DNA from: Akkermansiaceae bacterium
GTDB taxonomy: Bacteria > Verrucomicrobiota > Verrucomicrobiia > Verrucomicrobiales > Akkermansiaceae
DNA length: 64,000 nucleotides
Assembly: GCA_903827375.1 (NCBI GenBank)
Contig: CAIKHZ010000030.1
Span: 1 to 64,000 of the forward strand
Direction: 5' to 3'
Shown here in pieces: positions 1 through 64,000 of the stretch. The notes below the pieces were generated by a model. It saw only the letters and a program-made list of their open reading frames with translations, searched no databases and was not told the DNA's origin. A program made the position numbers and the translations under genes. How positions within the stretch are numbered: the first letter of the stretch is position 1; each line of letters opens with the position of its first letter.

Positions 1-239
1 CCCTCAAGGGCAATAAGACCATCCAGGAAATCGCCGGCGAGTTCGGCATTCACCCGGTTCAGGTCTCCGACTGGAAGAAAATCATGGCGGAGAAAGCCGC
101 CACGGTTTTCGATCCGAAGGCGGCGAAAACCGACACTGAGGAGTTCGAGCGCGAGCGGGAAAAATTGCACGCTAAGATCGGCCAACAGGCCGTGGAACTG
201 GACTGGTTGGCAAAAAAGTCCAGACAGCTCGGCCTGTAA
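1..239 (+). CDS. IS3-family transposase OrfA, C-terminal part (5' end outside window)
   Basis: Reading from base 3, the frame encodes about 78 residues up to a TAA at 237-239. It contains a helix-turn-helix segment (TIQEIAGEFGIHPVQVSDWK) typical of the DNA-binding OrfA of IS3-family elements, followed by a charged helical tail (EFERERENLHAKIGQQAVEL) resembling the leucine-zipper region. OrfA normally binds the element's ends and is fused to OrfB by ribosomal frameshifting to give the active transposase. The N-terminus lies upstream of the window. With OrfB truncated downstream, the protein could at most act as a DNA-binding fragment. Confidence 0.8.
   Translation, partial: LKGNKTIQEIAGEFGIHPVQVSDWKKIMAEKAATVFDPKAAKTDTEEFEREREKLHAKIGQQAVELDWLAKKSRQLGL
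212..218 (+). promoter_or_regulatory. A-AAA-AAG slippery heptamer for -1 programmed frameshifting
   Basis: The heptamer AAAAAAG sits in the A_AAA_AAG phase relative to OrfA, about 19 bases before its stop codon. OrfB homology continues in the -1 frame. This is the standard signal by which IS3-family elements make the OrfAB fusion. The signal is preserved although OrfB downstream is broken. Confidence 0.7.
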
Positions 240-493
240 GGGAACGCGCCGAGCTGGTGGAAAAAGACAACCCGAAAATCAGCATGAGAAGACAGTGCGA
301 ACTACTCGGCGTGGCTCGCGCCACAGCGGGCTACCAACCGATTCCGGAAGACCCGGAGGACCTTCTGATCAAACGTTTGCTTGACGAGCTTTACATGAGG
401 GATCCCTGCCTGGGCGTCCGGCGGTTGGTGACGGTGCTGGAGCGCGATTACGGTCTGAAGGTCAACCGCAAACCTCCAACGTCGCGGCTATGA
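239..493 (+). pseudogene. IS3-family transposase OrfB, truncated after about 75 codons
   Basis: This lies in the -1 frame relative to OrfA. The product contains the N-terminal OrfB helical region (KISMRRQCELLGVARATAGY), followed by an HTH_21-like segment (RDPCLGVRRLVTVLERDYGL) that precedes the integrase core in the family. The family resemblance ends at about base 470, and the frame then reads foreign sequence to a TGA at 491-493. The entire rve/DDE catalytic domain is missing, so the gene is inactive. An internal GTG at 257 could start translation, but the natural product would be the frameshift fusion with OrfA. Confidence 0.75.
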
Positions 494-539
494 GATCGAT
501 GCTGCCATCAAGCAAGTCAACATCGACACCCTCAAGGCC

Positions 540-1067
540 ATGCGTGAGCAGACCGAGGAAGCCAACAAGAGGCTCATGTTAGCCTCTCGTGAGGACCAGC
601 TCCGGGCTGCTGCCCTTTCCAACACCCTGCGTGCTCGCAACGTCGGCACCAATGAATTCTTCGCGCTCAGTCAGGAATCCCGTAAGGCCCTCGTCGATTT
701 CTTCCCGTCCGACGCTCCTGGCCGTCTCAATCCTGCTCGCGACAAAAAGTACAAGGAGCTTTCCGATCTGGGTGGCGAGCAAGGCCGACTCCTCTCGGCC
801 ATTGATGAGCTCACTGGAGGGCTTGATGATCTCTCCAAGAGCATCACCAAAAACTCCGGCTCTGGCGAGGCGCTGGATGTTCTCCCCCGGGACTCCGACG
901 GGGCCATCCAGAAGCGCGTCACACGCGATTCCAATCCCGTCGTCACTCTCACCATCGGGCAGGTCACCATCGACCTCGCCGACCAGGTCGAGAAGATCAT
1001 TTTCGGCTACCCCCAGTTGAGACACGATCCGGCAGGCAGCGACAGGGTCAATGTTGGCGAGGGGTAG
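540..1067 (+). CDS. Unidentified coiled-coil protein, C-terminal fragment
   Basis: The frame gives 175 residues from the ATG at 540, but it is open upstream to about base 480 (continuing as RGYEIDAAIKQVNIDTLKA before this Met), so the true protein began further left and was cut off by the IS3 remnant. The first 60 residues are charged and helical (EQTEEANKRLMLASREDQLR), then comes a less helical region with a LTIGQVTIDLADQVEKIIFG segment. No family was recognised with confidence. The long helical N-terminal half would suit a phage tail or other filamentous protein, but that is only a guess. There is no evidence it is expressed. Confidence 0.4.
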   Translation: MREQTEEANKRLMLASREDQLRAAALSNTLRARNVGTNEFFALSQESRKALVDFFPSDAPGRLNPARDKKYKELSDLGGEQGRLLSAIDELTGGLDDLSKSITKNSGSGEALDVLPRDSDGAIQKRVTRDSNPVVTLTIGQVTIDLADQVEKIIFGYPQLRHDPAGSDRVNVGEG

Positions 1068-1134
1068 CTTCCCACAGGGCGGATTTTTGGGCTTGGGTTC
1101 GCTTGGCCTGTGGCGCTAGTATTCGGTCCGCCAG

Positions 1135-2613
1135 ATGACCCCGCCGATTCTCAGTGAAAAACTCCTCGCCTCCGTGTCGCGGGATTTTTTCCGCCCGCTG
1201 ACCCGTCCCTCGGCGGCGATCTACGTCGATTGCGCCGAGCGCTTGGCGGAGGTGGCAGGCGAGGCTGGCCGCATTCCCCACGCCGAGGCGATTGCGCTGA
1301 TCCGGGAAATTTTGGCGGCGCATCCGGAGATTGTGCTCGAAGATGATGAGGGGGCAGCCTTGCGGGATGCCCGCCAGCGCGCCGGCCAGATTTTCAACCG
1401 CCTCTGCGATGCCCGCTGGCTGGAAGACCAACAACTCGGCCTGCACGAGCGCTGGGCCTTGGTATCGCCCGGCTTGCGGCCCTTGCTGCGGTTTCTACGC
1501 GAGCTGGCGGAGGACGAGATCGCCGAGCTGAAGACGTTTGCCGACACGGTGCGTGGTGTCTGCGAAACCCTCGAACGCCCGGGCATTCTCGATCCCCGCT
1601 TGCACGAGCCCGACGCCATCCGCGCCACTGTCACCGACGTCAATGCCCGGCTCGAAAGCGCGATCATCCAGCTTCACGGGGTGGAGAAGTTAATTTCGCT
1701 ATTTGACCGGCGTCAGCGCCTCAGTGATTCGCCCGCCGAAACGCTGCGCCTCCTCTACGCAGAATTCGGTGCCGGCCAACACATGGTCTGCTACGACGCC
1801 CTCCGCCGCAACGGACTGCTGCCCAGATTGCAGGCCCTGCGCTCACAGGTGGCCGATTGCCGCGATGATCCCCTCGTCAAAGAACGCCTCGCAGAAGGCC
1901 TTGCCACCCATTACCAACTGGATCCATCCGACGCCTATCATCGTGCCGAAATGGCCCTCCGCCAACTCGAACACCGCCTCGCCGCCATCCGCCTCGTCGC
2001 CGATGCCATCGACGCCCGCATGGCCTCGTTCAACCAACTCTCCCAACAGCGGTACCGCTACCAAACCGAGTTGCGCGGCCGCAAACCAGAAATCGTCAAG
2101 TCCTACTGCGATGCGATCAACGCCGCCCACGATGGCAGCCGCCTGAGCACCTTGCGCGATGCCGCCCCGGACTTTTCCCCGCTCATTCCCGAGGTGAAAT
2201 GGTTCTTCGGCATCGAATCCCTCGCCCGCACCCGCCGTGGCAAATCTCCGGCCGACCTGTCCTTCGGCCCAAGTGCCCGCGCCACCGACGAATCCGCCGA
2301 CGATTCCCTCGCCGCCCTCCGCGAACGCCAACGCCTCGCCCTCACCCCTCAACGCGCCGCCCGCCTCGTCGCACGCCTCCTGCCAAAAAAATCCCTCTCC
2401 ATCACCACCGCCGATTTCACCGCCACAGACCTCGACGAAATGCTCGACCTCCTCGCCATCGCCGCCTACGACCAAGCCGTCACCGCCGACGGCCATCGCC
2501 TCCGATGGTCCATCGACGGCCCCGGCAAAACCGCTGGCCTCACCCCAACCACCATCCCCACCGACCCACATGCCGGCTGGAACCTCGAACACTTCAAAAT
2601 CCAACGCCTCTAA
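1135..2613 (+). CDS. jetA: Wadjet defence protein JetA (MukF/kleisin-like)
   Basis: The product has 492 residues. The N-terminus (VSRDFFRPLTRPSAAIYVDC) resembles the DUF5716 branch of JetA proteins, which usually open with a similar NFF-x-L-x-x-x-x-x-x-IYVD pattern. The remainder is helical, with a winged-helix-like start and a long alpha-helical body. In characterised Wadjet systems JetA is the kleisin-type subunit that bridges the JetC SMC dimer together with JetB. The complex extrudes DNA loops on small circular DNA, which JetD then cuts. It is the first of four consecutive genes on the same strand in the canonical order A-B-C-D. Subtype assignment (type III-like) is tentative. No Shine-Dalgarno is visible before the ATG. 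Confidence 0.75.
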   Translation: MTPPILSEKLLASVSRDFFRPLTRPSAAIYVDCAERLAEVAGEAGRIPHAEAIALIREILAAHPEIVLEDDEGAALRDARQRAGQIFNRLCDARWLEDQQLGLHERWALVSPGLRPLLRFLRELAEDEIAELKTFADTVRGVCETLERPGILDPRLHEPDAIRATVTDVNARLESAIIQLHGVEKLISLFDRRQRLSDSPAETLRLLYAEFGAGQHMVCYDALRRNGLLPRLQALRSQVADCRDDPLVKERLAEGLATHYQLDPSDAYHRAEMALRQLEHRLAAIRLVADAIDARMASFNQLSQQRYRYQTELRGRKPEIVKSYCDAINAAHDGSRLSTLRDAAPDFSPLIPEVKWFFGIESLARTRRGKSPADLSFGPSARATDESADDSLAALRERQRLALTPQRAARLVARLLPKKSLSITTADFTATDLDEMLDLLAIAAYDQAVTADGHRLRWSIDGPGKTAGLTPTTIPTDPHAGWNLEHFKIQRL

Positions 2614-2615
2614 TA

Positions 2616-2657
2616 TCCAAAATCCAAAATCCAAAATCCAAAATCCAAAATCCAAAA
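2616..2657 (+). repeat. Six tandem copies of the heptamer TCCAAAA between jetA and jetB
   Basis: Six uninterrupted copies of TCCAAAA begin three bases after the jetA stop codon and end 22 bases before the jetB start. The 7-bp unit is not a multiple of three, but the array lies outside both reading frames. Copy-number change by slippage would therefore alter only the spacing of the intercistronic leader. The rest of the gap is pyrimidine-rich. Confidence 0.9.
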
Positions 2658-2679
2658 TTTTCTTCCCCCCTCTCCCGCC

Positions 2680-3318
2680 ATGTCCTCCGATCCCCTCTGG
2701 CCCGACTTTTGGTCCGACGTCACCGACGACGACCGCCCGGCGCTGCGCGAAATCCTCGCAGAGTTGCTAGGCCGCGGCACCCTGCTCGGCAGCACGGGTG
2801 CCGGACGCGACCTGTTCCTGCTGGCCCGCGACCACTACCGCAGCCACCTAACCAACTACCTCGCCCCGCTCGGCCTCGAGCTCATGATCGATGACGACTT
2901 TTTCCTACTCCAGGCCAGGCCGCGCCCCGAGTCCTGCCAACTGCTTGCCCAGTTCACCAAGGATGAAACGTTGCTTCTGTTAGTGTTGTGGCGCGTCTGG
3001 GACGACCACCGCAGCCAGCTGAGCGCCAGCGCCGTCATCCTAACCGTCGATGAGCTATGGACCCGCTTCCGCAACACATTTGACAAAATCGACCCGCCGG
3101 AAAAGACCCACCTCGACTCGATGTTAGGCCGACTCAAGCGCCTGCGGCTGATCCGAAGCCACAAGCCGGAAGGCGCGCTGCAACTCGGCGACACACTCAT
3201 TGAGGTGCTGCCCAGCCTGCCGCGCGTCATCCCCTTCGACAGCCTCGAAAGCTGCCTTGCCCGGGCCGCACTCTATCAACCCGGTGAATCCGCTTCCACC
3301 TCCAGCCCGCAATCCTGA
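2680..3318 (+). CDS. jetB: Wadjet defence protein JetB (MukE/KITE-like)
   Basis: The product has 212 residues, a normal size for JetB. It is largely helical with winged-helix features (LDSMLGRLKRLRLIRSHK reads as a recognition helix plus wing) and resembles DUF4194/DUF6063-type JetB proteins. In Wadjet complexes JetB forms a dimer that associates with the JetA kleisin and the JetC heads. The call leans strongly on position: it lies between a JetA-like and a JetC SMC-like gene, with 66 bases after jetA (holding the heptamer array) and one base before the jetC ATG. The leader is C-rich (CCCCCCTCTCCCGCC) with no purine-rich ribosome-binding site. Confidence 0.7.
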   Translation: MSSDPLWPDFWSDVTDDDRPALREILAELLGRGTLLGSTGAGRDLFLLARDHYRSHLTNYLAPLGLELMIDDDFFLLQARPRPESCQLLAQFTKDETLLLLVLWRVWDDHRSQLSASAVILTVDELWTRFRNTFDKIDPPEKTHLDSMLGRLKRLRLIRSHKPEGALQLGDTLIEVLPSLPRVIPFDSLESCLARAALYQPGESASTSSPQS

Positions 3319-3319
3319 C

Positions 3320-6300
3320 ATGCCTGCACGCGTCCATCTGAGCCGCATCCTCGCCATCAACTGGTATGGCTACCGCCGCTTCATCGATGTTTCCGGGCTC
3401 ACGCTCATCACCGGTGCCAACGGCTCCGGCAAAAGCGTTCTGTTAGACCTGATCCAGTTTGTATTGTTAGGCGAAGCACTCAGCCGTTTCAACAAGGCCG
3501 CTGCGGGGGCTGGGAGCGGCCGTTCGCTGCGCGGTTACTGCCTGTGCGACACGAACACCCAGGGCAACGACGGTCAGGAGCGATACCTGCGCCCATCCGG
3601 GGTGACCCTCGCCGGCTTGGAATTCGTCTGGCCGGCGGCACCCGGCGAGACCTCTCCACGCCGCGAAACCTGGGGGGCACGCATCGAGTTTGAAGGGCCC
3701 AGCGCCCGGCCTCGCACCCTGTGGTTCACCGTCCCCTGCCGCCTTGAACGCGAGGATTTTCTCGGCCGCGAACTCGACGCCGACGCGGTGGCCTTCATGG
3801 CCGAAGACGAATTCCGCGTCCATGTGAAGCGCGATCTGGGCGGCGAAGTGTTCGACCGCCAAGCGTCCTATCTGGATGAAATGGGCTCCCGCAGCCACCT
3901 CGGCTTCGACCGCGTCCAGATGAATAAAACCCTCCCTAACTCGATGGCCTTCCAGCCCGTCGAGTCATTCGAGCGCTTCATCCGCGACTACCTGTTGGAA
4001 CCGGGCCTGCCCGACGTCAAGGCCGTGCGTGCCAGCGTCGATGCCCACCGCCGCGCTCAGGACCGCCTGGAAAAACTCCACGACCAACACGCACGCCTCA
4101 CCCGAATCCGCGCCCGCCACGCCGATTTTCAAAACGCCCGGCGCGATGCCCGCCTCCACGCCCACCTCCATGAGGCGCTGGCCCATGCCCAGAAAGATGA
4201 GACTCTAACAACCCGAACCGGCGAGCTCGCCACCCTCCGCATGCACAATGCCGAGCAGAGTGCCGATTACGAGGCCGCCCTGATCGAGCGCAACGAACTC
4301 GATTCGCAGCTCGTCAAAATCCGTTTGGTGGCGGGTTCCGACCTGCAAATCACCCGGCTGGCGGAAACCCGCAGTCGCCGCGACGAGGTGGCCCGCGACC
4401 TCGACGCCTTGCGGGAAACCGAGAAAAGCGCCCGCCAATTTCTCCACGACCGGATCCAGTATTGGAAGCAATGGCTGCGGATGGCCCGCGACTTCGGCCT
4501 CGTCGAGCCAGAAACCGCCACCGCCTGGCTCAAGCAAATGCAAGGGACCGACGAGATGGCGGCGCTGGATGCAGCCGAGCGCATGCCCCGGATCTATCAA
4601 TCGCTTGTGAATGATGCCCGCGACCAGCTCCGGCCCGTCGAGGACCGCGTCAAGGACCTGGAAACCCGCGAGGCGCGGCTCCGCCGCGATCTGGACGACC
4701 TCGACCACAAGGGCAGCGCCGCCCCCTCGCCCTTGCTGGATGCGCTCAAGTCCCGCGGCCACAAGGCGGACGCTCTTGGCCGGGTGATCGAAGTGAAGGC
4801 CTCCGCCGAACCCTGGTGGCCATTGCTGGAATCCTTGCTAGGTAACCGCCGTGGCGCCGTGCTGGCCGCCGATTTCAAATCCGCCTGGGAACAGGCACGC
4901 CGTCTCGGTCATCTCGATGAACCGCTCGTCCAACCTAACGAACTTGGCAGCGCCCCTGGCAAACCAAAACCGGGCAGCGTCGCCGCGTTGTTTGAGACCC
5001 GCCACGAACTGGCCAATGCCTATCTGCACCATCTGTTTGGCGATGTGATATCAGTCGAGACAGCGGCGCAACTTGAACTCCATCCGCGGGCGTTTTCCAA
5101 AGATGGCTGGCTCAAAGACCCGCCACACAGACAGCATTTCCAGCCTGCCAAGGAATTCACCATCGGCGAGGAAGGGCTGCGCCGCTTGCGCAGCTTGCGC
5201 CAGGACGAACTCGCCGAAGTCAAAGACGAACTCACCCGCCTCCACCGCACCCGCGACGATTGGCGCTCATTTTTGCATCGCGGCGACCAATGGACGCTCG
5301 ACAAAGCGGACCCTCCTGCCGGATCGTCAAAGTTGCGGGATTTGCCGCGACTGCGCAAGGAACTCGCCCAACTCGACGAAACCATCCGCCTGCTCGCCAC
5401 CCCCGAACGTGAGGCCACCGTCGAAAAACTCCGCGTCTTGGAGAAAACCTTCCAGGGCGTCATCGAACGCATCGGCCGCCTCGCTAACAGCATCGAGAAA
5501 TTCGCCCACCAAGAGCGGCTCCTCTGCGAGGCCATCTCAATGTTAGAAGAGGATGCCGCCGCGGCCCTCATCACCCGCCAACGCAGCCGCGAAGCCCTGG
5601 AAGGCGTTCGGGACGCCGAGATCGATGCGCTCATCGCTGCCGCTAACAAACAATTTCCGCGCTGGCAGCAGCGGCTCGAAGCCGCCGCCGAAGTCGCCAG
5701 ACTCCGTGCCTACGAGTCCGACAAAGCCCGCCACGACCGCAACCTCGAACGTCACGCGCTGGCCGAGACTCACCCGGAGACCGCCGAGGCGTTTGATCCG
5801 GAGGATGATGATAACTCAGGATACGACGCCCGCTGCAACGAGCTCGAAACCCACGAACTGGAAAAATACACCCTCGCCGCCGAAGACGCCCGCAAGGAAT
5901 GGGAAGACCGGTTGCAGCACCAGGTGCTCGACGTCCTCAAGGAGAAACTCGATGAGGCAGGACGCACAAAACGCGAACTCAACCGCGCCATGGACCACGA
6001 TATCGGCGGCTGGCGCTATCAATTATCCATGCACGCCGACCGCAGCCACAGCGCGATTTGGACGTTGGTGGACAAGGGCCTCAACCCCGGTCTCGAATTG
6101 TTTGCCTCCGCCGCCAAGGAGGAAATTGCCAAGGCCAAAGACGCCCTGATGGCCGCCATCGAAAATGCCGAGGACCCCCGCCAACAGCGGGCTCTGGACT
6201 ACCGCTACTATCACCACTGGGACATCCAGGCCACCCCCACCGGCCAAGGCGAGGGCGCTGCCATCTCGCTCAACCGCAACGCCAAAAAACAAAGCGGCGG

Positions 6301-6649
6301 TGAAAATCAGGCCCCATTTTTCGTCGCCATGCTCGCCGCCTTTCAACGCGTCTATGACCTCGGCCCGCGCGAAACCCGAAAAAACCTCGGCATCGTCATC
6401 ATGGATGAGGCGTTCTCCAAACTCTCCGGCGACCGCATCGACGCTTGCCTCGACCTCGCCCGCAACTTCGGCCTCCAACTCGTCATGGCCTTCCCCGAAG
6501 ACCGCCTGCCCACCATGATCCAACACGCCGAAACCGTCGTCCAATGCCGCGTCGATCGCTCGTACGACGATAAATCCGGCCAAATCACCAATATCGAAAA
6601 TTGGGTCGTCAAGGTGGATCGCGACAAGCTGTTAGAAGCGCTAACGTGA
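3320..6649 (+). CDS. jetC: Wadjet defence protein JetC (SMC/MukB-like ATPase)
   Basis: The product has 1109 residues from the ATG at 3320, chosen because it lies one base after the jetB stop and places the ATPase fold at the N-terminus; an earlier in-frame ATG at 3200 would overlap jetB by 119 bases. Residues 32-39 are a Walker A loop (GANGSGKS). Near the C-terminus are an ABC signature (SGGENQAPFF) and a Walker B segment (GIVIMDEAFSKL), with long coiled coils in between. This is the SMC-family motor of Wadjet, which extrudes DNA loops to sense small circles. Ten bases separate it from jetD, so jetABCD should be one transcript. Confidence 0.9.
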   Translation: MPARVHLSRILAINWYGYRRFIDVSGLTLITGANGSGKSVLLDLIQFVLLGEALSRFNKAAAGAGSGRSLRGYCLCDTNTQGNDGQERYLRPSGVTLAGLEFVWPAAPGETSPRRETWGARIEFEGPSARPRTLWFTVPCRLEREDFLGRELDADAVAFMAEDEFRVHVKRDLGGEVFDRQASYLDEMGSRSHLGFDRVQMNKTLPNSMAFQPVESFERFIRDYLLEPGLPDVKAVRASVDAHRRAQDRLEKLHDQHARLTRIRARHADFQNARRDARLHAHLHEALAHAQKDETLTTRTGELATLRMHNAEQSADYEAALIERNELDSQLVKIRLVAGSDLQITRLAETRSRRDEVARDLDALRETEKSARQFLHDRIQYWKQWLRMARDFGLVEPETATAWLKQMQGTDEMAALDAAERMPRIYQSLVNDARDQLRPVEDRVKDLETREARLRRDLDDLDHKGSAAPSPLLDALKSRGHKADALGRVIEVKASAEPWWPLLESLLGNRRGAVLAADFKSAWEQARRLGHLDEPLVQPNELGSAPGKPKPGSVAALFETRHELANAYLHHLFGDVISVETAAQLELHPRAFSKDGWLKDPPHRQHFQPAKEFTIGEEGLRRLRSLRQDELAEVKDELTRLHRTRDDWRSFLHRGDQWTLDKADPPAGSSKLRDLPRLRKELAQLDETIRLLATPEREATVEKLRVLEKTFQGVIERIGRLANSIEKFAHQERLLCEAISMLEEDAAAALITRQRSREALEGVRDAEIDALIAAANKQFPRWQQRLEAAAEVARLRAYESDKARHDRNLERHALAETHPETAEAFDPEDDDNSGYDARCNELETHELEKYTLAAEDARKEWEDRLQHQVLDVLKEKLDEAGRTKRELNRAMDHDIGGWRYQLSMHADRSHSAIWTLVDKGLNPGLELFASAAKEEIAKAKDALMAAIENAEDPRQQRALDYRYYHHWDIQATPTGQGEGAAISLNRNAKKQSGGENQAPFFVAMLAAFQRVYDLGPRETRKNLGIVIMDEAFSKLSGDRIDACLDLARNFGLQLVMAFPEDRLPTMIQHAETVVQCRVDRSYDDKSGQITNIENWVVKVDRDKLLEALT

Positions 6650-6659
6650 CCGACTCGCC

Positions 6660-7913
6660 ATGAACCCGCCTGTCTGGCTCTCGCAACTCCACCGCCAATG
6701 GCAGGCCCGCCGCGGCAAGCGCGTGGAGCAGTCCTGCCGGGAGTTTTCGCAACCTTGGCTGGGCTTGCTGGAAAGCGTCGGCATCACCAGCGCCGAAGAT
6801 CAAGGAAACGCCACCCGTGAGGTTGAGGCACTCGCCAAAGCCGGGCACTTGGGCCTCAAACGCCATCGCTACCGGACCTATCTGATTGAGCGGGTCACTC
6901 TGCCGCTCACCCAGGAAGCTTGGCTGCGCGGGCTTTTTGGCGCAAGCGCCAGCCACGACCTCCTGGCCGCCTCGCTGGATATCATTGCCGGATTTTCCCA
7001 GACCGGCCACCCTCGCTTTCCTAACGAATGGACCAACCTCTGCGCCACGCTGCGGCTCACATTTTCACAGGGCCGCTCGTTGCGCCCATTCACTTGGACC
7101 CATCCCGCCACGTTGAAAAAATTGCTAGATACGATTCACGCTCTCAGTTCGCGGGACTGGCCGCCTAGCACCTTGATCCGTCAAGCGAGTGTGGCCATCG
7201 GGCTGGATTCCAAAGGACTGGAGCGCCACCAGCGGACGTTTGAATCCGGCCTGGCGCGGCTTTTTGGGACGGCCACCCCACTGAAGTCCCTTGGCTTTGT
7301 CGGCGGGGAGTCCCACGTTGAGTTGCACGGACCGGTGTGCCTGCACTTTGCCGATGGCACCAAGCATCACTTCGACGGGCTGAGCCAAGTGCTCATTTCC
7401 GCCGCCGATCTCGCACGCTGCTCTGCCGTCTCCACCCGCGCCGGGCACCTGCTCACCATCGAAAACCGCAAGACCACATTCCGCCAATTCGCCGCTGCCA
7501 ATGGCGACCACAGCACACTCCTGGCGGCCACCTCGTTTCCCACCCAAGCCTTCCGAGATTTGTTAGAAAAGCTCCCCGCCAGCCTGCCCCATTATCACTT
7601 CGGAGATACCGACCCCGCAGGTTGGCATATCTTGCTCAAACTCCGCGAAGCCACCCCGCGCCTCGTTCTCCCATTCCAAATGGCCTGGCGCCCCGCTGCC
7701 ACACCCAGCCCCCTCACACCCTACGACCGGCAATTGCTGCCGAAACTTCTCGCCGCACCGCTGCTGGCCGACGTCCATCGTGAAATCCAGACCATCGCCG
7801 ATCGCCTTGACCGCGGCGATTTCGAACAGGAAACCCTCGGTTTGCCATGTTTTGTTAGACCCCAACAAACGACCCCATTATTGACGGTGGTGCAGGCAAG
7901 TTGGAGTCCCTAA
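6660..7913 (+). CDS. jetD: Wadjet defence protein JetD (Toprim nuclease)
   Basis: The product has 417 residues. The C-terminal half carries a Toprim-type active site: Glu268 in LLTIENRK and the Asp316-x-Asp318 pair in HFGDTDPAGWH, both in the arrangement seen in DUF2220/topoisomerase VI-like JetD proteins. The N-terminal half is the winged-helix/arm region that contacts DNA. JetD is the endonuclease that cleaves circular DNA once JetABC has extruded it. All visible catalytic acidic residues are present, so the system is probably functional. It is the last gene of the operon, and no terminator was recognised in the 168 bases before coaD. Confidence 0.85.
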   Translation: MNPPVWLSQLHRQWQARRGKRVEQSCREFSQPWLGLLESVGITSAEDQGNATREVEALAKAGHLGLKRHRYRTYLIERVTLPLTQEAWLRGLFGASASHDLLAASLDIIAGFSQTGHPRFPNEWTNLCATLRLTFSQGRSLRPFTWTHPATLKKLLDTIHALSSRDWPPSTLIRQASVAIGLDSKGLERHQRTFESGLARLFGTATPLKSLGFVGGESHVELHGPVCLHFADGTKHHFDGLSQVLISAADLARCSAVSTRAGHLLTIENRKTTFRQFAAANGDHSTLLAATSFPTQAFRDLLEKLPASLPHYHFGDTDPAGWHILLKLREATPRLVLPFQMAWRPAATPSPLTPYDRQLLPKLLAAPLLADVHREIQTIADRLDRGDFEQETLGLPCFVRPQQTTPLLTVVQASWSP

Positions 7914-8081
7914 AATCTTGGCGCATGAACAAGTCTCGCAGGGCATCTGAGGCCAGAGGCGGGCTGTCACGGCCTGCCGCGAGACGCGTGCCAAGTGGCC
8001 ACCTCATACTTCGTGAATGCGCTGAGCTGGGCGAGCGCTGAATTCACTTTTGCATAGGTGGAATTGGTGCTAGATTCGGCC

Positions 8082-8594
8082 ATGCGCACCGCCGTCTATG
8101 CAGGTTCCTTTGATCCGCCCACCAACGGGCATTTGTGGATGATCGAGCGCGGGCTGGAATTGTTTGACACCCTCATCGTGGCGATTGGCGAGAATCCGTC
8201 CAAGCACTACAAATTCAGCGTCGAGCAACGCCTTGAATTATTGCGGGCATCGACTGAGCCCTGTGAGCGTCTCATCATTGCTCATTTCGACAACCGTTAT
8301 CTGGTGGATTACACGAAGCAAATGGACGCTGACTACATTCTGCGGGGCATTCGATCGACACACGACTACGAGTACGAGCGGGTGATGCGCCACATCAACT
8401 CAGACATGGCACCGCAAATCAACACGGTGTTTTTGATGCCTCCACGCGATATTGCCGAACTCTCCTCCAACATGGTCATCGGCCTCACAGGCCCCCACGG
8501 GTGGGAGGAAAACGTCCGCCGCTATGTGCCCACACCCGTGCTGAATGCCCTCATCGCCCGCCAAGCCGAGGACGCCTTGCTTGCGGATGATTGA
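8082..8594 (+). CDS. coaD: Phosphopantetheine adenylyltransferase
   Basis: The product has 170 residues. The start at 8082 puts the nucleotidyltransferase strand at the N-terminus, as in the family; a GTG eight codons earlier is possible. Seen: the GSFDPPTNGH block with the T-x-G-H motif at residues 14-17, YILRGIR with Arg88, and a late SS pair (Ser128-Ser129) that binds ATP phosphates. CoaD transfers AMP from ATP to 4'-phosphopantetheine to form dephospho-CoA, the penultimate step of CoA synthesis. It stands alone here, between the Wadjet operon and the convergent methyltransferase cluster. The C-terminal third diverges from E. coli CoaD (an LTGPHGWEENV stretch), but the active-site signatures are intact. 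Confidence 0.85.
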   Translation: MRTAVYAGSFDPPTNGHLWMIERGLELFDTLIVAIGENPSKHYKFSVEQRLELLRASTEPCERLIIAHFDNRYLVDYTKQMDADYILRGIRSTHDYEYERVMRHINSDMAPQINTVFLMPPRDIAELSSNMVIGLTGPHGWEENVRRYVPTPVLNALIARQAEDALLADD

Positions 8595-8613
8595 ATGCTG
8601 TCCGAGATATGGC

Positions 8614-9495
8614 TCACGCCTTGGCCATCGCCGCGAGATGGGCTGGCGAGGTGCCGCAGCAACCGCCGACGATGGAGATGCCCAGAGCGCGCAGCTGGCT
8701 TGTGAGTTCCGCCATATCCGCCGGGGTTGCGTCATAGTGAACCTCGTCACCGACTTGGCGGGGTGCTCCGGCATTGGGTTGCAAAATGGTGGGCCGTCCG
8801 TCAGCGGCGGCTACAATCTCTTTGGCCAGTTCGAGGTAATCGGCAAGTGATAGATCGGTGCCGCAATTGGCACCGGCAATCGAAGCTCCGGCGTCGTAGG
8901 CCGCAGTGATGGCTGCTGCCACTTTGGTGCCCATCATGGTGCGATATTCGCCGGCACTTTTTTGGAATGCATAGGTCGCGATGACTGGCAGTTCTGTGAC
9001 GGCCCGGGCGGCCCGGATGCCGACGCAAAGTTCTGCGGGATCACTCATGGTTTCCACCAGTATGGCGTCGGCTCCGCCCTCGACGAGCGCGCTGATCTGC
9101 TCGCGGAAAATTTCTTCCAACTCCTCGGGTGTGGTATCGCCCAGAGGTTCTAGAAAATCCCCGAATGGCCCGACGTCTCCGATCACCCAACCGTCAGGAC
9201 CGGCCACCTCGCCCGCCAGTTGCGCAGCGCGGCGGTTCCATTCAGCCACCTTGCCGCCGAGGCCGTGCCGCTCCAGCATTGAGCGAGAGCCGCCGAAGGA
9301 ATTGGTCGTAATCAGGCGGCAACCGGCGCCGCGGTACGCCTGATGGACCGACTTGATATCATCGGGCCGTTCGGCATTCCAGAGCATGCCGCACTCGTCG
9401 AGTTGCATGCCGAGTTGGATGAGTTGGGTGCCCATTGCCCCGTCGCAGGTTAGGGAGGAACACTGGCAGGCTTCGGTGAGAGACGGCTTTTTCAT
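8614..9495 (-). CDS. Homocysteine S-methyltransferase family protein
   Basis: The product has 293 residues, starting at the Met before KKPSLTEAC; an upstream in-frame Met would add residues with no family resemblance. It contains the family opening DGAMGTQL (residues 18-25) and the three zinc-binding cysteines: Cys211 in GANCGTD and Cys279-Cys280 in GGCCGTSP. Proteins of this family activate homocysteine thiolate on zinc and methylate it to methionine. It is a stand-alone version of the N-terminal MetH module. It is the last gene of a four-gene minus-strand cluster containing a B12-binding protein, which suggests it takes the methyl group from that corrinoid rather than from S-methylmethionine or betaine. 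Confidence 0.85.
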   Translation of the reverse strand: MKKPSLTEACQCSSLTCDGAMGTQLIQLGMQLDECGMLWNAERPDDIKSVHQAYRGAGCRLITTNSFGGSRSMLERHGLGGKVAEWNRRAAQLAGEVAGPDGWVIGDVGPFGDFLEPLGDTTPEELEEIFREQISALVEGGADAILVETMSDPAELCVGIRAARAVTELPVIATYAFQKSAGEYRTMMGTKVAAAITAAYDAGASIAGANCGTDLSLADYLELAKEIVAAADGRPTILQPNAGAPRQVGDEVHYDATPADMAELTSQLRALGISIVGGCCGTSPAHLAAMAKA

Positions 9496-9562
9496 GGCAG
9501 GATCAGGTGGGGGTGAGGCGTTGAGCAAACCTCATTCCTGCCTGCCTGCCAAGGAGGAATTT

Positions 9563-10588
9563 TTAGCACTTCATGAATGCCTCGACCTTGGCCATGATCT
9601 CGCCCTCGCTGCCGGGGACGCTGAGAACGTCGCACTCGCTGCCAAGAATGAACGGATGACCCGTGGCACGCATTTTATCCAACATTTCCCGCGCGAGGAG
9701 TTCAACATCCGCGACGCTGAGCTGTGAGGCAGGAAAGCGTTTGGTGGGAAGATTGCCGTAGAGCACGGTGGATTTGGGAATCAACGCGGCGTCTTCCCAC
9801 AGCTGGCGGGAGCAACCGAAGCTGAGCATAGCAGCATCCAGCGTGGCAAAGCGTTCGACCATGCCGGTGGTCAGTTCGCCGCAATCATGGAACACCAGAT
9901 CCACGCCTCGAGCGTCGAACAACGCCTTGATGCGGCGCATCGGGGCGGTCACATATCGGTCGAAGATATCATAACCATTCGCGAGTTGGTTAGGTGAGAA
10001 ATAGACGAGGTTAGCTGCAGGTTCGCAGATAATCATTGCCTTGGCCCCGGCATCAATCTGGGCGCTGAAGTACTCCAACAATAATTCGGTGCCAAGCTCC
10101 ATGACCCGCTCGATAAGTGCCACCTCGGGCTCCTCGTCGGCCGTCAGCCCGGTGCCCGCCAGAAACACCGGCGTTATCGGATCACTGATGAGCTTGGTCA
10201 TCAGTGAAAACGGCCCGATGCCCATGCCCATGGGCACCAGATCGGGGTGCTTTGCCACATGCCTGATCGCCTCACAGGTGGCCAGCATCCGCGGCGTCAG
10301 CCGAAAAGCCGGTGCCTCCGCAGGCAACTCGTCAAAGTGATATGAATCAATCTGTCCGCCGGCAATCCCGCGGGCCGCGAGCATCGCCTCCTTTTCCAGC
10401 TTGAGGTCCATCAACGGCACCGCCAACGGCGTATTGAAACGACCCGCCGTCCTAACAATCACATCACCGAGGCGCTGCCCATCCAGCTCGATGGCCGCGG
10501 GGTCCGCCGCCTCGTGCAAAATCAGATGAGTACCGATTGGCATGCGCAGCCCGACCTCTGCCAGGCCGAGATAATAGCTGCGCTGCAT
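9563..10588 (-). CDS. Uroporphyrinogen-decarboxylase-fold (UroD/MtaA-type) methyltransferase
   Basis: The product has 341 residues with the UroD/cobalamin-methyltransferase fold. A zinc site typical of the MtaA/CmuA/MtbA methyltransferase branch is visible as His234-x-Cys236 (FHDCGE), with Cys319 late in the chain (LGSECDV). True HemE lacks this His-x-Cys pair, so haem synthesis is unlikely. Methyltransferases of this type move methyl groups between a substrate or thiol and a corrinoid protein. It lies between the corrinoid-protein gene (20 bases upstream) and the homocysteine methyltransferase gene, making a three-part methyl-transfer set. The methyl donor cannot be read from the sequence. 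Confidence 0.8.
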   Translation of the reverse strand: MQRSYYLGLAEVGLRMPIGTHLILHEAADPAAIELDGQRLGDVIVRTAGRFNTPLAVPLMDLKLEKEAMLAARGIAGGQIDSYHFDELPAEAPAFRLTPRMLATCEAIRHVAKHPDLVPMGMGIGPFSLMTKLISDPITPVFLAGTGLTADEEPEVALIERVMELGTELLLEYFSAQIDAGAKAMIICEPAANLVYFSPNQLANGYDIFDRYVTAPMRRIKALFDARGVDLVFHDCGELTTGMVERFATLDAAMLSFGCSRQLWEDAALIPKSTVLYGNLPTKRFPASQLSVADVELLAREMLDKMRATGHPFILGSECDVLSVPGSEGEIMAKVEAFMKC

Positions 10589-10608
10589 GGCTCTAACGAC
10601 TTAGCAAC

Positions 10609-11244
10609 TCAACAGGTTGCGGCGAGTTCCAGTGCCAGATCCACGGCGCTGGCGGCGTCCTGGCTATAGCCGTCGGCACCGATTTCATCGCAGTACTCCT
10701 GAGTGACCGGGGCGCCGCCGACCATGATTTTGGCACTGGTCAGACCGGCTGCACGGACGGCTCGCACGGTGAGTTTCATGGCCGGCATCGTGGTGGTTAG
10801 AAGAGCTGACAGGCAAATCAGCTGGGCGGAATGCTCTTGGGCAGCGGCAACAAATTTTTCCGGGGCGACGTTGGTGCCCAGATCGACGATGCCGAAGTTG
10901 GCGCCCTTGAGCATCATGGCGACGAGGTTTTTGCCGATATCGTGGAGGTCACCCTGAACGGTGCCGATGACGGCGGTGTACTTGGGCTTGATGCCGGCCG
11001 CAGCGAGCAGGGGTTCAAGAATGAGCATGCATTCTTTCATGGCCCGCGCGGCAATCAACATTTCCGGCACGAACACCTCGTTGTTTTTGAATTTCTCACC
11101 GATGCTCGCCATTCCGGGAACCAGTCCCTGCTCGACGATGGCCAGTGGCTTGAGGCCCTGGTCTAACAGTGCCTGAGTGAAAAGCTTGGCGTCATTGCGC
11201 TTGCCACCTTCAACGGCGATTGCCAATTCTGATAGAGTACTCAT
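10609..11244 (-). CDS. Corrinoid (B12-binding) methyltransferase protein, MtaC/MtbC-like
   Basis: The product has 211 residues from the Met of MSTLSELAIA; longer forms of the frame run antisense into non-homologous sequence. Residues 1-85 are the helical cap domain (IGEKFKNNEVFVPEMLIAAR), and residues 88-211 are a Rossmann-like B12 domain with the signature Asp99-x-His101-x-x-Gly104 (GDLHDIG). His101 should be the lower axial cobalt ligand. The methyl-Co form shuttles methyl groups between partner methyltransferases, here presumably the UroD-type and homocysteine enzymes encoded downstream. A C8 tract lies six bases before the start codon. No reductive activator (RamA-like) gene is present in the window. 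Confidence 0.88.
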   Translation of the reverse strand: MSTLSELAIAVEGGKRNDAKLFTQALLDQGLKPLAIVEQGLVPGMASIGEKFKNNEVFVPEMLIAARAMKECMLILEPLLAAAGIKPKYTAVIGTVQGDLHDIGKNLVAMMLKGANFGIVDLGTNVAPEKFVAAAQEHSAQLICLSALLTTTMPAMKLTVRAVRAAGLTSAKIMVGGAPVTQEYCDEIGADGYSQDAASAVDLALELAATC

Positions 11245-11250
11245 GAATTT

Positions 11251-11258
11251 GGGGGGGG
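11251..11258 (-). repeat. C8 tract in the leader of the corrinoid-protein gene
   Basis: Eight consecutive C on the coding strand, six bases before the ATG at 11244. It is one of several C-tracts in the same position in this window (compare 12103, 23223, 26106 and 58075). Confidence 0.8.
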
Positions 11259-11272
11259 ACGGGATTTGGCGA

Positions 11273-11824
11273 TTAGTGTTTTGTGGCAACGGCGACGCGT
11301 TGGACGCGCCCGGCAGCGGTGGAGAGGGCCATGACGCCGACGAAGAGGGCCATAAAGCCCCAGTCACCGAGCAAGGAGCCGCGCAGGAACGGCAGTCCGG
11401 CCGTGTAGCATTCGAGCAAGCCTGCGAGGGATTTCGCATACGGCTGGCCGGACAAGCTGAGGCCGGTGAGCCAGACGCCGAAGTTGCTCACCGCGTAGAA
11501 GAAGAAGGGCACAGCAGCGGCAGTGCCGAGCTGGAGTTTCCAGCCTTTGTTGCGGATGGCGAGGGCCGCCACGCCGATGGCAAGAAAGGCGGCGTAGTCC
11601 ACCAACCGCGGCGCGTGAAAGGCGCTATATCCCATCTGCGTGTTGAGCAGCAAGTCGCTCAGCAACAAGGCCAGCACCGGCACCACGAGGGCCAGGCGGC
11701 GGTTTAGGTAGAACCCGCCGATCAAGGCGAACGCGCCAATCGGCGCCACATTTTCCGGGTGAGGCATGAAACGGAAGGCGATCATCGCCACGACAAGTGT
11801 GAGTATGGATACGAGTGAAGACAT
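11273..11824 (-). CDS. DUF6580-like integral membrane protein (ECF S-component-like)
   Basis: The product has 183 residues from the Met of MSSLVSILTL. It contains five or six hydrophobic segments and the recognisable ENVAPIGAFALIGGFYLNRR block followed by LLLSDLLL, as in DUF6580 proteins, which look like substrate-binding membrane components of ECF-type transporters. Function is not established. It is the first gene of the minus-strand cluster leading to the corrinoid protein, with 28 bases between them, so a role in supplying cobalamin or the methylated substrate is a reasonable guess. Its leader (CCTAACCAACCCCAACCTC) is C/A-rich with no Shine-Dalgarno. No cobalamin riboswitch was seen upstream. 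Confidence 0.6.
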   Translation of the reverse strand: MSSLVSILTLVVAMIAFRFMPHPENVAPIGAFALIGGFYLNRRLALVVPVLALLLSDLLLNTQMGYSAFHAPRLVDYAAFLAIGVAALAIRNKGWKLQLGTAAAVPFFFYAVSNFGVWLTGLSLSGQPYAKSLAGLLECYTAGLPFLRGSLLGDWGFMALFVGVMALSTAAGRVQRVAVATKH

Positions 11825-12112
11825 GAGGTTGGGGTTGGTTAGGCGTGAAGGCTGACAGACATTCGCGGGTCCGTATTGTGAATTTAACGGTTTCTTTGTT
11901 GGATTTAGCACCTTCATCTGATATTTTTCTATCGGCAATGTGGGTTCCGTGATTCAAGAATTGAAACCAAGCCCATACGCCTCGACTCAGGAGGCAAAAC
12001 GGGTTCGGCTGGTTTTATTGCTTAGGAAAGAGCGCTGCAGCTAAGTAAACAGCGCGCTCGGTGTCGCTAAAATGGACCCGTCGCAATTTTCCCCATCCGA
12101 GGCCCCCCCACC

Positions 12113-15100
12113 ATGAATACCCAGCTCCCCCTCCCCTGCCGAATCCTTTGCCATTGCGCCATCACCCTCGTGGTCCTCTTCGGCACGACCGCCGGTTTGC
12201 GAGCTGCCGAGACCTCGACGCTCGACCCACTGCGTGCCGAAATGCGTGCCGAAATGCGCGCTGAGCGCTACGAGCAGGCGGCCACCATGGCGGACAAGCT
12301 CATCGCAGCGAAGGACCCCAAAGCCGATGAAGCCAATTACCTCAAGGCGCTGGCCCTGTTTCAAGCGAAGAAATACGCCGCCGCAGTCACCGAGGTGCAG
12401 CAGCTTGAGAGCGTGTTTCCCGCTTCGGCCTGGCGCTTCAAGGCGACGTTTCTGCAGGCACAGGCACTGGTTGAGCAGAAGAAATTCCAGGACGCGGCCG
12501 CCATCTATCAAAGCGAGGCGGCCCGACTGTTGGCCGCCGAGCGCAAACAGGAACTCGTCGGGGTGATCGCCGCATTTGCCGACAAGCTCACTGCCAAGTC
12601 GGAATCGAATGCACCGGACGCTCCCAAGCCGGATTTTCCCAAAGCCTACAAACTCTACACCAAGGCACTGGGCATGGAAATTTCCCGTGAGCTCCGCGAT
12701 GAATTGCTGTTTAAAAAAGCCCGCGCCATCCAACAAGCTAGCAACTTCCCCCAGGCAGTGCTGGATTTTCAAGCATATCTAACTGAGTTCGACCCGGCCT
12801 GGAGCGGCCCCGCAGGCAGTGGCACGCCGCGCCTGCCACTGCAAAACCCGCAGCCCGTCGGCAAGCACGCGGCGTGGGCCCGCTATCGCCTCGCCGAAGC
12901 CCAGATCCAGGCCAACAACATCCCAGCAGGCCGCATGGAATTGGAAGACTTGCTCAACATGCTAGTGGCTCCGTTGCTCGTTCCGACCGCGCTTCAGGCA
13001 GAACTTCTCACAGCCGAAGGCAAAATGCTTCCAGCTGAGATCCGCTGGCTGATGCTCCAATCGTATTTCAACCCGCCCATCGCATTGACCGTCGTAGGCA
13101 ATGTCAACAATTCGGCCGTCACCGGGCCCAGCTATCCGGTTGGCGAACAAGGCATGCGCAACAGCAACAGCCCCGGCCAGGTCATCGGCAACACCGGCGG
13201 TCTGCCCACCACTGACGTGATTTTGTTCAAGGTGCGCGCCGGCGAACTCGACCAAGCCATCAAGATCTGCCGCGAGTTCCTCGTTGCCTGTCCCGAGGGC
13301 AGCCGCGCCGTGCGTGCCGCTTGGATGATTGCCGAGGCCTATCAAGGTGCCGGGCGTGCCGACGATGCCATCAAGGCGTACCGCAACTTCATCTCTGGCG
13401 AGGGCTTTCACCTAGCGGAAGGCGAGGCGGCACTCAAATTCGATGAGGAACTGCGCGCCGCCCCCGCCACCCATCTTGCAAACCTCAAAATGCGCGCCTT
13501 GTTCCGCATCGGCTCACTGTTAGCGCAGCAAAAAAAACGCGAGGAAGCCATCACCATCTGGCAGAGTTACGTCAAAGACTACCCTAACGGCCCGCAGTGG
13601 TCCGACAGCCAGAACGCGATCATCGACGCCGAATTTCAAATCGGCATGGATGCCCTAACCGATAAGAATGAGGCGCTTGCCCTGCAACACTTCAACGAGT
13701 TTCTGCGGGCCCATCCGCTCGACGAGCGTTCGCCGCGCATCCTCTATCTATTCGGAGCGGTTCACGAGGCCAAGGCCCGTGCGCTGGAGGAAGCCAAGGG
13801 CGAGTTGGTCTCTATCAACGCGGCTTACCGTCAGGCGATCGAGGAATGGACCAAACTGGTTAGCAAGTATCCGCAAAGCCCGGAAGCCCGCAGCGCTCTG
13901 ATGAAAAGCGCCGGCATCCACGAGGAAAAATTTGGGGAGTACGACAAGGCGCTCCAGCTTTATCGCAAGCTGGCGGGCGAGTTCAGTTATGCAGAGGCCA
14001 ACGCCTCGGTGGCGCGGCTGACCGTCAAGTCCCTTGAACTTTCCGCCGAGCGGACGTTCCGCACCAACGAGCCCGCAGTGGTCAAACTCAAGCTGCGCAA
14101 CATGGAGAAATGCACGTTCCGCCTCCACGAAATCGACCTCCAGGCGTATTTCCGCAAAATGCACGGCATCACCGGCGTTGAGGGGCTGGATGTATCGCTC
14201 ATCCAACCTGACAAAACTTGGGAATTCAAACCTGAGGGATACGTCAAATACAAACCGTTCGAACAGGAAGTGAAAATCCCGTTTCCGGCGGGCGAAGCCG
14301 GTGCCTACGTCGTCACTGCGAGCGACGACGAGTGGGAAAGCACCGTACTGGTGCTACGCTCCGACCTAGAAGTCATCGTCAAGTCGAGCCGCCGCGAGTT
14401 GCTCGCATTCGTCCAAAACATGCTAACCGGCAAACCCGCCGCCGACGTCGATATCTTGGTAAGCGACGGCAAGGCAGTGGCCGCCACTGGCAAGACCGGC
14501 GACGACGGAGTGTTCAAGGCCCAGCTTGAGGCGCTCAAAGACCTGGCGGACGTTCGCCTCTTCGCTCTGGCCAAAGGTCACGCCGCCTCCTTCAATCTGG
14601 ATCTGGCAGGATTGCAGCTATCAAGCGGCCTAACCGCCAAAGGTTACCTGTACACCGACCGGCCGGTGTATCTGCCCGGCGAGAGCGTGGCGCTGCGCGG
14701 GATTCTGCGCGAGGTGCGTGGCACCAACTACGCAGTGCCTGAAAACAGCGAGTTCAAACTCAGCATCAGCGATCCGCAAGGCCGCCTGTTAGCAGAGCAA
14801 AGCGTCAAGACCAGCCGCTTCGGCACCTTCGACTCGTCCCTCGCCTTGCCCGCCATCACCGCCAGCGGAATCTATGTGATCGCCGCCCACCAAGAACGAA
14901 AAGGCCTCGAACCCCTGCATTTCCAAGGATCCTTCGAGGTCCGTTCCTTCAAATTGGAAAAAATAAAACTCGCTATGGAATTTCCACGCCGCGTGTGGTT
15001 CCGCGGCGAATCCATCGACGCCACCTTGCAGGCCGCTTTCTATTGGGGCGAACCCCTCGCCGGCCGCCCGTTGCGCTGCACCCTGCCCGACGGCCGCAGC

Positions 15101-18100
15101 CTAACCGTCACCACCGACGCCGCAGGCAAAGCCAAGCTCAGCTTCGACACCACCGGCATGCGCCCCGGCTCCACCCTCACATTCACTGCCGCTCTCGACG
15201 GCGACAATGTGACCACCACCGAGACGCTCACCCTAGCCCGGCTCGGTTTCACCATCGCCGCCAAGCCCAGCCAACCGGTGGTCATCGCTGGCGAGCCGTT
15301 CGATCTGGCCCTGACAACCACAGCCGCCGACGGCCAGCCCACCGGCGAAACCCTCAATCTAGCCATACTTCGCGTCGAGCAGCCCAAGACCAGCCCGGTA
15401 CTTGGCCTGCTGCCTTGGCGGGATGGCGCGGCCGCCCCAGCCGCCGAGGTCAAGGACTCCGAGTTGGAAATTAAAACCAACCCTGCCATCGGCACGGCCA
15501 CCGTGCCCCTCACTCTGAAGAAAGGCGGCATCTATAAACTCCGCCTCACCGGCACCGACCGCTTCGGCCAAACCATCAGCCACCAGTGCCAGGTCGAGGT
15601 GTCCGACGCCAGCGACGCCGTCAAACTGCGGCTCTTTGCTGACTCTGCCACCCTCAAGGTCGGCAAGGAAACGAGTGTGAGATTGCATTCGCGCCTAACA
15701 AAAGGACTGGCGTTGGTGACCTTCGAGGGCGAGACGATTCTCCGCCACCGCATCATCGAATTGAAAAAGGACGACAACGAGATATCCATCAAAGTGGGGC
15801 ACGATTTATTTCCCAACTTTCGTTTGGCGGTTAGTGCGATGGACGGTCGCGACCTGCGCAATGCGACCAAGGACTTTGACGTCGAACGCGAACTCAAAGT
15901 GAGCGTCAAACCCCTCAAGGAAACGTTTGCCCCAGGCGAAGAGGCCAAGGTACAACTCACCGTCACGGACCAGACGGGCCAGCCGGTTGATGCCGAATTG
16001 AGCCTCTCACTGGTCAACGAGGCGCTCTTTGCCGTCTGTCCCGATCCCCTCACCCCCATCCTCGCCTACTTCCAACAAGACGCCCGCCGCCACGCCGAAT
16101 TCAAACTCGGCGCCACTTGCGCTTTCCACTATCAAGGGACCACCCGCCCGGTTTCCAAAGCCGTCACCGACGAGGCCGGCCGCCTAACACGCAGTGAGGC
16201 GGAACGTGCCAAACTCGATGAGCTGCGCAAGGAAATGAGCGCTAACAAACCCGCGCCAACCCAACCGACCGGCGGGCTGTACGGCGGTGGCGGAGGTGGC
16301 AATGGCCCCGGCCTGGGTCTTGGCAACGGACGTGGCAATGGGTCCGGCAAGGCCCCCGTGAGCGGTGCCCGAAGCGATGGAGCCGAGGTTTATTCTGATG
16401 CGGATCTGGACGGGTTTGACACATCTTTGGTAAGCGAAACAAAACCCGGGGCGGACCAAGGTGCGAAACGCAGTGCCGATCGCAAGCTGGGCGAAAAACC
16501 AGCGCCTCCGGCCCGCCGCGAAGTCAAGGGCGAAGGACGTTGGCTGCCATCGATCATCACCGGAGCAGATGGCAAGGCGATTGCCAGCGTGCTCCTGCCA
16601 GAAACCACCACCGCCTGGCGTCTAACTGCCCGCGGCTGCACCGTGGAGACACTGGTCGGCCAAGCCACCGCCCAAACCCTCACCCGCAAGGATTTCTTCG
16701 TCGATTTCAAAACCCCGGCCTTCCTCCGCGAAGGCGACGAACTGCGGGTCGTCGGCCGGATTCACAACCTAACTGATTACGCCGGACCGGTGGACCTCAA
16801 ACTCCGGGTGCTCGATGCCAAGGATAAAACGAAATTGTTAGCAGAGCGCCAGAAAACCATCGAGGTGAAAGGCCGCTCCGGCACTGAAGTCGCCTTCGAT
16901 GCCCTCACCGTGCCGGCCGCCTTGGAAATCACCACCGAACTCACCGCCATCGCCAGCCCTAACGCCACCGCACTCAAGCCACCCGGCGACGCGTTGGCTG
17001 TCACCATACCAGTTAGACCGTGGGGTCTGCCCTACGTCGCCCACGCCGGTGGCAGCGCCAAGGCCGATGCCGCCGCGATGCTCGGTCTGCCTGCGGGGCG
17101 CCCCTACTCGTCGTGCTGGATGAGTGTGGCCATCGGCCCGGATATCCGCACGGCGGTGCTAGATATGGCGCTGCGCCGCAGTTTCTCCAGCCCCTGTGAG
17201 GCCATGGCCCGATTGCTGCCATCGGTGCCCGGGGACACCGCCGCCAATGACTTGTTAGCGGCGGCCACCGCCCTGCGTTACGCCAACACCGGCAAAGTGG
17301 GGGCCACCTACACCCAACAACTTTCCACCCGGGCCCGTGCACTCGTTGCGACGTTGGTGGCGGGCCAGGCGGCCGATGGCAATTGGAATTGTCAATCGTT
17401 AGGTCATCTCACCACGGCGCGGGTTTTCTGGGCGCTCATCGAAGCGCGCCAGAGTGGCATGGTTGTCAACAAGGACACCCTTGAAAAGGCTGCGGCTGCG
17501 CTGCTCAAACAATTTGAGGCCTGCGATGCGAATGATAACGATAGCAAGGCGGTGATTTTGCATGCTCTATCGACGGACAAGCGTGCTGATTTTGCAAATT
17601 GCAACCGGCTTTACCGCGAGCGCAACACCTTGGGCAATTCCAGTCTCGCCCATCTGGCGCGGGCGTTTTTCAACTTGGAGCGCCGCGAGATTGCCACCGA
17701 ACTGGCGACCTTGCTAGAAACCAAGTTCAAGCCGGATGGCGACAAGGCGTTTGCTTGGGAAGGCGGCTGCAAGACGATCTGGCTCAACGACGGCGACGAG
17801 ACGACCGCGATGGTCCTGCTAGCCATGGCCGAAACCCTGCCTGCCGGAAAAGCCACCGCCACCGCCGCCCAAGCGTTGCTTCAGGCCCATGGTTGCTTCG
17901 GTTTCCCCTACCCTCGCGCCCACGGCCCGGCCGTCGCCGCGCTTTCCATCTGGTTCGCCCAGGGCTTGCAACAAGCCACAGACATCGAGATTGCGGTGCT
18001 CGTCAATGGCAAGGAGATCGGCAGCGTCAAGACCGTCGCCAGCCTCGGCCAACATTTGCTGGCGGTGCCTAACGAGCTGGTCAAAGCCGATAAAAATTTG

Positions 18101-20350
18101 GTCGAATTCAAAATGAAGGGACGCGGCCGCTACACTTACGCCGCGAGTCTGTTCGGGTTCTCGCCTGATGTGACAGCCAGTCCTAACAATATCACACCCT
18201 GCTTGGAAAATGCCCAGCACCTCCATGCCCAGTTAGAATACCGTGGCAAGCCGATTGGTGCGGGCAGCTCATCTCCAGTCAAGAATTTGGAAAACGGCCA
18301 GCGCCTGCACGTTGTGCTAAGCACCAACCGTGGCTGGAATGTGGATGGCCGCCGCTATGCCGTGGAGATTTCCCTGCCTCCCGGCACCCGCTTGGACGAG
18401 GCGAGCCTAAGCGCCAGCCCGGGCGAAGTGACCGGCCGTGAAATCACCGATTCGACCATCACCCTGTTCTTTAACCGCTGGCTGCAACGGGTAAACTTCG
18501 ACCTAATCGGCTATCTGCCAGGAAAATTCCGCATGCTCCCTCCGCTGATCCGCGAACTCGGCAACCCGGCCTTCATGAGCGTCGGACCGGTGACCGAACT
18601 CACCGTGCTGGCTGCCGGCGAGAAGTCGCCCGATGCCTATCAAATGAACGACGGCGAGCACTACGCCCTCGGAAAATGCTACTTCGATGACGGCGACCTT
18701 GCAACTGCCCTCGAGCACCTGGCAATCGTCCGCGCCAACAACCCGAAATACAATGAGAGCGAACTGGCGCGCATGTTGTTATGGATTCACACCACTGCCA
18801 AGTTCTACGACGCCCACAAGATCGTCGAGCTATTCGAATTGCTGCGCGAACGCTTCCCACAACTCGAAATCCCCTACGACAAAATCCTCGTCGTCGGCAA
18901 GGCCTACACCGATATCGGCGAGTTCGAACGCTCGTGGCTCGTCTATCGGGCCGCCATCGCCGCCAGCTTTAACAACGACTCCGCCATCAGCGCGGTGCTC
19001 GAAGACGAAGGCCGGTTCCTCGGTTCTATCGACTTTCAGGAACGCATCTGGCGCGAGTACCCGGATACCGCCGAGGTGATCACCAGTCATTTCGCCCTGT
19101 CACAATTGCTCTATCAAAAGGCGCCGAAGGCGCACGAACTGCCGAAGGAAGACGGTGCCCAGCCCGAAAAAACCGCCATGCTAAAGCGCACCGCCGACCT
19201 GCTCATCGCGTTTCTGGCGATGTATCCCAAAGACCCTCTGGCCGACGATGCCGGGTTCTCGCTGGCTAACTGCCTGCTGACGCTGAAGAATTACCCGCTG
19301 GTTGTTTCGTTAGGAAATGAGTTTGCCAAGAAATACCCGGACAGTCCGATGGCCCCCGGATTCCAATACATGAGTGCCCTCGGGCTGTTCTGGCAAAACC
19401 AGTACGCCGACGCGCTTGCCGCCGCCAAGGTGGTGGCCGACGGCGACAGCAAGGACCGCAATTTTGCCCGTTATATTTTGGGCCAGATCTATCACGCCGA
19501 AAGCAAGCCCAAGGATGCCATCGAGTGGTACAACAAGGTGAAGGACGTCTATCCGGATGCCGGTGAAGCGATTGCCTACTTCGAGAAAAAGTCCATCGCC
19601 CTGGACGAAATCACCGTGGTCAAACCCGGCGAACCCGTCGAGCTGACGCTCAAGTACCGCAACATCAAGGAAGTGTCGCTGCAGGTCTATCGGGTGGATC
19701 TGATGCAACTCTATCTCCAGCAGAAAAACCTCAGCGCCATCACCAGCGTGCAGCTTGCCGGCATCCGCCCGGAACTCGAACAAACCACCGTGCTGGGCGA
19801 TGGCAAGGATTTCGTCGAGAAAGAACGCAAACTCTCCCTCAAATGGAAAAATGAGGCGGCCTATCTGATCATCTGCCGCGGCGACGACCTCTTCACCAGC
19901 GGCATGGTCCTCATCACACCGCTCAAAATTGAAGTCCAACAAGACCCCACAAGCGGCCGGGTCCGCGCCAACGTCCTGGACACCGTCAAAGGTGGCTACC
20001 GACCCGAGGTGCACGTCAAGGCCATCGGCAGTGCTGACGCTGAATTCCGCAGCGGCGAGACAGATCTGCGCGGCCTCTTCATCGCCGATAACGTCCACGG
20101 CAAAGCCACCGTCATCGCCCGTGAAGGCGAGTCGCGCTACGCGTTTTTCCGCGGCGACACATGGCTCGGTGCCGCCCCCAATGCCCCGGCCACCAAGCCT
20201 CAACCGGCAGCACCTCAGGGCCAACAACTCGACTATCAAGACAACCTTAACGACCAGAACGACAAGATCCAGCAGTACAATAACGGCAGGTTCAACGAAC
20301 AGCGCCGCCAAGCCCCCAACAAAGGCGTCCAGATGAAGCAGGCGTTCTGA
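12113..20350 (+). CDS. Giant exported alpha-2-macroglobulin-like protein with TPR arrays at both ends
   Basis: The product has 2745 residues. A signal peptide covers residues 1 to about 31 (core ITLVVLFGTTAGLRA). Residues 40-640 are TPR-like helical repeats. A beta-sandwich begins near residue 655, followed by an MG2 domain near 843 (YLYTDRPVYLPGE) and further macroglobulin domains. A glycine-rich linker lies at about 1387-1415. The A2M core starts near 1472 (GRWLPSIITGADGKA). Where bacterial A2Ms have the thioester Cys-x-Glu-Gln, this protein reads PCEAMARLL, with Cys1695 kept and Met at the glutamine position, so a thioester is not expected. A second TPR array begins near 2190, followed by a second beta-sandwich near 2512 that resembles the one at 655. 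A2Ms trap proteases in the periplasm or at the surface. Here the TPRs suggest large-scale scaffolding. It is a single-gene unit. Confidence 0.8.
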   Translation: MNTQLPLPCRILCHCAITLVVLFGTTAGLRAAETSTLDPLRAEMRAEMRAERYEQAATMADKLIAAKDPKADEANYLKALALFQAKKYAAAVTEVQQLESVFPASAWRFKATFLQAQALVEQKKFQDAAAIYQSEAARLLAAERKQELVGVIAAFADKLTAKSESNAPDAPKPDFPKAYKLYTKALGMEISRELRDELLFKKARAIQQASNFPQAVLDFQAYLTEFDPAWSGPAGSGTPRLPLQNPQPVGKHAAWARYRLAEAQIQANNIPAGRMELEDLLNMLVAPLLVPTALQAELLTAEGKMLPAEIRWLMLQSYFNPPIALTVVGNVNNSAVTGPSYPVGEQGMRNSNSPGQVIGNTGGLPTTDVILFKVRAGELDQAIKICREFLVACPEGSRAVRAAWMIAEAYQGAGRADDAIKAYRNFISGEGFHLAEGEAALKFDEELRAAPATHLANLKMRALFRIGSLLAQQKKREEAITIWQSYVKDYPNGPQWSDSQNAIIDAEFQIGMDALTDKNEALALQHFNEFLRAHPLDERSPRILYLFGAVHEAKARALEEAKGELVSINAAYRQAIEEWTKLVSKYPQSPEARSALMKSAGIHEEKFGEYDKALQLYRKLAGEFSYAEANASVARLTVKSLELSAERTFRTNEPAVVKLKLRNMEKCTFRLHEIDLQAYFRKMHGITGVEGLDVSLIQPDKTWEFKPEGYVKYKPFEQEVKIPFPAGEAGAYVVTASDDEWESTVLVLRSDLEVIVKSSRRELLAFVQNMLTGKPAADVDILVSDGKAVAATGKTGDDGVFKAQLEALKDLADVRLFALAKGHAASFNLDLAGLQLSSGLTAKGYLYTDRPVYLPGESVALRGILREVRGTNYAVPENSEFKLSISDPQGRLLAEQSVKTSRFGTFDSSLALPAITASGIYVIAAHQERKGLEPLHFQGSFEVRSFKLEKIKLAMEFPRRVWFRGESIDATLQAAFYWGEPLAGRPLRCTLPDGRSLTVTTDAAGKAKLSFDTTGMRPGSTLTFTAALDGDNVTTTETLTLARLGFTIAAKPSQPVVIAGEPFDLALTTTAADGQPTGETLNLAILRVEQPKTSPVLGLLPWRDGAAAPAAEVKDSELEIKTNPAIGTATVPLTLKKGGIYKLRLTGTDRFGQTISHQCQVEVSDASDAVKLRLFADSATLKVGKETSVRLHSRLTKGLALVTFEGETILRHRIIELKKDDNEISIKVGHDLFPNFRLAVSAMDGRDLRNATKDFDVERELKVSVKPLKETFAPGEEAKVQLTVTDQTGQPVDAELSLSLVNEALFAVCPDPLTPILAYFQQDARRHAEFKLGATCAFHYQGTTRPVSKAVTDEAGRLTRSEAERAKLDELRKEMSANKPAPTQPTGGLYGGGGGGNGPGLGLGNGRGNGSGKAPVSGARSDGAEVYSDADLDGFDTSLVSETKPGADQGAKRSADRKLGEKPAPPARREVKGEGRWLPSIITGADGKAIASVLLPETTTAWRLTARGCTVETLVGQATAQTLTRKDFFVDFKTPAFLREGDELRVVGRIHNLTDYAGPVDLKLRVLDAKDKTKLLAERQKTIEVKGRSGTEVAFDALTVPAALEITTELTAIASPNATALKPPGDALAVTIPVRPWGLPYVAHAGGSAKADAAAMLGLPAGRPYSSCWMSVAIGPDIRTAVLDMALRRSFSSPCEAMARLLPSVPGDTAANDLLAAATALRYANTGKVGATYTQQLSTRARALVATLVAGQAADGNWNCQSLGHLTTARVFWALIEARQSGMVVNKDTLEKAAAALLKQFEACDANDNDSKAVILHALSTDKRADFANCNRLYRERNTLGNSSLAHLARAFFNLERREIATELATLLETKFKPDGDKAFAWEGGCKTIWLNDGDETTAMVLLAMAETLPAGKATATAAQALLQAHGCFGFPYPRAHGPAVAALSIWFAQGLQQATDIEIAVLVNGKEIGSVKTVASLGQHLLAVPNELVKADKNLVEFKMKGRGRYTYAASLFGFSPDVTASPNNITPCLENAQHLHAQLEYRGKPIGAGSSSPVKNLENGQRLHVVLSTNRGWNVDGRRYAVEISLPPGTRLDEASLSASPGEVTGREITDSTITLFFNRWLQRVNFDLIGYLPGKFRMLPPLIRELGNPAFMSVGPVTELTVLAAGEKSPDAYQMNDGEHYALGKCYFDDGDLATALEHLAIVRANNPKYNESELARMLLWIHTTAKFYDAHKIVELFELLRERFPQLEIPYDKILVVGKAYTDIGEFERSWLVYRAAIAASFNNDSAISAVLEDEGRFLGSIDFQERIWREYPDTAEVITSHFALSQLLYQKAPKAHELPKEDGAQPEKTAMLKRTADLLIAFLAMYPKDPLADDAGFSLANCLLTLKNYPLVVSLGNEFAKKYPDSPMAPGFQYMSALGLFWQNQYADALAAAKVVADGDSKDRNFARYILGQIYHAESKPKDAIEWYNKVKDVYPDAGEAIAYFEKKSIALDEITVVKPGEPVELTLKYRNIKEVSLQVYRVDLMQLYLQQKNLSAITSVQLAGIRPELEQTTVLGDGKDFVEKERKLSLKWKNEAAYLIICRGDDLFTSGMVLITPLKIEVQQDPTSGRVRANVLDTVKGGYRPEVHVKAIGSADAEFRSGETDLRGLFIADNVHGKATVIAREGESRYAFFRGDTWLGAAPNAPATKPQPAAPQGQQLDYQDNLNDQNDKIQQYNNGRFNEQRRQAPNKGVQMKQAF

Positions 20351-20539
20351 TGGCTATTCGAGTTTGACCCTATAGAAATCGCATTTTCCACCTACCGGCA
20401 CTGGGGTGTCAGTGAAAACCGTTTCACAGCTCTGGCCGGGTACCCCCGGTGGCGATAGCAGCCCATTTCGCTAGCAGGTCCAAGACCTGTCAGAGCGCTT
20501 TGGAAATTTACCTAACAGCCGACAAGATTATCTTGCCCT

Positions 20540-21305
20540 TCTAATTTCATTTGCATCGATGGAGGCACCGGCACCTTTAACTTCAACGGCGGGGTCCTGC
20601 TCCCCACTGTCTCGACAACCGGATTCATGCAAGAGTTGGACGCTGCCAACGTGATGGCCGCCAGTGCCACCATCAACACCCATAGCTATGACATCACCAT
20701 CGGCCAGGCACTGCTCCATGATTCCTCCCTCGGCCTAGCGCCTGACGGAGGTCTCACCAAAACCGGCGGCGGCACACTCACCCTAACAGGTTTTAGCGCC
20801 TACTCCGGCAACACCACCATCATCGGCGGCAACTTGCTCATGAACGGATCCATCACCGGCAGCGGCGAGGTGACCGTAGCCGCGGGTGCGATGCTCGGCG
20901 GCACCGGCACGATCGCGGGGGCCGTCAAACGTGCAACCGAGTGGCACCCTGACTGTTGAAGGCGCTAGCGGAACCACGATGGGCACGCTGACGATCCATG
21001 GTGAGCTGACACTTGCGGGCGACACCCTCCTGCGCCTCAACAAAGTCGGGGCACCCTCTTCGGACCAAATCGCCAAATCGGGCGGATGGCCCGCCTTCGT
21101 GGGCACGCTCACGCTTTCCAGCGTCGGCACACCCTTGGCTGCCGGTGACAGTTTCACGATCTTCCCAGCGGGTGGAACGGGTTCGCATTCTAGCATCTCC
21201 CCTGCCACTCCAGGCAACGGGCTGCTTTGGGACACCGGCAAGCTCGCGTCGGATGGTATCCTCTCAGTCAAGATCTTCGTTCGCCTAGAGGTGACCATCC
21301 CGTGA
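20540..21305 (+). pseudogene. Autotransporter-associated beta-strand repeat protein, frameshifted remnant
   Basis: One frame gives GGTGTFNFNGG, then LTKTGGGTLTLTG, YSGNTTIIGGNL and GSGEVTVAAGAMLGGTG, the repeating beta-strand pattern of autotransporter-associated repeats. At about 20930 the pattern jumps to the next frame (VQPSGTLTVEGAS) and continues to a TGA at 21303-21305. The sequence GGGGCCGTCAAACGTGCAA reads naturally if one A is removed, so a single-base insertion is the likely break. No start codon or signal peptide precedes it, so the 5' part is also lost. Intact relatives are large surface proteins. The 190 bases between this remnant and the A2M gene hold no recognised feature. Confidence 0.65.
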
Positions 21306-21340
21306 TCATCAGTAATATCCGTTAGCAAGGCACAGCTCTA

Positions 21341-21438
21341 AGGATGGGCTAGCGGATTATGGGTGGGCGGGGACGCCCACCCTCCTTGAAGGATGGGCTA
21401 GCGGATTATGGGTGGGCGGGGACGCCCACCCTCCTTGA
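21341..21438. repeat. Two tandem copies of a 49-bp hairpin-bearing repeat
   Basis: The unit beginning AGGATGGGCTAGCGGATTAT occurs at 21341-21389 and 21390-21438 without visible differences. Each copy contains a perfect 9-bp inverted repeat, GGGTGGGCG and CGCCCACCC, around a 4-base loop. It resembles REP-type palindromic elements and lies between a pseudogene and the start region of the cupin gene. The remaining sequence to 21570 contains nothing else recognised. Confidence 0.9.
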
Positions 21439-21570
21439 GAAAAGACAGGCACCCAGTTGGCCGTCTTGGCTTGAGCAATTTACCTTTGACGCTCTGCTTG
21501 GAATTGGCTAGTTTGTGTCGGACCTCTGCTAGACAGAGACTCGACCGACTGGAATTCAATCAAACAAAAA

Positions 21571-22233
21571 ATGAAAAGGCAAACCGCAATCAAGGTAATT
21601 GGAGCTGGCCTGGGGATCCTGGCAGTGTGCAAACCGACTCTGGCCAGAGCCGCCAGCAAGCAAAAACTGGCATTTCGCAACGAGGATTTCTACAAGGACG
21701 GCAAGTTCAATGTTGAAGCCGGCAAGGATGCGATCATTGCATTGATGCATTACCACGGTTACCCGGTGTTTGAAGGGTTGCGCGAACAACTTTGGATCTC
21801 GGATTACGGGCTGGGTCAGTTCACCAAACTCGGGTTGGCTGCGGTGGGGTTTCTCAACGATCAAGAGAGCAGTTATATGGTACAAGACCTGTATTTGCTG
21901 CCCAACCAAATGCTGCCGGAGCACTACCACATCAAAACCGACAAGGCGACGCCCAAGATGGAAGGCTGGACGGTTCGCCACGGGCTTTCCTACGTGTATG
22001 GCGAAGGCGAACGCACGGCAGACATGCATGCAGTAATCCCCGATTTCGAAAAAGACAGCGTTTCCGTCTTTCATGAAACCATTCTCAAGCCGGGCCAATC
22101 CGCCAAGCTCAACCGGCCCACCGCGCGCCACTGGCAGTTTGCCGGCCCTGAGGGCGCGATCATCACAGAAGCGGCGACCTATCACGACAATGCCGCGGTT
22201 CGCCACAGCGACCCGAAGATTGTGTTCCCCTAA
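21571..22233 (+). CDS. Exported D-lyxose isomerase-like cupin protein
   Basis: The product has 220 residues. Residues 1-27 form a Sec-type signal peptide (KVIGAGLGILAVCKPTLARA). The mature part shows the D-lyxose ketol-isomerase cupin pattern: a metal-binding LPEHYHIKTD block, then HETILKPGQSAKLNRPTARH, and a C-terminal YHDNAAVRHSDPKIVF block close to that family's ending. Lyxose isomerases interconvert D-lyxose and D-xylulose with a bound metal. Export is unusual for such an enzyme, so it could instead act as a periplasmic sugar-binding or epimerising protein. It precedes an SDR, deoC and an alcohol dehydrogenase on the same strand. The 198-base gap before the SDR contains a dispersed repeat, so operon membership is uncertain. 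Confidence 0.7.
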   Translation: MKRQTAIKVIGAGLGILAVCKPTLARAASKQKLAFRNEDFYKDGKFNVEAGKDAIIALMHYHGYPVFEGLREQLWISDYGLGQFTKLGLAAVGFLNDQESSYMVQDLYLLPNQMLPEHYHIKTDKATPKMEGWTVRHGLSYVYGEGERTADMHAVIPDFEKDSVSVFHETILKPGQSAKLNRPTARHWQFAGPEGAIITEAATYHDNAAVRHSDPKIVFP

Positions 22234-22257
22234 ATCATTCCGGCGATTCACCTAACA

Positions 22258-22337
22258 AGGCTGCGCCTCAGACGCAAGACTTGAAGCCTGAAAAGCAGAA
22301 AACTTCACCTAACGACAGCAACTTTGGCTTTTCAATA
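22258..22337 (+). repeat. Dispersed intergenic repeat, copy 1
   Basis: It shares ordered blocks with 45186-45248: AGGCT-x-CGCCTCAGA, GACGCAAGACTTGA, CCTAACGACAG and TGGCTTTTCAA. Copy 1 has an extra stretch of about 20 bases between the second and third blocks. No coding potential was recognised. Confidence 0.7.
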
Positions 22338-22431
22338 ACCTTGGCCCAGGCCAGGTGAATTGCACCCTCACACCACGGGATAGCCCGGGCCATCAGTGCC
22401 CGGGTTAAGTGGTGCTTGTCCCAACTCCATC

Positions 22432-23220
22432 ATGAACCTCCGATACGATAACAAAACCGTCCTCATCACAGGTGCCGCAGGTGCCATTGGAAAAAGCATA
22501 GCCATGGGTTTCGCCGAAGGCGGGGCCAAGGTTTTCATCACCGACATCACGCAGGCAGGCGTGGACCAGTCCGTGGCCGACCTCAAAGCCGCTGGAGCGC
22601 ATGCAGCGGGCCTGGCAGCCAACGTCACCATCGAAGCGGAAGTGGCAGCCGTCGTGAGCAAGGCGGCGAGTTTCGGGGATGGGGCTGTGGACATCCTTGT
22701 CAATGTGGCCGGGGTGGTCGGGCAGGGAAAAGTTGAAGAGACCACAGAAGCGGAATGGGACCGCATCTTCGACGTAAATTGCAAAGGCACGTTCTTCTTC
22801 ACCAAACATGTGGTGCCACTGATGAAGGCGCATCAATCGGGCAAGATCGTCAATTTCAGTTCCAAGTCTGGCAAGACGGGTTCGGCGCTGATGAGCCCGT
22901 ATTCGGCAGCCAAAGCAGCGGTGATCGGTTTCACGCAAGCGTTGGCCTACGAGTTGGCCGATTTTGGGATCACGGTGAACTGCCTTTGCCCTGGCATCAC
23001 CGATCACACGGGCGTCTGGACCAACGTCAGCGCCGGGTACATCCAAAACCTGGGCAAATCGCGGGAGGATGTCATCAAACAGTTCACGGCCAAGGTGCCG
23101 CTCAAGCGTCTGGCGCAAATCGAAGACATCGTGGCAGTCACCCTGTTCATGGCATCCAACGGTGCCGGATACATGACTGGCCAAGCGATCAACGTCACCG
23201 GCGGCCGCGAAATGCACTGA
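22432..23220 (+). CDS. Short-chain dehydrogenase/reductase (SDR)
   Basis: The product has 262 residues from the ATG at 22432; an earlier in-frame ATG lacks family resemblance. Seen: the cofactor motif TGAAGAIG (residues 13-20), NVAG (91-94), a catalytic serine in NFSSKSG, and the YxxxK pair Tyr157 and Lys161 (PYSAAKAA). Asp38 after the second strand (FITDIT) favours NAD(H). Classical SDRs of this size oxidise sugar or polyol hydroxyl groups. It sits 22 bases before deoC, whose product makes acetaldehyde and a triose phosphate, so a sugar or deoxysugar pathway is likely. The substrate cannot be assigned. Confidence 0.85.
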   Translation: MNLRYDNKTVLITGAAGAIGKSIAMGFAEGGAKVFITDITQAGVDQSVADLKAAGAHAAGLAANVTIEAEVAAVVSKAASFGDGAVDILVNVAGVVGQGKVEETTEAEWDRIFDVNCKGTFFFTKHVVPLMKAHQSGKIVNFSSKSGKTGSALMSPYSAAKAAVIGFTQALAYELADFGITVNCLCPGITDHTGVWTNVSAGYIQNLGKSREDVIKQFTAKVPLKRLAQIEDIVAVTLFMASNGAGYMTGQAINVTGGREMH

Positions 23221-23222
23221 AT

Positions 23223-23235
23223 CCCCCCCCCCCCC
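23223..23235 (+). repeat. C13 tract in the leader of deoC
   Basis: Thirteen consecutive C lie between the SDR stop codon and the deoC ATG, ending seven bases before the start. It is the longest homopolymer in the window and occupies the place where a ribosome-binding site would be expected. Confidence 0.9.
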
Positions 23236-23242
23236 AACTATC

Positions 23243-23929
23243 ATGCAAACCTTCACCGTTTCCCAAGTCGCGGCTACCATCGATCACGCCGTGCTCAAAC
23301 CGAGTTTCACCGATGCGGATATCCGGGCCCATGCAGCCATGTGCATCGCCCGCAGCGTCAAAAGCATGTGCGTCCGGCCCTGCGATGTGGCCCTCGCCGC
23401 CGAATGCCTCGCAGGCAGCAACGTGCTGGTCTCGGTGGTCGTTGGCTTTCCTAACGGTCATCACCGGCCGGAGGTCAAGGCGCTGGAGGCCAAATTGGCG
23501 ATTGAGGATGGGGCCCGCGAGCTGGACATGGTCATGAATATCGGCAAGTTTCTCTCCGGCGACTTTGAAGCGGTTCGCCGCGACATTGCCGCAGTGGTTA
23601 GTGTTGCCAAACCGCATGGCGTGCTGGTGAAGGTCATTCAGGAGAGCGGCTACCTCACCATGGAGCAAGTGGCCCAAGCCTGCATCATCAGCGAGGAGGC
23701 TGGCGCGGATTTTGTAAAAACATCCACGGGTTTCGGCCCCGGCAGTGCCACGCCTGAAATCATCGCTGTAATGCTCGACACCGTGGGCGGCAGACTCTCT
23801 GTGAAGCCATCCGGAGGCATCCGCGACTGGCAAACCGCCGTGAATTACCTCGCCCAAGGGGCCACCCGCCTCGGCGTCGGATCCACTGAAGCCGTGCTGG
23901 ATGGAGGGACCGCCAATGACAACTATTAA
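23243..23929 (+). CDS. deoC: Deoxyribose-phosphate aldolase
   Basis: The product has 228 residues. Its catalytic residues match DeoC: Lys159 in VKTSTGFG as the Schiff-base lysine, Asp95 in ELDMVMN, and Lys188 in VKPSGGIR as proton relay. DeoC cleaves 2-deoxyribose-5-phosphate to acetaldehyde and glyceraldehyde-3-phosphate. Here it is flanked by an SDR and a zinc alcohol dehydrogenase, which could remove the aldehyde or oxidise an upstream sugar. Its end overlaps the next gene by 14 bases. The leader is a C13 tract with no purine-rich ribosome-binding site. A related sugar-phosphate aldolase activity remains possible. Confidence 0.88.
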   Translation: MQTFTVSQVAATIDHAVLKPSFTDADIRAHAAMCIARSVKSMCVRPCDVALAAECLAGSNVLVSVVVGFPNGHHRPEVKALEAKLAIEDGARELDMVMNIGKFLSGDFEAVRRDIAAVVSVAKPHGVLVKVIQESGYLTMEQVAQACIISEEAGADFVKTSTGFGPGSATPEIIAVMLDTVGGRLSVKPSGGIRDWQTAVNYLAQGATRLGVGSTEAVLDGGTANDNY

Positions 23930-24962
23930 GGCCGTGGTCTATCACGGGCCGCGCGACGTTCGCTGCGAGTCGCTGCCAATCCCGGTTTGTAACGCCGGGG
24001 AAATCCGCGTTCAGGTGGATGCTTGTGCCGTTTGTGGATCGGATTGGAAAGCCTACAAATCGGGCAATCCACGGATGCGTCCGCCCATCACCATGGGGCA
24101 TGAATTCACCGGGCTCATTGAGATGATCGGTGCCGGGGTGAGCGGTTTCTCCCTCGGTGAGCGGGTGGTGATGGCCACTTCGGTATCCTGTGGCGAGTGC
24201 CTCTATTGTCGGCGCGGTTGGCGCAACCTCTGCAGCGACCTGCGGCCGATGGGTTTCCATTACAACGGTGGCATGGCAGAGTTTGTGACGATCCCTGCTA
24301 GGGCCATCCAACAGAAACACGTCGTCAAAGTCCCGCTGACAGTCAAGCCGATCCACGCCGCCCTTGCCGAGCCTGTTAGCTGCTGCGTCAATGCCGCGGA
24401 AAATTGTGGGATCGTCCCTGGTGATGTGGTTGCGGTGCTCGGTGCAGGCCCGATGGGCATCCTCAATGCCTGCGTTGCCCGCGAGTTTGGCGCGGCAAAG
24501 ATCATTCTCAGTGAAGTCAATCCGGCTCGCCTCAAACAAGCTGCCGCGTTCGGCTTCGATCGCCTCGTCAACCCGGCAACTGAAGATCTGGCAAAAGTGA
24601 TCATGGATGAAACCGGCGGCTATGGGGCCGATGTGGTCATCGTTTCCGCGCCAGCCGCACAGCCACAGGAACAGGCGCTAAGCTTGGTGCGCAAGCGCGG
24701 CAGCGTCTGCCTGTTTGCCTCACTGCCTGCTGGCAACAGCATGCTCAACCTGGACAGCCGCCCGTTGCACTACGGCGAACTGCGGGTCGTCGGCACCAGC
24801 GATTCAACCGCTGAACACGTCCAGCGTGCCGTGGACTTGATTGCCGGTGGCTCACTGCCAGTGGAAAAAATTGCCAGTCATCTGTTAAATTTCGATGACA
24901 TCCAAGAGGCCTTTTCGCTCATGGAAAGCGGCGAGGCGTTGCGGGTGGTGCTAACCCCTTGA
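23916..24962 (+). CDS. Zinc-dependent medium-chain alcohol/polyol dehydrogenase
   Basis: The product has 348 residues starting at the ATG 14 bases inside deoC, which places the first strand (IKAVVYHG) correctly. Catalytic zinc ligands are Cys40 and His62-Glu63 (TMGHEFTG). The structural zinc is bound by Cys92, Cys95, Cys98 and Cys106. The cofactor loop is VLGAGPMG. The pattern resembles threonine/sorbitol dehydrogenases. In this run (cupin, SDR, deoC, dehydrogenase) it probably oxidises a polyol or sugar alcohol, but the substrate is not evident. Overlap with deoC indicates translational coupling. Nine bases separate its end from that of the convergent lipoprotein gene. Confidence 0.88.
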   Translation: MTTIKAVVYHGPRDVRCESLPIPVCNAGEIRVQVDACAVCGSDWKAYKSGNPRMRPPITMGHEFTGLIEMIGAGVSGFSLGERVVMATSVSCGECLYCRRGWRNLCSDLRPMGFHYNGGMAEFVTIPARAIQQKHVVKVPLTVKPIHAALAEPVSCCVNAAENCGIVPGDVVAVLGAGPMGILNACVAREFGAAKIILSEVNPARLKQAAAFGFDRLVNPATEDLAKVIMDETGGYGADVVIVSAPAAQPQEQALSLVRKRGSVCLFASLPAGNSMLNLDSRPLHYGELRVVGTSDSTAEHVQRAVDLIAGGSLPVEKIASHLLNFDDIQEAFSLMESGEALRVVLTP

Positions 24963-24971
24963 TGGCGGTAC

Positions 24972-26099
24972 TCAATGAGTTGTGGCGACGGCGGGTTTCC
25001 AACTGCGCGTAATGGCCACTGCCACGCTGCCTTGGATCATGCTGGAGTGGCCGCTGCGCATGCCTGAGCTGAGAGTTTGGATGGTTTCGAATTGTTCACG
25101 CATGACTACCGGATAGACCAACGATAGCCAGACTTTGCCGGAGCTGATAGATATATCCTCGTCAAACACCTCCCCGTCCAGCCCCGTCACCCCTGCTTGG
25201 CGGTAATTTCCCGTCACCGAAAACACCCCGCACGGGTGACCACCGCAAGCCTCAAACGCCTCGAGTGTGAGCACCAATGAGCCGCTGGCTCCCTCGTCCA
25301 ACAATAATGCCAGGGCCTCTCCGGTTAGAGGCACGGTATCACCCGGTTTGAGCCGTCGTTTTCCCAACCAATAATTGCGTGGCAGGACACCTGCGCTGCG
25401 GCCGATGGCCCCCAAATGGGGTTCGAGATTGCGGCTCCAGACGGCAAGTTTGAAGTCGTCGGAGTGGACCGCCTTCCACCCCTTGCCATCGCTTACAAAC
25501 CGGCTCTGGCATCCCGTCAGCTCCTTGATGGCGCTCAACTCATCCGTTACTGCGGGGACGGCAGCCGCAATCGCCGCCTCTTGCTCGGCCTTCGCTTGCT
25601 CAAGCTTGGATTTGCTAGATTTCCCCTTCTCAACCTTCGGCTTTGGCTTGGCAGCTTTGGCCGCTTTTGCAGCTTTCTCCGCCTCCACTTTGTCCACCTC
25701 GGGTTTAGTAAAGCCCGCACTTTCCATCGTCAGATCCAGTTGTTTGCCCGCCCGCTCGTAACGGGTCGTAAAATACCGGGTGCCGGTGAAGGCGGCCACT
25801 TGGTTGCCAATGGCGGATTTGATGACGATGCGCGCCGCCTCAAATGTCAGACGGCGGTCCTCCTTGACTTGTAGCTGCTCGGGAAACGGCAGATCCTTGC
25901 GAAAAACCGCCCCCTCAGCCGTTTGATCCACCAACGCCTGAAGCAGTGGGTCCGGCTGGGCACCTCCCGCCTTGCCCCCCTTGGCCGTCGATTTCGCCTC
26001 CATGGCGTGTTTCGCCTTGCTTACTGCATCGCGGATTTTTTCACACGACGCGACGCTCAGTCCGAGCGCAACGATGCATAGCAGGCGTTGGGTCCTCAT
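24972..26099 (-). CDS. Putative lipoprotein of unknown function
   Basis: The product has 375 residues. The N-terminus is a lipoprotein signal with lipobox SVASC at Cys19. It is followed by a lysine/alanine-rich linker, a globular region, a second lysine- and alanine-rich helical stretch around residues 135-165 (EAEKAAKAAKAAKPKPKVEK), and a C-terminal beta-rich domain including LVLTLEAFEACGGHPCGVFS. No known family was recognised. The alternating charged linkers suggest it spans part of the periplasm. A C9 tract precedes its start codon. It is 15 bases downstream of cysE on the same strand and may share its transcript. Confidence 0.6.
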   Translation of the reverse strand: MRTQRLLCIVALGLSVASCEKIRDAVSKAKHAMEAKSTAKGGKAGGAQPDPLLQALVDQTAEGAVFRKDLPFPEQLQVKEDRRLTFEAARIVIKSAIGNQVAAFTGTRYFTTRYERAGKQLDLTMESAGFTKPEVDKVEAEKAAKAAKAAKPKPKVEKGKSSKSKLEQAKAEQEAAIAAAVPAVTDELSAIKELTGCQSRFVSDGKGWKAVHSDDFKLAVWSRNLEPHLGAIGRSAGVLPRNYWLGKRRLKPGDTVPLTGEALALLLDEGASGSLVLTLEAFEACGGHPCGVFSVTGNYRQAGVTGLDGEVFDEDISISSGKVWLSLVYPVVMREQFETIQTLSSGMRSGHSSMIQGSVAVAITRSWKPAVATTH

Positions 26100-26105
26100 T
26101 TTGTT

Positions 26106-26114
26106 GGGGGGGGG
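26106..26114 (-). repeat. C9 tract in the leader of the putative lipoprotein gene
   Basis: Nine consecutive C on the coding strand, six bases before the ATG at 26099 and directly after the cysE stop codon. Confidence 0.85.
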
Positions 26115-26978
26115 CTATTGTCGAGTCTTTCGCTCCAGTTGCTGGTTCATCTCGGCAGCCGCATTCTCTTCACCAAGTTCACCGACAATCACTGCCGGGA
26201 CTCCAGCCACCGTCGTGTGCGGCGGCACATCAGTTAGAACAACGCTCCCCGCACCGACCTTGGCCCCGGTGCCAATGACCACCCGGCCGAGGATTTTGGC
26301 ACCCGCCCCCAACAATACGCCGGAACGCACAATTGGATGGCGGTCGCCCGTTTCCTTGCCAGTGCCACCCAAGGTCACTTCGTGCAAAATAGACACGTCG
26401 TCCTCAATGATGGCGGTTTCTCCAACCACAAAAGAGGTGGCATGGTCTAACAAAATTCCGCAACCGATGCGGGCCGCGGGGTGAATATCCACCGCAAAGG
26501 ATTCACTGGCAATACTCTGGAGGTAAAGCGCCAGCCAACGCCGCCCATCCTGCCACAATTGATGGGATACCCGATAGGTGCTGAGCGCCAGAAACCCTTT
26601 GAAAAACAACACCGGTTCCAGTGGTGAGAAGCACGCCGGATCCCGCTCATACATGGCCACCAAATCCCTGGCTACACTGCGCACCAGCAACGGATGGCTT
26701 TCAAACACTCCGCTAAATAGCGGCTCCATGCATGGCCGCGGCATGTCTGTACGCGCTAGCCGGCGGCTAAGCCGCGCGCCCAACGCCGCAGCCAACGTCC
26801 CCCGCGATAGAATCACATCTTCCACCAGTGGCCCGAGCAATGGCTCTTCCTCCAGGATACGTGCGGCCTCTACGCGCAGGGTTTGCCAGACGCTGGCCAC
26901 GTCAATGCCGCCACCCCGGCAGAGGTTGACGGTGTTCTTGCTGGCCGGTTGGCTCTGGATATGTTGCATTTCGCCCAT
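26115..26978 (-). CDS. cysE: Serine O-acetyltransferase
   Basis: The product has 287 residues from the ATG at 26978; Met4 is an alternative. The N-terminal helical domain (VWQTLRVEAARILEEEPLLG) is followed by the left-handed beta-helix acetyltransferase region with the family's HPAARIGCGILLDHATSF block, VVGETAIIEDDVSILHEVTL and GGTGKETGDRHP. CysE acetylates serine to O-acetylserine, the precursor of cysteine. The gene is divergent from an Rrf2 regulator, and the two annotated start codons overlap in the palindrome CATG at 26976-26979, leaving no intergenic space. The downstream lipoprotein gene is 15 bases away. Confidence 0.9.
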   Translation of the reverse strand: MGEMQHIQSQPASKNTVNLCRGGGIDVASVWQTLRVEAARILEEEPLLGPLVEDVILSRGTLAAALGARLSRRLARTDMPRPCMEPLFSGVFESHPLLVRSVARDLVAMYERDPACFSPLEPVLFFKGFLALSTYRVSHQLWQDGRRWLALYLQSIASESFAVDIHPAARIGCGILLDHATSFVVGETAIIEDDVSILHEVTLGGTGKETGDRHPIVRSGVLLGAGAKILGRVVIGTGAKVGAGSVVLTDVPPHTTVAGVPAVIVGELGEENAAAEMNQQLERKTRQ

Positions 26979-27390
26979 GAAAATTTCGCAGAAGTTGGAA
27001 TACGCGTGCCGGGCTCTCACCCAGCTCGCCAAGCACCATGACGGCAGGACTCTTACACGACTTGACGACCTCGCGCAACGAGAAGCCATCTCCAAGAGCT
27101 TTTTACTGCAAATTCTCAACGATCTGCGTCGCGCCGGGCTCATCGAGAGCTGCCGTGGTGCCGCCGGAGGCTACCTGCTAGCTCGCCCAGCCGATGCCAT
27201 CAGCCTGCGCCAAGTGGTCGATGCCGTAGATCCCTCACTTCTCCAAAACTCAGTCGGCTCAGCCGGTGAATCCGGCCCGGCCATCCAATCCGTCTGGGAA
27301 AAACTCTCAGCCACCCTGCGCGATGCACTGGAGCAAATCACCCTTGAAAGCATTTGCGCCGACCAAAGTCCGCCGATGTTTTTCATCTGA
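26977..27390 (+). CDS. Rrf2-family transcriptional regulator (CymR-like)
   Basis: The product has 137 residues beginning with the family opening MKISQKLEYACRAL. The winged helix is visible around residues 27-65 (ISKSFLLQILNDLRRAGLIE, then GAAGGYLLARP). The three cysteines that bind the [2Fe-2S] cluster in IscR are absent from the 90-105 region, so it is more like CymR, which controls cysteine metabolism through a protein partner, than IscR. Its divergent neighbour is cysE, which supports a role in sulfur regulation. The start is fixed by family homology, and its ATG overlaps the cysE start on the other strand. Confidence 0.85.
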   Translation: MKISQKLEYACRALTQLAKHHDGRTLTRLDDLAQREAISKSFLLQILNDLRRAGLIESCRGAAGGYLLARPADAISLRQVVDAVDPSLLQNSVGSAGESGPAIQSVWEKLSATLRDALEQITLESICADQSPPMFFI

Positions 27391-27468
27391 GACAGGTCAA
27401 CTCTCTCACAAACTATCAGCTCCGGCCGTGGTGGCCATGGCATCTATATTCGAAGAAGCCGATCCATA

Positions 27469-29856
27469 TCACGGGTTGGCTGGCTGGTGTTGGAGCGATT
27501 GCCAGTAACGGCGGTCCAGCTGGTAGGGATCTAGCGAATCCTTCTTCGGATCAAACTCCGCAGGCAGCAGGCCATAGTTTTTCATTTCACGAAGGTAGTG
27601 TTCGTTAGGCATGAAGCCGGGCATATCGAAACGTTTGATTTTGTCGAGGTGGGCTTTGCTGGCGACGATGGCAGCGAGCAGCGCCTGATAATCCGGATCT
27701 GACTTATCCTTGAAAATGATGATGGCCTGAGCGTCGCTCTTGCGACCCTTGTGAAACTGGCCGGTGCCACCGGCCTCTGGCGCCAAGGGCATCAGCAGGA
27801 TTAACGATTTATCAACATCCGTGAGGTTGAAGACCGTTTCCACATTCAAAGGCCCACCGCTGCGGGGCTCCTTGGCATGGCATTCATTGCATCGCCGCTC
27901 AAGCACCGAGCCAAATGCGGCATTGCTAACGGGTGGGACCATGCCCGATCCGAGCGCGGCATAGGTTCCCGGATAGGGAGCACCGGTCTCGATCCACAGC
28001 CGCACCATCTGCTGCTCGGCAGCACTGGCCTTGACGTCGTGATGCCCGCCGGCAAGTTTCTTGAGCAAGGGACTGGCCGAGGAACCAATCGTTCGTGGAG
28101 CGCGGTTGCCGCCGGCGTCCCGGCCGTCAGAGAACTGGGCTCTTTGGGTCAGCGTGACATAACTGATGCTATAGGTCGGGCCGCGTCCGCCATCGAGCAA
28201 TACGCCACCGGAGTTAGGACCACCCTTTGGCGTGGGCAGCGGCCCGTGACAAGCGAGGCAATGGTGGTCGAGGATGGGTTGCACGTCGCGGGGAAAATCG
28301 AAGATATCAGGAACGCCAGCGATCGGTGTGATAGGGTCCGGCGGGTGCTGCATGGCTAGGCGTGGAGCCGCTGCGACAGGGCTTTTGCCACGTTCCTCAT
28401 GGCATCCGACGCAACCGAGGGTTTCCCCGGGTTGAACTGTCATGAAACTTTGCATGCGTTTGACCGACAGGTTGTTTTCATCGAGCGCGACGAAAAACAA
28501 GCTGCGCAATGCGGGCAGAACCATGTGAGCGGAGCCGTCGGGATCGACCGGCACCGTGCCCAGGACCCGCTCCAAGGTAAAGGTGCCGCCCATCGACAGA
28601 GGTTCCTGGGTGCCGGAAAAATTCACCGGTTTGGGCAGAGCCTCGAGCACTAGCAATTTTTTGATGGTGCCCATTTCGACGCCCTTCATATTGCGGCCGA
28701 TGTACACATTGTCGAGCGTGACCGTGCCAGTGGCCTTGCTCCGGTCGGTCATCGCCGGGATGATGCGTTCGCGGGGACGCGTCTGGACCGGGCGCGGTTC
28801 GTGGAGCCAACCGCTCTTGGTCCACTCGGCTGGCATGTCGTAAAGCTTGTAAATGCCACCGTTCCCATCGAGCACACTGATAGACGTTTGCCCCGCCACA
28901 AGATAGCCTTTCGCAGACATCGGATAGGGGTCTCGGAACGAGGTGTTGCCCGAGATTGAGCGGGCCATCTTTTGATCGTCGGGTCCGTTTGATGGATCGA
29001 CGACGGTGATGATGCCCTCATGTTCTTTGGCACCGTGGCCGGGCGAGAACGAAGCCACCACATTGGCGGTTCCCGGGATGGGTTTGGCATCGATCATCAC
29101 CGTGCCGGGGTGCATGTTGCCGTAATAAACCATTTGTGAGGTTCCATCGGGGTTCATCGTCCACAGGTGATGGAACTGGACGCGGCTGCGATCGATATAT
29201 TCCCAGCGCTGATAGAGAATACGTCCGTCCGGAAGCAACCACGGTGTGTTATCCTGCTCAAGGTTGCAGGAAAGTTCGTGGATATCTCCTCCATCTGCAT
29301 GGCAACGGTGAATGGTCGCCACCCGCACAAACCAACACTGAACCATGCGTTTGCAGCGCGACGAGCAAAATACCAAATCGCCGTCCGGCAGATAGGTGGG
29401 CTCAATGTCATCGAACGGGCCATCGGTGATTTGCCGCAATCCCGAGCCGTCAATGTTGATCTCGTATAGGTGGTAATACGCTTGCCCACCCTTGCGGTAA
29501 GAAAAAAGGATCTTGCGGGCATCATAGTCCAATTGCGGGTCGCGCACGCCGCCGGCCTCGTCATGGAGCAGGGTGATGGCCTCGCCTGTTTCGACGTTGA
29601 GGCGGACGAGGCGGCCGCCCTCGTGATAGAGATTTCTTTTGGGATCATCAGACCAGGTGCTGAAGTTTGCATACCAGTGGCCGTCTCCATCCACTTGGCG
29701 CACGGCGAAGACCACCTCGCGAACCTGATGGTCCTTGAGGATGGCAACGGCTTTGTCGTGCTCCGGGACGGGCGCGTCCGCAGCCAAACTTAGCTGCGAC
29801 GTAAAAATTGAGCCAAGCAAGGTGATGGCGAGAATCCATTTTTGTACGGAGTTCAT
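27469..29856 (-). CDS. HzsA-related multihaem c-type protein (second of pair)
   Basis: The product has 795 residues starting at the Met before NSVQKWILAITLLGS, a signal peptide. Residues 30-430 contain PD40/TolB-like beta-propeller repeats (YLPDGDLVFCSSR, LLPDGRILYQRWEY). Three c-type haem sites follow: CVGCH (Cys482), CLACH (Cys533) and CNECH (Cys656). This architecture matches proteins annotated as HzsA-related after the alpha subunit of hydrazine synthase. Nothing else here points to anammox, so hydrazine chemistry is not implied. It presumably acts in the periplasm or outer membrane as an electron-transfer or redox enzyme. The gene is 20 bases after its paralogue on the same strand. Confidence 0.75.
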   Translation of the reverse strand: MNSVQKWILAITLLGSIFTSQLSLAADAPVPEHDKAVAILKDHQVREVVFAVRQVDGDGHWYANFSTWSDDPKRNLYHEGGRLVRLNVETGEAITLLHDEAGGVRDPQLDYDARKILFSYRKGGQAYYHLYEINIDGSGLRQITDGPFDDIEPTYLPDGDLVFCSSRCKRMVQCWFVRVATIHRCHADGGDIHELSCNLEQDNTPWLLPDGRILYQRWEYIDRSRVQFHHLWTMNPDGTSQMVYYGNMHPGTVMIDAKPIPGTANVVASFSPGHGAKEHEGIITVVDPSNGPDDQKMARSISGNTSFRDPYPMSAKGYLVAGQTSISVLDGNGGIYKLYDMPAEWTKSGWLHEPRPVQTRPRERIIPAMTDRSKATGTVTLDNVYIGRNMKGVEMGTIKKLLVLEALPKPVNFSGTQEPLSMGGTFTLERVLGTVPVDPDGSAHMVLPALRSLFFVALDENNLSVKRMQSFMTVQPGETLGCVGCHEERGKSPVAAAPRLAMQHPPDPITPIAGVPDIFDFPRDVQPILDHHCLACHGPLPTPKGGPNSGGVLLDGGRGPTYSISYVTLTQRAQFSDGRDAGGNRAPRTIGSSASPLLKKLAGGHHDVKASAAEQQMVRLWIETGAPYPGTYAALGSGMVPPVSNAAFGSVLERRCNECHAKEPRSGGPLNVETVFNLTDVDKSLILLMPLAPEAGGTGQFHKGRKSDAQAIIIFKDKSDPDYQALLAAIVASKAHLDKIKRFDMPGFMPNEHYLREMKNYGLLPAEFDPKKDSLDPYQLDRRYWQSLQHQPANP

Positions 29857-29876
29857 GAATGATGGTGGGTGGTGAA

Positions 29877-32648
29877 TTATGGGTTGGGACGTGGATTTGA
29901 GCTCAAGCTGACGCGGTGGCGGTATTCCTCGCGGTCCTTGACGACCCAATCGTTGCCGCCGCCTTGCGCGGTGGTGGGTTCCCAGCCGTTGTCATTTTCG
30001 TTAGTCTGGCGAACGATACATTGTTCGACGAGGCCGGCCATCTTCTTGAAGTTAGGGTCGTCCTTCGTTTGCCATGTCTGGAGTTGTCCCCAACCGCCAG
30101 CAGCGATGGCCAAGGGCATCAAGAGGATGCGACTCTCGTCGGGTTGGGCGGGATTGATGAGCGCGCGTTCGGGTTGATTTGCGATGGCCTCGCCGAAGAG
30201 AGATTTGGCAAAGGCGCGCAATTCGATCACGCCTGCGGCGGCGATTTTTCGTTCCTCCAATTTATTAGGGAAGAGATCGCCATAGCACTGGGCGTTGAGG
30301 TCGAGCCAATCCATGATTCTCTGAAAGCTGGCGCTGTCCAAGATAGCATCCCCGTGGTGCTTAAGCAGCATGTCCGGGAGTTTGTTAGCATAAGAATAAT
30401 AAGTAAACGGACGGCTGATGTTTATTTCCAGACTGCCCATAAAATCCTTGGAGCCAAGTCGATGCTCACCCAATTTGATCAGTTCGACGAGCGATCGCGG
30501 CCAAGTGATGGCCCCATCATGAACCAAATCCAGATTTTTCCTAGGCGCTTCCAGGCCATGGCAGGAGATGCAATAGCGATCGAGAACCGGCTGCACCGTG
30601 CGCATAAAACTAAGTCCGCCCTTGTATTGAGGGCCGGCAGGCGGAGTGAGTTCGAGCGGAGCACGGGTACTGCCATGGCCGGATCCCAACATGGTCGGAC
30701 TCGTCAGTTCCGGTTCATGACAACCGATGCAGCTGCGGCTTTCGCCCTTTTGGAGATAGAACAGGCTGTTTTCGGTGAGGATGGCGCGGCCGTTAGAATC
30801 GAGGGCCTGCAATTGAAGAGACGTTTGTGGTGGCACTTTAAAATAGACCGAGCCATCGGCCGCCACAGGCACGGTACCGAGGACTTTCTTGGGGATCTCA
30901 ACACCCACAGTCATGCTGCACGGCGCACGATCGGCGCGAGGTTGCACACCCAGCGCGTTGACCCGGATCGCCTTGATCATCCCGGGCTTGATTTTTTTTT
31001 CGGGATCGTTGCGGGTCAGCGCCACGTTTTGGATATATAGCGTGGCGAAATTAGGTGCGGCAGGCTGGGTACTGGCAGGGAAGGCGTGTGGGCGGATGCG
31101 TTTGCGGATAGGGATTGGTGAGACTGAGGCGATCGTTGGGTTTTCGAAAATAAACTCGCGGCCGCCGAGCGAATCGACGAGATAGATGGCGCGGTCGTTT
31201 TCGGGGGGCACGTTGCCTTGGCTGGAAACCGGGTGATTGGCTCGGGACGTCAGGATGAGGTCTTCGGTGATGGGATAGGGATGGCTGAAATGGGGGTTGG
31301 GCCAGCCATGGGTTTCCGAGTAGGGGGTTTCCGGGGTGAGGTGGAGGATGGAAGGCTCGCCATTTTCGCCGAGGCTATTATCGATTTTGACGATGGTTCC
31401 CGTATTGAAACTGTGATGCCCCTGAGCCGTGGCCAGAATTTTGCCAGATCCCGGGATGGCCGTTGCTTCTACCAATTCCATCGGGGCGTTCATATCGTTG
31501 CCGAAATAATGGGCGATGCTAGTACCGTCGGGGAGGCACCACCAGAGTTTGTGGAAATACATTTCGTGGCGGTTCGTGTACTCCCAGCGGGTAAAGAGGA
31601 TGCGGCCGTCATTGAGGACAGACGGTTCGTATTCGTTTTCATTGGCAAACGAGAGTTGGGTGATGGCATCGCCATTGTGATCGCAGCGGTGGAGGACCCA
31701 GGCGGGATTGTAGCGACCGCCGTGGCAGCGACCGAACGATTGGGAGCGGGTTGAGACGAAGACGATATTGCCGTCTGGCAGATAGCAGGGATCGTTATCT
31801 TCAATGACAGCGGTGGCTCGCTGGTTCCAAGTTTGGAGGGAATCGCGGCTGGTACCGGTGAGTTGGCGGACCCAGGATCCATCCACGGCAGCTTCATAGA
31901 GGCAATAGCGTTTTTGGCCGGGGACGGTATGATCGCAAAATGCAAAGACCACTTTGTCGGCATCATAGTTGAGGTCCGGATTGCGGACCGCACCCTTGGG
32001 CAGTTTTCCTGCTAGAATCGGGGTGGCTTTCGGGTTGGTTTTCCAGTTGGTTAGAACTGTAAGACCCAGGCCCGGGCGGCTGTGCATGCCGAGGTGTTGG
32101 TCGCCATTGTGACTGTAGCTGGTGGGAGGATTCTGATTGATGAGGATCCGCTCGAAGTTGAGCGCGGGATGGGCGAACACGATAAGCCGGCGCAAAGTGC
32201 GGATTTTGATGTAGAACGCATCGTATTGGTCCGGGGGGATTTTTCCGTTATTCCAGAGTTCGGCGAGTGATTTGAGTTGGTTGTGGATGGCATCCGGGAC
32301 GCTGCGGAGTTTGGCGATCCAGGCGAGTGTTTGGCGGGTCAGATCTAGGGCGCTGCGGATATCGTTAGGCTGGACCTTGCTGACATTGGAAGGCGGAGGA
32401 TTGAAAGCAGTGGCCTGAGGGTTGTTGGCGGGTGGGGCTGGCTTGTCCGGGCGGATTCCTTTACCGCCGTTGGCGGCGGCCTGGTCGGAAGTGGCGAACG
32501 AGGTGGCTGGTTCGGTGGGCACTGCCAGATCCCGCAGCCAGTAGTCGCTGATGGTTTTTTGAAATTCCTTGTCGTCTGCTGCGCAACATTTGGCGAGCGG
32601 GATCAAGCAAACCAGCAAAGACCAGAAACATTTCAAGCACTGAATCAT
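29877..32648 (-). CDS. HzsA-related multihaem c-type protein (first of pair)
   Basis: The product has 923 residues with an N-terminal signal peptide (FWSLLVCLIPLAKCCA). A proline-rich linker and helical stretch to about residue 160 are followed by PD40-like propeller repeats (YLPDGNIVFVSTRSQ, VLNDGRILFTRWEYTNRHEM) and two c-type haem motifs, CIGCH (Cys640) and CISCH (Cys693). It shares the overall plan and several motifs (DGRILxxRWEY, KVLGTVPVAADGS against RVLGTVPVDPDGS) with the next gene, indicating a tandem paralogous pair. It has one haem fewer and a longer N-terminal region than its partner. Function is unknown. Co-export and pairing as a heterodimer is an inference from the 20-base spacing. 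Confidence 0.75.
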   Translation of the reverse strand: MIQCLKCFWSLLVCLIPLAKCCAADDKEFQKTISDYWLRDLAVPTEPATSFATSDQAAANGGKGIRPDKPAPPANNPQATAFNPPPSNVSKVQPNDIRSALDLTRQTLAWIAKLRSVPDAIHNQLKSLAELWNNGKIPPDQYDAFYIKIRTLRRLIVFAHPALNFERILINQNPPTSYSHNGDQHLGMHSRPGLGLTVLTNWKTNPKATPILAGKLPKGAVRNPDLNYDADKVVFAFCDHTVPGQKRYCLYEAAVDGSWVRQLTGTSRDSLQTWNQRATAVIEDNDPCYLPDGNIVFVSTRSQSFGRCHGGRYNPAWVLHRCDHNGDAITQLSFANENEYEPSVLNDGRILFTRWEYTNRHEMYFHKLWWCLPDGTSIAHYFGNDMNAPMELVEATAIPGSGKILATAQGHHSFNTGTIVKIDNSLGENGEPSILHLTPETPYSETHGWPNPHFSHPYPITEDLILTSRANHPVSSQGNVPPENDRAIYLVDSLGGREFIFENPTIASVSPIPIRKRIRPHAFPASTQPAAPNFATLYIQNVALTRNDPEKKIKPGMIKAIRVNALGVQPRADRAPCSMTVGVEIPKKVLGTVPVAADGSVYFKVPPQTSLQLQALDSNGRAILTENSLFYLQKGESRSCIGCHEPELTSPTMLGSGHGSTRAPLELTPPAGPQYKGGLSFMRTVQPVLDRYCISCHGLEAPRKNLDLVHDGAITWPRSLVELIKLGEHRLGSKDFMGSLEINISRPFTYYSYANKLPDMLLKHHGDAILDSASFQRIMDWLDLNAQCYGDLFPNKLEERKIAAAGVIELRAFAKSLFGEAIANQPERALINPAQPDESRILLMPLAIAAGGWGQLQTWQTKDDPNFKKMAGLVEQCIVRQTNENDNGWEPTTAQGGGNDWVVKDREEYRHRVSLSSNPRPNP

Positions 32649-32976
32649 TTCCGTGTAGGTCTAGAGTTTGGTGGGCCAGCGCAGTTCCGGGTTTGGCGGA
32701 TTTTCCGTAACCTCGGGCATTGGCAGGATCATACGGCCCACAATCTTGGGATTTGTCATCCCTGCTTGCGATGTGTCGATCCCAGCGCCAAAGGTTGTAT
32801 CAACCCCATGCCCGGTCAACGGAAACCTCGGAGCACCTGACCTCGACCTTTTGTTAGCAAAGGGAGGCATGATTGCATGCCAGTGCCACGGTGGCCGGCC
32901 GCCCCCGGCTACTGGCCCCCGACTGATTGCCCTTGTGGAACCGGTTGGCATGAATTATTCAGGCGGGCGCCCCGTC

Positions 32977-34524
32977 ATGCTGTTCAGCACCTATACGTTT
33001 CTGCTGGTATTCCTGCCCCTGACGCTGGCGGGGTTTTTCCTACTTGGGAGCATCCACTGGCGGTGGAGCACCGTCTGGCTGACGGCCTGCAGCCTGGTAT
33101 TTTATGCTTGGTGGAAGCCTGATGCCGGGCAACCGTGGACGCCGTGGTTTCTAGTGCTAATCGTTTCGTCATGCGCTGGCAACTACGCCTGTGGCAACGC
33201 CATCGCGAGATCAGCGATTCCTGCGAGGCGCCGCTTGCTGGTCAGCCTCGGGGTTGCGACCAACCTCCTGCTGTTATTTTACTTTAAATACCTCGGCATC
33301 TTCGCCACTTGGTCCAACGCCTTGACGGGCTGGCCACAGGTGGTGCCACACCTGATTTTGCCGCTGGCGGTGTCGTTTTTCACGTTTTTACAAATCGCCT
33401 TTTTGGTGGATGTGTACCGGGGAGATCCGACGGGCTACAATTTTGGGGACTACCTGCTATTTGTGACGTTTTTCCCGCATCTGATAGCGGGCCCCATCGT
33501 TCATCACCGCGAGCTCATCGGCCAATTCCGGCCGCGCATCACCCGGCCCAGCCCGCGCTGTCTGGCCATCGGGTGCACCGTGTTGGCCATCGGGCTGTTC
33601 AAAAAGGTGGTCTTGGCGGACAGCTTGGCGGCGACCGCCACGCCTATATTTGAATTTGCGGCGACCGCCAGCCGGGGGTTGTCGATGGGCGAGGCATGGG
33701 TCGGCGCGCTGGCGTACAGCCTGCAAATTTACTTTGATTTTTCGGGATATTCGGACATGGCGATCGGGGTTTCGTATTTATTTGGGATTCGGCTGCCGCT
33801 CAATTTCAACTCGCCGTACAAGGCGACCTCGATCATTGACTTTTGGGGTCGCTGGCACATGACGCTATCGCGGTTTCTGCGCGAATACCTGTACATTCCG
33901 CTGGGCGGCAACCGCTGCGGCCCGCAGCGCCGCTACGCAAATCTGATGGCCACCATGTTGCTCGGCGGGCTGTGGCACGGTGCCGGCATCACCTTTGTCA
34001 TTTGGGGCGGGCTGCACGGCCTCTACCTGTGCGTCAACCACGCCTGGCGCGGTCTTCGCCAATCCCTCGGCTGGCGACCATTGCCAGCAGCCGTCGCCGG
34101 CCTGCTCACCTTTGTGGCGGTGGTATTGGCCTGGGTGCCATTCCGCGCCGGCAACTTCGAACTCGCAGCAGCCGGCAATGCCCGCCTCGCCTGGCACACC
34201 AGCGCCCGTTTCTATCAAGCCATGCTGGTCCCGCAGCGTGGTCCGCTGTGGACGCCTATCGCCGATGGCGACATCATGAAGGCCCAGCGCGCCATCCGCC
34301 CGCTCGGCTACAGCCTGCTCATCGCCTTCCTGTTGCCCAACACCCAACAATTCCTCGGCCGCTTCTCGCCGCATTTCCGGGGCCCCCGGGAAGCCGCCTG
34401 CCGCCGCCGTCGCTGGTGGGGGTGGCGGCCGGTTCCGCTTGCCGCGGCATTCATTTTCATCCTGCTGCTCGTCGTCACCCTCGAAATGGAAGGTGGCGGC
34501 GAGTTCATTTATTTCCAGTTCTAA
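32977..34524 (+). CDS. MBOAT-family membrane O-acyltransferase (AlgI/PatA-like)
   Basis: The product has 515 residues from the ATG giving MLFSTYTFLLVFLPLTL, the usual MBOAT opening; ATG 32950 is possible. Ten or more membrane segments are apparent. The family signatures YFDFSGYSDMAIG and FWGRWHMTLSRFLREYLYIPLGGNR are present. The invariant catalytic histidine is His334 in LLGGLWHGAGITF. MBOAT proteins of this type move acyl (often acetyl) groups across the membrane onto surface polysaccharides, working with an SGNH-type partner, which is encoded 27 bases downstream. It opens the glycan cluster that extends to 41813. Confidence 0.9.
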   Translation: MLFSTYTFLLVFLPLTLAGFFLLGSIHWRWSTVWLTACSLVFYAWWKPDAGQPWTPWFLVLIVSSCAGNYACGNAIARSAIPARRRLLVSLGVATNLLLLFYFKYLGIFATWSNALTGWPQVVPHLILPLAVSFFTFLQIAFLVDVYRGDPTGYNFGDYLLFVTFFPHLIAGPIVHHRELIGQFRPRITRPSPRCLAIGCTVLAIGLFKKVVLADSLAATATPIFEFAATASRGLSMGEAWVGALAYSLQIYFDFSGYSDMAIGVSYLFGIRLPLNFNSPYKATSIIDFWGRWHMTLSRFLREYLYIPLGGNRCGPQRRYANLMATMLLGGLWHGAGITFVIWGGLHGLYLCVNHAWRGLRQSLGWRPLPAAVAGLLTFVAVVLAWVPFRAGNFELAAAGNARLAWHTSARFYQAMLVPQRGPLWTPIADGDIMKAQRAIRPLGYSLLIAFLLPNTQQFLGRFSPHFRGPREAACRRRRWWGWRPVPLAAAFIFILLLVVTLEMEGGGEFIYFQF

Positions 34525-34551
34525 GCCACGCCCGGTCCCTCGCCCAGCGCC

Positions 34552-35790
34552 ATGTTCCGCCGACCATTTTCCCGATTCCTGCGCTGGTTCGCCGCGCTGA
34601 CGGGCGGCTATTTGGTTATCACAGCGCTGCTTACCACCACCGTGGACCCATGGCGCATCAACGCCGCTCCGTGGGCGATGGCCACCCTTGATTCGTCCCG
34701 CGAAATCAGCCAAACCACCCGCGTCGGCAAGGCCGCTCTGGCCAACCGAGGCATCTGGCAGGCCGTGTTCCTCGGCTCGTCGCGGGTAGAAATCGGCCTC
34801 GATCCGACGCATCCCGCGCTGCCGCCACAGCGCACCGTGAATCTCGGCTTGTCGGGCGCTAATCTGCTAGAATGTCTGGCGGTCGGCAACTACACGCTTG
34901 ACCGCAACCCGCAGCTCAAGACGATGATTCTGGGCATTGATCCGGGAGATCTGCACAACACGGCCGACAGCCGCAACGGCAATCATTTCTACCAAACCCC
35001 GTTTGCCGACAACAACCGCTCCCTCGAGCGAAGCATCAACCAAATCATCGGCTGGCGTGCATTCAGCGACTCGATCACCACCCTGAAGCGCCACCTCAGC
35101 GGGCCGGCACCCAATTGCAGCGCGTTCGGGCAAATGCTTCAGCCGCCTGACCACGGCAACCTGCGTGCCTTCATCGAGGCCGCATTCATGGAAAGCAGCG
35201 CCGACCAGTGGGCCCTGCGGCCACAGGTATTGTGCCAACAGAAGGCCGGGCAGCTCAGCGCGTTCATCGAGCGGGTGCGCCGGGCCAACATCCAATTGTT
35301 CATCATTCTGCCGCCGCAACACGCGTTGAAGCAAATCCATCCCACGATGGACCGGCCGGATGTCATGGGTTGGGAAGCCGACCTGCTCGCGTTGATCGAC
35401 ATCTGCCGGGCGGCCAATGCAACCCCCACCTCTGCGCCGCCCGTCCAACTTTGGAGTTTTCTCACCTTCAACCCGCACACATCCACCCCGATGCCAATCC
35501 CCGGCGCACCATCCCAAGCCATGCCGGATTGGTGCGACCTCGGCCACGCCGGCAATATCCTCGGCCGCCAAGTATTGAACACCCTGCTGGCCGGCCGGCC
35601 CGGTGCCTCCGCCGTCCCCTGCCCGGTCGGCATCAACCTGCTCGACGGCGAGTGGCTGACCATCCGCAACGCATGGATCGAGGATCACTGCAATTTTTGT
35701 GTTAGCCACACGTCAGATGTGGCATGGTGGCGCGGGTTGATGGCCCGTGCTGCCGCCAAATCCCAAGCCCCCGCACATCCACCCGGTTGA
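34552..35790 (+). CDS. Membrane-anchored SGNH-like partner of the MBOAT acyltransferase
   Basis: The product has 412 residues. A single membrane segment spans about residues 13-30, and the rest is predicted outside. Block FLGSSRVEIGL (residues 73-83) resembles the first SGNH/GDSL block, and FIILPPQH with a later WCDLGHAGN segment may supply further family blocks. Such proteins commonly follow MBOAT genes and complete polysaccharide acylation. The last 58 codons are repeated as a free-standing copy at 36552-36732, beyond a toxin-antitoxin pair. The copy, not this gene, retains a stop codon overlapping the next glycan gene, suggesting that this 3' end was replaced when the cassette arrived. Confidence 0.65.
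   Translation: MFRRPFSRFLRWFAALTGGYLVITALLTTTVDPWRINAAPWAMATLDSSREISQTTRVGKAALANRGIWQAVFLGSSRVEIGLDPTHPALPPQRTVNLGLSGANLLECLAVGNYTLDRNPQLKTMILGIDPGDLHNTADSRNGNHFYQTPFADNNRSLERSINQIIGWRAFSDSITTLKRHLSGPAPNCSAFGQMLQPPDHGNLRAFIEAAFMESSADQWALRPQVLCQQKAGQLSAFIERVRRANIQLFIILPPQHALKQIHPTMDRPDVMGWEADLLALIDICRAANATPTSAPPVQLWSFLTFNPHTSTPMPIPGAPSQAMPDWCDLGHAGNILGRQVLNTLLAGRPGASAVPCPVGINLLDGEWLTIRNAWIEDHCNFCVSHTSDVAWWRGLMARAAAKSQAPAHPPG
35616..35790 (+). repeat. Direct repeat A: 3' end of the SGNH-like gene, left flank of the TA cassette
   Basis: Bases 35616-35790 match 36552-36732 at about nine positions in ten over the first 145 bases by eye, in the same orientation, beginning at CCCCTGCCCGGTCGG. Copy A is in frame with the SGNH-like gene and ends it. 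Confidence 0.85.
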
Positions 35791-35917
35791 TTTCTACTGG
35801 GCACCTCACCTTGATTCCTCTGTCCCCCAATACGGATGGCGGAACTGATGGCATCTTTCGATTTCATTTTTGATATCAATCGTTGACATCAAAATCCGGC
35901 TGCGTAAGCTGCCACCG

Positions 35918-36163
35918 ATGAACGCAGCTAAAACACTCACGCTTCGCTTGCCGCTTGGCGTCTATGAACGAGCCAATCGTCTAGCCACAAGTCGTGGCCA
36001 GAGCCTCAACCGGCTGTTTCAAGACGGTCTCCAATTGCTTGATTCGCAAGACCGGGAACGCTGCCTGTTCGATGACTTCAGTGCCATCGCAGAGGCACTT
36101 GGCGATGATTCCTCCATTGATTTTGCCTTTGCTGCCCAAACCGAAACCCTCGGCGAATCATGA
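35918..36163 (+). CDS. Putative ribbon-helix-helix antitoxin
   Basis: The product has 81 residues from the ATG at 35918. The N-terminal 40 residues look like a ribbon-helix-helix DNA-binding domain (TLTLRLPLGVYERANRLATS). The C-terminus is acidic (LFDDFSAIAEALGDDSSIDF), as expected of an antitoxin toxin-binding tail. Its stop overlaps the downstream toxin ATG by four bases (ATGA), typical of coupled toxin-antitoxin pairs. It should bind and neutralise the MazF-like toxin and repress its own promoter. The pair lies between two copies of a glycan gene's 3' end. Confidence 0.75.
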   Translation: MNAAKTLTLRLPLGVYERANRLATSRGQSLNRLFQDGLQLLDSQDRERCLFDDFSAIAEALGDDSSIDFAFAAQTETLGES

Positions 36164-36525
36164 AACCGCGCGTCATCCGGCGCGGTCAAATCTGGCTGGT
36201 GGACTGGTCAGCGGGCCGTGGTTCCGAGCAACTCGGCAAGCGGCCCGCTCTCGTCATCCAAACCGATGCCGCAAACTCCAACCCCCACTACCCTAACACA
36301 ATCGTCATCACTCTCAGCACCAAGGGATTGCCCGTCGCCACCCACATCCCTGTCGAACCAGACGCCAGCAATGGCCTGCGTGAGAAAAACTGGGTGAAAT
36401 GCGAACAAGTTCTCACCATCTCAAAGCAACGTCTCGACCAGCAATGGGGCCATCTTTCAGCGGCCACCATGTCCAAAGTCGAATCCGCTGTCAAAACCGC
36501 CCTCGGCATCTGGAACGATGGGTGA
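36160..36525 (+). CDS. MazF/PemK-family mRNA interferase toxin
   Basis: The product has 121 residues. It begins with the family's RRGQIWLVDW strand. It also contains KRPALVIQTDAAN, ITLSTKG and the conserved VKCEQVLTISKQRL block. MazF/PemK toxins are ribosome-independent endoribonucleases cutting mRNA at short sequences; the cut site cannot be predicted here. The ATG overlaps the antitoxin stop codon. No transposase or recombinase is encoded within the cassette. Confidence 0.88.
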   Translation: MKPRVIRRGQIWLVDWSAGRGSEQLGKRPALVIQTDAANSNPHYPNTIVITLSTKGLPVATHIPVEPDASNGLREKNWVKCEQVLTISKQRLDQQWGHLSAATMSKVESAVKTALGIWNDG

Positions 36526-36551
36526 ACTGGCCATCGTGATCACTTTCCCGC

Positions 36552-36732
36552 CCCCTGCCCGGTCGGCGTCAACCTGCTCGACGGCGAGTGGCCGGCCATC
36601 CGCAACACCTGGATCCAGGCCCATTGCGATTTTTGTGTTAGCCACGCGTCAGATGTGGCAGGGTGGCGCGGGTTGATGGCCCGCGCTGCCGCCAAGGCCC
36701 ATACCCCGCTACCGACCCCAGCTGACCCCTGA
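36552..36732 (+). repeat. Direct repeat B: orphan 3' end of the SGNH-like gene, right flank of the TA cassette
   Basis: This copy still reads as an open C-terminal segment (VNLLDGEWPAIRNTWIQ, then CVSHASDVAGWRGLMARAAA), and its TGA at 36730-36732 shares a base with the ATG of the next gene. It has no start of its own, so it is a gene fragment. It differs from copy A at scattered, mostly silent or conservative positions and by a 6-base indel near the end. Confidence 0.85.
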
Positions 36733-37811
36733 TGGACACCCCGCTAACAAATTTAGTTCCACCAACCGGCGGCGGCAACCAGCCGAGGGTGGCGATTATT
36801 CAAAAAAGCGACGGGTTGCTCACCTGGTGCAAGGATCTGACGAGTGCCTTCAACGAGGCGGGTGCCATCACGTTGGCCGCCAATTGCCGCCCATCCACGC
36901 TGAGTGAGCGGTGGATTCGCCACACCCAAAACCAGCGCCTGCTGCTGAATCCGGCCACCTCCCGGCGGCTGGCAACCACCCTCGGCGCGTTCGCTCCCGA
37001 TCTGGTGGTTTTTCTCAACTTTCCGAGTTTACCGGAACAAGCCGCCGCACTCCTGCGCCAATCACTGGGGCCCGGCGTGCGGATGGTCGGCTGGCTCTGC
37101 GACAGCGTTGATGCCCTGCCGGCGGGCCATGATGCGTTGCTCGACGGCGTTTACTACTTTGATTCGGCCAGTCTGCCGACCTTGCGCGATCATTACCGGG
37201 GTTCGCCTGCGAAGGTGGAGTTTCTGCCGCTGGCAGCCAATCCGCTCCGCTACGCCTGCCGCCCCATCCAACTGGCCAACCGCCAACCCCGCTTGGTATT
37301 TGCCGGCAATTGCACGCCGTCGCGCCAACACTTCGCCGCCGAAATCCGCAAGCTCGGCCAACCCCTCGACCTCTACGGCCTCCACGCCGGCAATTGGCCC
37401 CAATTCTGGCGCAATCGCAAACTCTCATCCGCCGCTCTTGCCCGGGTCTATCAACAATACCTGGTCAACCTTAACCTGCTACAAACCGGCAACACCACCA
37501 ACGGCCTGAATTTGCGCGCCTTTGAAATCCCCTGCGCCGGCGGCCTCGCCACCTATCCAGCAGTACCCGACCTCGCCCGCTGCTTCACACCCAATGAGGA
37601 AGTTCTGGTGTTCCAATCCGCCGAAGACCTCGCCGGAATCCTTCGTTCACTCGTCCGTGAACCGGAGCGGGCTCTGGCCATCACCCTCGCCGGCCATCGC
37701 CGGGTGCTGCGCGAACACACGTTCTATCACCGCGCTTGCCGCTTGCTGCAGGATGCCCTCGGCCCGGCATTCCGCCCCGCCATCCCCCCTTACCTCGACG
37801 CCTCATCATGA
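36732..37811 (+). CDS. CgeB-like glycosyltransferase (family 1-type C-terminal domain)
   Basis: The product has 359 residues. The C-terminal half carries the Glyco_trans_1_2 pattern of CgeB-like proteins: GNTTNGLNLRAFEIPCAGGL followed by CFTPNEEVLVFQSAEDLAGI, with the conserved glutamate of the EIPCAG block contacting the nucleotide sugar in related GT-B enzymes. The N-terminal half is Rossmann-like (APDLVVFLNFPSLPEQ). It probably adds a sugar to the surface glycan built by this cluster. Its ATG overlaps the stop of the orphan 3' end fragment and its own stop overlaps the next gene (ATGA), so it is translated within a polycistronic message. Confidence 0.8.
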   Translation: MDTPLTNLVPPTGGGNQPRVAIIQKSDGLLTWCKDLTSAFNEAGAITLAANCRPSTLSERWIRHTQNQRLLLNPATSRRLATTLGAFAPDLVVFLNFPSLPEQAAALLRQSLGPGVRMVGWLCDSVDALPAGHDALLDGVYYFDSASLPTLRDHYRGSPAKVEFLPLAANPLRYACRPIQLANRQPRLVFAGNCTPSRQHFAAEIRKLGQPLDLYGLHAGNWPQFWRNRKLSSAALARVYQQYLVNLNLLQTGNTTNGLNLRAFEIPCAGGLATYPAVPDLARCFTPNEEVLVFQSAEDLAGILRSLVREPERALAITLAGHRRVLREHTFYHRACRLLQDALGPAFRPAIPPYLDASS

Positions 37812-38674
37812 CCGCGCCACCCCCTGCCCCACACCCCCTCCGTCCCGCAGACGGAGTGCTGGTCATCAACCTCGACCAACGCCCGGAGCGCTTGGCACGC
37901 TTCACGGAAATGGCCAAACTAACAAGCACGTTCGACGGCTGGCAGCGCATCCCGGCGGTCAATGGTGTGGAACTTGCCGGCTACGGCCATCTCCCGTGGT
38001 TCCGCCAGCGCCAGCGCGACAAGTGCTGGGCCGGCCGGGCGGGTTGCACCTTGTCGCATCGCAAAGCCATTGCCCATGCCCACGCCGCGGGCTGGAAGAG
38101 TGTTCTCATCCTCGAAGATGACGTCCAACCTGGCCCGGCTTTTAACGACTCGCTCCAAAGTTTCCTCGCCGCCAGCGCTGCTTGCCCAAACCCATGGCAA
38201 GTGTGCTTCCTTGGCTTGTCCCAACAAGTCGGCCCCTGCCGCAAACAACTCTCCATCGATGATACCCATACACTCTATCAAATATTTGGGTGCACCGGCA
38301 CTTTTGCCTATATCTTGAAACGCGAGTCATTTGAGTGGCTGCTCGCCAGCCTGCCCACTGAGGAAGCCATTTGGCCATGGGTAGCCAGACACCGGGCAAT
38401 CGACCGCTGGTATGCCCGCAATCTATCCGGCCGTTTGACGGTACACGCGGTATCACCGAGCCTCATCGGCCATTACACGAGTTTTTCAGACATTGGCCAG
38501 CGAGCCGGTGCCAATCTGCTCGTCTCCCCCAGCGAACCCGACCACCAAGCAAATTTGCAACCGTGCGGGACCCTCACCTATCACATCCTTGGCGCTATTC
38601 TCCGCGTGAGATTTTGGCTAACCAAACTGATCAACCGCCTCCAAGGCCAGCTCAAGCGCCAGCGCGGGCTCTAA
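37808..38674 (+). CDS. Glycosyltransferase family 25 protein
   Basis: The product has 288 residues from the ATG overlapping the previous stop. It has the GT25 opening VLVINLDQRPERLARF, the AGCTLSHRKAIAHA block and the metal-binding Glu-Asp-Asp at residues 103-105 (ILEDDV), matching LPS galactosyltransferases of the LpsA/Lex-1 type. It likely transfers a hexose to lipopolysaccharide or a capsule precursor at the inner membrane. It sits in tight series with the CgeB-like gene and 27 bases before a DUF535 gene. Confidence 0.85.
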   Translation: MTAPPPAPHPLRPADGVLVINLDQRPERLARFTEMAKLTSTFDGWQRIPAVNGVELAGYGHLPWFRQRQRDKCWAGRAGCTLSHRKAIAHAHAAGWKSVLILEDDVQPGPAFNDSLQSFLAASAACPNPWQVCFLGLSQQVGPCRKQLSIDDTHTLYQIFGCTGTFAYILKRESFEWLLASLPTEEAIWPWVARHRAIDRWYARNLSGRLTVHAVSPSLIGHYTSFSDIGQRAGANLLVSPSEPDHQANLQPCGTLTYHILGAILRVRFWLTKLINRLQGQLKRQRGL

Positions 38675-38701
38675 CCCCGCCTCCCCCATTTTTCTCCAGC
38701 C

Positions 38702-39664
38702 ATGTCCCTCCTGCAAACGTTTTCGCTCCTGCACCACGCCAGCCACCAAGCATTTCCCATCGGTAGAAACGGCAGTGTCATCAAACGCGCAAAATTCATC
38801 TGCCGCAGCTGGCCCGCCCGCCAGTTCAATCTGCTCTGGTTCCAACTGCTGCGCGATGACGGGTTCCTGCGCCGCCTCGCCGCCCATGACCACCGGATCT
38901 ATCGGAAACTCTACCGCCCGTACCTGTCCGCCTCCTGGAGCAAGCCCCAAACACTCGCAGCCCTTCGGGCTAACTACTCCTTGCTTCAGGCAATCCTCCC
39001 CTCTGCCACCTTGGAAAAAATCTTCCTGACCGACGAACTCTGTCTGGCAGAGTGGTGCGCCAACCGCACCTATCGCTTGCATCTGACCCACGATCCGCGC
39101 TTCTATCAAGAAGGCGAACTCACCCTCAGCCTTCGCTGCCCCGAACTCGGTGAGGGCGAACTCGCCCTCCTCTCAGCCACTCTAGCCCCCACCGGGGACG
39201 GCAGCATGGCCATGTTTATTGGCGGCCTGCAAGGGGCGGATCGTGCGCTGGGTGCCCCGGCCATCAAGGATGCCGGGCGAGATTTGCACGGGCTGCGACC
39301 CAAAAGCCTTATCGTCATCGCCGCACAATTGCTCGCCTGCCAATTGGGTTGCCAACGCATCCTGGCCACCACCGCTGCCTCACATGCCTACAGCACCGAT
39401 GAGCGCCGCCAATCCGGCGAACGCCAGAAAATGTTCTTTGACTATGACGCGTTCTGGCTGGAGTGCGACGGGGTGCCCGAAGGTGATGCCTTCCTGGCAC
39501 TGCCTCTAACCAGCGCCCGACGTCCCAGAGAAGACATGAAACCACAGAAGCGACCCATGTATGCCCGGCGCTATGCCATGCTCGACGAAATTGCCGCAAC
39601 CCTCGGCCAGTGCCTCCAAGTTGAAAATTTGCAACCACAGACCGGCGCACATCATCACCCATGA
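38702..39664 (+). CDS. DUF535 (VirK/YbjX) family protein
   Basis: The product has 320 residues. Recognised from the family's ordered features: YRLHLTHDPRFYQEGELTLS, then FIGGLQGAD, DLHGLRPKSLIVIAAQLLA and a basic RPMYARRYAMLDE ending. VirK/YbjX proteins are linked to lipid A and envelope changes and to resistance to cationic peptides in enterobacteria, but their biochemistry is not established. Presence inside a glycosyltransferase run agrees with an envelope role. Its stop overlaps the next ATG (ATGA). Confidence 0.8.
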   Translation: MSLLQTFSLLHHASHQAFPIGRNGSVIKRAKFICRSWPARQFNLLWFQLLRDDGFLRRLAAHDHRIYRKLYRPYLSASWSKPQTLAALRANYSLLQAILPSATLEKIFLTDELCLAEWCANRTYRLHLTHDPRFYQEGELTLSLRCPELGEGELALLSATLAPTGDGSMAMFIGGLQGADRALGAPAIKDAGRDLHGLRPKSLIVIAAQLLACQLGCQRILATTAASHAYSTDERRQSGERQKMFFDYDAFWLECDGVPEGDAFLALPLTSARRPREDMKPQKRPMYARRYAMLDEIAATLGQCLQVENLQPQTGAHHHP

Positions 39665-40722
39665 ACCCCAGCAGCGGCAAACGCATCCGGGTTAAGTTCC
39701 TATCCAAGTCCCAAGCTTCGGATAATAACTACGACCTGTGGCTCAAACGTTTCCCTAACAAAATTCCGCACTGGGGTGCCTGCGACTTCATCTTCGACCA
39801 ACACTGCCACAACTACGATTGGCTGATGGTCTATGACGACCTGCCGAAAAGCGGCGACGAACGTTTTCCTAACTGGGCCGAGCAACTCCCCTCTCTCAAG
39901 GAAAACTCCCTGCTCATCACCGCCGAGCCTTCCATCATCAAGAACTACGGAAGGTCCTTCGTCAACCAGTTCGGCTGGATCCTCAGCAGCCAAGAGCCTT
40001 GGGCCATCAAACATCCGCGGGTGATCCTGTCCCAAACCGGCTACGTCTGGTTCTACGGCGGCACCGGTGCCCGCGGCTCCTATGATGTCCTCGCTCACCA
40101 ATCCCCTCCTCCCAAGCCCCTGCCCATCTCCACCGTCTGCTCGGACAAACAGATGCGCCACACCCTCCATCATGCCCGCTTCCAGTTCACCCGCGACTTG
40201 AAAACCAAACTGCCAGCCCTCGATATCTTCGGCCAGGGCGTGCGCCCCATCGACGACAAGGCCGACGCGCTCGACCCCTACCAATTGCATCTGGCCATTG
40301 AAAACCACGTGTGCCGCCATCATTGGACCGAAAAACTCAGCGATCCGTTCCTCGGCCATTGCCTTCCTCTCTATCATGGTTGCCCTAACACCACTGACTA
40401 CTTCCCTCCGGAAAGTTTCATCCCTATCAACATCCACAACCTCGATGAAAGCGTCGAGCGCATCCAGCGGGCCCTGCGCGACCAAGAATATGCCAAGCGC
40501 CTGCCAGCCATTTTGGAGGCACGACGACTGATCCTCAATGAGTACGCCCTGTTCCCGCTGGTGGCCCGGCTCATCGAGCAACGCCATCAACTCCGCGGCG
40601 ATCAACCGCTATCACCTCACTCCATCTTCAGCCGCCGCGCCGTCCGCCGCAAACAACCTGTCTCCGCCATCCGCGACGCCATCGACAAAACGATCCTCCG
40701 CCTCAGACACCGGTTCTCCTAG
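39661..40722 (+). CDS. Glycosyltransferase family 10 (fucosyltransferase-like), first copy
   Basis: The product has 353 residues. The GT10 donor-binding block is clear from about residue 212: AIENHVCRHHWTEKLSDPFL, then LPLYHGCPNTTDYFPPESFI. These enzymes transfer fucose or a related deoxysugar from GDP-sugar in an alpha-1,3 or alpha-1,4 linkage. In bacteria they often decorate LPS O-antigen. The frame begins inside the DUF535 stop codon, so it is co-translated. A second GT10 gene follows after 14 bases. Confidence 0.85.
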   Translation: MNPSSGKRIRVKFLSKSQASDNNYDLWLKRFPNKIPHWGACDFIFDQHCHNYDWLMVYDDLPKSGDERFPNWAEQLPSLKENSLLITAEPSIIKNYGRSFVNQFGWILSSQEPWAIKHPRVILSQTGYVWFYGGTGARGSYDVLAHQSPPPKPLPISTVCSDKQMRHTLHHARFQFTRDLKTKLPALDIFGQGVRPIDDKADALDPYQLHLAIENHVCRHHWTEKLSDPFLGHCLPLYHGCPNTTDYFPPESFIPINIHNLDESVERIQRALRDQEYAKRLPAILEARRLILNEYALFPLVARLIEQRHQLRGDQPLSPHSIFSRRAVRRKQPVSAIRDAIDKTILRLRHRFS

Positions 40723-40736
40723 TCTAGCCACCCGCC

Positions 40737-41813
40737 ATGCTCAATCCTGTCAGTTTAGCTCTCTCTGATCAGAGCACAGGCGTCCCACCTGTGAGGGAAG
40801 ACACATCCACCGCCCACCGCCTGCGCGTCGCGGTGAGTACCACCGTCAACCACGCCGAAATGGACCGCCTCTGCCCCGCCCGACTGACGCGCTGGGACCG
40901 CTGTGATTTCCTGCTCAATCCGCCGCGCGGCACGGCCTGCGACTACTGGATCGTGTTCGCCGGAAGTCGCGAACACGACCTGATGTGTTGCGATCCCGCC
41001 AACACCCTCTTTATCGCCGGCGAACCACCATCCAAAAAAATCTATCCGAAAAAATTCTACGCGCAGTTCCAGCGGGTCGTCAGCAGCCACGCCACCGACC
41101 CTCATCCGCGCGTCACCACCAGTGCCCCCGGCTTGAATTGGCACGTCGGCCTGTCCCGCGATGCAGATTGCTACCAGTACGGCTACGATGAACTCAAACA
41201 ACTCGCGCCGGATGTTAAGTCTAACAAAATATCGGTGGTTTGCTCAAACCTAACCACCACAGCCGGCCAGCGCCAGCGTCTGGCCTTGCTCAGCCACCTC
41301 AAGCATGCTTTAGGCGATGCCATTGTCCACTACGGCCGCGGCTTCACCCCGATCGCCGACAAGATGGAGGCGATCTTGCCGCACCGTTTCCACCTGGTGC
41401 TTGAAAACTCCTGTTCACCGGACTATTGGACCGAAAAACTCTCCGACGCCTACCTGGGTTGGGCCTATCCGATTTATGCGGGCTGCCAGAATCTGGGTGA
41501 CTACTTTCCCGCCGCTGGCTTCACCGCCGTGGACGTCAGCCAACCCGAACAGGCGCTTGCCATCATCCGCGATTTACTCACCGCCGCGCCTGCTCCGGAT
41601 GCCGGTGCGGTCATGACCCAATGCCGCGATCTGATATTGGACGTGTACAACCCGTTCGCCCGATTTGCCCATTGGGCACAAATGTTTCATCAAGCAGGCG
41701 GCAACGCCCGACCGGTGGCCATCACCACCCACAAAGCGTTCCGGCCATTTCCGCGGGGCCTGATCCACCGTTTGGCCCACCGCTTCCGCTCGGCACCGGC
41801 CCTCCAACTGTAG
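40737..41813 (+). CDS. Glycosyltransferase family 10 (fucosyltransferase-like), second copy
   Basis: The product has 358 residues. The GT10 block appears around residue 220: VLENSCSPDYWTEKLSDAYL followed by YPIYAGCQNLGDYFPAAGF. It is a diverged paralogue of the preceding gene rather than a recent duplicate, since identity outside the motif is low by eye. Two GT10 genes in series suggest two sequential deoxysugar transfers or two linkages in the same glycan. It is the last gene of the glycan cluster. The start could be slightly downstream, because the first 25 residues have no family resemblance. Confidence 0.82.
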   Translation: MLNPVSLALSDQSTGVPPVREDTSTAHRLRVAVSTTVNHAEMDRLCPARLTRWDRCDFLLNPPRGTACDYWIVFAGSREHDLMCCDPANTLFIAGEPPSKKIYPKKFYAQFQRVVSSHATDPHPRVTTSAPGLNWHVGLSRDADCYQYGYDELKQLAPDVKSNKISVVCSNLTTTAGQRQRLALLSHLKHALGDAIVHYGRGFTPIADKMEAILPHRFHLVLENSCSPDYWTEKLSDAYLGWAYPIYAGCQNLGDYFPAAGFTAVDVSQPEQALAIIRDLLTAAPAPDAGAVMTQCRDLILDVYNPFARFAHWAQMFHQAGGNARPVAITTHKAFRPFPRGLIHRLAHRFRSAPALQL

Positions 41814-42041
41814 GAAAATTCCTCGCCGTCCACCCAGCACTTGAAAGCCAACCCGTGGGTAGCTCCTTTGAGAACCAAATCACCGGTCTTGTCAGCTTGA
41901 AATGTCCAGTGCAGCTTTTCCCACAAAATTTCGGACGCCGACTGGCAACGCCAAGGGTGCCGAGGAACGATACGCCGGAATCCCTCAGCTCCGATGCCTT
42001 GAAATTCATCTGGCCGACCAAACGTGGCCCCATGACAGCCT
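41814..42041. other. Intergenic stretch with weak minus-strand protein-like pattern, unassigned
   Basis: On the minus strand two frames stay open, one containing CEGCHGATFGRPDEFQ, which includes a CxxCH haem-like motif. Neither has a credible start, and both run into the antisense of the GT10 gene and the end of avtA. It could be the decayed tail of a c-type cytochrome or chance. Confidence 0.25.
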
Positions 42042-43310
42042 TCACACCCGGCAGCGGCGCACTTCCTCAGCGATGATGCGCAGGCCGTCACGCACGATGG
42101 ACCCATCCATGGCGTAGGACACCCGCAAGCATTCATGACGGTGGGGCCAATCTGGGGCGTCATCATTGCCGAAGAAGAAGTAATGGCCGGAGACGACGAG
42201 CACGCCGCGCTGTTTGAGGCGTTCGTAGAGTTGGCTGGCAGTGATGGGCAGGCCGGGAAACCACAACCACAAAAATAAGGCCCCTTCACTGCGGTGCATG
42301 TACCACTCGAAATCCTCGGCGAATTCCTCGAAGGCGGCCTGCCTTGCGAGGCGACATTTTTCCGCGTAGTAGGGTTTCACGACATCGTGGCTCAGGCGCA
42401 GGATGTCGCCGGACTCGAGCAGCGGCAGGATGATTTGCTGGCCGATGTTCGGGTTGGCCAAGCCGATGATGGCGCTCATCGAGCCGAGCGCACGAATGAT
42501 CTCAGACGGCCCGATGACCATGCCGGTGCGCGTCCCGGGCAGCCCGATCTTGGATAGACTGAGAGTGAGAATCACGTGTTCAGCCCAAAATGGCGTGGCC
42601 TCTGCAAAAATGATGCCGGGAAACGGCGCACCGTAGGCATTGTCAAGGATCAGCGGAATGCCGTGCGCCGCCGCTAACCCAGAAAGCCGCGAAACCTCCT
42701 CGTCGGTCAGCACATTGCCCGTGGGATTGGTCGGCCGAGAGGCACAAATCGCAGCAACGTCCGGAGTCACCTCCAACTTGTCAAAATCCACCCGGTATTT
42801 GAACTCATGCGGCCCGGTCATCTCAATCAGCGGCGCAACCGCTCGAAATATCCCGCCCGCCACCCCCTGGTTGGCATAGCCAATGTACTCGGGCACCAAC
42901 GGCAGCAGAATCTTGCGCCGACTGCCGTCAGCCAGCGGCCCTGCCAACAGGTTGAACAAAAAATAGAACGCGGTTTGGCCGCCACTGGTGACCGCCACGT
43001 TTTCCGGGCCGATGTCCCAGCCGAACGTGCGCCGCAACAACCCCGCCAACGCCTCGAGAAAACGCGGATTGCCGCGCGGCGGGTCGTAGGACGTCAGTGC
43101 GCGGTCCAGACCACCGTCTTCATCCAAGATTTCCTGCAAGCGCCGCCGCCACACGGCGTTGATCTCAGGAATGCGGGCGGGTTGGCCTCCACCAAGCATT
43201 TTCACGTCCGGTCCGCCGCTCGCTAGGGCGTGGCCGAGGTCATCCATCAGTTCTTCGATGCCGCTGCCACAACCGAGATGACGGCCAAATTGGGAAAATT
43301 CGTATTTCAT
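42042..43310 (-). CDS. avtA: Valine-pyruvate aminotransferase (PLP-dependent)
   Basis: The product has 422 residues of fold-type I aminotransferase. It shows Asn195 in SRPTNPTGNV, Asp223 and Tyr226 in LILDNAYGAPF, and the PLP lysine Lys254 in TLSLSKIGLPGTRTG. The long form with MLGGGQPARIPEINAVWRRR near the N-terminus is characteristic of AvtA, which moves amino groups among valine, alanine and their keto acids. It is a single-gene unit, divergent from the peroxiredoxin gene with 74 bases between them. Confidence 0.85.
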   Translation of the reverse strand: MKYEFSQFGRHLGCGSGIEELMDDLGHALASGGPDVKMLGGGQPARIPEINAVWRRRLQEILDEDGGLDRALTSYDPPRGNPRFLEALAGLLRRTFGWDIGPENVAVTSGGQTAFYFLFNLLAGPLADGSRRKILLPLVPEYIGYANQGVAGGIFRAVAPLIEMTGPHEFKYRVDFDKLEVTPDVAAICASRPTNPTGNVLTDEEVSRLSGLAAAHGIPLILDNAYGAPFPGIIFAEATPFWAEHVILTLSLSKIGLPGTRTGMVIGPSEIIRALGSMSAIIGLANPNIGQQIILPLLESGDILRLSHDVVKPYYAEKCRLARQAAFEEFAEDFEWYMHRSEGALFLWLWFPGLPITASQLYERLKQRGVLVVSGHYFFFGNDDAPDWPHRHECLRVSYAMDGSIVRDGLRIIAEEVRRCRV

Positions 43311-43384
43311 GAGCGCGTGCCGGTTGACCGGCGGCAGTTAGCATCTATAGTCGCAGCTCAAACATCAACCCCAACCAAACCACC

Positions 43385-43876
43385 ATGACCATTAAAGTAG
43401 GCGACAGCGCCCCAGACTTCACCCTCGTGACGAAAACCGCCGAGGGCCCGCAACTCATCAAATTGAGCGAGCAAATCGGCAGCGCCAACATCCTCCTGCT
43501 GTTTGTGCCGATGGCCTTCACAGGCGTCTGCACCAAGGAAATGTGCGACATTTCCACTGGTATCAAGGATTACGAGGACCTCGACGCCAAGGTTTTCGGC
43601 ATCTCCGGCGACAACCCCTTCGCTCAAGCCGCCTGGGCCGCCAAGGAAGCCATTACCATCCCCCTGCTCAGCGACTACGAACACACCGTCGCCAAGGCCT
43701 ACGGCGTCGCCTATGACCAATTCCTCCCCGAGGCCAACCTCATCATGGGCGGCGTCCCCAAACGCTCCGCCTTCCTCATCGACAAACATGGCGTCGTCCG
43801 CTACGCCGAAGTCCAGAACCATCCCAAGGACCTCCCCGACTTCGACGCCATCAAGGCCACCCTCCGCGCCCTCTGA
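43385..43876 (+). CDS. Peroxiredoxin (AhpC/TSA type, AhpE/Bcp-like)
   Basis: The product has 163 residues. The thioredoxin-fold opening KVGDSAPDFTL is followed by the peroxidatic cysteine Cys49 in PMAFTGVCTKEMC. Cys54 five residues later could resolve it, as in atypical 2-Cys enzymes. It reduces hydrogen peroxide or organic peroxides in the cytoplasm. The leader is free of G for about 20 bases (CCCCAACCAAACCACC before the ATG), an example of the C/A-rich leaders in this window. A strong terminator follows 27 bases after the stop. Confidence 0.88.
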   Translation: MTIKVGDSAPDFTLVTKTAEGPQLIKLSEQIGSANILLLFVPMAFTGVCTKEMCDISTGIKDYEDLDAKVFGISGDNPFAQAAWAAKEAITIPLLSDYEHTVAKAYGVAYDQFLPEANLIMGGVPKRSAFLIDKHGVVRYAEVQNHPKDLPDFDAIKATLRAL

Positions 43877-43903
43877 CGCCGCCGGTCTCCCACCACTTCT
43901 CCC

Positions 43904-43938
43904 AAAAAGCCCGCCTGCTCAACCCGGCGGGCTTTCTT
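43904..43938 (+). terminator. Intrinsic terminator after the peroxiredoxin gene
   Basis: AAAGCCCGCC pairs perfectly with GGCGGGCTTT across a 10-base loop, with A residues before and T residues after, so it could act in both directions. Confidence 0.85.
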
Positions 43939-44123
43939 CTTGATTCAACCCGCCGTTGCATTGACGATGGCCTCGAACAGCGGGAAATGCCGGACTCTCA
44001 ATGATTCTCGCCGATACCAATCTGGCATCCCCCTTCTCATCGAACACGAGCAAAGAGAGAACGCACTGCGTCTCTTCTGAGGTGGCCACTTGCCAAGCCG
44101 CCACTGCTGTGCTTTATCTGGCC

Positions 44124-45071
44124 ATGCCCCATGCATCGCTTCACATCATCGAGTCCCACACCGCCGGCGAGCCCACCCGCGTGGTCATTGACGGCGGGCC
44201 AGACCTCGGCAACGACTCGCTCACCCAACGGGCACAACGACTGCGCGACGAACACGCATGGCTTCTCGGTGCCGTGTGCCGCGAACCACGCGGCCACGAG
44301 GCGGTCGTCGGGGCTCTGATATGCGCCCCTAATGAGCCAGATTGCGTTTGCGGGGTGATCTTCTTCAACAACGTCTCCACCCTCGGCATGTGCATCCATG
44401 CCACCATCGGTCTGACCGTAACCCTCGCCCATCTGGGAAAAATCCATCCGGGCATACACCGCTTCGACACCCCGGTGGGCGTCGTGTCGGCCCATCTGCG
44501 CAGCGACGGCTCAGTCGAAGTAACCAATGTGCCAAGCTACCGCCTCGCCGCGGCCGTGGCCGTCGAAGTACCAGGTTGGGGGACCGTGTGCGGCGACGTC
44601 GCCTGGGCTGGCAACTGGTTTTTCCTGATTGATGGACAAGGGCCGCCGGTGGCCTTCGACCAAATTGAGGCGCTCAGTCATTTTGCGCGGGACGTGCGCC
44701 GCAGCCTCGTGCAGCAGGGCATCACCGGCGAGCACGGCGCCGACATCGACCACATCGAGGTGTTCGGCCCTCCAACCGATCCCGCCCTCGCCGATAGCCG
44801 CAATTTCGTGCTATGCCCCGGTGGGGCCTACGACCGCTCACCCTGTGGCACCGGCACCAGCGCCAAGCTCGCCTGCCTGCACGCCGGCGACAAGCTCCGT
44901 TCTGGCCAGGTCTGGCGCCAAGCGGGGATCCTCGATACCGTCTTCGAGGGGTCCCTCGAGCCTCTGCCTGATGGAAAAATCATCCCCAGAGTGACCGGTC
45001 GCGCTTGGGTCAATGCCTCCAGCACTTACTTCTTCGATCCCAGCGATCCCTTCCGCCACGGTCTGGCTTGA
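44124..45071 (+). CDS. 4-Hydroxyproline 2-epimerase / proline racemase family protein
   Basis: The product has 315 residues from the ATG giving MPHASLHIIESHTAGEPTR, the typical start; a longer reading adds unrelated sequence. The two catalytic cysteines of the family are Cys90 (STLGMCIHATIG) and Cys241 (RSPCGTGTSA), with Asp237 nearby, so the enzyme should be an active racemase or epimerase rather than the Thr-containing dehydratase type. Hydroxyproline epimerases begin catabolism of trans-4-hydroxy-L-proline from collagen or plant walls. The other pathway genes are not in the window. The 185 bases between the terminator and this gene show no clear feature. Confidence 0.85.
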   Translation: MPHASLHIIESHTAGEPTRVVIDGGPDLGNDSLTQRAQRLRDEHAWLLGAVCREPRGHEAVVGALICAPNEPDCVCGVIFFNNVSTLGMCIHATIGLTVTLAHLGKIHPGIHRFDTPVGVVSAHLRSDGSVEVTNVPSYRLAAAVAVEVPGWGTVCGDVAWAGNWFFLIDGQGPPVAFDQIEALSHFARDVRRSLVQQGITGEHGADIDHIEVFGPPTDPALADSRNFVLCPGGAYDRSPCGTGTSAKLACLHAGDKLRSGQVWRQAGILDTVFEGSLEPLPDGKIIPRVTGRAWVNASSTYFFDPSDPFRHGLA

Positions 45072-45185
45072 GTCAGGCGCATCTACCGCCACGAATAAAT
45101 CCGCTGACTTAGCAGGCAAAAGCGGCTTCCAGCATTGGATTTCCTGCACCATGAGTCGTTGTCAATGGGTCGCTTGGATTTATCG

Positions 45186-45248
45186 AGGCTTCGCCTCAGA
45201 CCCAAGACGCAAGACTTGACCTAACGACAGAAAATCTGGCTTTTCAAG
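45186..45248 (+). repeat. Dispersed intergenic repeat, copy 2
   Basis: It shares the blocks CGCCTCAGA, GACGCAAGACTTGA, CCTAACGACAG and TGGCTTTTCAA with copy 1 at 22258-22337, in the same order, and is the shorter version. It lies between the epimerase gene and the end of the convergent DUF5695-like gene. Confidence 0.7.
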
Positions 45249-45280
45249 GACACTAGTGCCGCCAGTCTTCATGGACCCCC

Positions 45281-48025
45281 TCATTCGTTGTGAAGATTCA
45301 TGGCTCGGCCAATATCGATGCGCTGGCCAGAGGCAACGCGCGGCAACTCCAACACATCATCCCCTCCGTCCTTCACCGCGAAGGTCACAGGCGCTTCCTG
45401 GCCAACACTCACGGAGTAGTCGCCGACCGCCAATCCGGATAGGCTCAGGCGCAGCGGATGGATCCCTGGATTGTCACTTTCCAACAGGAAGCTCACACCT
45501 CCAAAATCCTCTCGCAGAACAATCGGCTGGTTGGCGGCAAAGCGATCCATGCCTAACACAAGACGCAGCTTCCGCTCAGCGAGCATAGCATAAAACCGTC
45601 TGCGCACCCCGTCGCGGGGGATGACCTCAATGCTCCCGGCGCGAGTTTGCTGGTCGCCGCCGAAACAATAGCGGCCGAAAATTGGCTCATCAGTGAGGAC
45701 GGTGGCGGCACTGCGCAGCGCCGCACAATAGCCAAGGTCGGTTTCGCAGGCGTAATACCAAGAGCCGCGATGGTGCGGCTGTTCGAGCCAGGTGCTGCCT
45801 TCCGGCGCGGGCTCGAAGCCGCCCCCTGCAGCGCCATCATTGGCGTGGCCCGGATACCAGAAGCCATAGTTGGAGCCGGCCGTGCCGCTGTTCATCAAGG
45901 CCCAGGCGCTAAGGCCGGACGCGTAACCGAGGCGCAAATAGGGGGCTGGATCGGTGGCATAGTTCAATGCATAGTCAAGGACAGCCCAGCCGCCCATTTG
46001 AGACATATAGGTAAGCGTGTACGCATTGCCGGCAGAGCCGCGATAGTCGCTACCCAGATAATAGTATGCCGGTTCGATCGAGCCGCGGCACACAAGATTG
46101 GCCGCCATTTGGGTTTCCATGAATCGATGCGCCTTGTCTAGCGAAAACTCGGCACTTCCCCCCGGCATGACCGCATGACGCATGGCGTAACCGGCCAACG
46201 CATGGGTGGATTCAAAGCCCGTGGAATCAAACGCATATTCCGAGCGGAATAGGTCCGGACGCTCGTTGACGAAGTGCAAGACCTTGCGCTCCCAGTGGCC
46301 GCGCAGTTGATCAGCTTCGGCATGCATGCCGGCCGCCTCGAGGTCACTAATAAGCTCCTCGATCACTAATTCATTGTAGAAACCCGTCTCGTAGGCCGAC
46401 CAGTTAGCAATTTCCATGGGCAGGGTGAACATGGCGATGGCCGTGCCAAAAGCCCGCCGCAAATATTCTAATGATGATAAATCTGTGTGAATCTGCGCAT
46501 GATTCTTAGCCACTTGGTACATGCTATGATAGATCAGGATGACGTGTGGATAATCATAAGGGCGCCAGAGATGCAGCTTCCCCTTGGGTCCTGGATCGCT
46601 ACTCTCGCGGTTGGTTTTCCAGTCAGGAATGCCATATATTCCATAGGCCGAGGATTCGTCAACGCGGCGTTGCAAGCCACCCCAAACAAAATGCCCGAGG
46701 TAATGGTCGAGGGCTTCGACTTCTGCTTGCACCGGGAACCGGGCGTTCTTCGCAGCCAAAAATGCCGGTTTGGCCAGTCCGGGATCGTCGCAAGACACCT
46801 CATAGATGCGCCAGCCTTTGATGCGGTCATAGTTATCGGGGCCCAACAACGTCTGGCTTGCCATGTTCCACTCCGAAAACAGGCCGTCGTACCACTTATC
46901 TGGGTCGCGGTGCTGACAAGTGGCTATAAAGGCCGCACGCTTGCGGATCAGTGTTTCGATAGGCTCGGTCGTGAAAAACTCCAACTCCATTCGCCGCCCA
47001 TCCCCATATCTCACCGTCAAGCGGTTCTCGCCCAAACGGCTAAACTGCACCTGATAAATTGAGACCTGTCCCTTGCCGATAATCGGGATGATACTCGTCT
47101 CAGCTGGATACTCAGCTTCAATCGACTGGATCGGCCACCGGCTGCTCAGGGCGAATCGGGCACTCAGGTCTGAGGGCACAGTCATACCCGGCACCACCTG
47201 CACGTCGATGCCGCCTTCCTCGACCAATATCCGGCGGACGTCATCGCAATTGTTAGCCCAACGAAACTTGCAGCCGTAATCGTGAGAGTCGCCGGCCTGG
47301 CCACCGGGAGCGAGGGTAAGACTGGTGTGGGGTTGGCGCCAGTGGGTGCCGCGTTGTTTGGCAACCGAGCCCGCCAGAGCAGAATGGATGAAGATGCGGT
47401 AGGTTGGTTGTGCCTCCCAGTATTCGAAATGGGTGTCGCCAGTAGGCGTGAGCATCAAATAGGGCCCGGCACTCTCAGGGCGCGTCCAATAGATGAAGGA
47501 TGCGTGCCCTGAAATAAAACTATGCTTGAGCACAGCTGACTTGCTCTTGCGGAACGAGGAATTCATCGGTAGCGGCACTGCCAAATCACCAATCTCAAGC
47601 CCATCGGCGGAGGTGTTGCTCAGACCGATCGTCCACTCCAACCCATCCTCCCCAACAACAAACCCAATCCTAACATCGAGTCCTGTCGCCGTATCTCCCG
47701 AAAGATGATAGAGAGTCGTGCAGCGGGTGCCTTCGGCGTTTGTTGTGATTTGCGATATCTTGGCCAGATCCGCTGTATTCGCCGATTGCCACTCGCCGCC
47801 AGTCCGGCGATACCGAATGGATAGATCTCCGAGCCGTTCGGCAGCTGCTACGTATTCGGAATGTTGTGGATCGCCCGCCGACCTGAGACTGGTGATTGCG
47901 CCGGAGGTGAGTTTCACCTCGAATTGCGAAAACGCCGGTAGAACCGTGAGCAGCAGCAGGAGAATTGAACCCAGCTCTGCCAGTATTCCCGTTAGCGCGG
48001 ACTGATTGCCAGGAGATGGACTCAT
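45281..48025 (-). CDS. Secreted DUF5695-like protein, putative glycoside hydrolase
   Basis: The product has 914 residues with an N-terminal hydrophobic export signal (LGSILLLLLTVLPAFS). Beta-sandwich character in the first 400 residues gives way to a helical (alpha/alpha barrel-like) region from about residue 450 (VEALDHYLGHFVWGGLQRRV). Resemblance to DUF5695 proteins is judged from FFTTEPIETLIRKRAAFIA and the overall plan. These accompany carbohydrate-degrading genes, but their activity is not firmly established. The ATG overlaps the stop of the GH127 gene (ATGA), so the two are co-translated and probably act on the same polysaccharide outside the cytoplasm. Confidence 0.6.
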   Translation of the reverse strand: MSPSPGNQSALTGILAELGSILLLLLTVLPAFSQFEVKLTSGAITSLRSAGDPQHSEYVAAAERLGDLSIRYRRTGGEWQSANTADLAKISQITTNAEGTRCTTLYHLSGDTATGLDVRIGFVVGEDGLEWTIGLSNTSADGLEIGDLAVPLPMNSSFRKSKSAVLKHSFISGHASFIYWTRPESAGPYLMLTPTGDTHFEYWEAQPTYRIFIHSALAGSVAKQRGTHWRQPHTSLTLAPGGQAGDSHDYGCKFRWANNCDDVRRILVEEGGIDVQVVPGMTVPSDLSARFALSSRWPIQSIEAEYPAETSIIPIIGKGQVSIYQVQFSRLGENRLTVRYGDGRRMELEFFTTEPIETLIRKRAAFIATCQHRDPDKWYDGLFSEWNMASQTLLGPDNYDRIKGWRIYEVSCDDPGLAKPAFLAAKNARFPVQAEVEALDHYLGHFVWGGLQRRVDESSAYGIYGIPDWKTNRESSDPGPKGKLHLWRPYDYPHVILIYHSMYQVAKNHAQIHTDLSSLEYLRRAFGTAIAMFTLPMEIANWSAYETGFYNELVIEELISDLEAAGMHAEADQLRGHWERKVLHFVNERPDLFRSEYAFDSTGFESTHALAGYAMRHAVMPGGSAEFSLDKAHRFMETQMAANLVCRGSIEPAYYYLGSDYRGSAGNAYTLTYMSQMGGWAVLDYALNYATDPAPYLRLGYASGLSAWALMNSGTAGSNYGFWYPGHANDGAAGGGFEPAPEGSTWLEQPHHRGSWYYACETDLGYCAALRSAATVLTDEPIFGRYCFGGDQQTRAGSIEVIPRDGVRRRFYAMLAERKLRLVLGMDRFAANQPIVLREDFGGVSFLLESDNPGIHPLRLSLSGLAVGDYSVSVGQEAPVTFAVKDGGDDVLELPRVASGQRIDIGRAMNLHNE

Positions 48026-50460
48026 TTCACAGTGACTAGGCGCAAATCGTACACACTGGCGGCAGGTTTGCCGGGCTTTGCCTGGATTCGCACCGTAAGC
48101 TTATCCTTGCCGTCTAGCAAGTCAGCGGCGACCGGGTACTCGGCAGAGTAGTAGTCCTCCAAATCGGCACCTTGCAGCTTGGGTGTCGCAATGACGGTGC
48201 CACCAACTAGCAGGTCAAACTCAGGACCATTGTCGCGGCCCCAATAGACCAGCCGAATCGCAGCCTTGGTGCCGATGGGCGGCAGCTTCAGTTCGAAGCT
48301 GAACCATCCGTCAGGATCGGCAGCGCGGAAATGTTTGCCTAACGGACCGAAGCCGGTTCGGGACTTTTCGCAATGCAACAGGTGATCGGTTTCGGGTTGT
48401 TGTTCGCCTAGACGGACGCGGTCCGTGGTGCGTACTTCCAACTCGCGTTCCAAGCGATCGGCCTCGGCCACTTGCCGTTGCTGTTCGGCGGCATGGGCGG
48501 CGTCACTCAATTGCCAGTAGATTGCATAGCGTTGGAAATGTGTGCGATAGAACGGCGACAGAGTTACGTCGTTAGGCTTGGCCAAATCCTTGGTGCGGAA
48601 GTTGCCGGGTTGGCCGTCCACGGGGGCGAGGTGAGCAAGCACTTCCTCATCCGTGTTGGCAATGAGAAGCGGTGCCCGGTTCAGCGGCAGCAGCGCCTTG
48701 ATAGGCGTGTATGGGCCGATAAAGTCCTTTTGTGTGAGACCTTCACTGCCTAATTGCCCAGCCAGCAGAATCGGCCCGTTGAACAATGACACCCAGCCGG
48801 GGCATTGCTTTTGACGCAGCACCCGCAATTTCATCGGCAGCGCTACCTCAATCCGATCGCCGACTTGCCATGGGCGCTTGAGTTCTGCGAAGCCGCCTGC
48901 CTGCGATGCGGTTGCCACGGCTTGCCCGTTGACGGTCACGCCGAGTTGCCGTCCATCTAGCCAAAATGGGTGCCGGATACGAATGGCAAGCGACTCGGCG
49001 GGTGCGGCGGTAATCACCAAGGTGGTGGCCGCCTCATCTGGGAAGCGGGTTTCCTGCCGAATCGTTAGGCCTCGCTCCGGCCAACCCACTTGCGATGCCA
49101 TGAACAAATTGACCGACAGGGACGCGGCATCATGAGTGTAAATGAACTCGGCGTACTTCGCATGATTTTCCATGCCGGTGCCAGTGCAACACCAAAACGA
49201 GTTGAAGTCCGTGCCATAGCTGCGGGCATAGTCCGGCCGCAGCGGAGTGTAGTAAACAAATCCCCCAGCTCCCGGCAGCGGTGCCTGCGAGGCTAATATA
49301 TGATTGAATAGCGCGTTCTCGTAATAGTCGAGGTAGGCGGGATCCTGGTTTTCCTGATAGAGCGCGGTGGTCAGACGCAGCATGTTATAGGTGTTGCAGG
49401 TTTCCGGTCCTCCGTCGTGGCTGATGTCGCCAGCCATCGCCTTGGGGTCGCCAAAGTGTTCGTGCATGCTGTTGCCGCCGTTGACCCAACTGCGATTGGC
49501 TACCACCGTCTGCCAGAAAAAAGCTGCGGCGGCACCAGACCGAGGATCGCCCGCCAATTGGTGAATCCGTTGGAAGCCAATAAACTTAGGCACCTGCGTG
49601 TTGGCATGTAATCCAGTTAGGTTATCTTTGCCATCGGCGGCCGGGTCAAGCACCGCGTGGTGGGAATAGAGGCGGGCGAAGTCGAGAAACCGAGGTTCTG
49701 CTGTGATTGCGTAAACGTCAGCGAGCACCTCGGCCATGCCGCCGTGTTCACAGTTGAGCATGCGCTCGCGCCGCTCATCGGGCAGGTCTTTGACCATAGA
49801 ACCGCACCAGTCGGCTAAGCGAATAAGCACGTCCTTGGCCGTCGCATCGCCGCAATTGACCCAGGCATCACGCAATCCGGCGAGTTGTTTGTGAATCGTA
49901 TAAAAGGGTGCCCAATAATTATCGATGGTTTCGACCTTGCCTTTGCGGATATCCGCCTCCAATTCGCGTGAAAAAGGGAATGCCACCACCGATCCGTCGC
50001 CGCGTTTGTCCTGGCATTCCTTCAACTCCGCGCTGATATAGCTAATCCGTTGGCGCAGCGCCTCATCATCCGTCACGCGTGCCATGAGACTCAGAGCACT
50101 GAGGTAGTGGCCCAAACTGTGGCCAGCTAAAGAACGGACAGTGCCCGGTTGGGCCGGGGACTCCCAACCGCCGTAAGGCTTGGCCTTGGGTGCCAGTCCT
50201 GCCTCGACGCGGAATTGGGCCAGCAAACGATCCGGCTCCAAGCGCAACAGATAGGCATGATCCACCTCCTGCATGATCTTGAACGGGCCATCCAGCAAGC
50301 GCACCGCACCCTGCGGGAATAGTTGCTGGGTAACGGGAAGTGTGGGCTGGATCGCCCATGGGCCGGGCTCCGTGGCAGCAGATCGCTGACTTGGAATGAG
50401 GCTTGAGACTAGCATGGCGGCGGCGGAAAGAGAGGTGGCTGAGGAGGCGATCGAGATCAT
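48022..50460 (-). CDS. Secreted GH127 family (DUF1680) beta-L-arabinofuranosidase-like enzyme
   Basis: The product has 812 residues beginning at the Met of MISIASSATSLSAAAMLVSS, a signal peptide; upstream codons lack signal character. The catalytic domain of GH127 is recognised by LAGHSLGHYLSALSLM, YYTPLRPDYARS and FWCCTGTGMENHAKY, with Cys424-Cys425 as the likely zinc-bound nucleophile pair. GH127 enzymes hydrolyse terminal beta-L-arabinofuranosides from plant glycoproteins. A C-terminal beta domain (from about residue 690) resembles a carbohydrate-associated sandwich. It is the first gene of a two-gene unit with the DUF5695-like protein. Confidence 0.85.
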   Translation of the reverse strand: MISIASSATSLSAAAMLVSSLIPSQRSAATEPGPWAIQPTLPVTQQLFPQGAVRLLDGPFKIMQEVDHAYLLRLEPDRLLAQFRVEAGLAPKAKPYGGWESPAQPGTVRSLAGHSLGHYLSALSLMARVTDDEALRQRISYISAELKECQDKRGDGSVVAFPFSRELEADIRKGKVETIDNYWAPFYTIHKQLAGLRDAWVNCGDATAKDVLIRLADWCGSMVKDLPDERRERMLNCEHGGMAEVLADVYAITAEPRFLDFARLYSHHAVLDPAADGKDNLTGLHANTQVPKFIGFQRIHQLAGDPRSGAAAAFFWQTVVANRSWVNGGNSMHEHFGDPKAMAGDISHDGGPETCNTYNMLRLTTALYQENQDPAYLDYYENALFNHILASQAPLPGAGGFVYYTPLRPDYARSYGTDFNSFWCCTGTGMENHAKYAEFIYTHDAASLSVNLFMASQVGWPERGLTIRQETRFPDEAATTLVITAAPAESLAIRIRHPFWLDGRQLGVTVNGQAVATASQAGGFAELKRPWQVGDRIEVALPMKLRVLRQKQCPGWVSLFNGPILLAGQLGSEGLTQKDFIGPYTPIKALLPLNRAPLLIANTDEEVLAHLAPVDGQPGNFRTKDLAKPNDVTLSPFYRTHFQRYAIYWQLSDAAHAAEQQRQVAEADRLERELEVRTTDRVRLGEQQPETDHLLHCEKSRTGFGPLGKHFRAADPDGWFSFELKLPPIGTKAAIRLVYWGRDNGPEFDLLVGGTVIATPKLQGADLEDYYSAEYPVAADLLDGKDKLTVRIQAKPGKPAASVYDLRLVTVK

Positions 50461-50656
50461 CTGGGCTTGGCTAAAATAGGTTGTGCTGGCAAAAAATACC
50501 GGATGGCTGGCTACGAAACACCACAAGCAGCGCTATCAGACGTTCGCCAGATGAACAATTACCTGCGCAAAATGAACAAACCTGAGCCTGTGTGCATCAT
50601 TGGCTTGCTTGCATCAAACTCTTGCGACCGTCATTTCGGCCATCCGACGCTGAACT

Positions 50657-51178
50657 TCAGGGCTTTTCCGCAGGCACAAACTTCAAAGCTCCACCGTTGA
50701 TGCAATAACGCTGATCGGTGGGCGTGTGGAACCCCTCTCCATCGAAGCGATGGCCTAGATGACCGCCGCAAACCGCACAAGTCACCTCAATGCGCAGCGC
50801 CCCCATGCTGTGGTCCTCGCTAAGCTTCACGTTCTGCGCTTTGGCAGGATCATAGAACGAGGGCCATCCACAGCCAGAATCAAACTTGTGATCGGACGAA
50901 AATAGCAAAGCCCCGCAACCCGCGCAATGGTAGGTCCCGGCCCCCTGTTGCCGGAATTCCTCGTACCCCTTGCCGTGGGGTCGCTCGGTGGCGGCCTCGC
51001 GCAGAATACGATATTGCTCAGACGTGAGCTGCTTTTTCCACTCGGCGTCAGACTTGATCACTTGGGTCGCGGGCTCTGGTGGCGGGGTTGTCACGGTTCG
51101 TTTGTTAGATTCGCGGCCGGAGCAGGCTCCAAGCGCTAACATCAGTGTCATCATTATCCATATTCGCAGCGCGTTCAT
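50657..51178 (-). CDS. msrB: Lipoprotein-form peptide-methionine (R)-S-oxide reductase
   Basis: The product has 173 residues. A lipobox LALGAC places Cys19 as a lipid anchor, so the enzyme should be attached to the outside of a membrane. The MsrB fold is clear: zinc cysteines Cys85 and Cys88 (HCAGCG) and Cys134 and Cys137 (CAVCGG), and catalytic Cys159 in RYCINGGAL, where most MsrBs have RYCINSASL. It repairs methionine-R-sulfoxide in exported proteins. It lies 71 bases after sdhB on the same strand. No MsrA is encoded nearby, and the electron donor is not evident. Confidence 0.88.
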   Translation of the reverse strand: MNALRIWIMMTLMLALGACSGRESNKRTVTTPPPEPATQVIKSDAEWKKQLTSEQYRILREAATERPHGKGYEEFRQQGAGTYHCAGCGALLFSSDHKFDSGCGWPSFYDPAKAQNVKLSEDHSMGALRIEVTCAVCGGHLGHRFDGEGFHTPTDQRYCINGGALKFVPAEKP

Positions 51179-51249
51179 GCAGCACAATCCATGGTCAATG
51201 CCGAAAAGCAAACCGCGCTGACAAAATTTTTCGATATGCGATCCCTGGC

Positions 51250-52011
51250 TCAACCGACCACCTGCTCGATAAGGAAGGCTTTCATATAATCGCGGTTCAT
51301 GCGTGCAATGTGTTCGACGCTGATCTCCTTGGGGCAAGCGGCTTCGCACTCGTATTGGTTAGTGCAATTGCCAAAACCCTCTGAGTCCATCTGGCGGACC
51401 ATTGCCAGCACACGTTTTTGGCGTTCAGGCTGGCCTTGGGGCAAGTGTCCCAGATGGGAGACTTTTGCCGAGACAAAGAGCATTGCTGAGGCATTCTTGC
51501 AGGCTGCCACACAGGCACCACAGCCAATGCAGGCCGCCGCGTCAAACGCCGCGTCGGAATCCACTTTGGCCACCGGAATGGCATTGGCATCCACGGCCGA
51601 ACCAGTACGCACGTCAACATAACCGCCGCTGGCCATGATCCGGTCGAAGGAACTCCGATCAACAATCAAGTCGCGAATGACCGGGAATGGATTGGCGCGA
51701 AACGGTTCGATCCAGATGGTATCTCCGTCGGCAAACTTGCGCATGTGAACTTGGCAGGTGGTGATGCCGCGTTCCTTGCCGTGGGGAATTCCGTTGATGG
51801 TCAGCGAACATGTGCCACAGATGCCCTCGCGGCAGTCGTGGTCGAAATGGATCGTTTCATCACCCTTTTCAATGAGCCCCTCGTTGACGATGTCGAGCAT
51901 TTCGAGGAACGACGCCTCTGCTGGAATGTTTTTCGCATCGTAGGTTACGATGCGGCCTTGAGCCTTCGGACTTGGCTGGCGCCACACTTTTAGCGTTAGA
52001 TTCATGGTCAT
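51250..52011 (-). CDS. sdhB: Succinate dehydrogenase/fumarate reductase iron-sulfur subunit
   Basis: The product has 253 residues. [2Fe-2S] ligands: Cys60, Cys65 and Cys68 (CREGICGTC) plus Cys86. The second domain has Cys161-x-x-Cys-x-x-Cys-x-x-x-Cys ([12 protein letters not shown]) and Cys216, Cys222 and Cys226, giving the [4Fe-4S] and [3Fe-4S] centres. It passes electrons from the flavoprotein SdhA to the membrane quinone site. Neither sdhA nor an sdhC/D-type membrane gene lies within 10 kb on either side, so the subunit is encoded apart from its partners, or they were lost or moved. The 610 bases upstream hold no gene. Confidence 0.9.
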
Positions 52012-52252
52012 TCAATGAGGTTGCGCGATGCCAATCCCCGGCCGCACAAGCTATCGGCGGCAACGAGGTGGTTCGCCCCGCCAAAATAGGCATCTTTGCG
52101 CAGTCGGCGAGTAGAAAAATCAAGAAACCCCCCTCAGCGCAAAATCCGCGCATCCTTTGCTCATTAAAGCGGCATCTTTAACTCAGCCGCAACTGTCAAC
52201 CCACCCGTATCCACCAAATTTGCCCTCCTCATAAAAAATCGCAAAAAAACAT

Positions 52253-52281
52253 TTGACTCAGTCGAGCCACCCGCCTACCTC
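52253..52281 (+). promoter_or_regulatory. Candidate sigma-70-type promoter of the small-RNA unit
   Basis: TTGACT, a 17-base spacer, then TACCTC. The -35 box is near consensus and the -10 is weak. An A-rich stretch (CGCAAAAAAAC) lies just upstream, which could serve as an UP-like element. Confidence 0.4.
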
Positions 52282-52287
52282 TCCCGG

Positions 52288-52375
52288 GTCGCGACAAAAC
52301 ATCAGGCGGCCCGGCTGAGCATCCCTTTGGTTTTTTGGGTTTTTCCTAGGGAGCATCAGCCGGGCCGCTTTTTTT
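52288..52375 (+). ncRNA. Candidate small RNA ending in a strong terminator
   Basis: About 90 bases lie between the candidate promoter and the T-tract, with no open reading frame. The 3' two-thirds is one large hairpin, and the 5' third (TCCCGGGTCGCGACAAAACA) is free. It is transcribed on the plus strand between two minus-strand genes (sdhB and acr3), so it is not an attenuator of either. No Rfam family was recognised. The 246 bases from here to the acr3 end hold nothing else recognised. Confidence 0.45.
52306..52375 (+). terminator. Long GC-rich intrinsic terminator
   Basis: GCGGCCCGGCTGA at 52306 pairs perfectly with TCAGCCGGGCCGC ending at 52368, followed by seven T. Four more pairs (TCCC with GGGA) follow a 3-base mismatch, and the loop is T-rich. 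Confidence 0.85.
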
Positions 52376-52621
52376 ATTGGAAATATCCAAGCTGCGGGCT
52401 GGGCGGAAGCCAAACATGGTGGAAGTGCCACTTGGGCGGAAGGGAATTGTTATGGCAACACGGCAGAAGTAAGCTGGGAAGTCCCAGTTGCAGCCCCGCA
52501 GCACTCGGCACCAACTGGAAGGCCCGTGGGGGTCCGTCTGAATTGTAGCGGGAGGCCAAGGTTTCTCATGCCAGTTCAAACGCGCCAAAGATGAGGTGGC
52601 AAGGCCGCTTGTTCATCGTCT

Positions 52622-53770
52622 TTATTCACTATGATTGTTGCCATCGCCGGTGAGGAGGGCTTTCTGATACCATTGGCGGGAACGGGTACAAACGCGACAC
52701 ACCGAAAGCATGACTGGCACTTCGACGAGGACGCCAACCACGGTAGCCAGCGCCGCCGGGGAACTTGGGCCAAACAGAGTGATGGCCACGGCCACTGCGA
52801 GTTCAAAGAAGTTGCTAGCCCCAATAAGCGCCCCTGGCGTGGCGACGTCATGCCGGACCTTGAAGAGCCGCATCAGGCCGTAGGTGAGACCCGAATTAAA
52901 ATACACTTGAATGAGGATGGGTACCGCGAGCAGGATCACGGCAGTCCAGTGGTTGACGATATTGTCGGCCTGAAAGGCGAAGATGAGGGTCAGGGTGGCG
53001 AGTAGCGCAAGGATGGTCACCGGCCGGAAGCGAGGCAGGAACTTCGCATCAAACCATTCCAGTCCTTTCGCCCGCAAAGCCAACATTCGGCTCAGGGCGC
53101 CCGCTCCGAGCGGGATAACGATGAACACCACAACCGAGACCAGCAGCACCTCAGCTGGGATGTGAAGACCGCTGACGCCGACGAGGAACATGACGATGGG
53201 GGCGAAGGCGAAGATCATGATCAGGTCGTTGATGGCGACTTGTGCAAGCGTGTAAGGGCCGTCGCCGTCAGTGAGATAGCTCCAAACGAAGACCATGGCG
53301 GTACAGGGGGCGGCAGCAAGGATGATGAGACCGGCGACATAGTTTTTGGCCGTATCCGGATCGATCCAACCGAGTGTCCTACCGAACAGGGTGGTGATGA
53401 AGAGCCATCCTAACAACATCATACTGAGGGGTTTTACCAACCAATTGACGAATAAGGTAATGAGCAGGCCCTTGGGCTTGCGGAAGACACCGTGCAGACC
53501 GCCGAAATCTATTTTTAGCATCATCGGGTAGATCATCAACCAGATGAGGACGGCAATAGGCACATTGACATGAGAGGCCGCGCCAAACTCCCATCTGCTG
53601 ACTGTTGAGACCCATACCGGTGCCAAGCGCCCGAGGGCCAAGCCAGTGATCATACAAACCAACACCCACAGGGAGAGATAGCGTTCAAAGAAGTCGAGTT
53701 GTTTGGCGGGTTGGGTGACGGTCATGTCAATGGCAGGTTGAGGGTAGAGGACAGGTGGATGGTCTTTCAT
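52622..53770 (-). CDS. acr3: Arsenite efflux transporter, ACR3 family
   Basis: The product has 382 residues with ten hydrophobic segments. The essential cysteine of Acr3 proteins is in the fourth-helix block AAAPCTAMVFVWS. A second Met at residue 16 could be the real start, as the first 20 residues have no family resemblance. Acr3 extrudes arsenite using the proton gradient, and with ArsA present it may be energised by ATP. It is the last gene of the arsRCDA-acr3 operon and is 49 bases after arsA. Confidence 0.92.
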   Translation of the reverse strand: MKDHPPVLYPQPAIDMTVTQPAKQLDFFERYLSLWVLVCMITGLALGRLAPVWVSTVSRWEFGAASHVNVPIAVLIWLMIYPMMLKIDFGGLHGVFRKPKGLLITLFVNWLVKPLSMMLLGWLFITTLFGRTLGWIDPDTAKNYVAGLIILAAAPCTAMVFVWSYLTDGDGPYTLAQVAINDLIMIFAFAPIVMFLVGVSGLHIPAEVLLVSVVVFIVIPLGAGALSRMLALRAKGLEWFDAKFLPRFRPVTILALLATLTLIFAFQADNIVNHWTAVILLAVPILIQVYFNSGLTYGLMRLFKVRHDVATPGALIGASNFFELAVAVAITLFGPSSPAALATVVGVLVEVPVMLSVCRVCTRSRQWYQKALLTGDGNNHSE

Positions 53771-53819
53771 GTTCGAAGGCGGCGTTCATGCTGCCCGGAA
53801 AAATCTAGCAGCCGCATAT

Positions 53820-55559
53820 TCAATAGAGATAATCCTCCCGCCACGGGATCGCATAGGCACGACCGGGACGCACGAGGACATCACGCAGCCAGCGGTCCTC
53901 CTGGCCGGCCTTGGCTCGCAGCAGCGGGTCGAGGGTCCGAGTAAGCCCGAGCGCTTGATTGATGATCCAGGCGTGGGGGCGGATACCGGCGCGGGCAAGG
54001 TCCTGCTCCAAGGCACCAGCCTCCTGCACGGGAGTGGCTTCGGGCAATGTGACAATAAGCACACGATTGAAGGCAGGGTCGCGGAGGCGGGGCAACAATT
54101 GAAGCACGCATTCCGGCACGCCTGTTGTTGTTTGGCGGCCTAGTTCACGGTGGTAGGCCTGGGTTGCGTCGAGCAGCAACAGCGTGTGGCCGGTGGGTGC
54201 CGTGTCACAAACGACCAGAGCCCCCACACCGCGTTGAACGATGCGAGCGAAGGCCCGGAACACGGCGATTTCCTCGGTGCAGGGTGAGCGAAGGTCCTCG
54301 TCTAGCAACGCCCGTCCTTCGGGATCCAGTCCCGCTCCGGCGCTGGCGAGCACTTCCTCGCGGTAGGCGGCGGTTTCTGCTGCTGCATCAATACTAACCA
54401 CTTCGATACTCCGGTTGGCGCAGGCCTCTGCAGCGTGGGAGGCGGGGTCGGTGGTGGCAAGGACGACCGGAATCCCTCGGGAAGCAAGAGCCTCGGCAAT
54501 TTTCGCCGCTAGGATCGTCTTGCCAACCCCTCCTTTGCCCATGGTCATGATCATTCCACAGGGAATTGAGGCAAGGTCATCGACGAGTTTGTCCCAGGAC
54601 GCAGCCAAAGGTGGATTGTAGGGGATGGGATCGGACGGCACTGCTATCACCGGGCTTGAGAAGAATCCAGCCAAGGCGGCGATGCCTTGAAAAGCCGATG
54701 CATTCAGGGCGACGGTGGTGCGCGGCAAGCTGGCAAGTTGTGGTGCCATGTTGGCAATCGCCTCGGCAGCCCGGCCCGTCCATGAGACAGCGACGGGATC
54801 GGCTCCGTGAGGAAGCAAGCCGTTAACCACGAGATGGAGGCGCGAGATACCCAGATCCGCGAGTTCGCGCCGGGTACGTTCGGCTTCGCGGAGGCTGGCG
54901 GCCTGTGGCCGGCTTACGAGAATGACCTCAGAGAGGTCCGGATGAGCGAGCACCCGGACGGCTTCGGCGTAAAGTTGTTGTTTCTCCTTGAGTCCCTGCA
55001 AGGGCCCGAGGCAGGTATTACCGGTCGTATTATTTTCCAAATAGTCGCTCCACGCGGCGGGCAACTTGAGCAGACGAAGCGTGTGTCCGGTGGGTGCTGT
55101 ATCGAAAATCACGGTCTCGACGTCAGCCGGCCTGGTTTCCCCGGCGAGGATGCCGGCGAACAAGTCGAACGCGGCAATCTCCACCGTGCAGGCACCTGAA
55201 AGTTGTTCCTCCATCGAGCGGACCAAACTCTCTGGCAAAACCCCGCGGGCCGGACCGACGATGCGCTCGCGGTATTGCGCGGCGGCTCGCTCCGGATCAA
55301 GATTCATGGCCGAAAGTCCTGGCACATCGGCGATTGCCACCGGCTCCAGACCAAGCGATACGCCGAGCACTTGGTCCAGATTGGAAGCCGGGTCTGTGCT
55401 CACCAATAACACCTTCCGGCCGGCCCTGGCCAGTAACACGGCGGTGGCGCAGGCACAAGTTGTCTTGCCCACACCACCTTTGCCGGTGAAGAAGATATTG
55501 GGGTGCGGCGAGGCAACAAACGCTGGATCAGCAACAGCCGGAGGTTCCACAGCAGGCAC
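53820..55559 (-). CDS. arsA: Arsenical pump-driving ATPase, two-domain
   Basis: The product has 579 residues with two homologous halves, each with a P-loop GKGGVGKT (residues 26-33 and about 341-348) and a DTAPTGHTL switch. The metalloid-binding cysteines typical of ArsA are present in SGACTVEIAAF, NTCLGPL and SPCTEEIAVF. ArsA takes As(III) from ArsD and drives efflux through the membrane transporter, here Acr3 rather than ArsB. The start lies 32 bases inside the end of arsD, indicating translational coupling. This full-length tandem form distinguishes it from single-domain Get3-type ATPases. Confidence 0.93.
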   Translation of the reverse strand: MPAVEPPAVADPAFVASPHPNIFFTGKGGVGKTTCACATAVLLARAGRKVLLVSTDPASNLDQVLGVSLGLEPVAIADVPGLSAMNLDPERAAAQYRERIVGPARGVLPESLVRSMEEQLSGACTVEIAAFDLFAGILAGETRPADVETVIFDTAPTGHTLRLLKLPAAWSDYLENNTTGNTCLGPLQGLKEKQQLYAEAVRVLAHPDLSEVILVSRPQAASLREAERTRRELADLGISRLHLVVNGLLPHGADPVAVSWTGRAAEAIANMAPQLASLPRTTVALNASAFQGIAALAGFFSSPVIAVPSDPIPYNPPLAASWDKLVDDLASIPCGMIMTMGKGGVGKTILAAKIAEALASRGIPVVLATTDPASHAAEACANRSIEVVSIDAAAETAAYREEVLASAGAGLDPEGRALLDEDLRSPCTEEIAVFRAFARIVQRGVGALVVCDTAPTGHTLLLLDATQAYHRELGRQTTTGVPECVLQLLPRLRDPAFNRVLIVTLPEATPVQEAGALEQDLARAGIRPHAWIINQALGLTRTLDPLLRAKAGQEDRWLRDVLVRPGRAYAIPWREDYLY

Positions 55560-55893
55560 TTTTGGGAGGGGTTAGAGGATCTGAAGCATCAGTCAGGCCG
55601 AGCCACGCGGCCATTTCGGCGCGAGCTGGATAAGACTGCCGCGAGCGCTCCTGGCCATCGACCACGATGACGGGCAGCGCGGCTTCGCCAACTTCCTTCA
55701 TGGCCGCGAGAATGATCGCGTCGCACATGAAGGCGCTGGCGTCTTGGGCCGGGTTATGGCGTTTGACTTGGATGCCTTGGGCCGCAAGCCAACGCAAGTC
55801 ATCGGCGAAGATGGCGAGAACCGGGTCAACGGAAGGACCGCAGGCACCGCTGCTGCAACACATCGGCTTATCAAATACAGTGATCGTTTTCAT
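55528..55893 (-). CDS. arsD: Arsenic metallochaperone ArsD
   Basis: The product has 121 residues of thioredoxin-like fold. It carries Cys12, Cys13 and Cys18 (MCCSSGACG), the set needed to bind As(III) and activate ArsA. The C-terminus ends in two vicinal cysteine pairs (SACCGTSGCC, residues 112-121), as in E. coli plasmid ArsD. It hands arsenite to ArsA and may weakly repress the operon. It overlaps arsA by 32 bases and follows arsC by 15. Confidence 0.93.
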   Translation of the reverse strand: MKTITVFDKPMCCSSGACGPSVDPVLAIFADDLRWLAAQGIQVKRHNPAQDASAFMCDAIILAAMKEVGEAALPVIVVDGQERSRQSYPARAEMAAWLGLTDASDPLTPPKSACCGTSGCC

Positions 55894-55908
55894 GATGGTG
55901 TAGGAAAT

Positions 55909-56358
55909 TCAGAAACATTTGGCCTGATCGCGGCGGCCGGCGGCGTATGCCTCAAACACCCTGCGGATCTCGTCGCGAACCCGTCGAAAAACCTGCAATT
56001 GCTGTGATTCGTCGCCCTCTGCATGGGCCGGGTCGTCGAAGCCCCAGTGGTAACGGTTTACCTGGCCAGGGAACATCGGGCAGGCTTGGTCGGCGTTGCC
56101 GCACACGGTCACGACAGTCTCCACATCGCGAACGAGAAACTCGTCCATGTGCTTGCTGCGGTGGGCGGAAATATCGATCCCGATTTCGGCCAAGGCCTTG
56201 ATGGCGAGCGGATGGACGTAACCTGCAGGTTTCGAGCCTGCGCTTTGGACGTCGAGAAAGTCGCCAGCAGCATGGCGGAGAATCCCTTCAGCCATGTGGC
56301 TGCGGCAGGAGTTGCCAGTGCATAGGATGAGAACGGTAGGAGGAAGTGTCTGGTTCAT
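55909..56358 (-). CDS. arsC: Arsenate reductase, thioredoxin-coupled (low-MW phosphatase type)
   Basis: The product has 149 residues from the ATG giving [17 protein letters not shown]. It has the phosphatase P-loop CTGNSCRS (residues 13-20) and two further cysteines, Cys86 and Cys93 ([11 protein letters not shown]), forming the three-cysteine relay of the pI258 type, which is re-reduced by thioredoxin. It converts arsenate to arsenite for export by Acr3. It lies 14 bases after arsR and 15 before arsD. Confidence 0.92.
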
Positions 56359-56372
56359 AAATAGGGCAGGGA

Positions 56373-56741
56373 TCAGGCAGGACCGGGACCGCAAATCTTG
56401 CGGGTGATGGATTTGAGGCGCTTCACATCTGCGCGGAAAATCGGGTTTTCAAAGATACAGTCCTGCAGGCAGGCAAGGTTGGCTGCAAGTTCAGCCGACG
56501 GCTTATCCACAAGCGAGTAAACCCGCCAAGTGCCGCGAACCTCCACCTCAACCAAGCCATGGCGGCGCAGGTAGGCAAGTTGCTGCGACGTGCGCACCGA
56601 TCCGACGCCCAACACTCCCTCGATGTGGCAAACACACTGAGGACCGATGGAGAGGAGGTTGAGAATGCGCAGGCGGCTCAGATCACACAAGCACTTGTAG
56701 ATCTCTACCACATGCTCGCAGTGTTGGGGCAGGTCGGACAT
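56373..56741 (-). CDS. arsR: ArsR-family arsenite-responsive repressor
   Basis: The product has 122 residues from the ATG giving [11 protein letters not shown], preferred over one 12 codons upstream because that extension is basic and non-homologous. The winged-helix domain contains [13 protein letters not shown], where Cys36 and Cys38 correspond to the CVC arsenite site in the recognition helix, and [18 protein letters not shown]. Binding of As(III) should release the operator and allow transcription of arsRCDA-acr3. It is the first gene of the operon. Confidence 0.92.
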
Positions 56742-56748
56742 GGATTTG

Positions 56749-56772
56749 TATTTAAGCCTGCGCTTATTTAAA
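56749..56772. promoter_or_regulatory. Candidate ArsR operator
   Basis: An AT-rich imperfect inverted repeat, TATTTAAGC-CTGC-GCTTATTTAA, lies 8 bases upstream of the arsR start, in a region otherwise of high GC. Position and composition fit an autoregulatory ArsR site, but symmetry is broken by two extra T. Confidence 0.35.
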
Positions 56773-56930
56773 GGCAAGCGTAATTTACAAAGTTTCGAAA
56801 AAAATCCTCCTTCAGCTCGACGACGCAGCGCACGGCTCTCGCACGGGCCAGATCGTTAGGCGCACTCTCACGAAGGCCGTCTGGTGGGTGCCTGTGAGGG
56901 AATCCCCTTTTCAAGCGAAGAATTTGCCGC

Positions 56931-58067
56931 TCAGTCCTTGAGTTGAATATCCAGAGAGTAGCTGTCGTCGGGGAGACGCTTGATCACCTGCATCTTGAAC
57001 GGGGCATCAGCGTGACTGAATGCATCACCGGCGTTGAAGGCCGCCTCGTCGATACCGGCGTGCGGATAGACCACAAGTGAGTTCTGCCCGCTGGCAAGGG
57101 TTGCATCCACACTGTAAACCAGGACGCCTCCGGATTTGGAAGTCGCTCCATCCGCAAGTCGGATCGATTGGGCCACCTCGATGACGAAAACCTTGCTGGG
57201 TTTGGCCGGATCTCCCACTGGGACGACAATCATGGAAAGTCCGGAGGAGGAGCTCAAGGGGGTCAGTTCCAGTGACCGGGAACTCTTGGTGAGATAGGCT
57301 TTTCGGTCTGCGTCAAGCCATTTGAGTTTGTGGCGGTGCCAGCCGAGGAAACCCGTGCTCCGTCCAGCGTCCGACATGATGTCCCAGGGGCCGGTCGGAT
57401 TTTTTGGCCCCGCAACACCGCCGTAGGTGTACAAGTCCGGCAATCCCATCAGGTGCGCGGTCTCATGGGCCAAGACGATGGGAGTGGGGCTGGAGATGTT
57501 CAAGGCGACCTTGATCTTTCCACCGCGGTAGGGAATGGCCAAGGCATCGCGCTCACCAAAGGCGGTGTTGCCGATGCGTGCCATATTGGCAACAATGTAA
57601 TCATACTCGCGGAAGTCTGTCTCAGGATAGATCTTGAATATCTCAGAGAAAAGATCGCGGTGCGACTCCGTCGTGTTGCTGCTGTATTCCCCGACCTTCT
57701 TCGACAACCGCCGCCAGCCGTGGACGTGCTCGATGCTGAAGCTGAGCTTGCCGTAAGACTGCTGCTCAAACAGCTTCTCAAACTTGCCATCCCCCAGGAC
57801 ATCCCGGCCGCGATCCTTGGAATCGATGCTCATTTCCATGTCCGGAAAATCGAGATAAAGCATGATGACTTTCTTATGCCCGACGGCACTGCCATAGATC
57901 AGCGGATCCGTTCCTCCCTCGCTCTTGTAAACGTCGCCCTTTGCATCCAACTGCGGTACGGGGTCCACCGCTGCCTTGTCCTCCGCGGCCCCGGAGGACA
58001 CCAATAGGCCGGCTGCGAGGAGCACCATCGTTGCACAATATTTTCTATCCATCAGTTGCTGGAACAT
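56931..58067 (-). CDS. Secreted M6-like zinc metalloprotease
   Basis: The product has 378 residues. A signal peptide covers about residues 1-29 (ATMVLLAAGLLVSSGAA), and Met7 is an alternative start. The zinc site HETAH (residues 201-205) is followed by Asp211 in HLMGLPDLY and by a Met-turn in GPWDIMSD (Met231), as in immune-inhibitor-A-like M6 proteases. The C-terminal part is beta-rich. It probably degrades extracellular protein. A C12 tract precedes the start codon. The gene stands alone, convergent with nothing near and 190 bases from arsR. The region between the two has only the operator candidate. Confidence 0.78.
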   Translation of the reverse strand: MFQQLMDRKYCATMVLLAAGLLVSSGAAEDKAAVDPVPQLDAKGDVYKSEGGTDPLIYGSAVGHKKVIMLYLDFPDMEMSIDSKDRGRDVLGDGKFEKLFEQQSYGKLSFSIEHVHGWRRLSKKVGEYSSNTTESHRDLFSEIFKIYPETDFREYDYIVANMARIGNTAFGERDALAIPYRGGKIKVALNISSPTPIVLAHETAHLMGLPDLYTYGGVAGPKNPTGPWDIMSDAGRSTGFLGWHRHKLKWLDADRKAYLTKSSRSLELTPLSSSSGLSMIVVPVGDPAKPSKVFVIEVAQSIRLADGATSKSGGVLVYSVDATLASGQNSLVVYPHAGIDEAAFNAGDAFSHADAPFKMQVIKRLPDDSYSLDIQLKD

Positions 58068-58074
58068 GTTTCTC

Positions 58075-58086
58075 GGGGGGGGGGGG
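58075..58086 (-). repeat. C12 tract in the leader of the M6-like protease gene
   Basis: Twelve consecutive C on the coding strand, seven bases before the ATG at 58067. The nearest expected ribosome-binding position is occupied by GAGAAAC after the tract. Confidence 0.9.
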
Positions 58087-58394
58087 ATGTTGCCGCTCCT
58101 TTCCTAGGACCGTTGTGGCTGTGGTGCGGGCGGAATGAGCAGAGTGGCGGGATTGCCTGCTGCCGTCAATTCCAGTACCGTGGGAAAAATTTCCGTATCC
58201 CGCCAAGATCTTCCATGGTGTCACAGGCCAGAGGATGCGTGGTAGAAGGTCAGACTCTAGCTAAAGCCCTCGATCAAACCACAAACCGCCAGAAACGGCG
58301 TCCAGTCGCAAGCGCAGCGGGCTCGCTCCCTGAAAAGCCCTTGGGATGGCAACGCAAGCTTGCATTTAGGGTGCCTTTGATCTAATTCTTGTGC
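58087..58394. other. Intergenic region without recognised genes
   Basis: A 308-base divergent region between the protease and the gamma-carbonic anhydrase-like gene. It must hold both promoters. No inverted repeat, RNA gene or coding frame was recognised. Confidence 0.5.
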
Positions 58395-58904
58395 ATGGCC
58401 ATTGAGAGTTTCCTCGAATTTTCCCCATCCATTCACGACAGCGTATTCATCGCCTCCAGCGCTGATGTGATCGGGCGCGTCACCTTGCATGAAGAAGTAA
58501 GCATCTGGTATCACGTCACGCTGCGGGGCGACATCAATGAGATCGTTGTCGGTCCGCGCTCCAATATCCAAGACAACGCCGTCATCCACCTCGCCGACAA
58601 CTTCGGCTGCTACGTGGGTGAGTTGGTCACCGTCGGCCACTCCGCCATCCTCCATGCCTGCACCGTCAAGGACGAGGTGCTCGTCGGCATGGGTGCGATC
58701 ATCCTCGACGGCGCGGTCATTGGCGAACGTTCGATCATTGGAGCCGGCGCACTGGTCACCGGCGGCACGGTCATTCCACCTGGTTCGCTGGTCCTCGGCT
58801 CACCTGCCAAGGTCGTGCGTACCCTGCCACTCGACGAGCAGGCGAACATCAAGAACTGGGCGATCAAATACGTCGGCGGCTCCCGTCGCTACCTTGCCCG
58901 TTAG
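58395..58904 (+). CDS. Gamma-carbonic anhydrase-like hexapeptide protein (YrdA/PaaY type)
   Basis: The product has 169 residues, starting at the ATG giving MAIESFLEFS. Its left-handed beta-helix is built of hexapeptide repeats: VIGRVTLHEEVSIWYHVTL, then RGDINEIVVGPRSNIQDNAVIH and VTVGHSAILHACTV. Histidines in NAVIH and VTVGHSAILH match zinc ligands of the gamma-carbonic anhydrase fold. Members act as trimers, and some hydrate CO2 while others have lost activity or act in metabolite repair. It is followed after 81 bases by the DUF151 gene. Confidence 0.82.
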   Translation: MAIESFLEFSPSIHDSVFIASSADVIGRVTLHEEVSIWYHVTLRGDINEIVVGPRSNIQDNAVIHLADNFGCYVGELVTVGHSAILHACTVKDEVLVGMGAIILDGAVIGERSIIGAGALVTGGTVIPPGSLVLGSPAKVVRTLPLDEQANIKNWAIKYVGGSRRYLAR

Positions 58905-58985
58905 CCCCAATTGGAACGCCAGTTTCAGCCTGCATCTCCCCCGTCTCATCCCGAGAACTCATAACAAGCCACATCCCACCATCCC

Positions 58986-59444
58986 ATGCCCCATCTCGTG
59001 CGCGTCGAGCCTATCGCTTTGCTTCCCACCCAGGCCGGCTGTGCCGTGTTCCTGGGCGATGGCAGCAAGGCCATTGTGTTTTACATCGACCCCGCAATCG
59101 GCGCTTCCATCAACACCGTCCTCAGCGGGCAGTCGGCACCCCGGCCGCTCACCCACGATCTGTTTCTGCTCACCCTGCAAGCGTTCGGCGCCACCGTCTC
59201 ACGAGCCGTGATCCTTCGTGTCGAAAATGAAATCTACTACGCACGCCTCATCCTCGAAGCCCAAAACGAAATCATGGAGCGCAAAATCGTCGAATTGGAC
59301 GCCCGGCCCTCGGATTGCATCGCCTTAGCCGTGCGCTGTGGTGCTCCGCTCTACGTCGTCCGCACGCTCTGGGACTCGCTCGAAGATATGTCCGGAGTGC
59401 TCGAGGAAATGCGCAAACAAGACCAGGGCGGCGCTGACGCCTGA
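58986..59444 (+). CDS. Bifunctional nuclease (DUF151/BFN) domain protein
   Basis: The product has 152 residues. The DUF151 pattern is clear: VFLGDGSKAIVFYIDPAIGA, TLQAFGATVSRAVILRVENE and VELDARPSDCIALAVRCGAP. Plant homologues have DNase and RNase activity, but the bacterial role is not established. The C-terminal tail (EDMSGVLEEMRKQ) is acidic. The leader (ACATCCCACCATCCC) is C/A-rich with no G. A possible terminator follows within 30 bases. Confidence 0.85.
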   Translation: MPHLVRVEPIALLPTQAGCAVFLGDGSKAIVFYIDPAIGASINTVLSGQSAPRPLTHDLFLLTLQAFGATVSRAVILRVENEIYYARLILEAQNEIMERKIVELDARPSDCIALAVRCGAPLYVVRTLWDSLEDMSGVLEEMRKQDQGGADA

Positions 59445-59447
59445 GCA

Positions 59448-59472
59448 GCCGTCAGACACGGCAGATTTTTTT
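59448..59472 (+). terminator. Short hairpin with T7, possible terminator after the DUF151 gene
   Basis: GCCGT pairs with ACGGC across a 5-base loop, followed three bases later by seven T. The stem is short, so activity is uncertain. Confidence 0.4.
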
Positions 59473-59589
59473 GCACAGTTCGGCCTCGCGGCATATACTT
59501 CCGGCGGCAGTGAGTGCCGACACAAATCGAAATTCTCCGCCCGCACTCTTGGCTTGCCCCGGTGCGGCTGCCCTGCCATGTTCGCACCC

Positions 59590-60663
59590 ATGAGCCCCAT
59601 CACCATCGCCGCCCTAAAAGAGCAGGCCGGCGATACCCCTATCGCCGCAGCCGTCGCCGCTCAACTTCAGTCCCGCTCAACCCGTAACACCAAGGCCGGA
59701 AAACCCTATCTGGAACTGGTGTTTGCCGACGCCACCGGCAATTTTTCCCTCAAAATCTGGTCAGACTCGCCCAACTATGAGCCCGGCTCCACCCTCACCG
59801 ACGGCTCGATCCTGCGCCTCGAGGCCGACTGGACACAAAACCCGTATGGCATCAATCCCAACAACCTCAAATGGTTTTTGTTGGATGAGGCGGCCATCGC
59901 CGCCTTTCTGGCTGGCGACCCTGCCACCCGCGACAAACAACAGCGCGACTTTGCCGACATCCTCGTCCTGTGTGACTCCATCGCCGATCCGCGGCTCCAC
60001 GCGCTGTGCCAACTATTCCTAACGCAAATGGGCGAGCGCTTCCGGCGCACTGCCGCCGCCAAACGCAACCACCACGCGCGGCGTGGCGGGTTGGTCGAGC
60101 ACGTCGCCCAGATGCTGCGCAGTGCCGCTGCATTGTGCCCGGTCTATCGGGACCTTAACCGCGACCTGCTGCTTGCGGGGGTGCTCTTCCACGATTGTGG
60201 CAAACTCTGGGAAAACTCCTATCCGGAGGATGGCTTCGGCCAGATCCACAGTCTTCACGGCGAAATGCTCGGCCATATCCCGCTCGGCATCGAACTCGTC
60301 AATAAACTCTGGCGGGAATTGATGGAGTCATCCCAAGCCACCGCCTGGCTTGGCCTCAAGCCCTCTGCTGAGGACACCCGCCTGCACTTGCTCCACCTCA
60401 TCGCCAGCCACCACGGCCAATTCGAGTTTGGCTCCCCCACCCTGCCGCGCACCCCGGAGGCCTTCGCCCTCCATCACCTTGACAATCTCGACGCCAAGCT
60501 CGAAATGCTCCGCGACGCCTACGCCCAAGCCAACGAAATCGTCCCCGGCATTTTCGAGCGCGTCTTCCCCCTCCCCGCTAACCTCGTCCGCCCCTTGCCT
60601 AAAACAGAAGATCACATCAGAAATCAACATTCATCAATCGACAATCATCAAGCGTTCGACTGA
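59590..60663 (+). CDS. YhaM-like 3'-5' exoribonuclease (OB fold plus HD domain)
   Basis: The product has 357 residues from the ATG giving MSPITIAALKE; ATG 59578 is four codons earlier. The N-terminal OB fold (KAGKPYLELVFADATGNFSL) is followed by an HD phosphohydrolase domain with HARRGGLVEHVAQM and the metal-binding His201-Asp202 (LFHDCGKLW). This arrangement matches YhaM, which degrades RNA and DNA from the 3' end. The last 15 or so codons lie in low-complexity A/C/T-rich sequence and in the first copy of a 25-bp intergenic repeat, which also provides the stop codon, so the C-terminus appears to have been recently extended or replaced. Confidence 0.82.
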   Translation: MSPITIAALKEQAGDTPIAAAVAAQLQSRSTRNTKAGKPYLELVFADATGNFSLKIWSDSPNYEPGSTLTDGSILRLEADWTQNPYGINPNNLKWFLLDEAAIAAFLAGDPATRDKQQRDFADILVLCDSIADPRLHALCQLFLTQMGERFRRTAAAKRNHHARRGGLVEHVAQMLRSAAALCPVYRDLNRDLLLAGVLFHDCGKLWENSYPEDGFGQIHSLHGEMLGHIPLGIELVNKLWRELMESSQATAWLGLKPSAEDTRLHLLHLIASHHGQFEFGSPTLPRTPEAFALHHLDNLDAKLEMLRDAYAQANEIVPGIFERVFPLPANLVRPLPKTEDHIRNQHSSIDNHQAFD

Positions 60664-60703
60664 GCTCACGCCGAAGTCGTTCGACTGAGCTCACGCCGAA
60701 GTC
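60654..60703 (+). repeat. Two perfect tandem copies of a 25-bp repeat
   Basis: GTTCGACTGAGCTCACGCCG plus AAGTC occurs at 60654-60678 and again at 60679-60703. The first copy overlaps the 3' end of the exoribonuclease gene and supplies its TGA. The 140 bases that follow, to the M3 peptidase start, hold no recognised feature. Confidence 0.92.
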
Positions 60704-60845
60704 CTCTTCACCTCTCGCCTGGTTTGAGGCTCCAGCTTGCTAAAGTTTAATTGACTGTCTGCTCCATAATTGCCCCGGGTTCGGGGCTTCTGTCTCAAAG
60801 TTTTCTTCCTCTCCCCAATTACCATCGCCTATAACTCCCCATCCC

Positions 60846-62975
60846 ATGCACCCGTTCCTCGCTCCCGATTTTCACATCCGCTGGTCCACCCTCACCCCCG
60901 AACACATCGAGCCGGATATCCGCCACGCGCTGGATCTATCAAAACAGGACATTGAGGCGATCTGTTCGCAAGATCTAACGACGGCAACTTACCACAGCAC
61001 CTTTCTCGCCCTTGAGCAGGCCACCGAGGTGCTCGGCCGCGGCTGGGGCCGCCTGCAACACCTCGATTCCGTCAACGACAACCCAGCCCAGCGCGAGGGT
61101 CTCAACAAGATGCTGCCGGAGGTATCCGACTTTTATTCGTCGATTCCGCTCAACGCCCGGCTTTGGCACGCGATCAAGAGTGTTGCCGCCAGTCCTTCCG
61201 TTGCTTCGTTAACGCCAGTGCAACAGCGCTTTGTTGGGGAAACTCTCGCTGATTTTCGGCAGGCCGGTGCGGACCTGCCACCTGCACAAAAATTGCGCAT
61301 CGCTGCGATCGACGCTGAGTTATCCAAGCTCACCCAGGCCTACGCCGAACACGTTCTGGACTCGACCAATGCTTGGGAACTCATCATTGACGACGAGGCG
61401 AAACTCGCCGGACTGCCGGACTCAGCGAAGGCCGCTGCCGCCGCCAATGCCCGTGCCAAAGCAGCGACGGCGGATGCGACAGCTAATTCGACCGGCGACG
61501 AATACAGACCGTCGGCACAGCGCCTGACGTGGCGCTTTACACTGCATGCCCCATCGATGGTACCGGTGATGCAACACCTCCACGACGACGCCATCCGCCG
61601 CCAAATGTGGGAGGCATCCACCAAGGTCGGTGCTTATGGCGAATATGACAACTCGCCGCTGGTTTGGCAAATCCTGCAACTCCGGCAGGAAAAGGCAGCC
61701 ATCCTCGGCCACAGCCACTTCGCCGATCTGACGCTGCAACGGCGCATGGCCAAGAATGGCCGCACGGCCCTAGGCTTCATTGAGGACCTGCACGCCCGCA
61801 TTCACCGGACGTTTCTCGCTGAGTACCGCCAACTTGCGCATTACAAGGCCGCCAAGACCCGCCAACCCGAAACCCTGCTGGAGCCATGGCAAGTTGGCTA
61901 TTGGGCCGAGCGCCAACGCCAGGACGACTATGACTTCGACGAAGAGTCGCTAAGGCCGTATTTTCCAGTCGATGGCGTGATGACGGGCATGTTTGAGATT
62001 GCCTCGCGGCTCTTCGGCATCGCTATCCGCAAGTCTGACACCGTCTATCTCCAACCCGGCAGCAGATCTGACACTAACGAAACGCCCGAAACCGTAGAAG
62101 TCTGGCACCCCGAGTGCGCGTTTTATGAAATCCATGACAGCGCCAGCGGTGCCCATCTTGGTTCGTTCTATGCCGATTGGCACCCGCGCGAAAGCAAGCG
62201 CGGCGGAGCCTGGATGAACGGCCTGCACACCGGCGCGCTCGGCGAACCGCACCTCGGGCTTATCGTCGGCAACCTGACTCCGCCAGTGGATGGAAAGCCG
62301 GCCCTACTCACCCACGGCGAGGTGGAAACCATTTTTCATGAGTTTGGCCATCTACTGCATGGCATGCTCAGTGAGGTCCCCGTCAAATCCCTGTCAGGCA
62401 CCAACGTCCCGTGGGACTTTGTCGAATTGCCCTCACAGATCATGGAAAACTTCTGTTGGGACCGCCAGTCGCTGGACCTCTTCGCCCGCCACTATGAAAC
62501 CGACGCTCCCATCCCGAACTCACTATTCGACAAAATGATGGCCGCACGCAACTACCTGAGCGCCTCGGTATTCATGCGCCAACTCGCTCACGCCAAACTC
62601 GACCTCGAACTCCACAGCCACCTCGACGCCTACCTCGGCAATGACCTCGACGTCGTGGACCGTGAGATCCTCGCTGACTATCGGGCACCCCTCAACACCG
62701 AAACTCCGTCCATGGCCCGGCGCTTCAATCATCTGTTCAGTGATCCCACCGGCTATGCAGCCGGCTATTACTCATACAAATGGGCCGAAGTCTTGGATGC
62801 CGATGCCTTCACCCGCTTCCAAAGCGAAGGGATCCTCAATGCCGACACCGGCCGCGCCTTCCGTCAGCATATCCTCAGCCAAGGAAACTCAACCCCCCCA
62901 GAGGAACTCTACCGCCTCTTCATGGGCCGCGATCCTCAACTCGATCCGCTCCTCATCCGCGCCGGCCTCGCCTGA
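60846..62975 (+). CDS. M3-family oligopeptidase (oligopeptidase A-like)
   Basis: The product has 709 residues. The zinc site HEFGH is at residues 498-502 within ETIFHEFGHLLHGMLS, followed by the third-ligand block SQIMENFCWD. The C-terminal GYAAGYYSYKWAEVLDADAF block is typical of the PrlC/Dcp branch. It cleaves short peptides, including degraded signal peptides, in the cytoplasm. No export signal is present. The leader is C-rich (AACTCCCCATCCC). A perfect intrinsic terminator lies 77 bases after the stop. Confidence 0.9.
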   Translation: MHPFLAPDFHIRWSTLTPEHIEPDIRHALDLSKQDIEAICSQDLTTATYHSTFLALEQATEVLGRGWGRLQHLDSVNDNPAQREGLNKMLPEVSDFYSSIPLNARLWHAIKSVAASPSVASLTPVQQRFVGETLADFRQAGADLPPAQKLRIAAIDAELSKLTQAYAEHVLDSTNAWELIIDDEAKLAGLPDSAKAAAAANARAKAATADATANSTGDEYRPSAQRLTWRFTLHAPSMVPVMQHLHDDAIRRQMWEASTKVGAYGEYDNSPLVWQILQLRQEKAAILGHSHFADLTLQRRMAKNGRTALGFIEDLHARIHRTFLAEYRQLAHYKAAKTRQPETLLEPWQVGYWAERQRQDDYDFDEESLRPYFPVDGVMTGMFEIASRLFGIAIRKSDTVYLQPGSRSDTNETPETVEVWHPECAFYEIHDSASGAHLGSFYADWHPRESKRGGAWMNGLHTGALGEPHLGLIVGNLTPPVDGKPALLTHGEVETIFHEFGHLLHGMLSEVPVKSLSGTNVPWDFVELPSQIMENFCWDRQSLDLFARHYETDAPIPNSLFDKMMAARNYLSASVFMRQLAHAKLDLELHSHLDAYLGNDLDVVDREILADYRAPLNTETPSMARRFNHLFSDPTGYAAGYYSYKWAEVLDADAFTRFQSEGILNADTGRAFRQHILSQGNSTPPEELYRLFMGRDPQLDPLLIRAGLA

Positions 62976-63052
62976 ACTCCACCGGGCGCTGCACCTCCTG
63001 GCTGTGGCCCACCGCCACCTATCTCGACTTATTGCTGAGGCTCGCCCACACG

Positions 63053-63084
63053 AAAAAGCCGGACGGTTGCCCGTCCGGCTTTTT
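63053..63084. terminator. Bidirectional intrinsic terminator between the M3 peptidase and groL
   Basis: AAAAAGCCGGACGG and CCGTCCGGCTTTTT form a perfect 14-bp stem around TTGC. The A-run and T-run on either side allow it to serve both convergent genes. Confidence 0.92.
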
Positions 63085-63155
63085 GATAATGCAATAGGTA
63101 TGATGGTATTTGTCAGGCACGACGAATGGAAAAACCACCGCCGCGGCCCGCCAAC

Positions 63156-64000
63156 TTACATCATGCCACCCATGCCGCCGTGGTCATGACCGCCGCCGCC
63201 AGAAGGTGGGGCTTCCTTGGAGGGCAGCTCGGTGATGAGAGCCTCGGTGGTGAGCAGCAGGCCCGAGATGGACGCGGCGTTTTGCAACGCGGTGCGAGTC
63301 ACCTTGGTGGGATCGACCACGCCGGAAGCGATTAGGTCTTCGTAGGTGTCGGTGGCCACATTGTAGCCGTAGCCGTCCTTGTGGTTCTTGACGTTCTCAA
63401 CGATGAGGGCGGCTTCGCGGCCGGCATTGGCAACGAGTTGGCGCAACGGAGCTTCCACGGCGCGGGCAACAATGCCCATGCCGGTGCGCTCATCTTCGTT
63501 AGATGCAGCATCGCAGCACTTCGCATCACACGCTGCCTTGAGGGCGCGGATCAGAGCGGTGCCACCGCCAGCGACGATGCCTTCTTCAACGGCCGCACGG
63601 GTCGCGTGGAGGGCGTCTTCGACGCGGGCTTTCTTTTCCTTCATCTCGGTTTCGGTTGCAGCACCGACGTTGATGACGGCCACACCACCGGCCAGCTTGG
63701 CAAGGCGCTCTTGGAGCTTCTCGCGGTCGTAATCGCTGGTGGTGTCGTCAATCTGGCGACGGATTTGGTTGACGCGGCCGGTGATGGCTTCGGAGGTACC
63801 GCCACCTTCAACGATGGTGGTATTTTCCTTGGTGATGGTGATGCGCTTGGCGGAGCCGAGGTCGCTCAGTTCCACACCTTCAAGCTTGATGCCAAGGTCG
63901 TCGGTGATGACGCGTCCACCGGTGAGGATGGCCAGGTCTTCGAGCATCGCCTTGCGGCGGTCGCCAAAGCCGGGGGCTTTGACTGCGGCGATATTAAGGA
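63156..64000 (-). CDS. groL: Chaperonin GroEL, C-terminal part (5' end outside window)
   Basis: About 281 residues are visible, from [20 protein letters not shown] to the end. GroEL hallmarks include [42 protein letters not shown] and the terminal glycine/methionine tail ([12 protein letters not shown]). The chaperonin folds proteins in an ATP-driven double ring. Slightly unusual is a cysteine cluster ([11 protein letters not shown]) just after the GGGTAL block, where most homologues have charged residues, and histidines in the tail. Both might bind metal, but that is conjecture. Confidence 0.95.

Follow-up and report, generated by a model that had tools for sequence, protein, structure and literature searches.

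The window, which is the whole stretch of 64,000 nucleotides analysed here, contains a toxin-antitoxin (TA) pair lying between two direct repeats, copy A and copy B, of the 3' end of an SGNH-like protein gene (Table 1). The name of this gene is that of the initial annotation; in the Pfam scan its product matched no family. The next gene downstream encodes a CgeB-like glycosyltransferase, and in the related genome G047 this gene directly follows the SGNH-like gene. The initial annotation saw no integrase at the locus, and Pfam likewise revealed no integrase or transposase among the eight proteins scanned between 32.7 and 40.7 kb of the window.

Table 1. Features of the TA locus, with positions counted in the window
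Feature	Position	Strand	Remarks
SGNH-like protein gene, 412 aa	34552..35790	+	intact, ends in copy A; name from the initial annotation
Copy A	35612..35771	+	3' end of the intact SGNH-like gene; repeat search, self-BLAST
Spacer, SGNH-like stop to TA core	35791..35875	+	89.4% identical in G028
Antitoxin-like ORF, 81 aa	35918..36163	+	stop overlaps toxin start (36160)
MazF/PemK-family toxin, 121 aa	36160..36525	+	PF02452 PemK_toxin
Open frame containing copy B	36526..36732	+	in the mazF frame, directly after its TGA; ends over the next ATG
Copy B	36548..36707	+	orphan 3' end, decaying; repeat search
CgeB-like / Glyco_trans_1_2 glycosyltransferase gene	36732..37811	+	PF13524, 2.2e-25; native downstream neighbour

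A direct repeat of about 175-181 bp, with about 90% identity over the first 145 bases, had initially been described here. The repeat is real, but shorter: the repeat search aligned copies A and B over 160 nt with 89% identity, and self-BLAST of the window gave 88.75% (E-value 6e-54). Beyond position 35771 the similarity of the copies is at the level of shuffled sequences, 3194 of 5000 shuffles scoring as high, so that the supportable length of the repeat is about 160 bp. Copy A does complete the SGNH-like gene, as first proposed, and the stop codon of the copy B frame (TGA, 36730-36732) indeed overlaps the ATG of the CgeB-like gene. This frame runs on from the mazF stop for 68 codons without interruption. 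The view that it has no start holds for its first 43 codons, which contain neither ATG, GTG nor TTG, but GTG, TTG and ATG are found as codons 44, 50 and 51. A 68-aa open frame holding copy B was also found by protein search in the relative G028. Readthrough of the mazF TGA would yield a fusion protein with the copy B frame.

The toxin matches PF02452 with an E-value of 6.9e-28 and 97.5 bits (cut-off 23.1), and solved MazF/EndoA structures with an E-value of about 1e-13, in keeping with the MazF-type pair first noted between the repeats. The antitoxin-like ORF has no Pfam match at E 0.001 (query without the first methionine) and no NCBIfam match at E 1. With a toxin of the PemK/MazF family and a small upstream antitoxin gene overlapping it, the pair is a predicted MazEF/PemIK type II toxin-antitoxin system. 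Purifying selection acts on both genes: between the window and G028 the antitoxin shows eight synonymous and no amino acid changes over 183 nonsynonymous sites, and the dN/dS of mazF is 0.20. A promoter-like TTGACA was seen by eye at 35883, just 3' of the spacer.

The SGNH-like protein was searched against 99 genomes, its own included, and matched in 14 of them, with identities of 94% in G028, 75% in G047 and 59-53% in G025, G046 and G018. G028 carries copy A, the TA pair and copy B in the order of the window, which speaks against an assembly artefact of one genome. G047 has an empty site, where a single copy runs into the CgeB-like gene, the TA pair is absent and the stop of the SGNH-like gene lies 6 nt before the next ATG. 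Just such a site, with one copy joined to the CgeB-like gene, had been predicted from the window. Two copies without the TA pair, an arrangement initially linked to simple tandem duplication, were encountered in none of the 99 genomes searched with the SGNH-like protein. In the stretches compared from G025, G046 and G018 the SGNH-like gene has no CgeB-like neighbour, so that these genomes are uninformative for the window site and G047 is the sole informative relative. The site in G047 may be empty by loss, through recombination between the copies, instead of never having been filled.

Over 150 in-frame nucleotides, A and B differ at 16 positions in the window and 18 in G028, and at 17 and 21 positions when compared across the two genomes, whereas all four copies differ from that of G047, the single nucleotide-level outgroup for this comparison, at 37-44 of 150 positions (25-29%). 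These values point to A and B as sister copies of one local sequence. Nothing in the alignment suggests that copy A was imported from elsewhere; a foreign origin was considered and found unsupported, since the G047 copy is more distant from both A and B than these are from one another. In both genomes A can be told from B at sites 2, 112, 147 and 148. At sites 100 and 102, by contrast, the A and B copies of each genome agree, suggesting that there has been some exchange between them.

Copy B decays while copy A and the antitoxin stay conserved. Between the window and G028 copy B is 14% divergent and copy A 7.5%; a tryptophan kept in copy A and in G047, G025, G046 and G018 is lost from B, and in the alignments the tail of B is 1 nt shorter than those of A and G047, which shifts its frame. 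The changes in B between the two genomes are still skewed towards synonymous ones (9.5 over 35.5 synonymous sites, 11.5 over 114.5 nonsynonymous sites). Given the position of the stop in G047 and the base lost from B, the overlap of the B stop with the next ATG is probably a secondary by-product of that loss.

The TA core (35876-36509) recurs with 82% identity at an unrelated site in G057 (contig C54), the homology beginning at 35876, which indicates that the pair is mobile. The copy in G057 adjoins a gene read by eye as pyruvate kinase. More distant copies of the same family are present in G085 and, decayed, in G006. No flanking duplication was found around these three copies, one flank being only 613 bp long in G057 and 337 bp in G006. 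The idea that this family always lies within duplicated ends was therefore rejected for the flanks examined; for the window's TA family, duplication is not obligatory upon moving. A search for the same pair beside duplicated 3' ends of other genes had been proposed in the initial annotation; these three sites show none, but other TA pairs are bracketed by duplicated gene ends.

Seven independent events were found in which the end of a gene (38-298 bp) is duplicated around a MazF-, ParE- or PIN-type pair. This class was picked by eye: in each event a protein gene contributes its end as the repeat, and the 0.5-1 kb between the copies hold scarcely more than the TA pair. Three events involve 3' ends: 160 bp of the SGNH-like gene around the MazF/PemK-type pair of the window and G028, 168 bp (92%) of an hpt-like phosphoribosyltransferase gene around a PemK-type pair in G104, and 38 bp (92%) of a gene adjoining homoserine dehydrogenase around a ParE-type pair in G003. 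The other four involve 5' ends: 298 bp (82%) of a very long ORF around a ParE-type pair in G025, 117 bp (84%) of an hrpB-like gene around a MazF-type pair in G057 (contig C139), 77 bp (96%) of xseA around a PIN-type pair in G057 (contig C105), and 46 bp (89%) of a DNA-alkylation-repair-like gene around a PemK-type pair in G109. The phosphoribosyltransferase, xseA, homoserine dehydrogenase and alkylation-repair genes were named by Pfam, hrpB and hpt by eye.

At the G003 site the two genes are 13-130 bp apart in 23 of 29 relatives. The exceptions are G047 with 352 bp, G106 and G102 with about 1.1 kb of other sequence, and three of the 29 in which the upstream gene was unmatched. The TA pair of G003 was matched in none of the 29 relatives, and in the six that were aligned at this site a single end is joined to the homoserine dehydrogenase side. 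The sequence of about 1.1 kb in G106 (L349) and G102 (L350) lies upstream of homoserine dehydrogenase, at the junction where G003 has its TA pair. For the hpt-like event of G104, the six relatives compared match around hpt only and not beyond, so that this case is not clean. An hpt-like fragment also occurs about 680 bp from an intact hpt-like gene in G014 (contig C19, L377). At the hrpB-like event of G057 (L034), positions 991-2100 hold two hrpB-like 5' fragments, of which the first ends at the MazF-type pair and the second, a second truncation, at a gene that by eye resembles a type III restriction subunit. Another contig of G057 carries an hrpB-like frame of full length.

The survey of bracketing took in 207 TA loci with a PemK/MazF, ParE or PIN hit, almost all of them from the genus, and 202 of these remained once same-toxin repeats had been removed. 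The 207 comprise three sets of 30 loci, one of 48, 60 taken by place from further hits and nine of a separate set of 14 loci; of the other five in that set, three were already present and two were weak matches with stops. The choice of TA loci mostly followed the score, from the best downwards, and most of the genomes are drafts. A locus was counted as bracketed if self-BLAST (E up to 1e-5) placed the toxin between two copies with a gap of up to 1800. This was the case for 34 of 202 TA loci, or 32 of 200 after collapsing two pairs of loci that share an event or a bracket (L040/L045 and L263/L278). As a control, 300-bp intervals were tiled over 691,851 bases of the same genomes, and 17 of 573 were bracketed; one of the 17 is the G025 TA locus already counted, which leaves 16 of 572. 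None of 30 GNAT acetyltransferase loci and none of 49 hrpB/hpt loci was bracketed (L200, itself a TA site, was left out of the latter). By Fisher's test, the odds ratio for TA loci relative to tiled intervals is 7.0, with p 1.4e-10; collapsing the shared events lowers it to 6.6, with p 1e-9. These figures serve as a guide and not as proof, the intervals being unmatched for intergenic position and some contigs having been chosen for their TA hits. The bracketing pattern is apparently recurrent in the genus.

Many of the bracketing repeats are intergenic and often palindromic, as judged by an inspection excluding L184 and L249, and on this ground we rejected the view that gene-end duplication accounts for every bracketed TA locus. 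At L254, L097, L095, L180, L189, L190, L317 and others the TA pair lies between intergenic, partly palindromic repeats that resemble interspersed elements. All 17 bracketed control rows were viewed as well. Six fall inside one protein (L117, L120 twice, L129, L132 twice) and seven in two neighbouring ORFs (L114, L131 twice, L133, L138 twice, L120 at 2501); several of the latter are plainly paralogous, while the ORFs of L120 at 2501 are not obviously related. In L102 the match is 68%, with one copy in no convincing ORF. Two rows of L130 repeat what by eye is the tip of an Rhs-like gene, one copy lying outside the listed ORFs; of the control rows they come closest to a partial gene duplication without a TA pair, and they indicate that such duplications are not confined to TA loci. 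The Rhs-like tips of L130 (G025, contig C33) are at 3627-3700, 5493-5569, 5147-5196 and 6636-6685, separated by small ORFs.

Insertion with long target duplication is probably the best reading of the window locus. The flanking target repeats are on the scale of 100 bp and an empty site is present in a relative, namely in G047 for the window and in the 23 of 29 relatives with closely spaced genes for G003. A DNA fragment of about 0.78 kb carrying the MazEF-type pair would have entered the SGNH-like gene at its 3' end in the ancestor shared by the window genome and G028, with about 160 bp of target duplicated, one copy on each side. Because the duplication would span the gene end, an intact gene with copy A would remain, and the orphan copy B, left at the old downstream junction, would be free to drift. 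The empty site of G047 supports this much of the initial interpretation, which had a TA insertion in the 3' end of the gene with the restored gene upstream and the old end downstream. Joining may have been carried out by host repair without a dedicated recombinase, through fill-in of staggered nicks or breaks or through template switching, and we infer gain rather than loss as the direction of change at this site.

The initial annotation had gone further and suggested that an integrative cassette brought the TA pair together with a diverged replacement 3' end, restoring the gene in the manner of elements that target tRNA genes. Such a cassette would leave the identical end product, and the difference of about 11% between A and B fits a diverged replacement end. 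It is nevertheless an unlikely explanation, as A and B are sisters relative to G047, no recombinase is among the eight proteins scanned, where a site-specific integrative element should have one, and the gene ends that bracket other TA pairs are different ones, both 5' and 3'; the part of the proposal concerning a foreign end thus found no support. That unrelated gene ends of both kinds are duplicated around unrelated TA families speaks for target-duplicating insertion over one site-specific element.

Tandem duplications are common in bacteria, and the gene end could have been duplicated in tandem before a TA pair was inserted, or the pair could have been captured as junction filler during one repair. 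The filler version needs one step, ends in an equal structure and can be seen as the favoured model put in concrete terms. We regard this explanation as rather unlikely: a genome with two copies and no TA pair is absent among the 99 searched with the protein, and recurrence with TA pairs at seven sites makes two independent steps improbable. Very unlikely, in our view, is Campbell-type homologous integration of a circle with the TA pair and the gene end that had been excised from this site in a different strain. Such a circle would form if A and B recombined, and the sites common to A and B within each genome suggest exchange; the model would explain spread between strains at a given site but not the first event, and it leaves the 38-bp case of G003, with its TA pair in none of 29 relatives, unexplained.

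To return to target-duplicating insertion, recombination between A and B would delete the cassette and leave toxin without antitoxin, so that post-segregational killing may preserve carriers of the duplication and lead to over-representation of TA pairs between such repeats. Extended to the genus, this gives a tentative picture, which we hold to be possible but somewhat short of an even chance: TA pairs of unrelated families would move as bare units of 0.5-1 kb with no recombinase involved, each repair-type insertion duplicating 38-298 bp of target, and addiction would keep the unstable direct repeats in the population.

Several known systems resemble this arrangement. In the chromosomal superintegrons of Vibrio, TA pairs lie between repeats and are presumed to prevent loss of DNA; integron cassettes have attC sites at their ends and depend on an integrase for their movement. 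Here, in contrast, a piece of a host gene forms the bracket, and the eight proteins scanned include no integrase. Elements that target the 3' ends of tRNA genes also duplicate the gene end and restore the gene, whereas here the duplicated ends, some of them 5' ends, come from unrelated protein genes, again with no integrase in the scanned set. Insertion with long target duplication was reportedly described for restriction-modification gene complexes by Nobusato et al. in 2000 and Furuta et al. in 2010, and is reviewed in PMC3874152. Restriction-modification units are inserted with target duplications of about 100 bp and are unlinked to any known mobile element (PMC3874152, PMC3031569). A small addictive unit and target duplications of the order of 100 bp are common to both cases; the payload here is a type II TA pair, from three toxin families, and the host is Akkermansiaceae. 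For restriction-modification systems within operons, excerpts of a further paper propose that maintenance of the operon is imposed via post-segregational killing (PMC4615327). Addictive genes within or beside host genes, with killing that protects the neighbourhood, are shared with the present loci according to these excerpts, whereas the payload there is the PabI family and the excerpts contain no long target duplication (PMC4615327).

Long target duplication for TA pairs is not described in the titles and abstract openings of the literature searched. On the favoured reading, the window locus is a TA version of the known insertion mode, which would thereby be extended from restriction-modification genes to TA pairs. 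It has long been asked how solitary chromosomal TA pairs pass from site to site and from genome to genome in the absence of visible mobile elements. Pairs of empty and filled sites, the latter with long duplications of the target, offer a concrete, testable route. They also provide a case in which addiction may protect a duplication against deletion.

Two further observations were made during the survey. PIN-domain genes are widespread, with at least one in 72 of 73 genomes of the genus and up to 41 matches in one genome. In G000 (contig C337, L118) an 86-bp direct repeat with 91% identity (142-227 and 1724-1809) brackets another ORF, and one of its copies lies inside an ORF that by eye resembles a type I restriction specificity gene.
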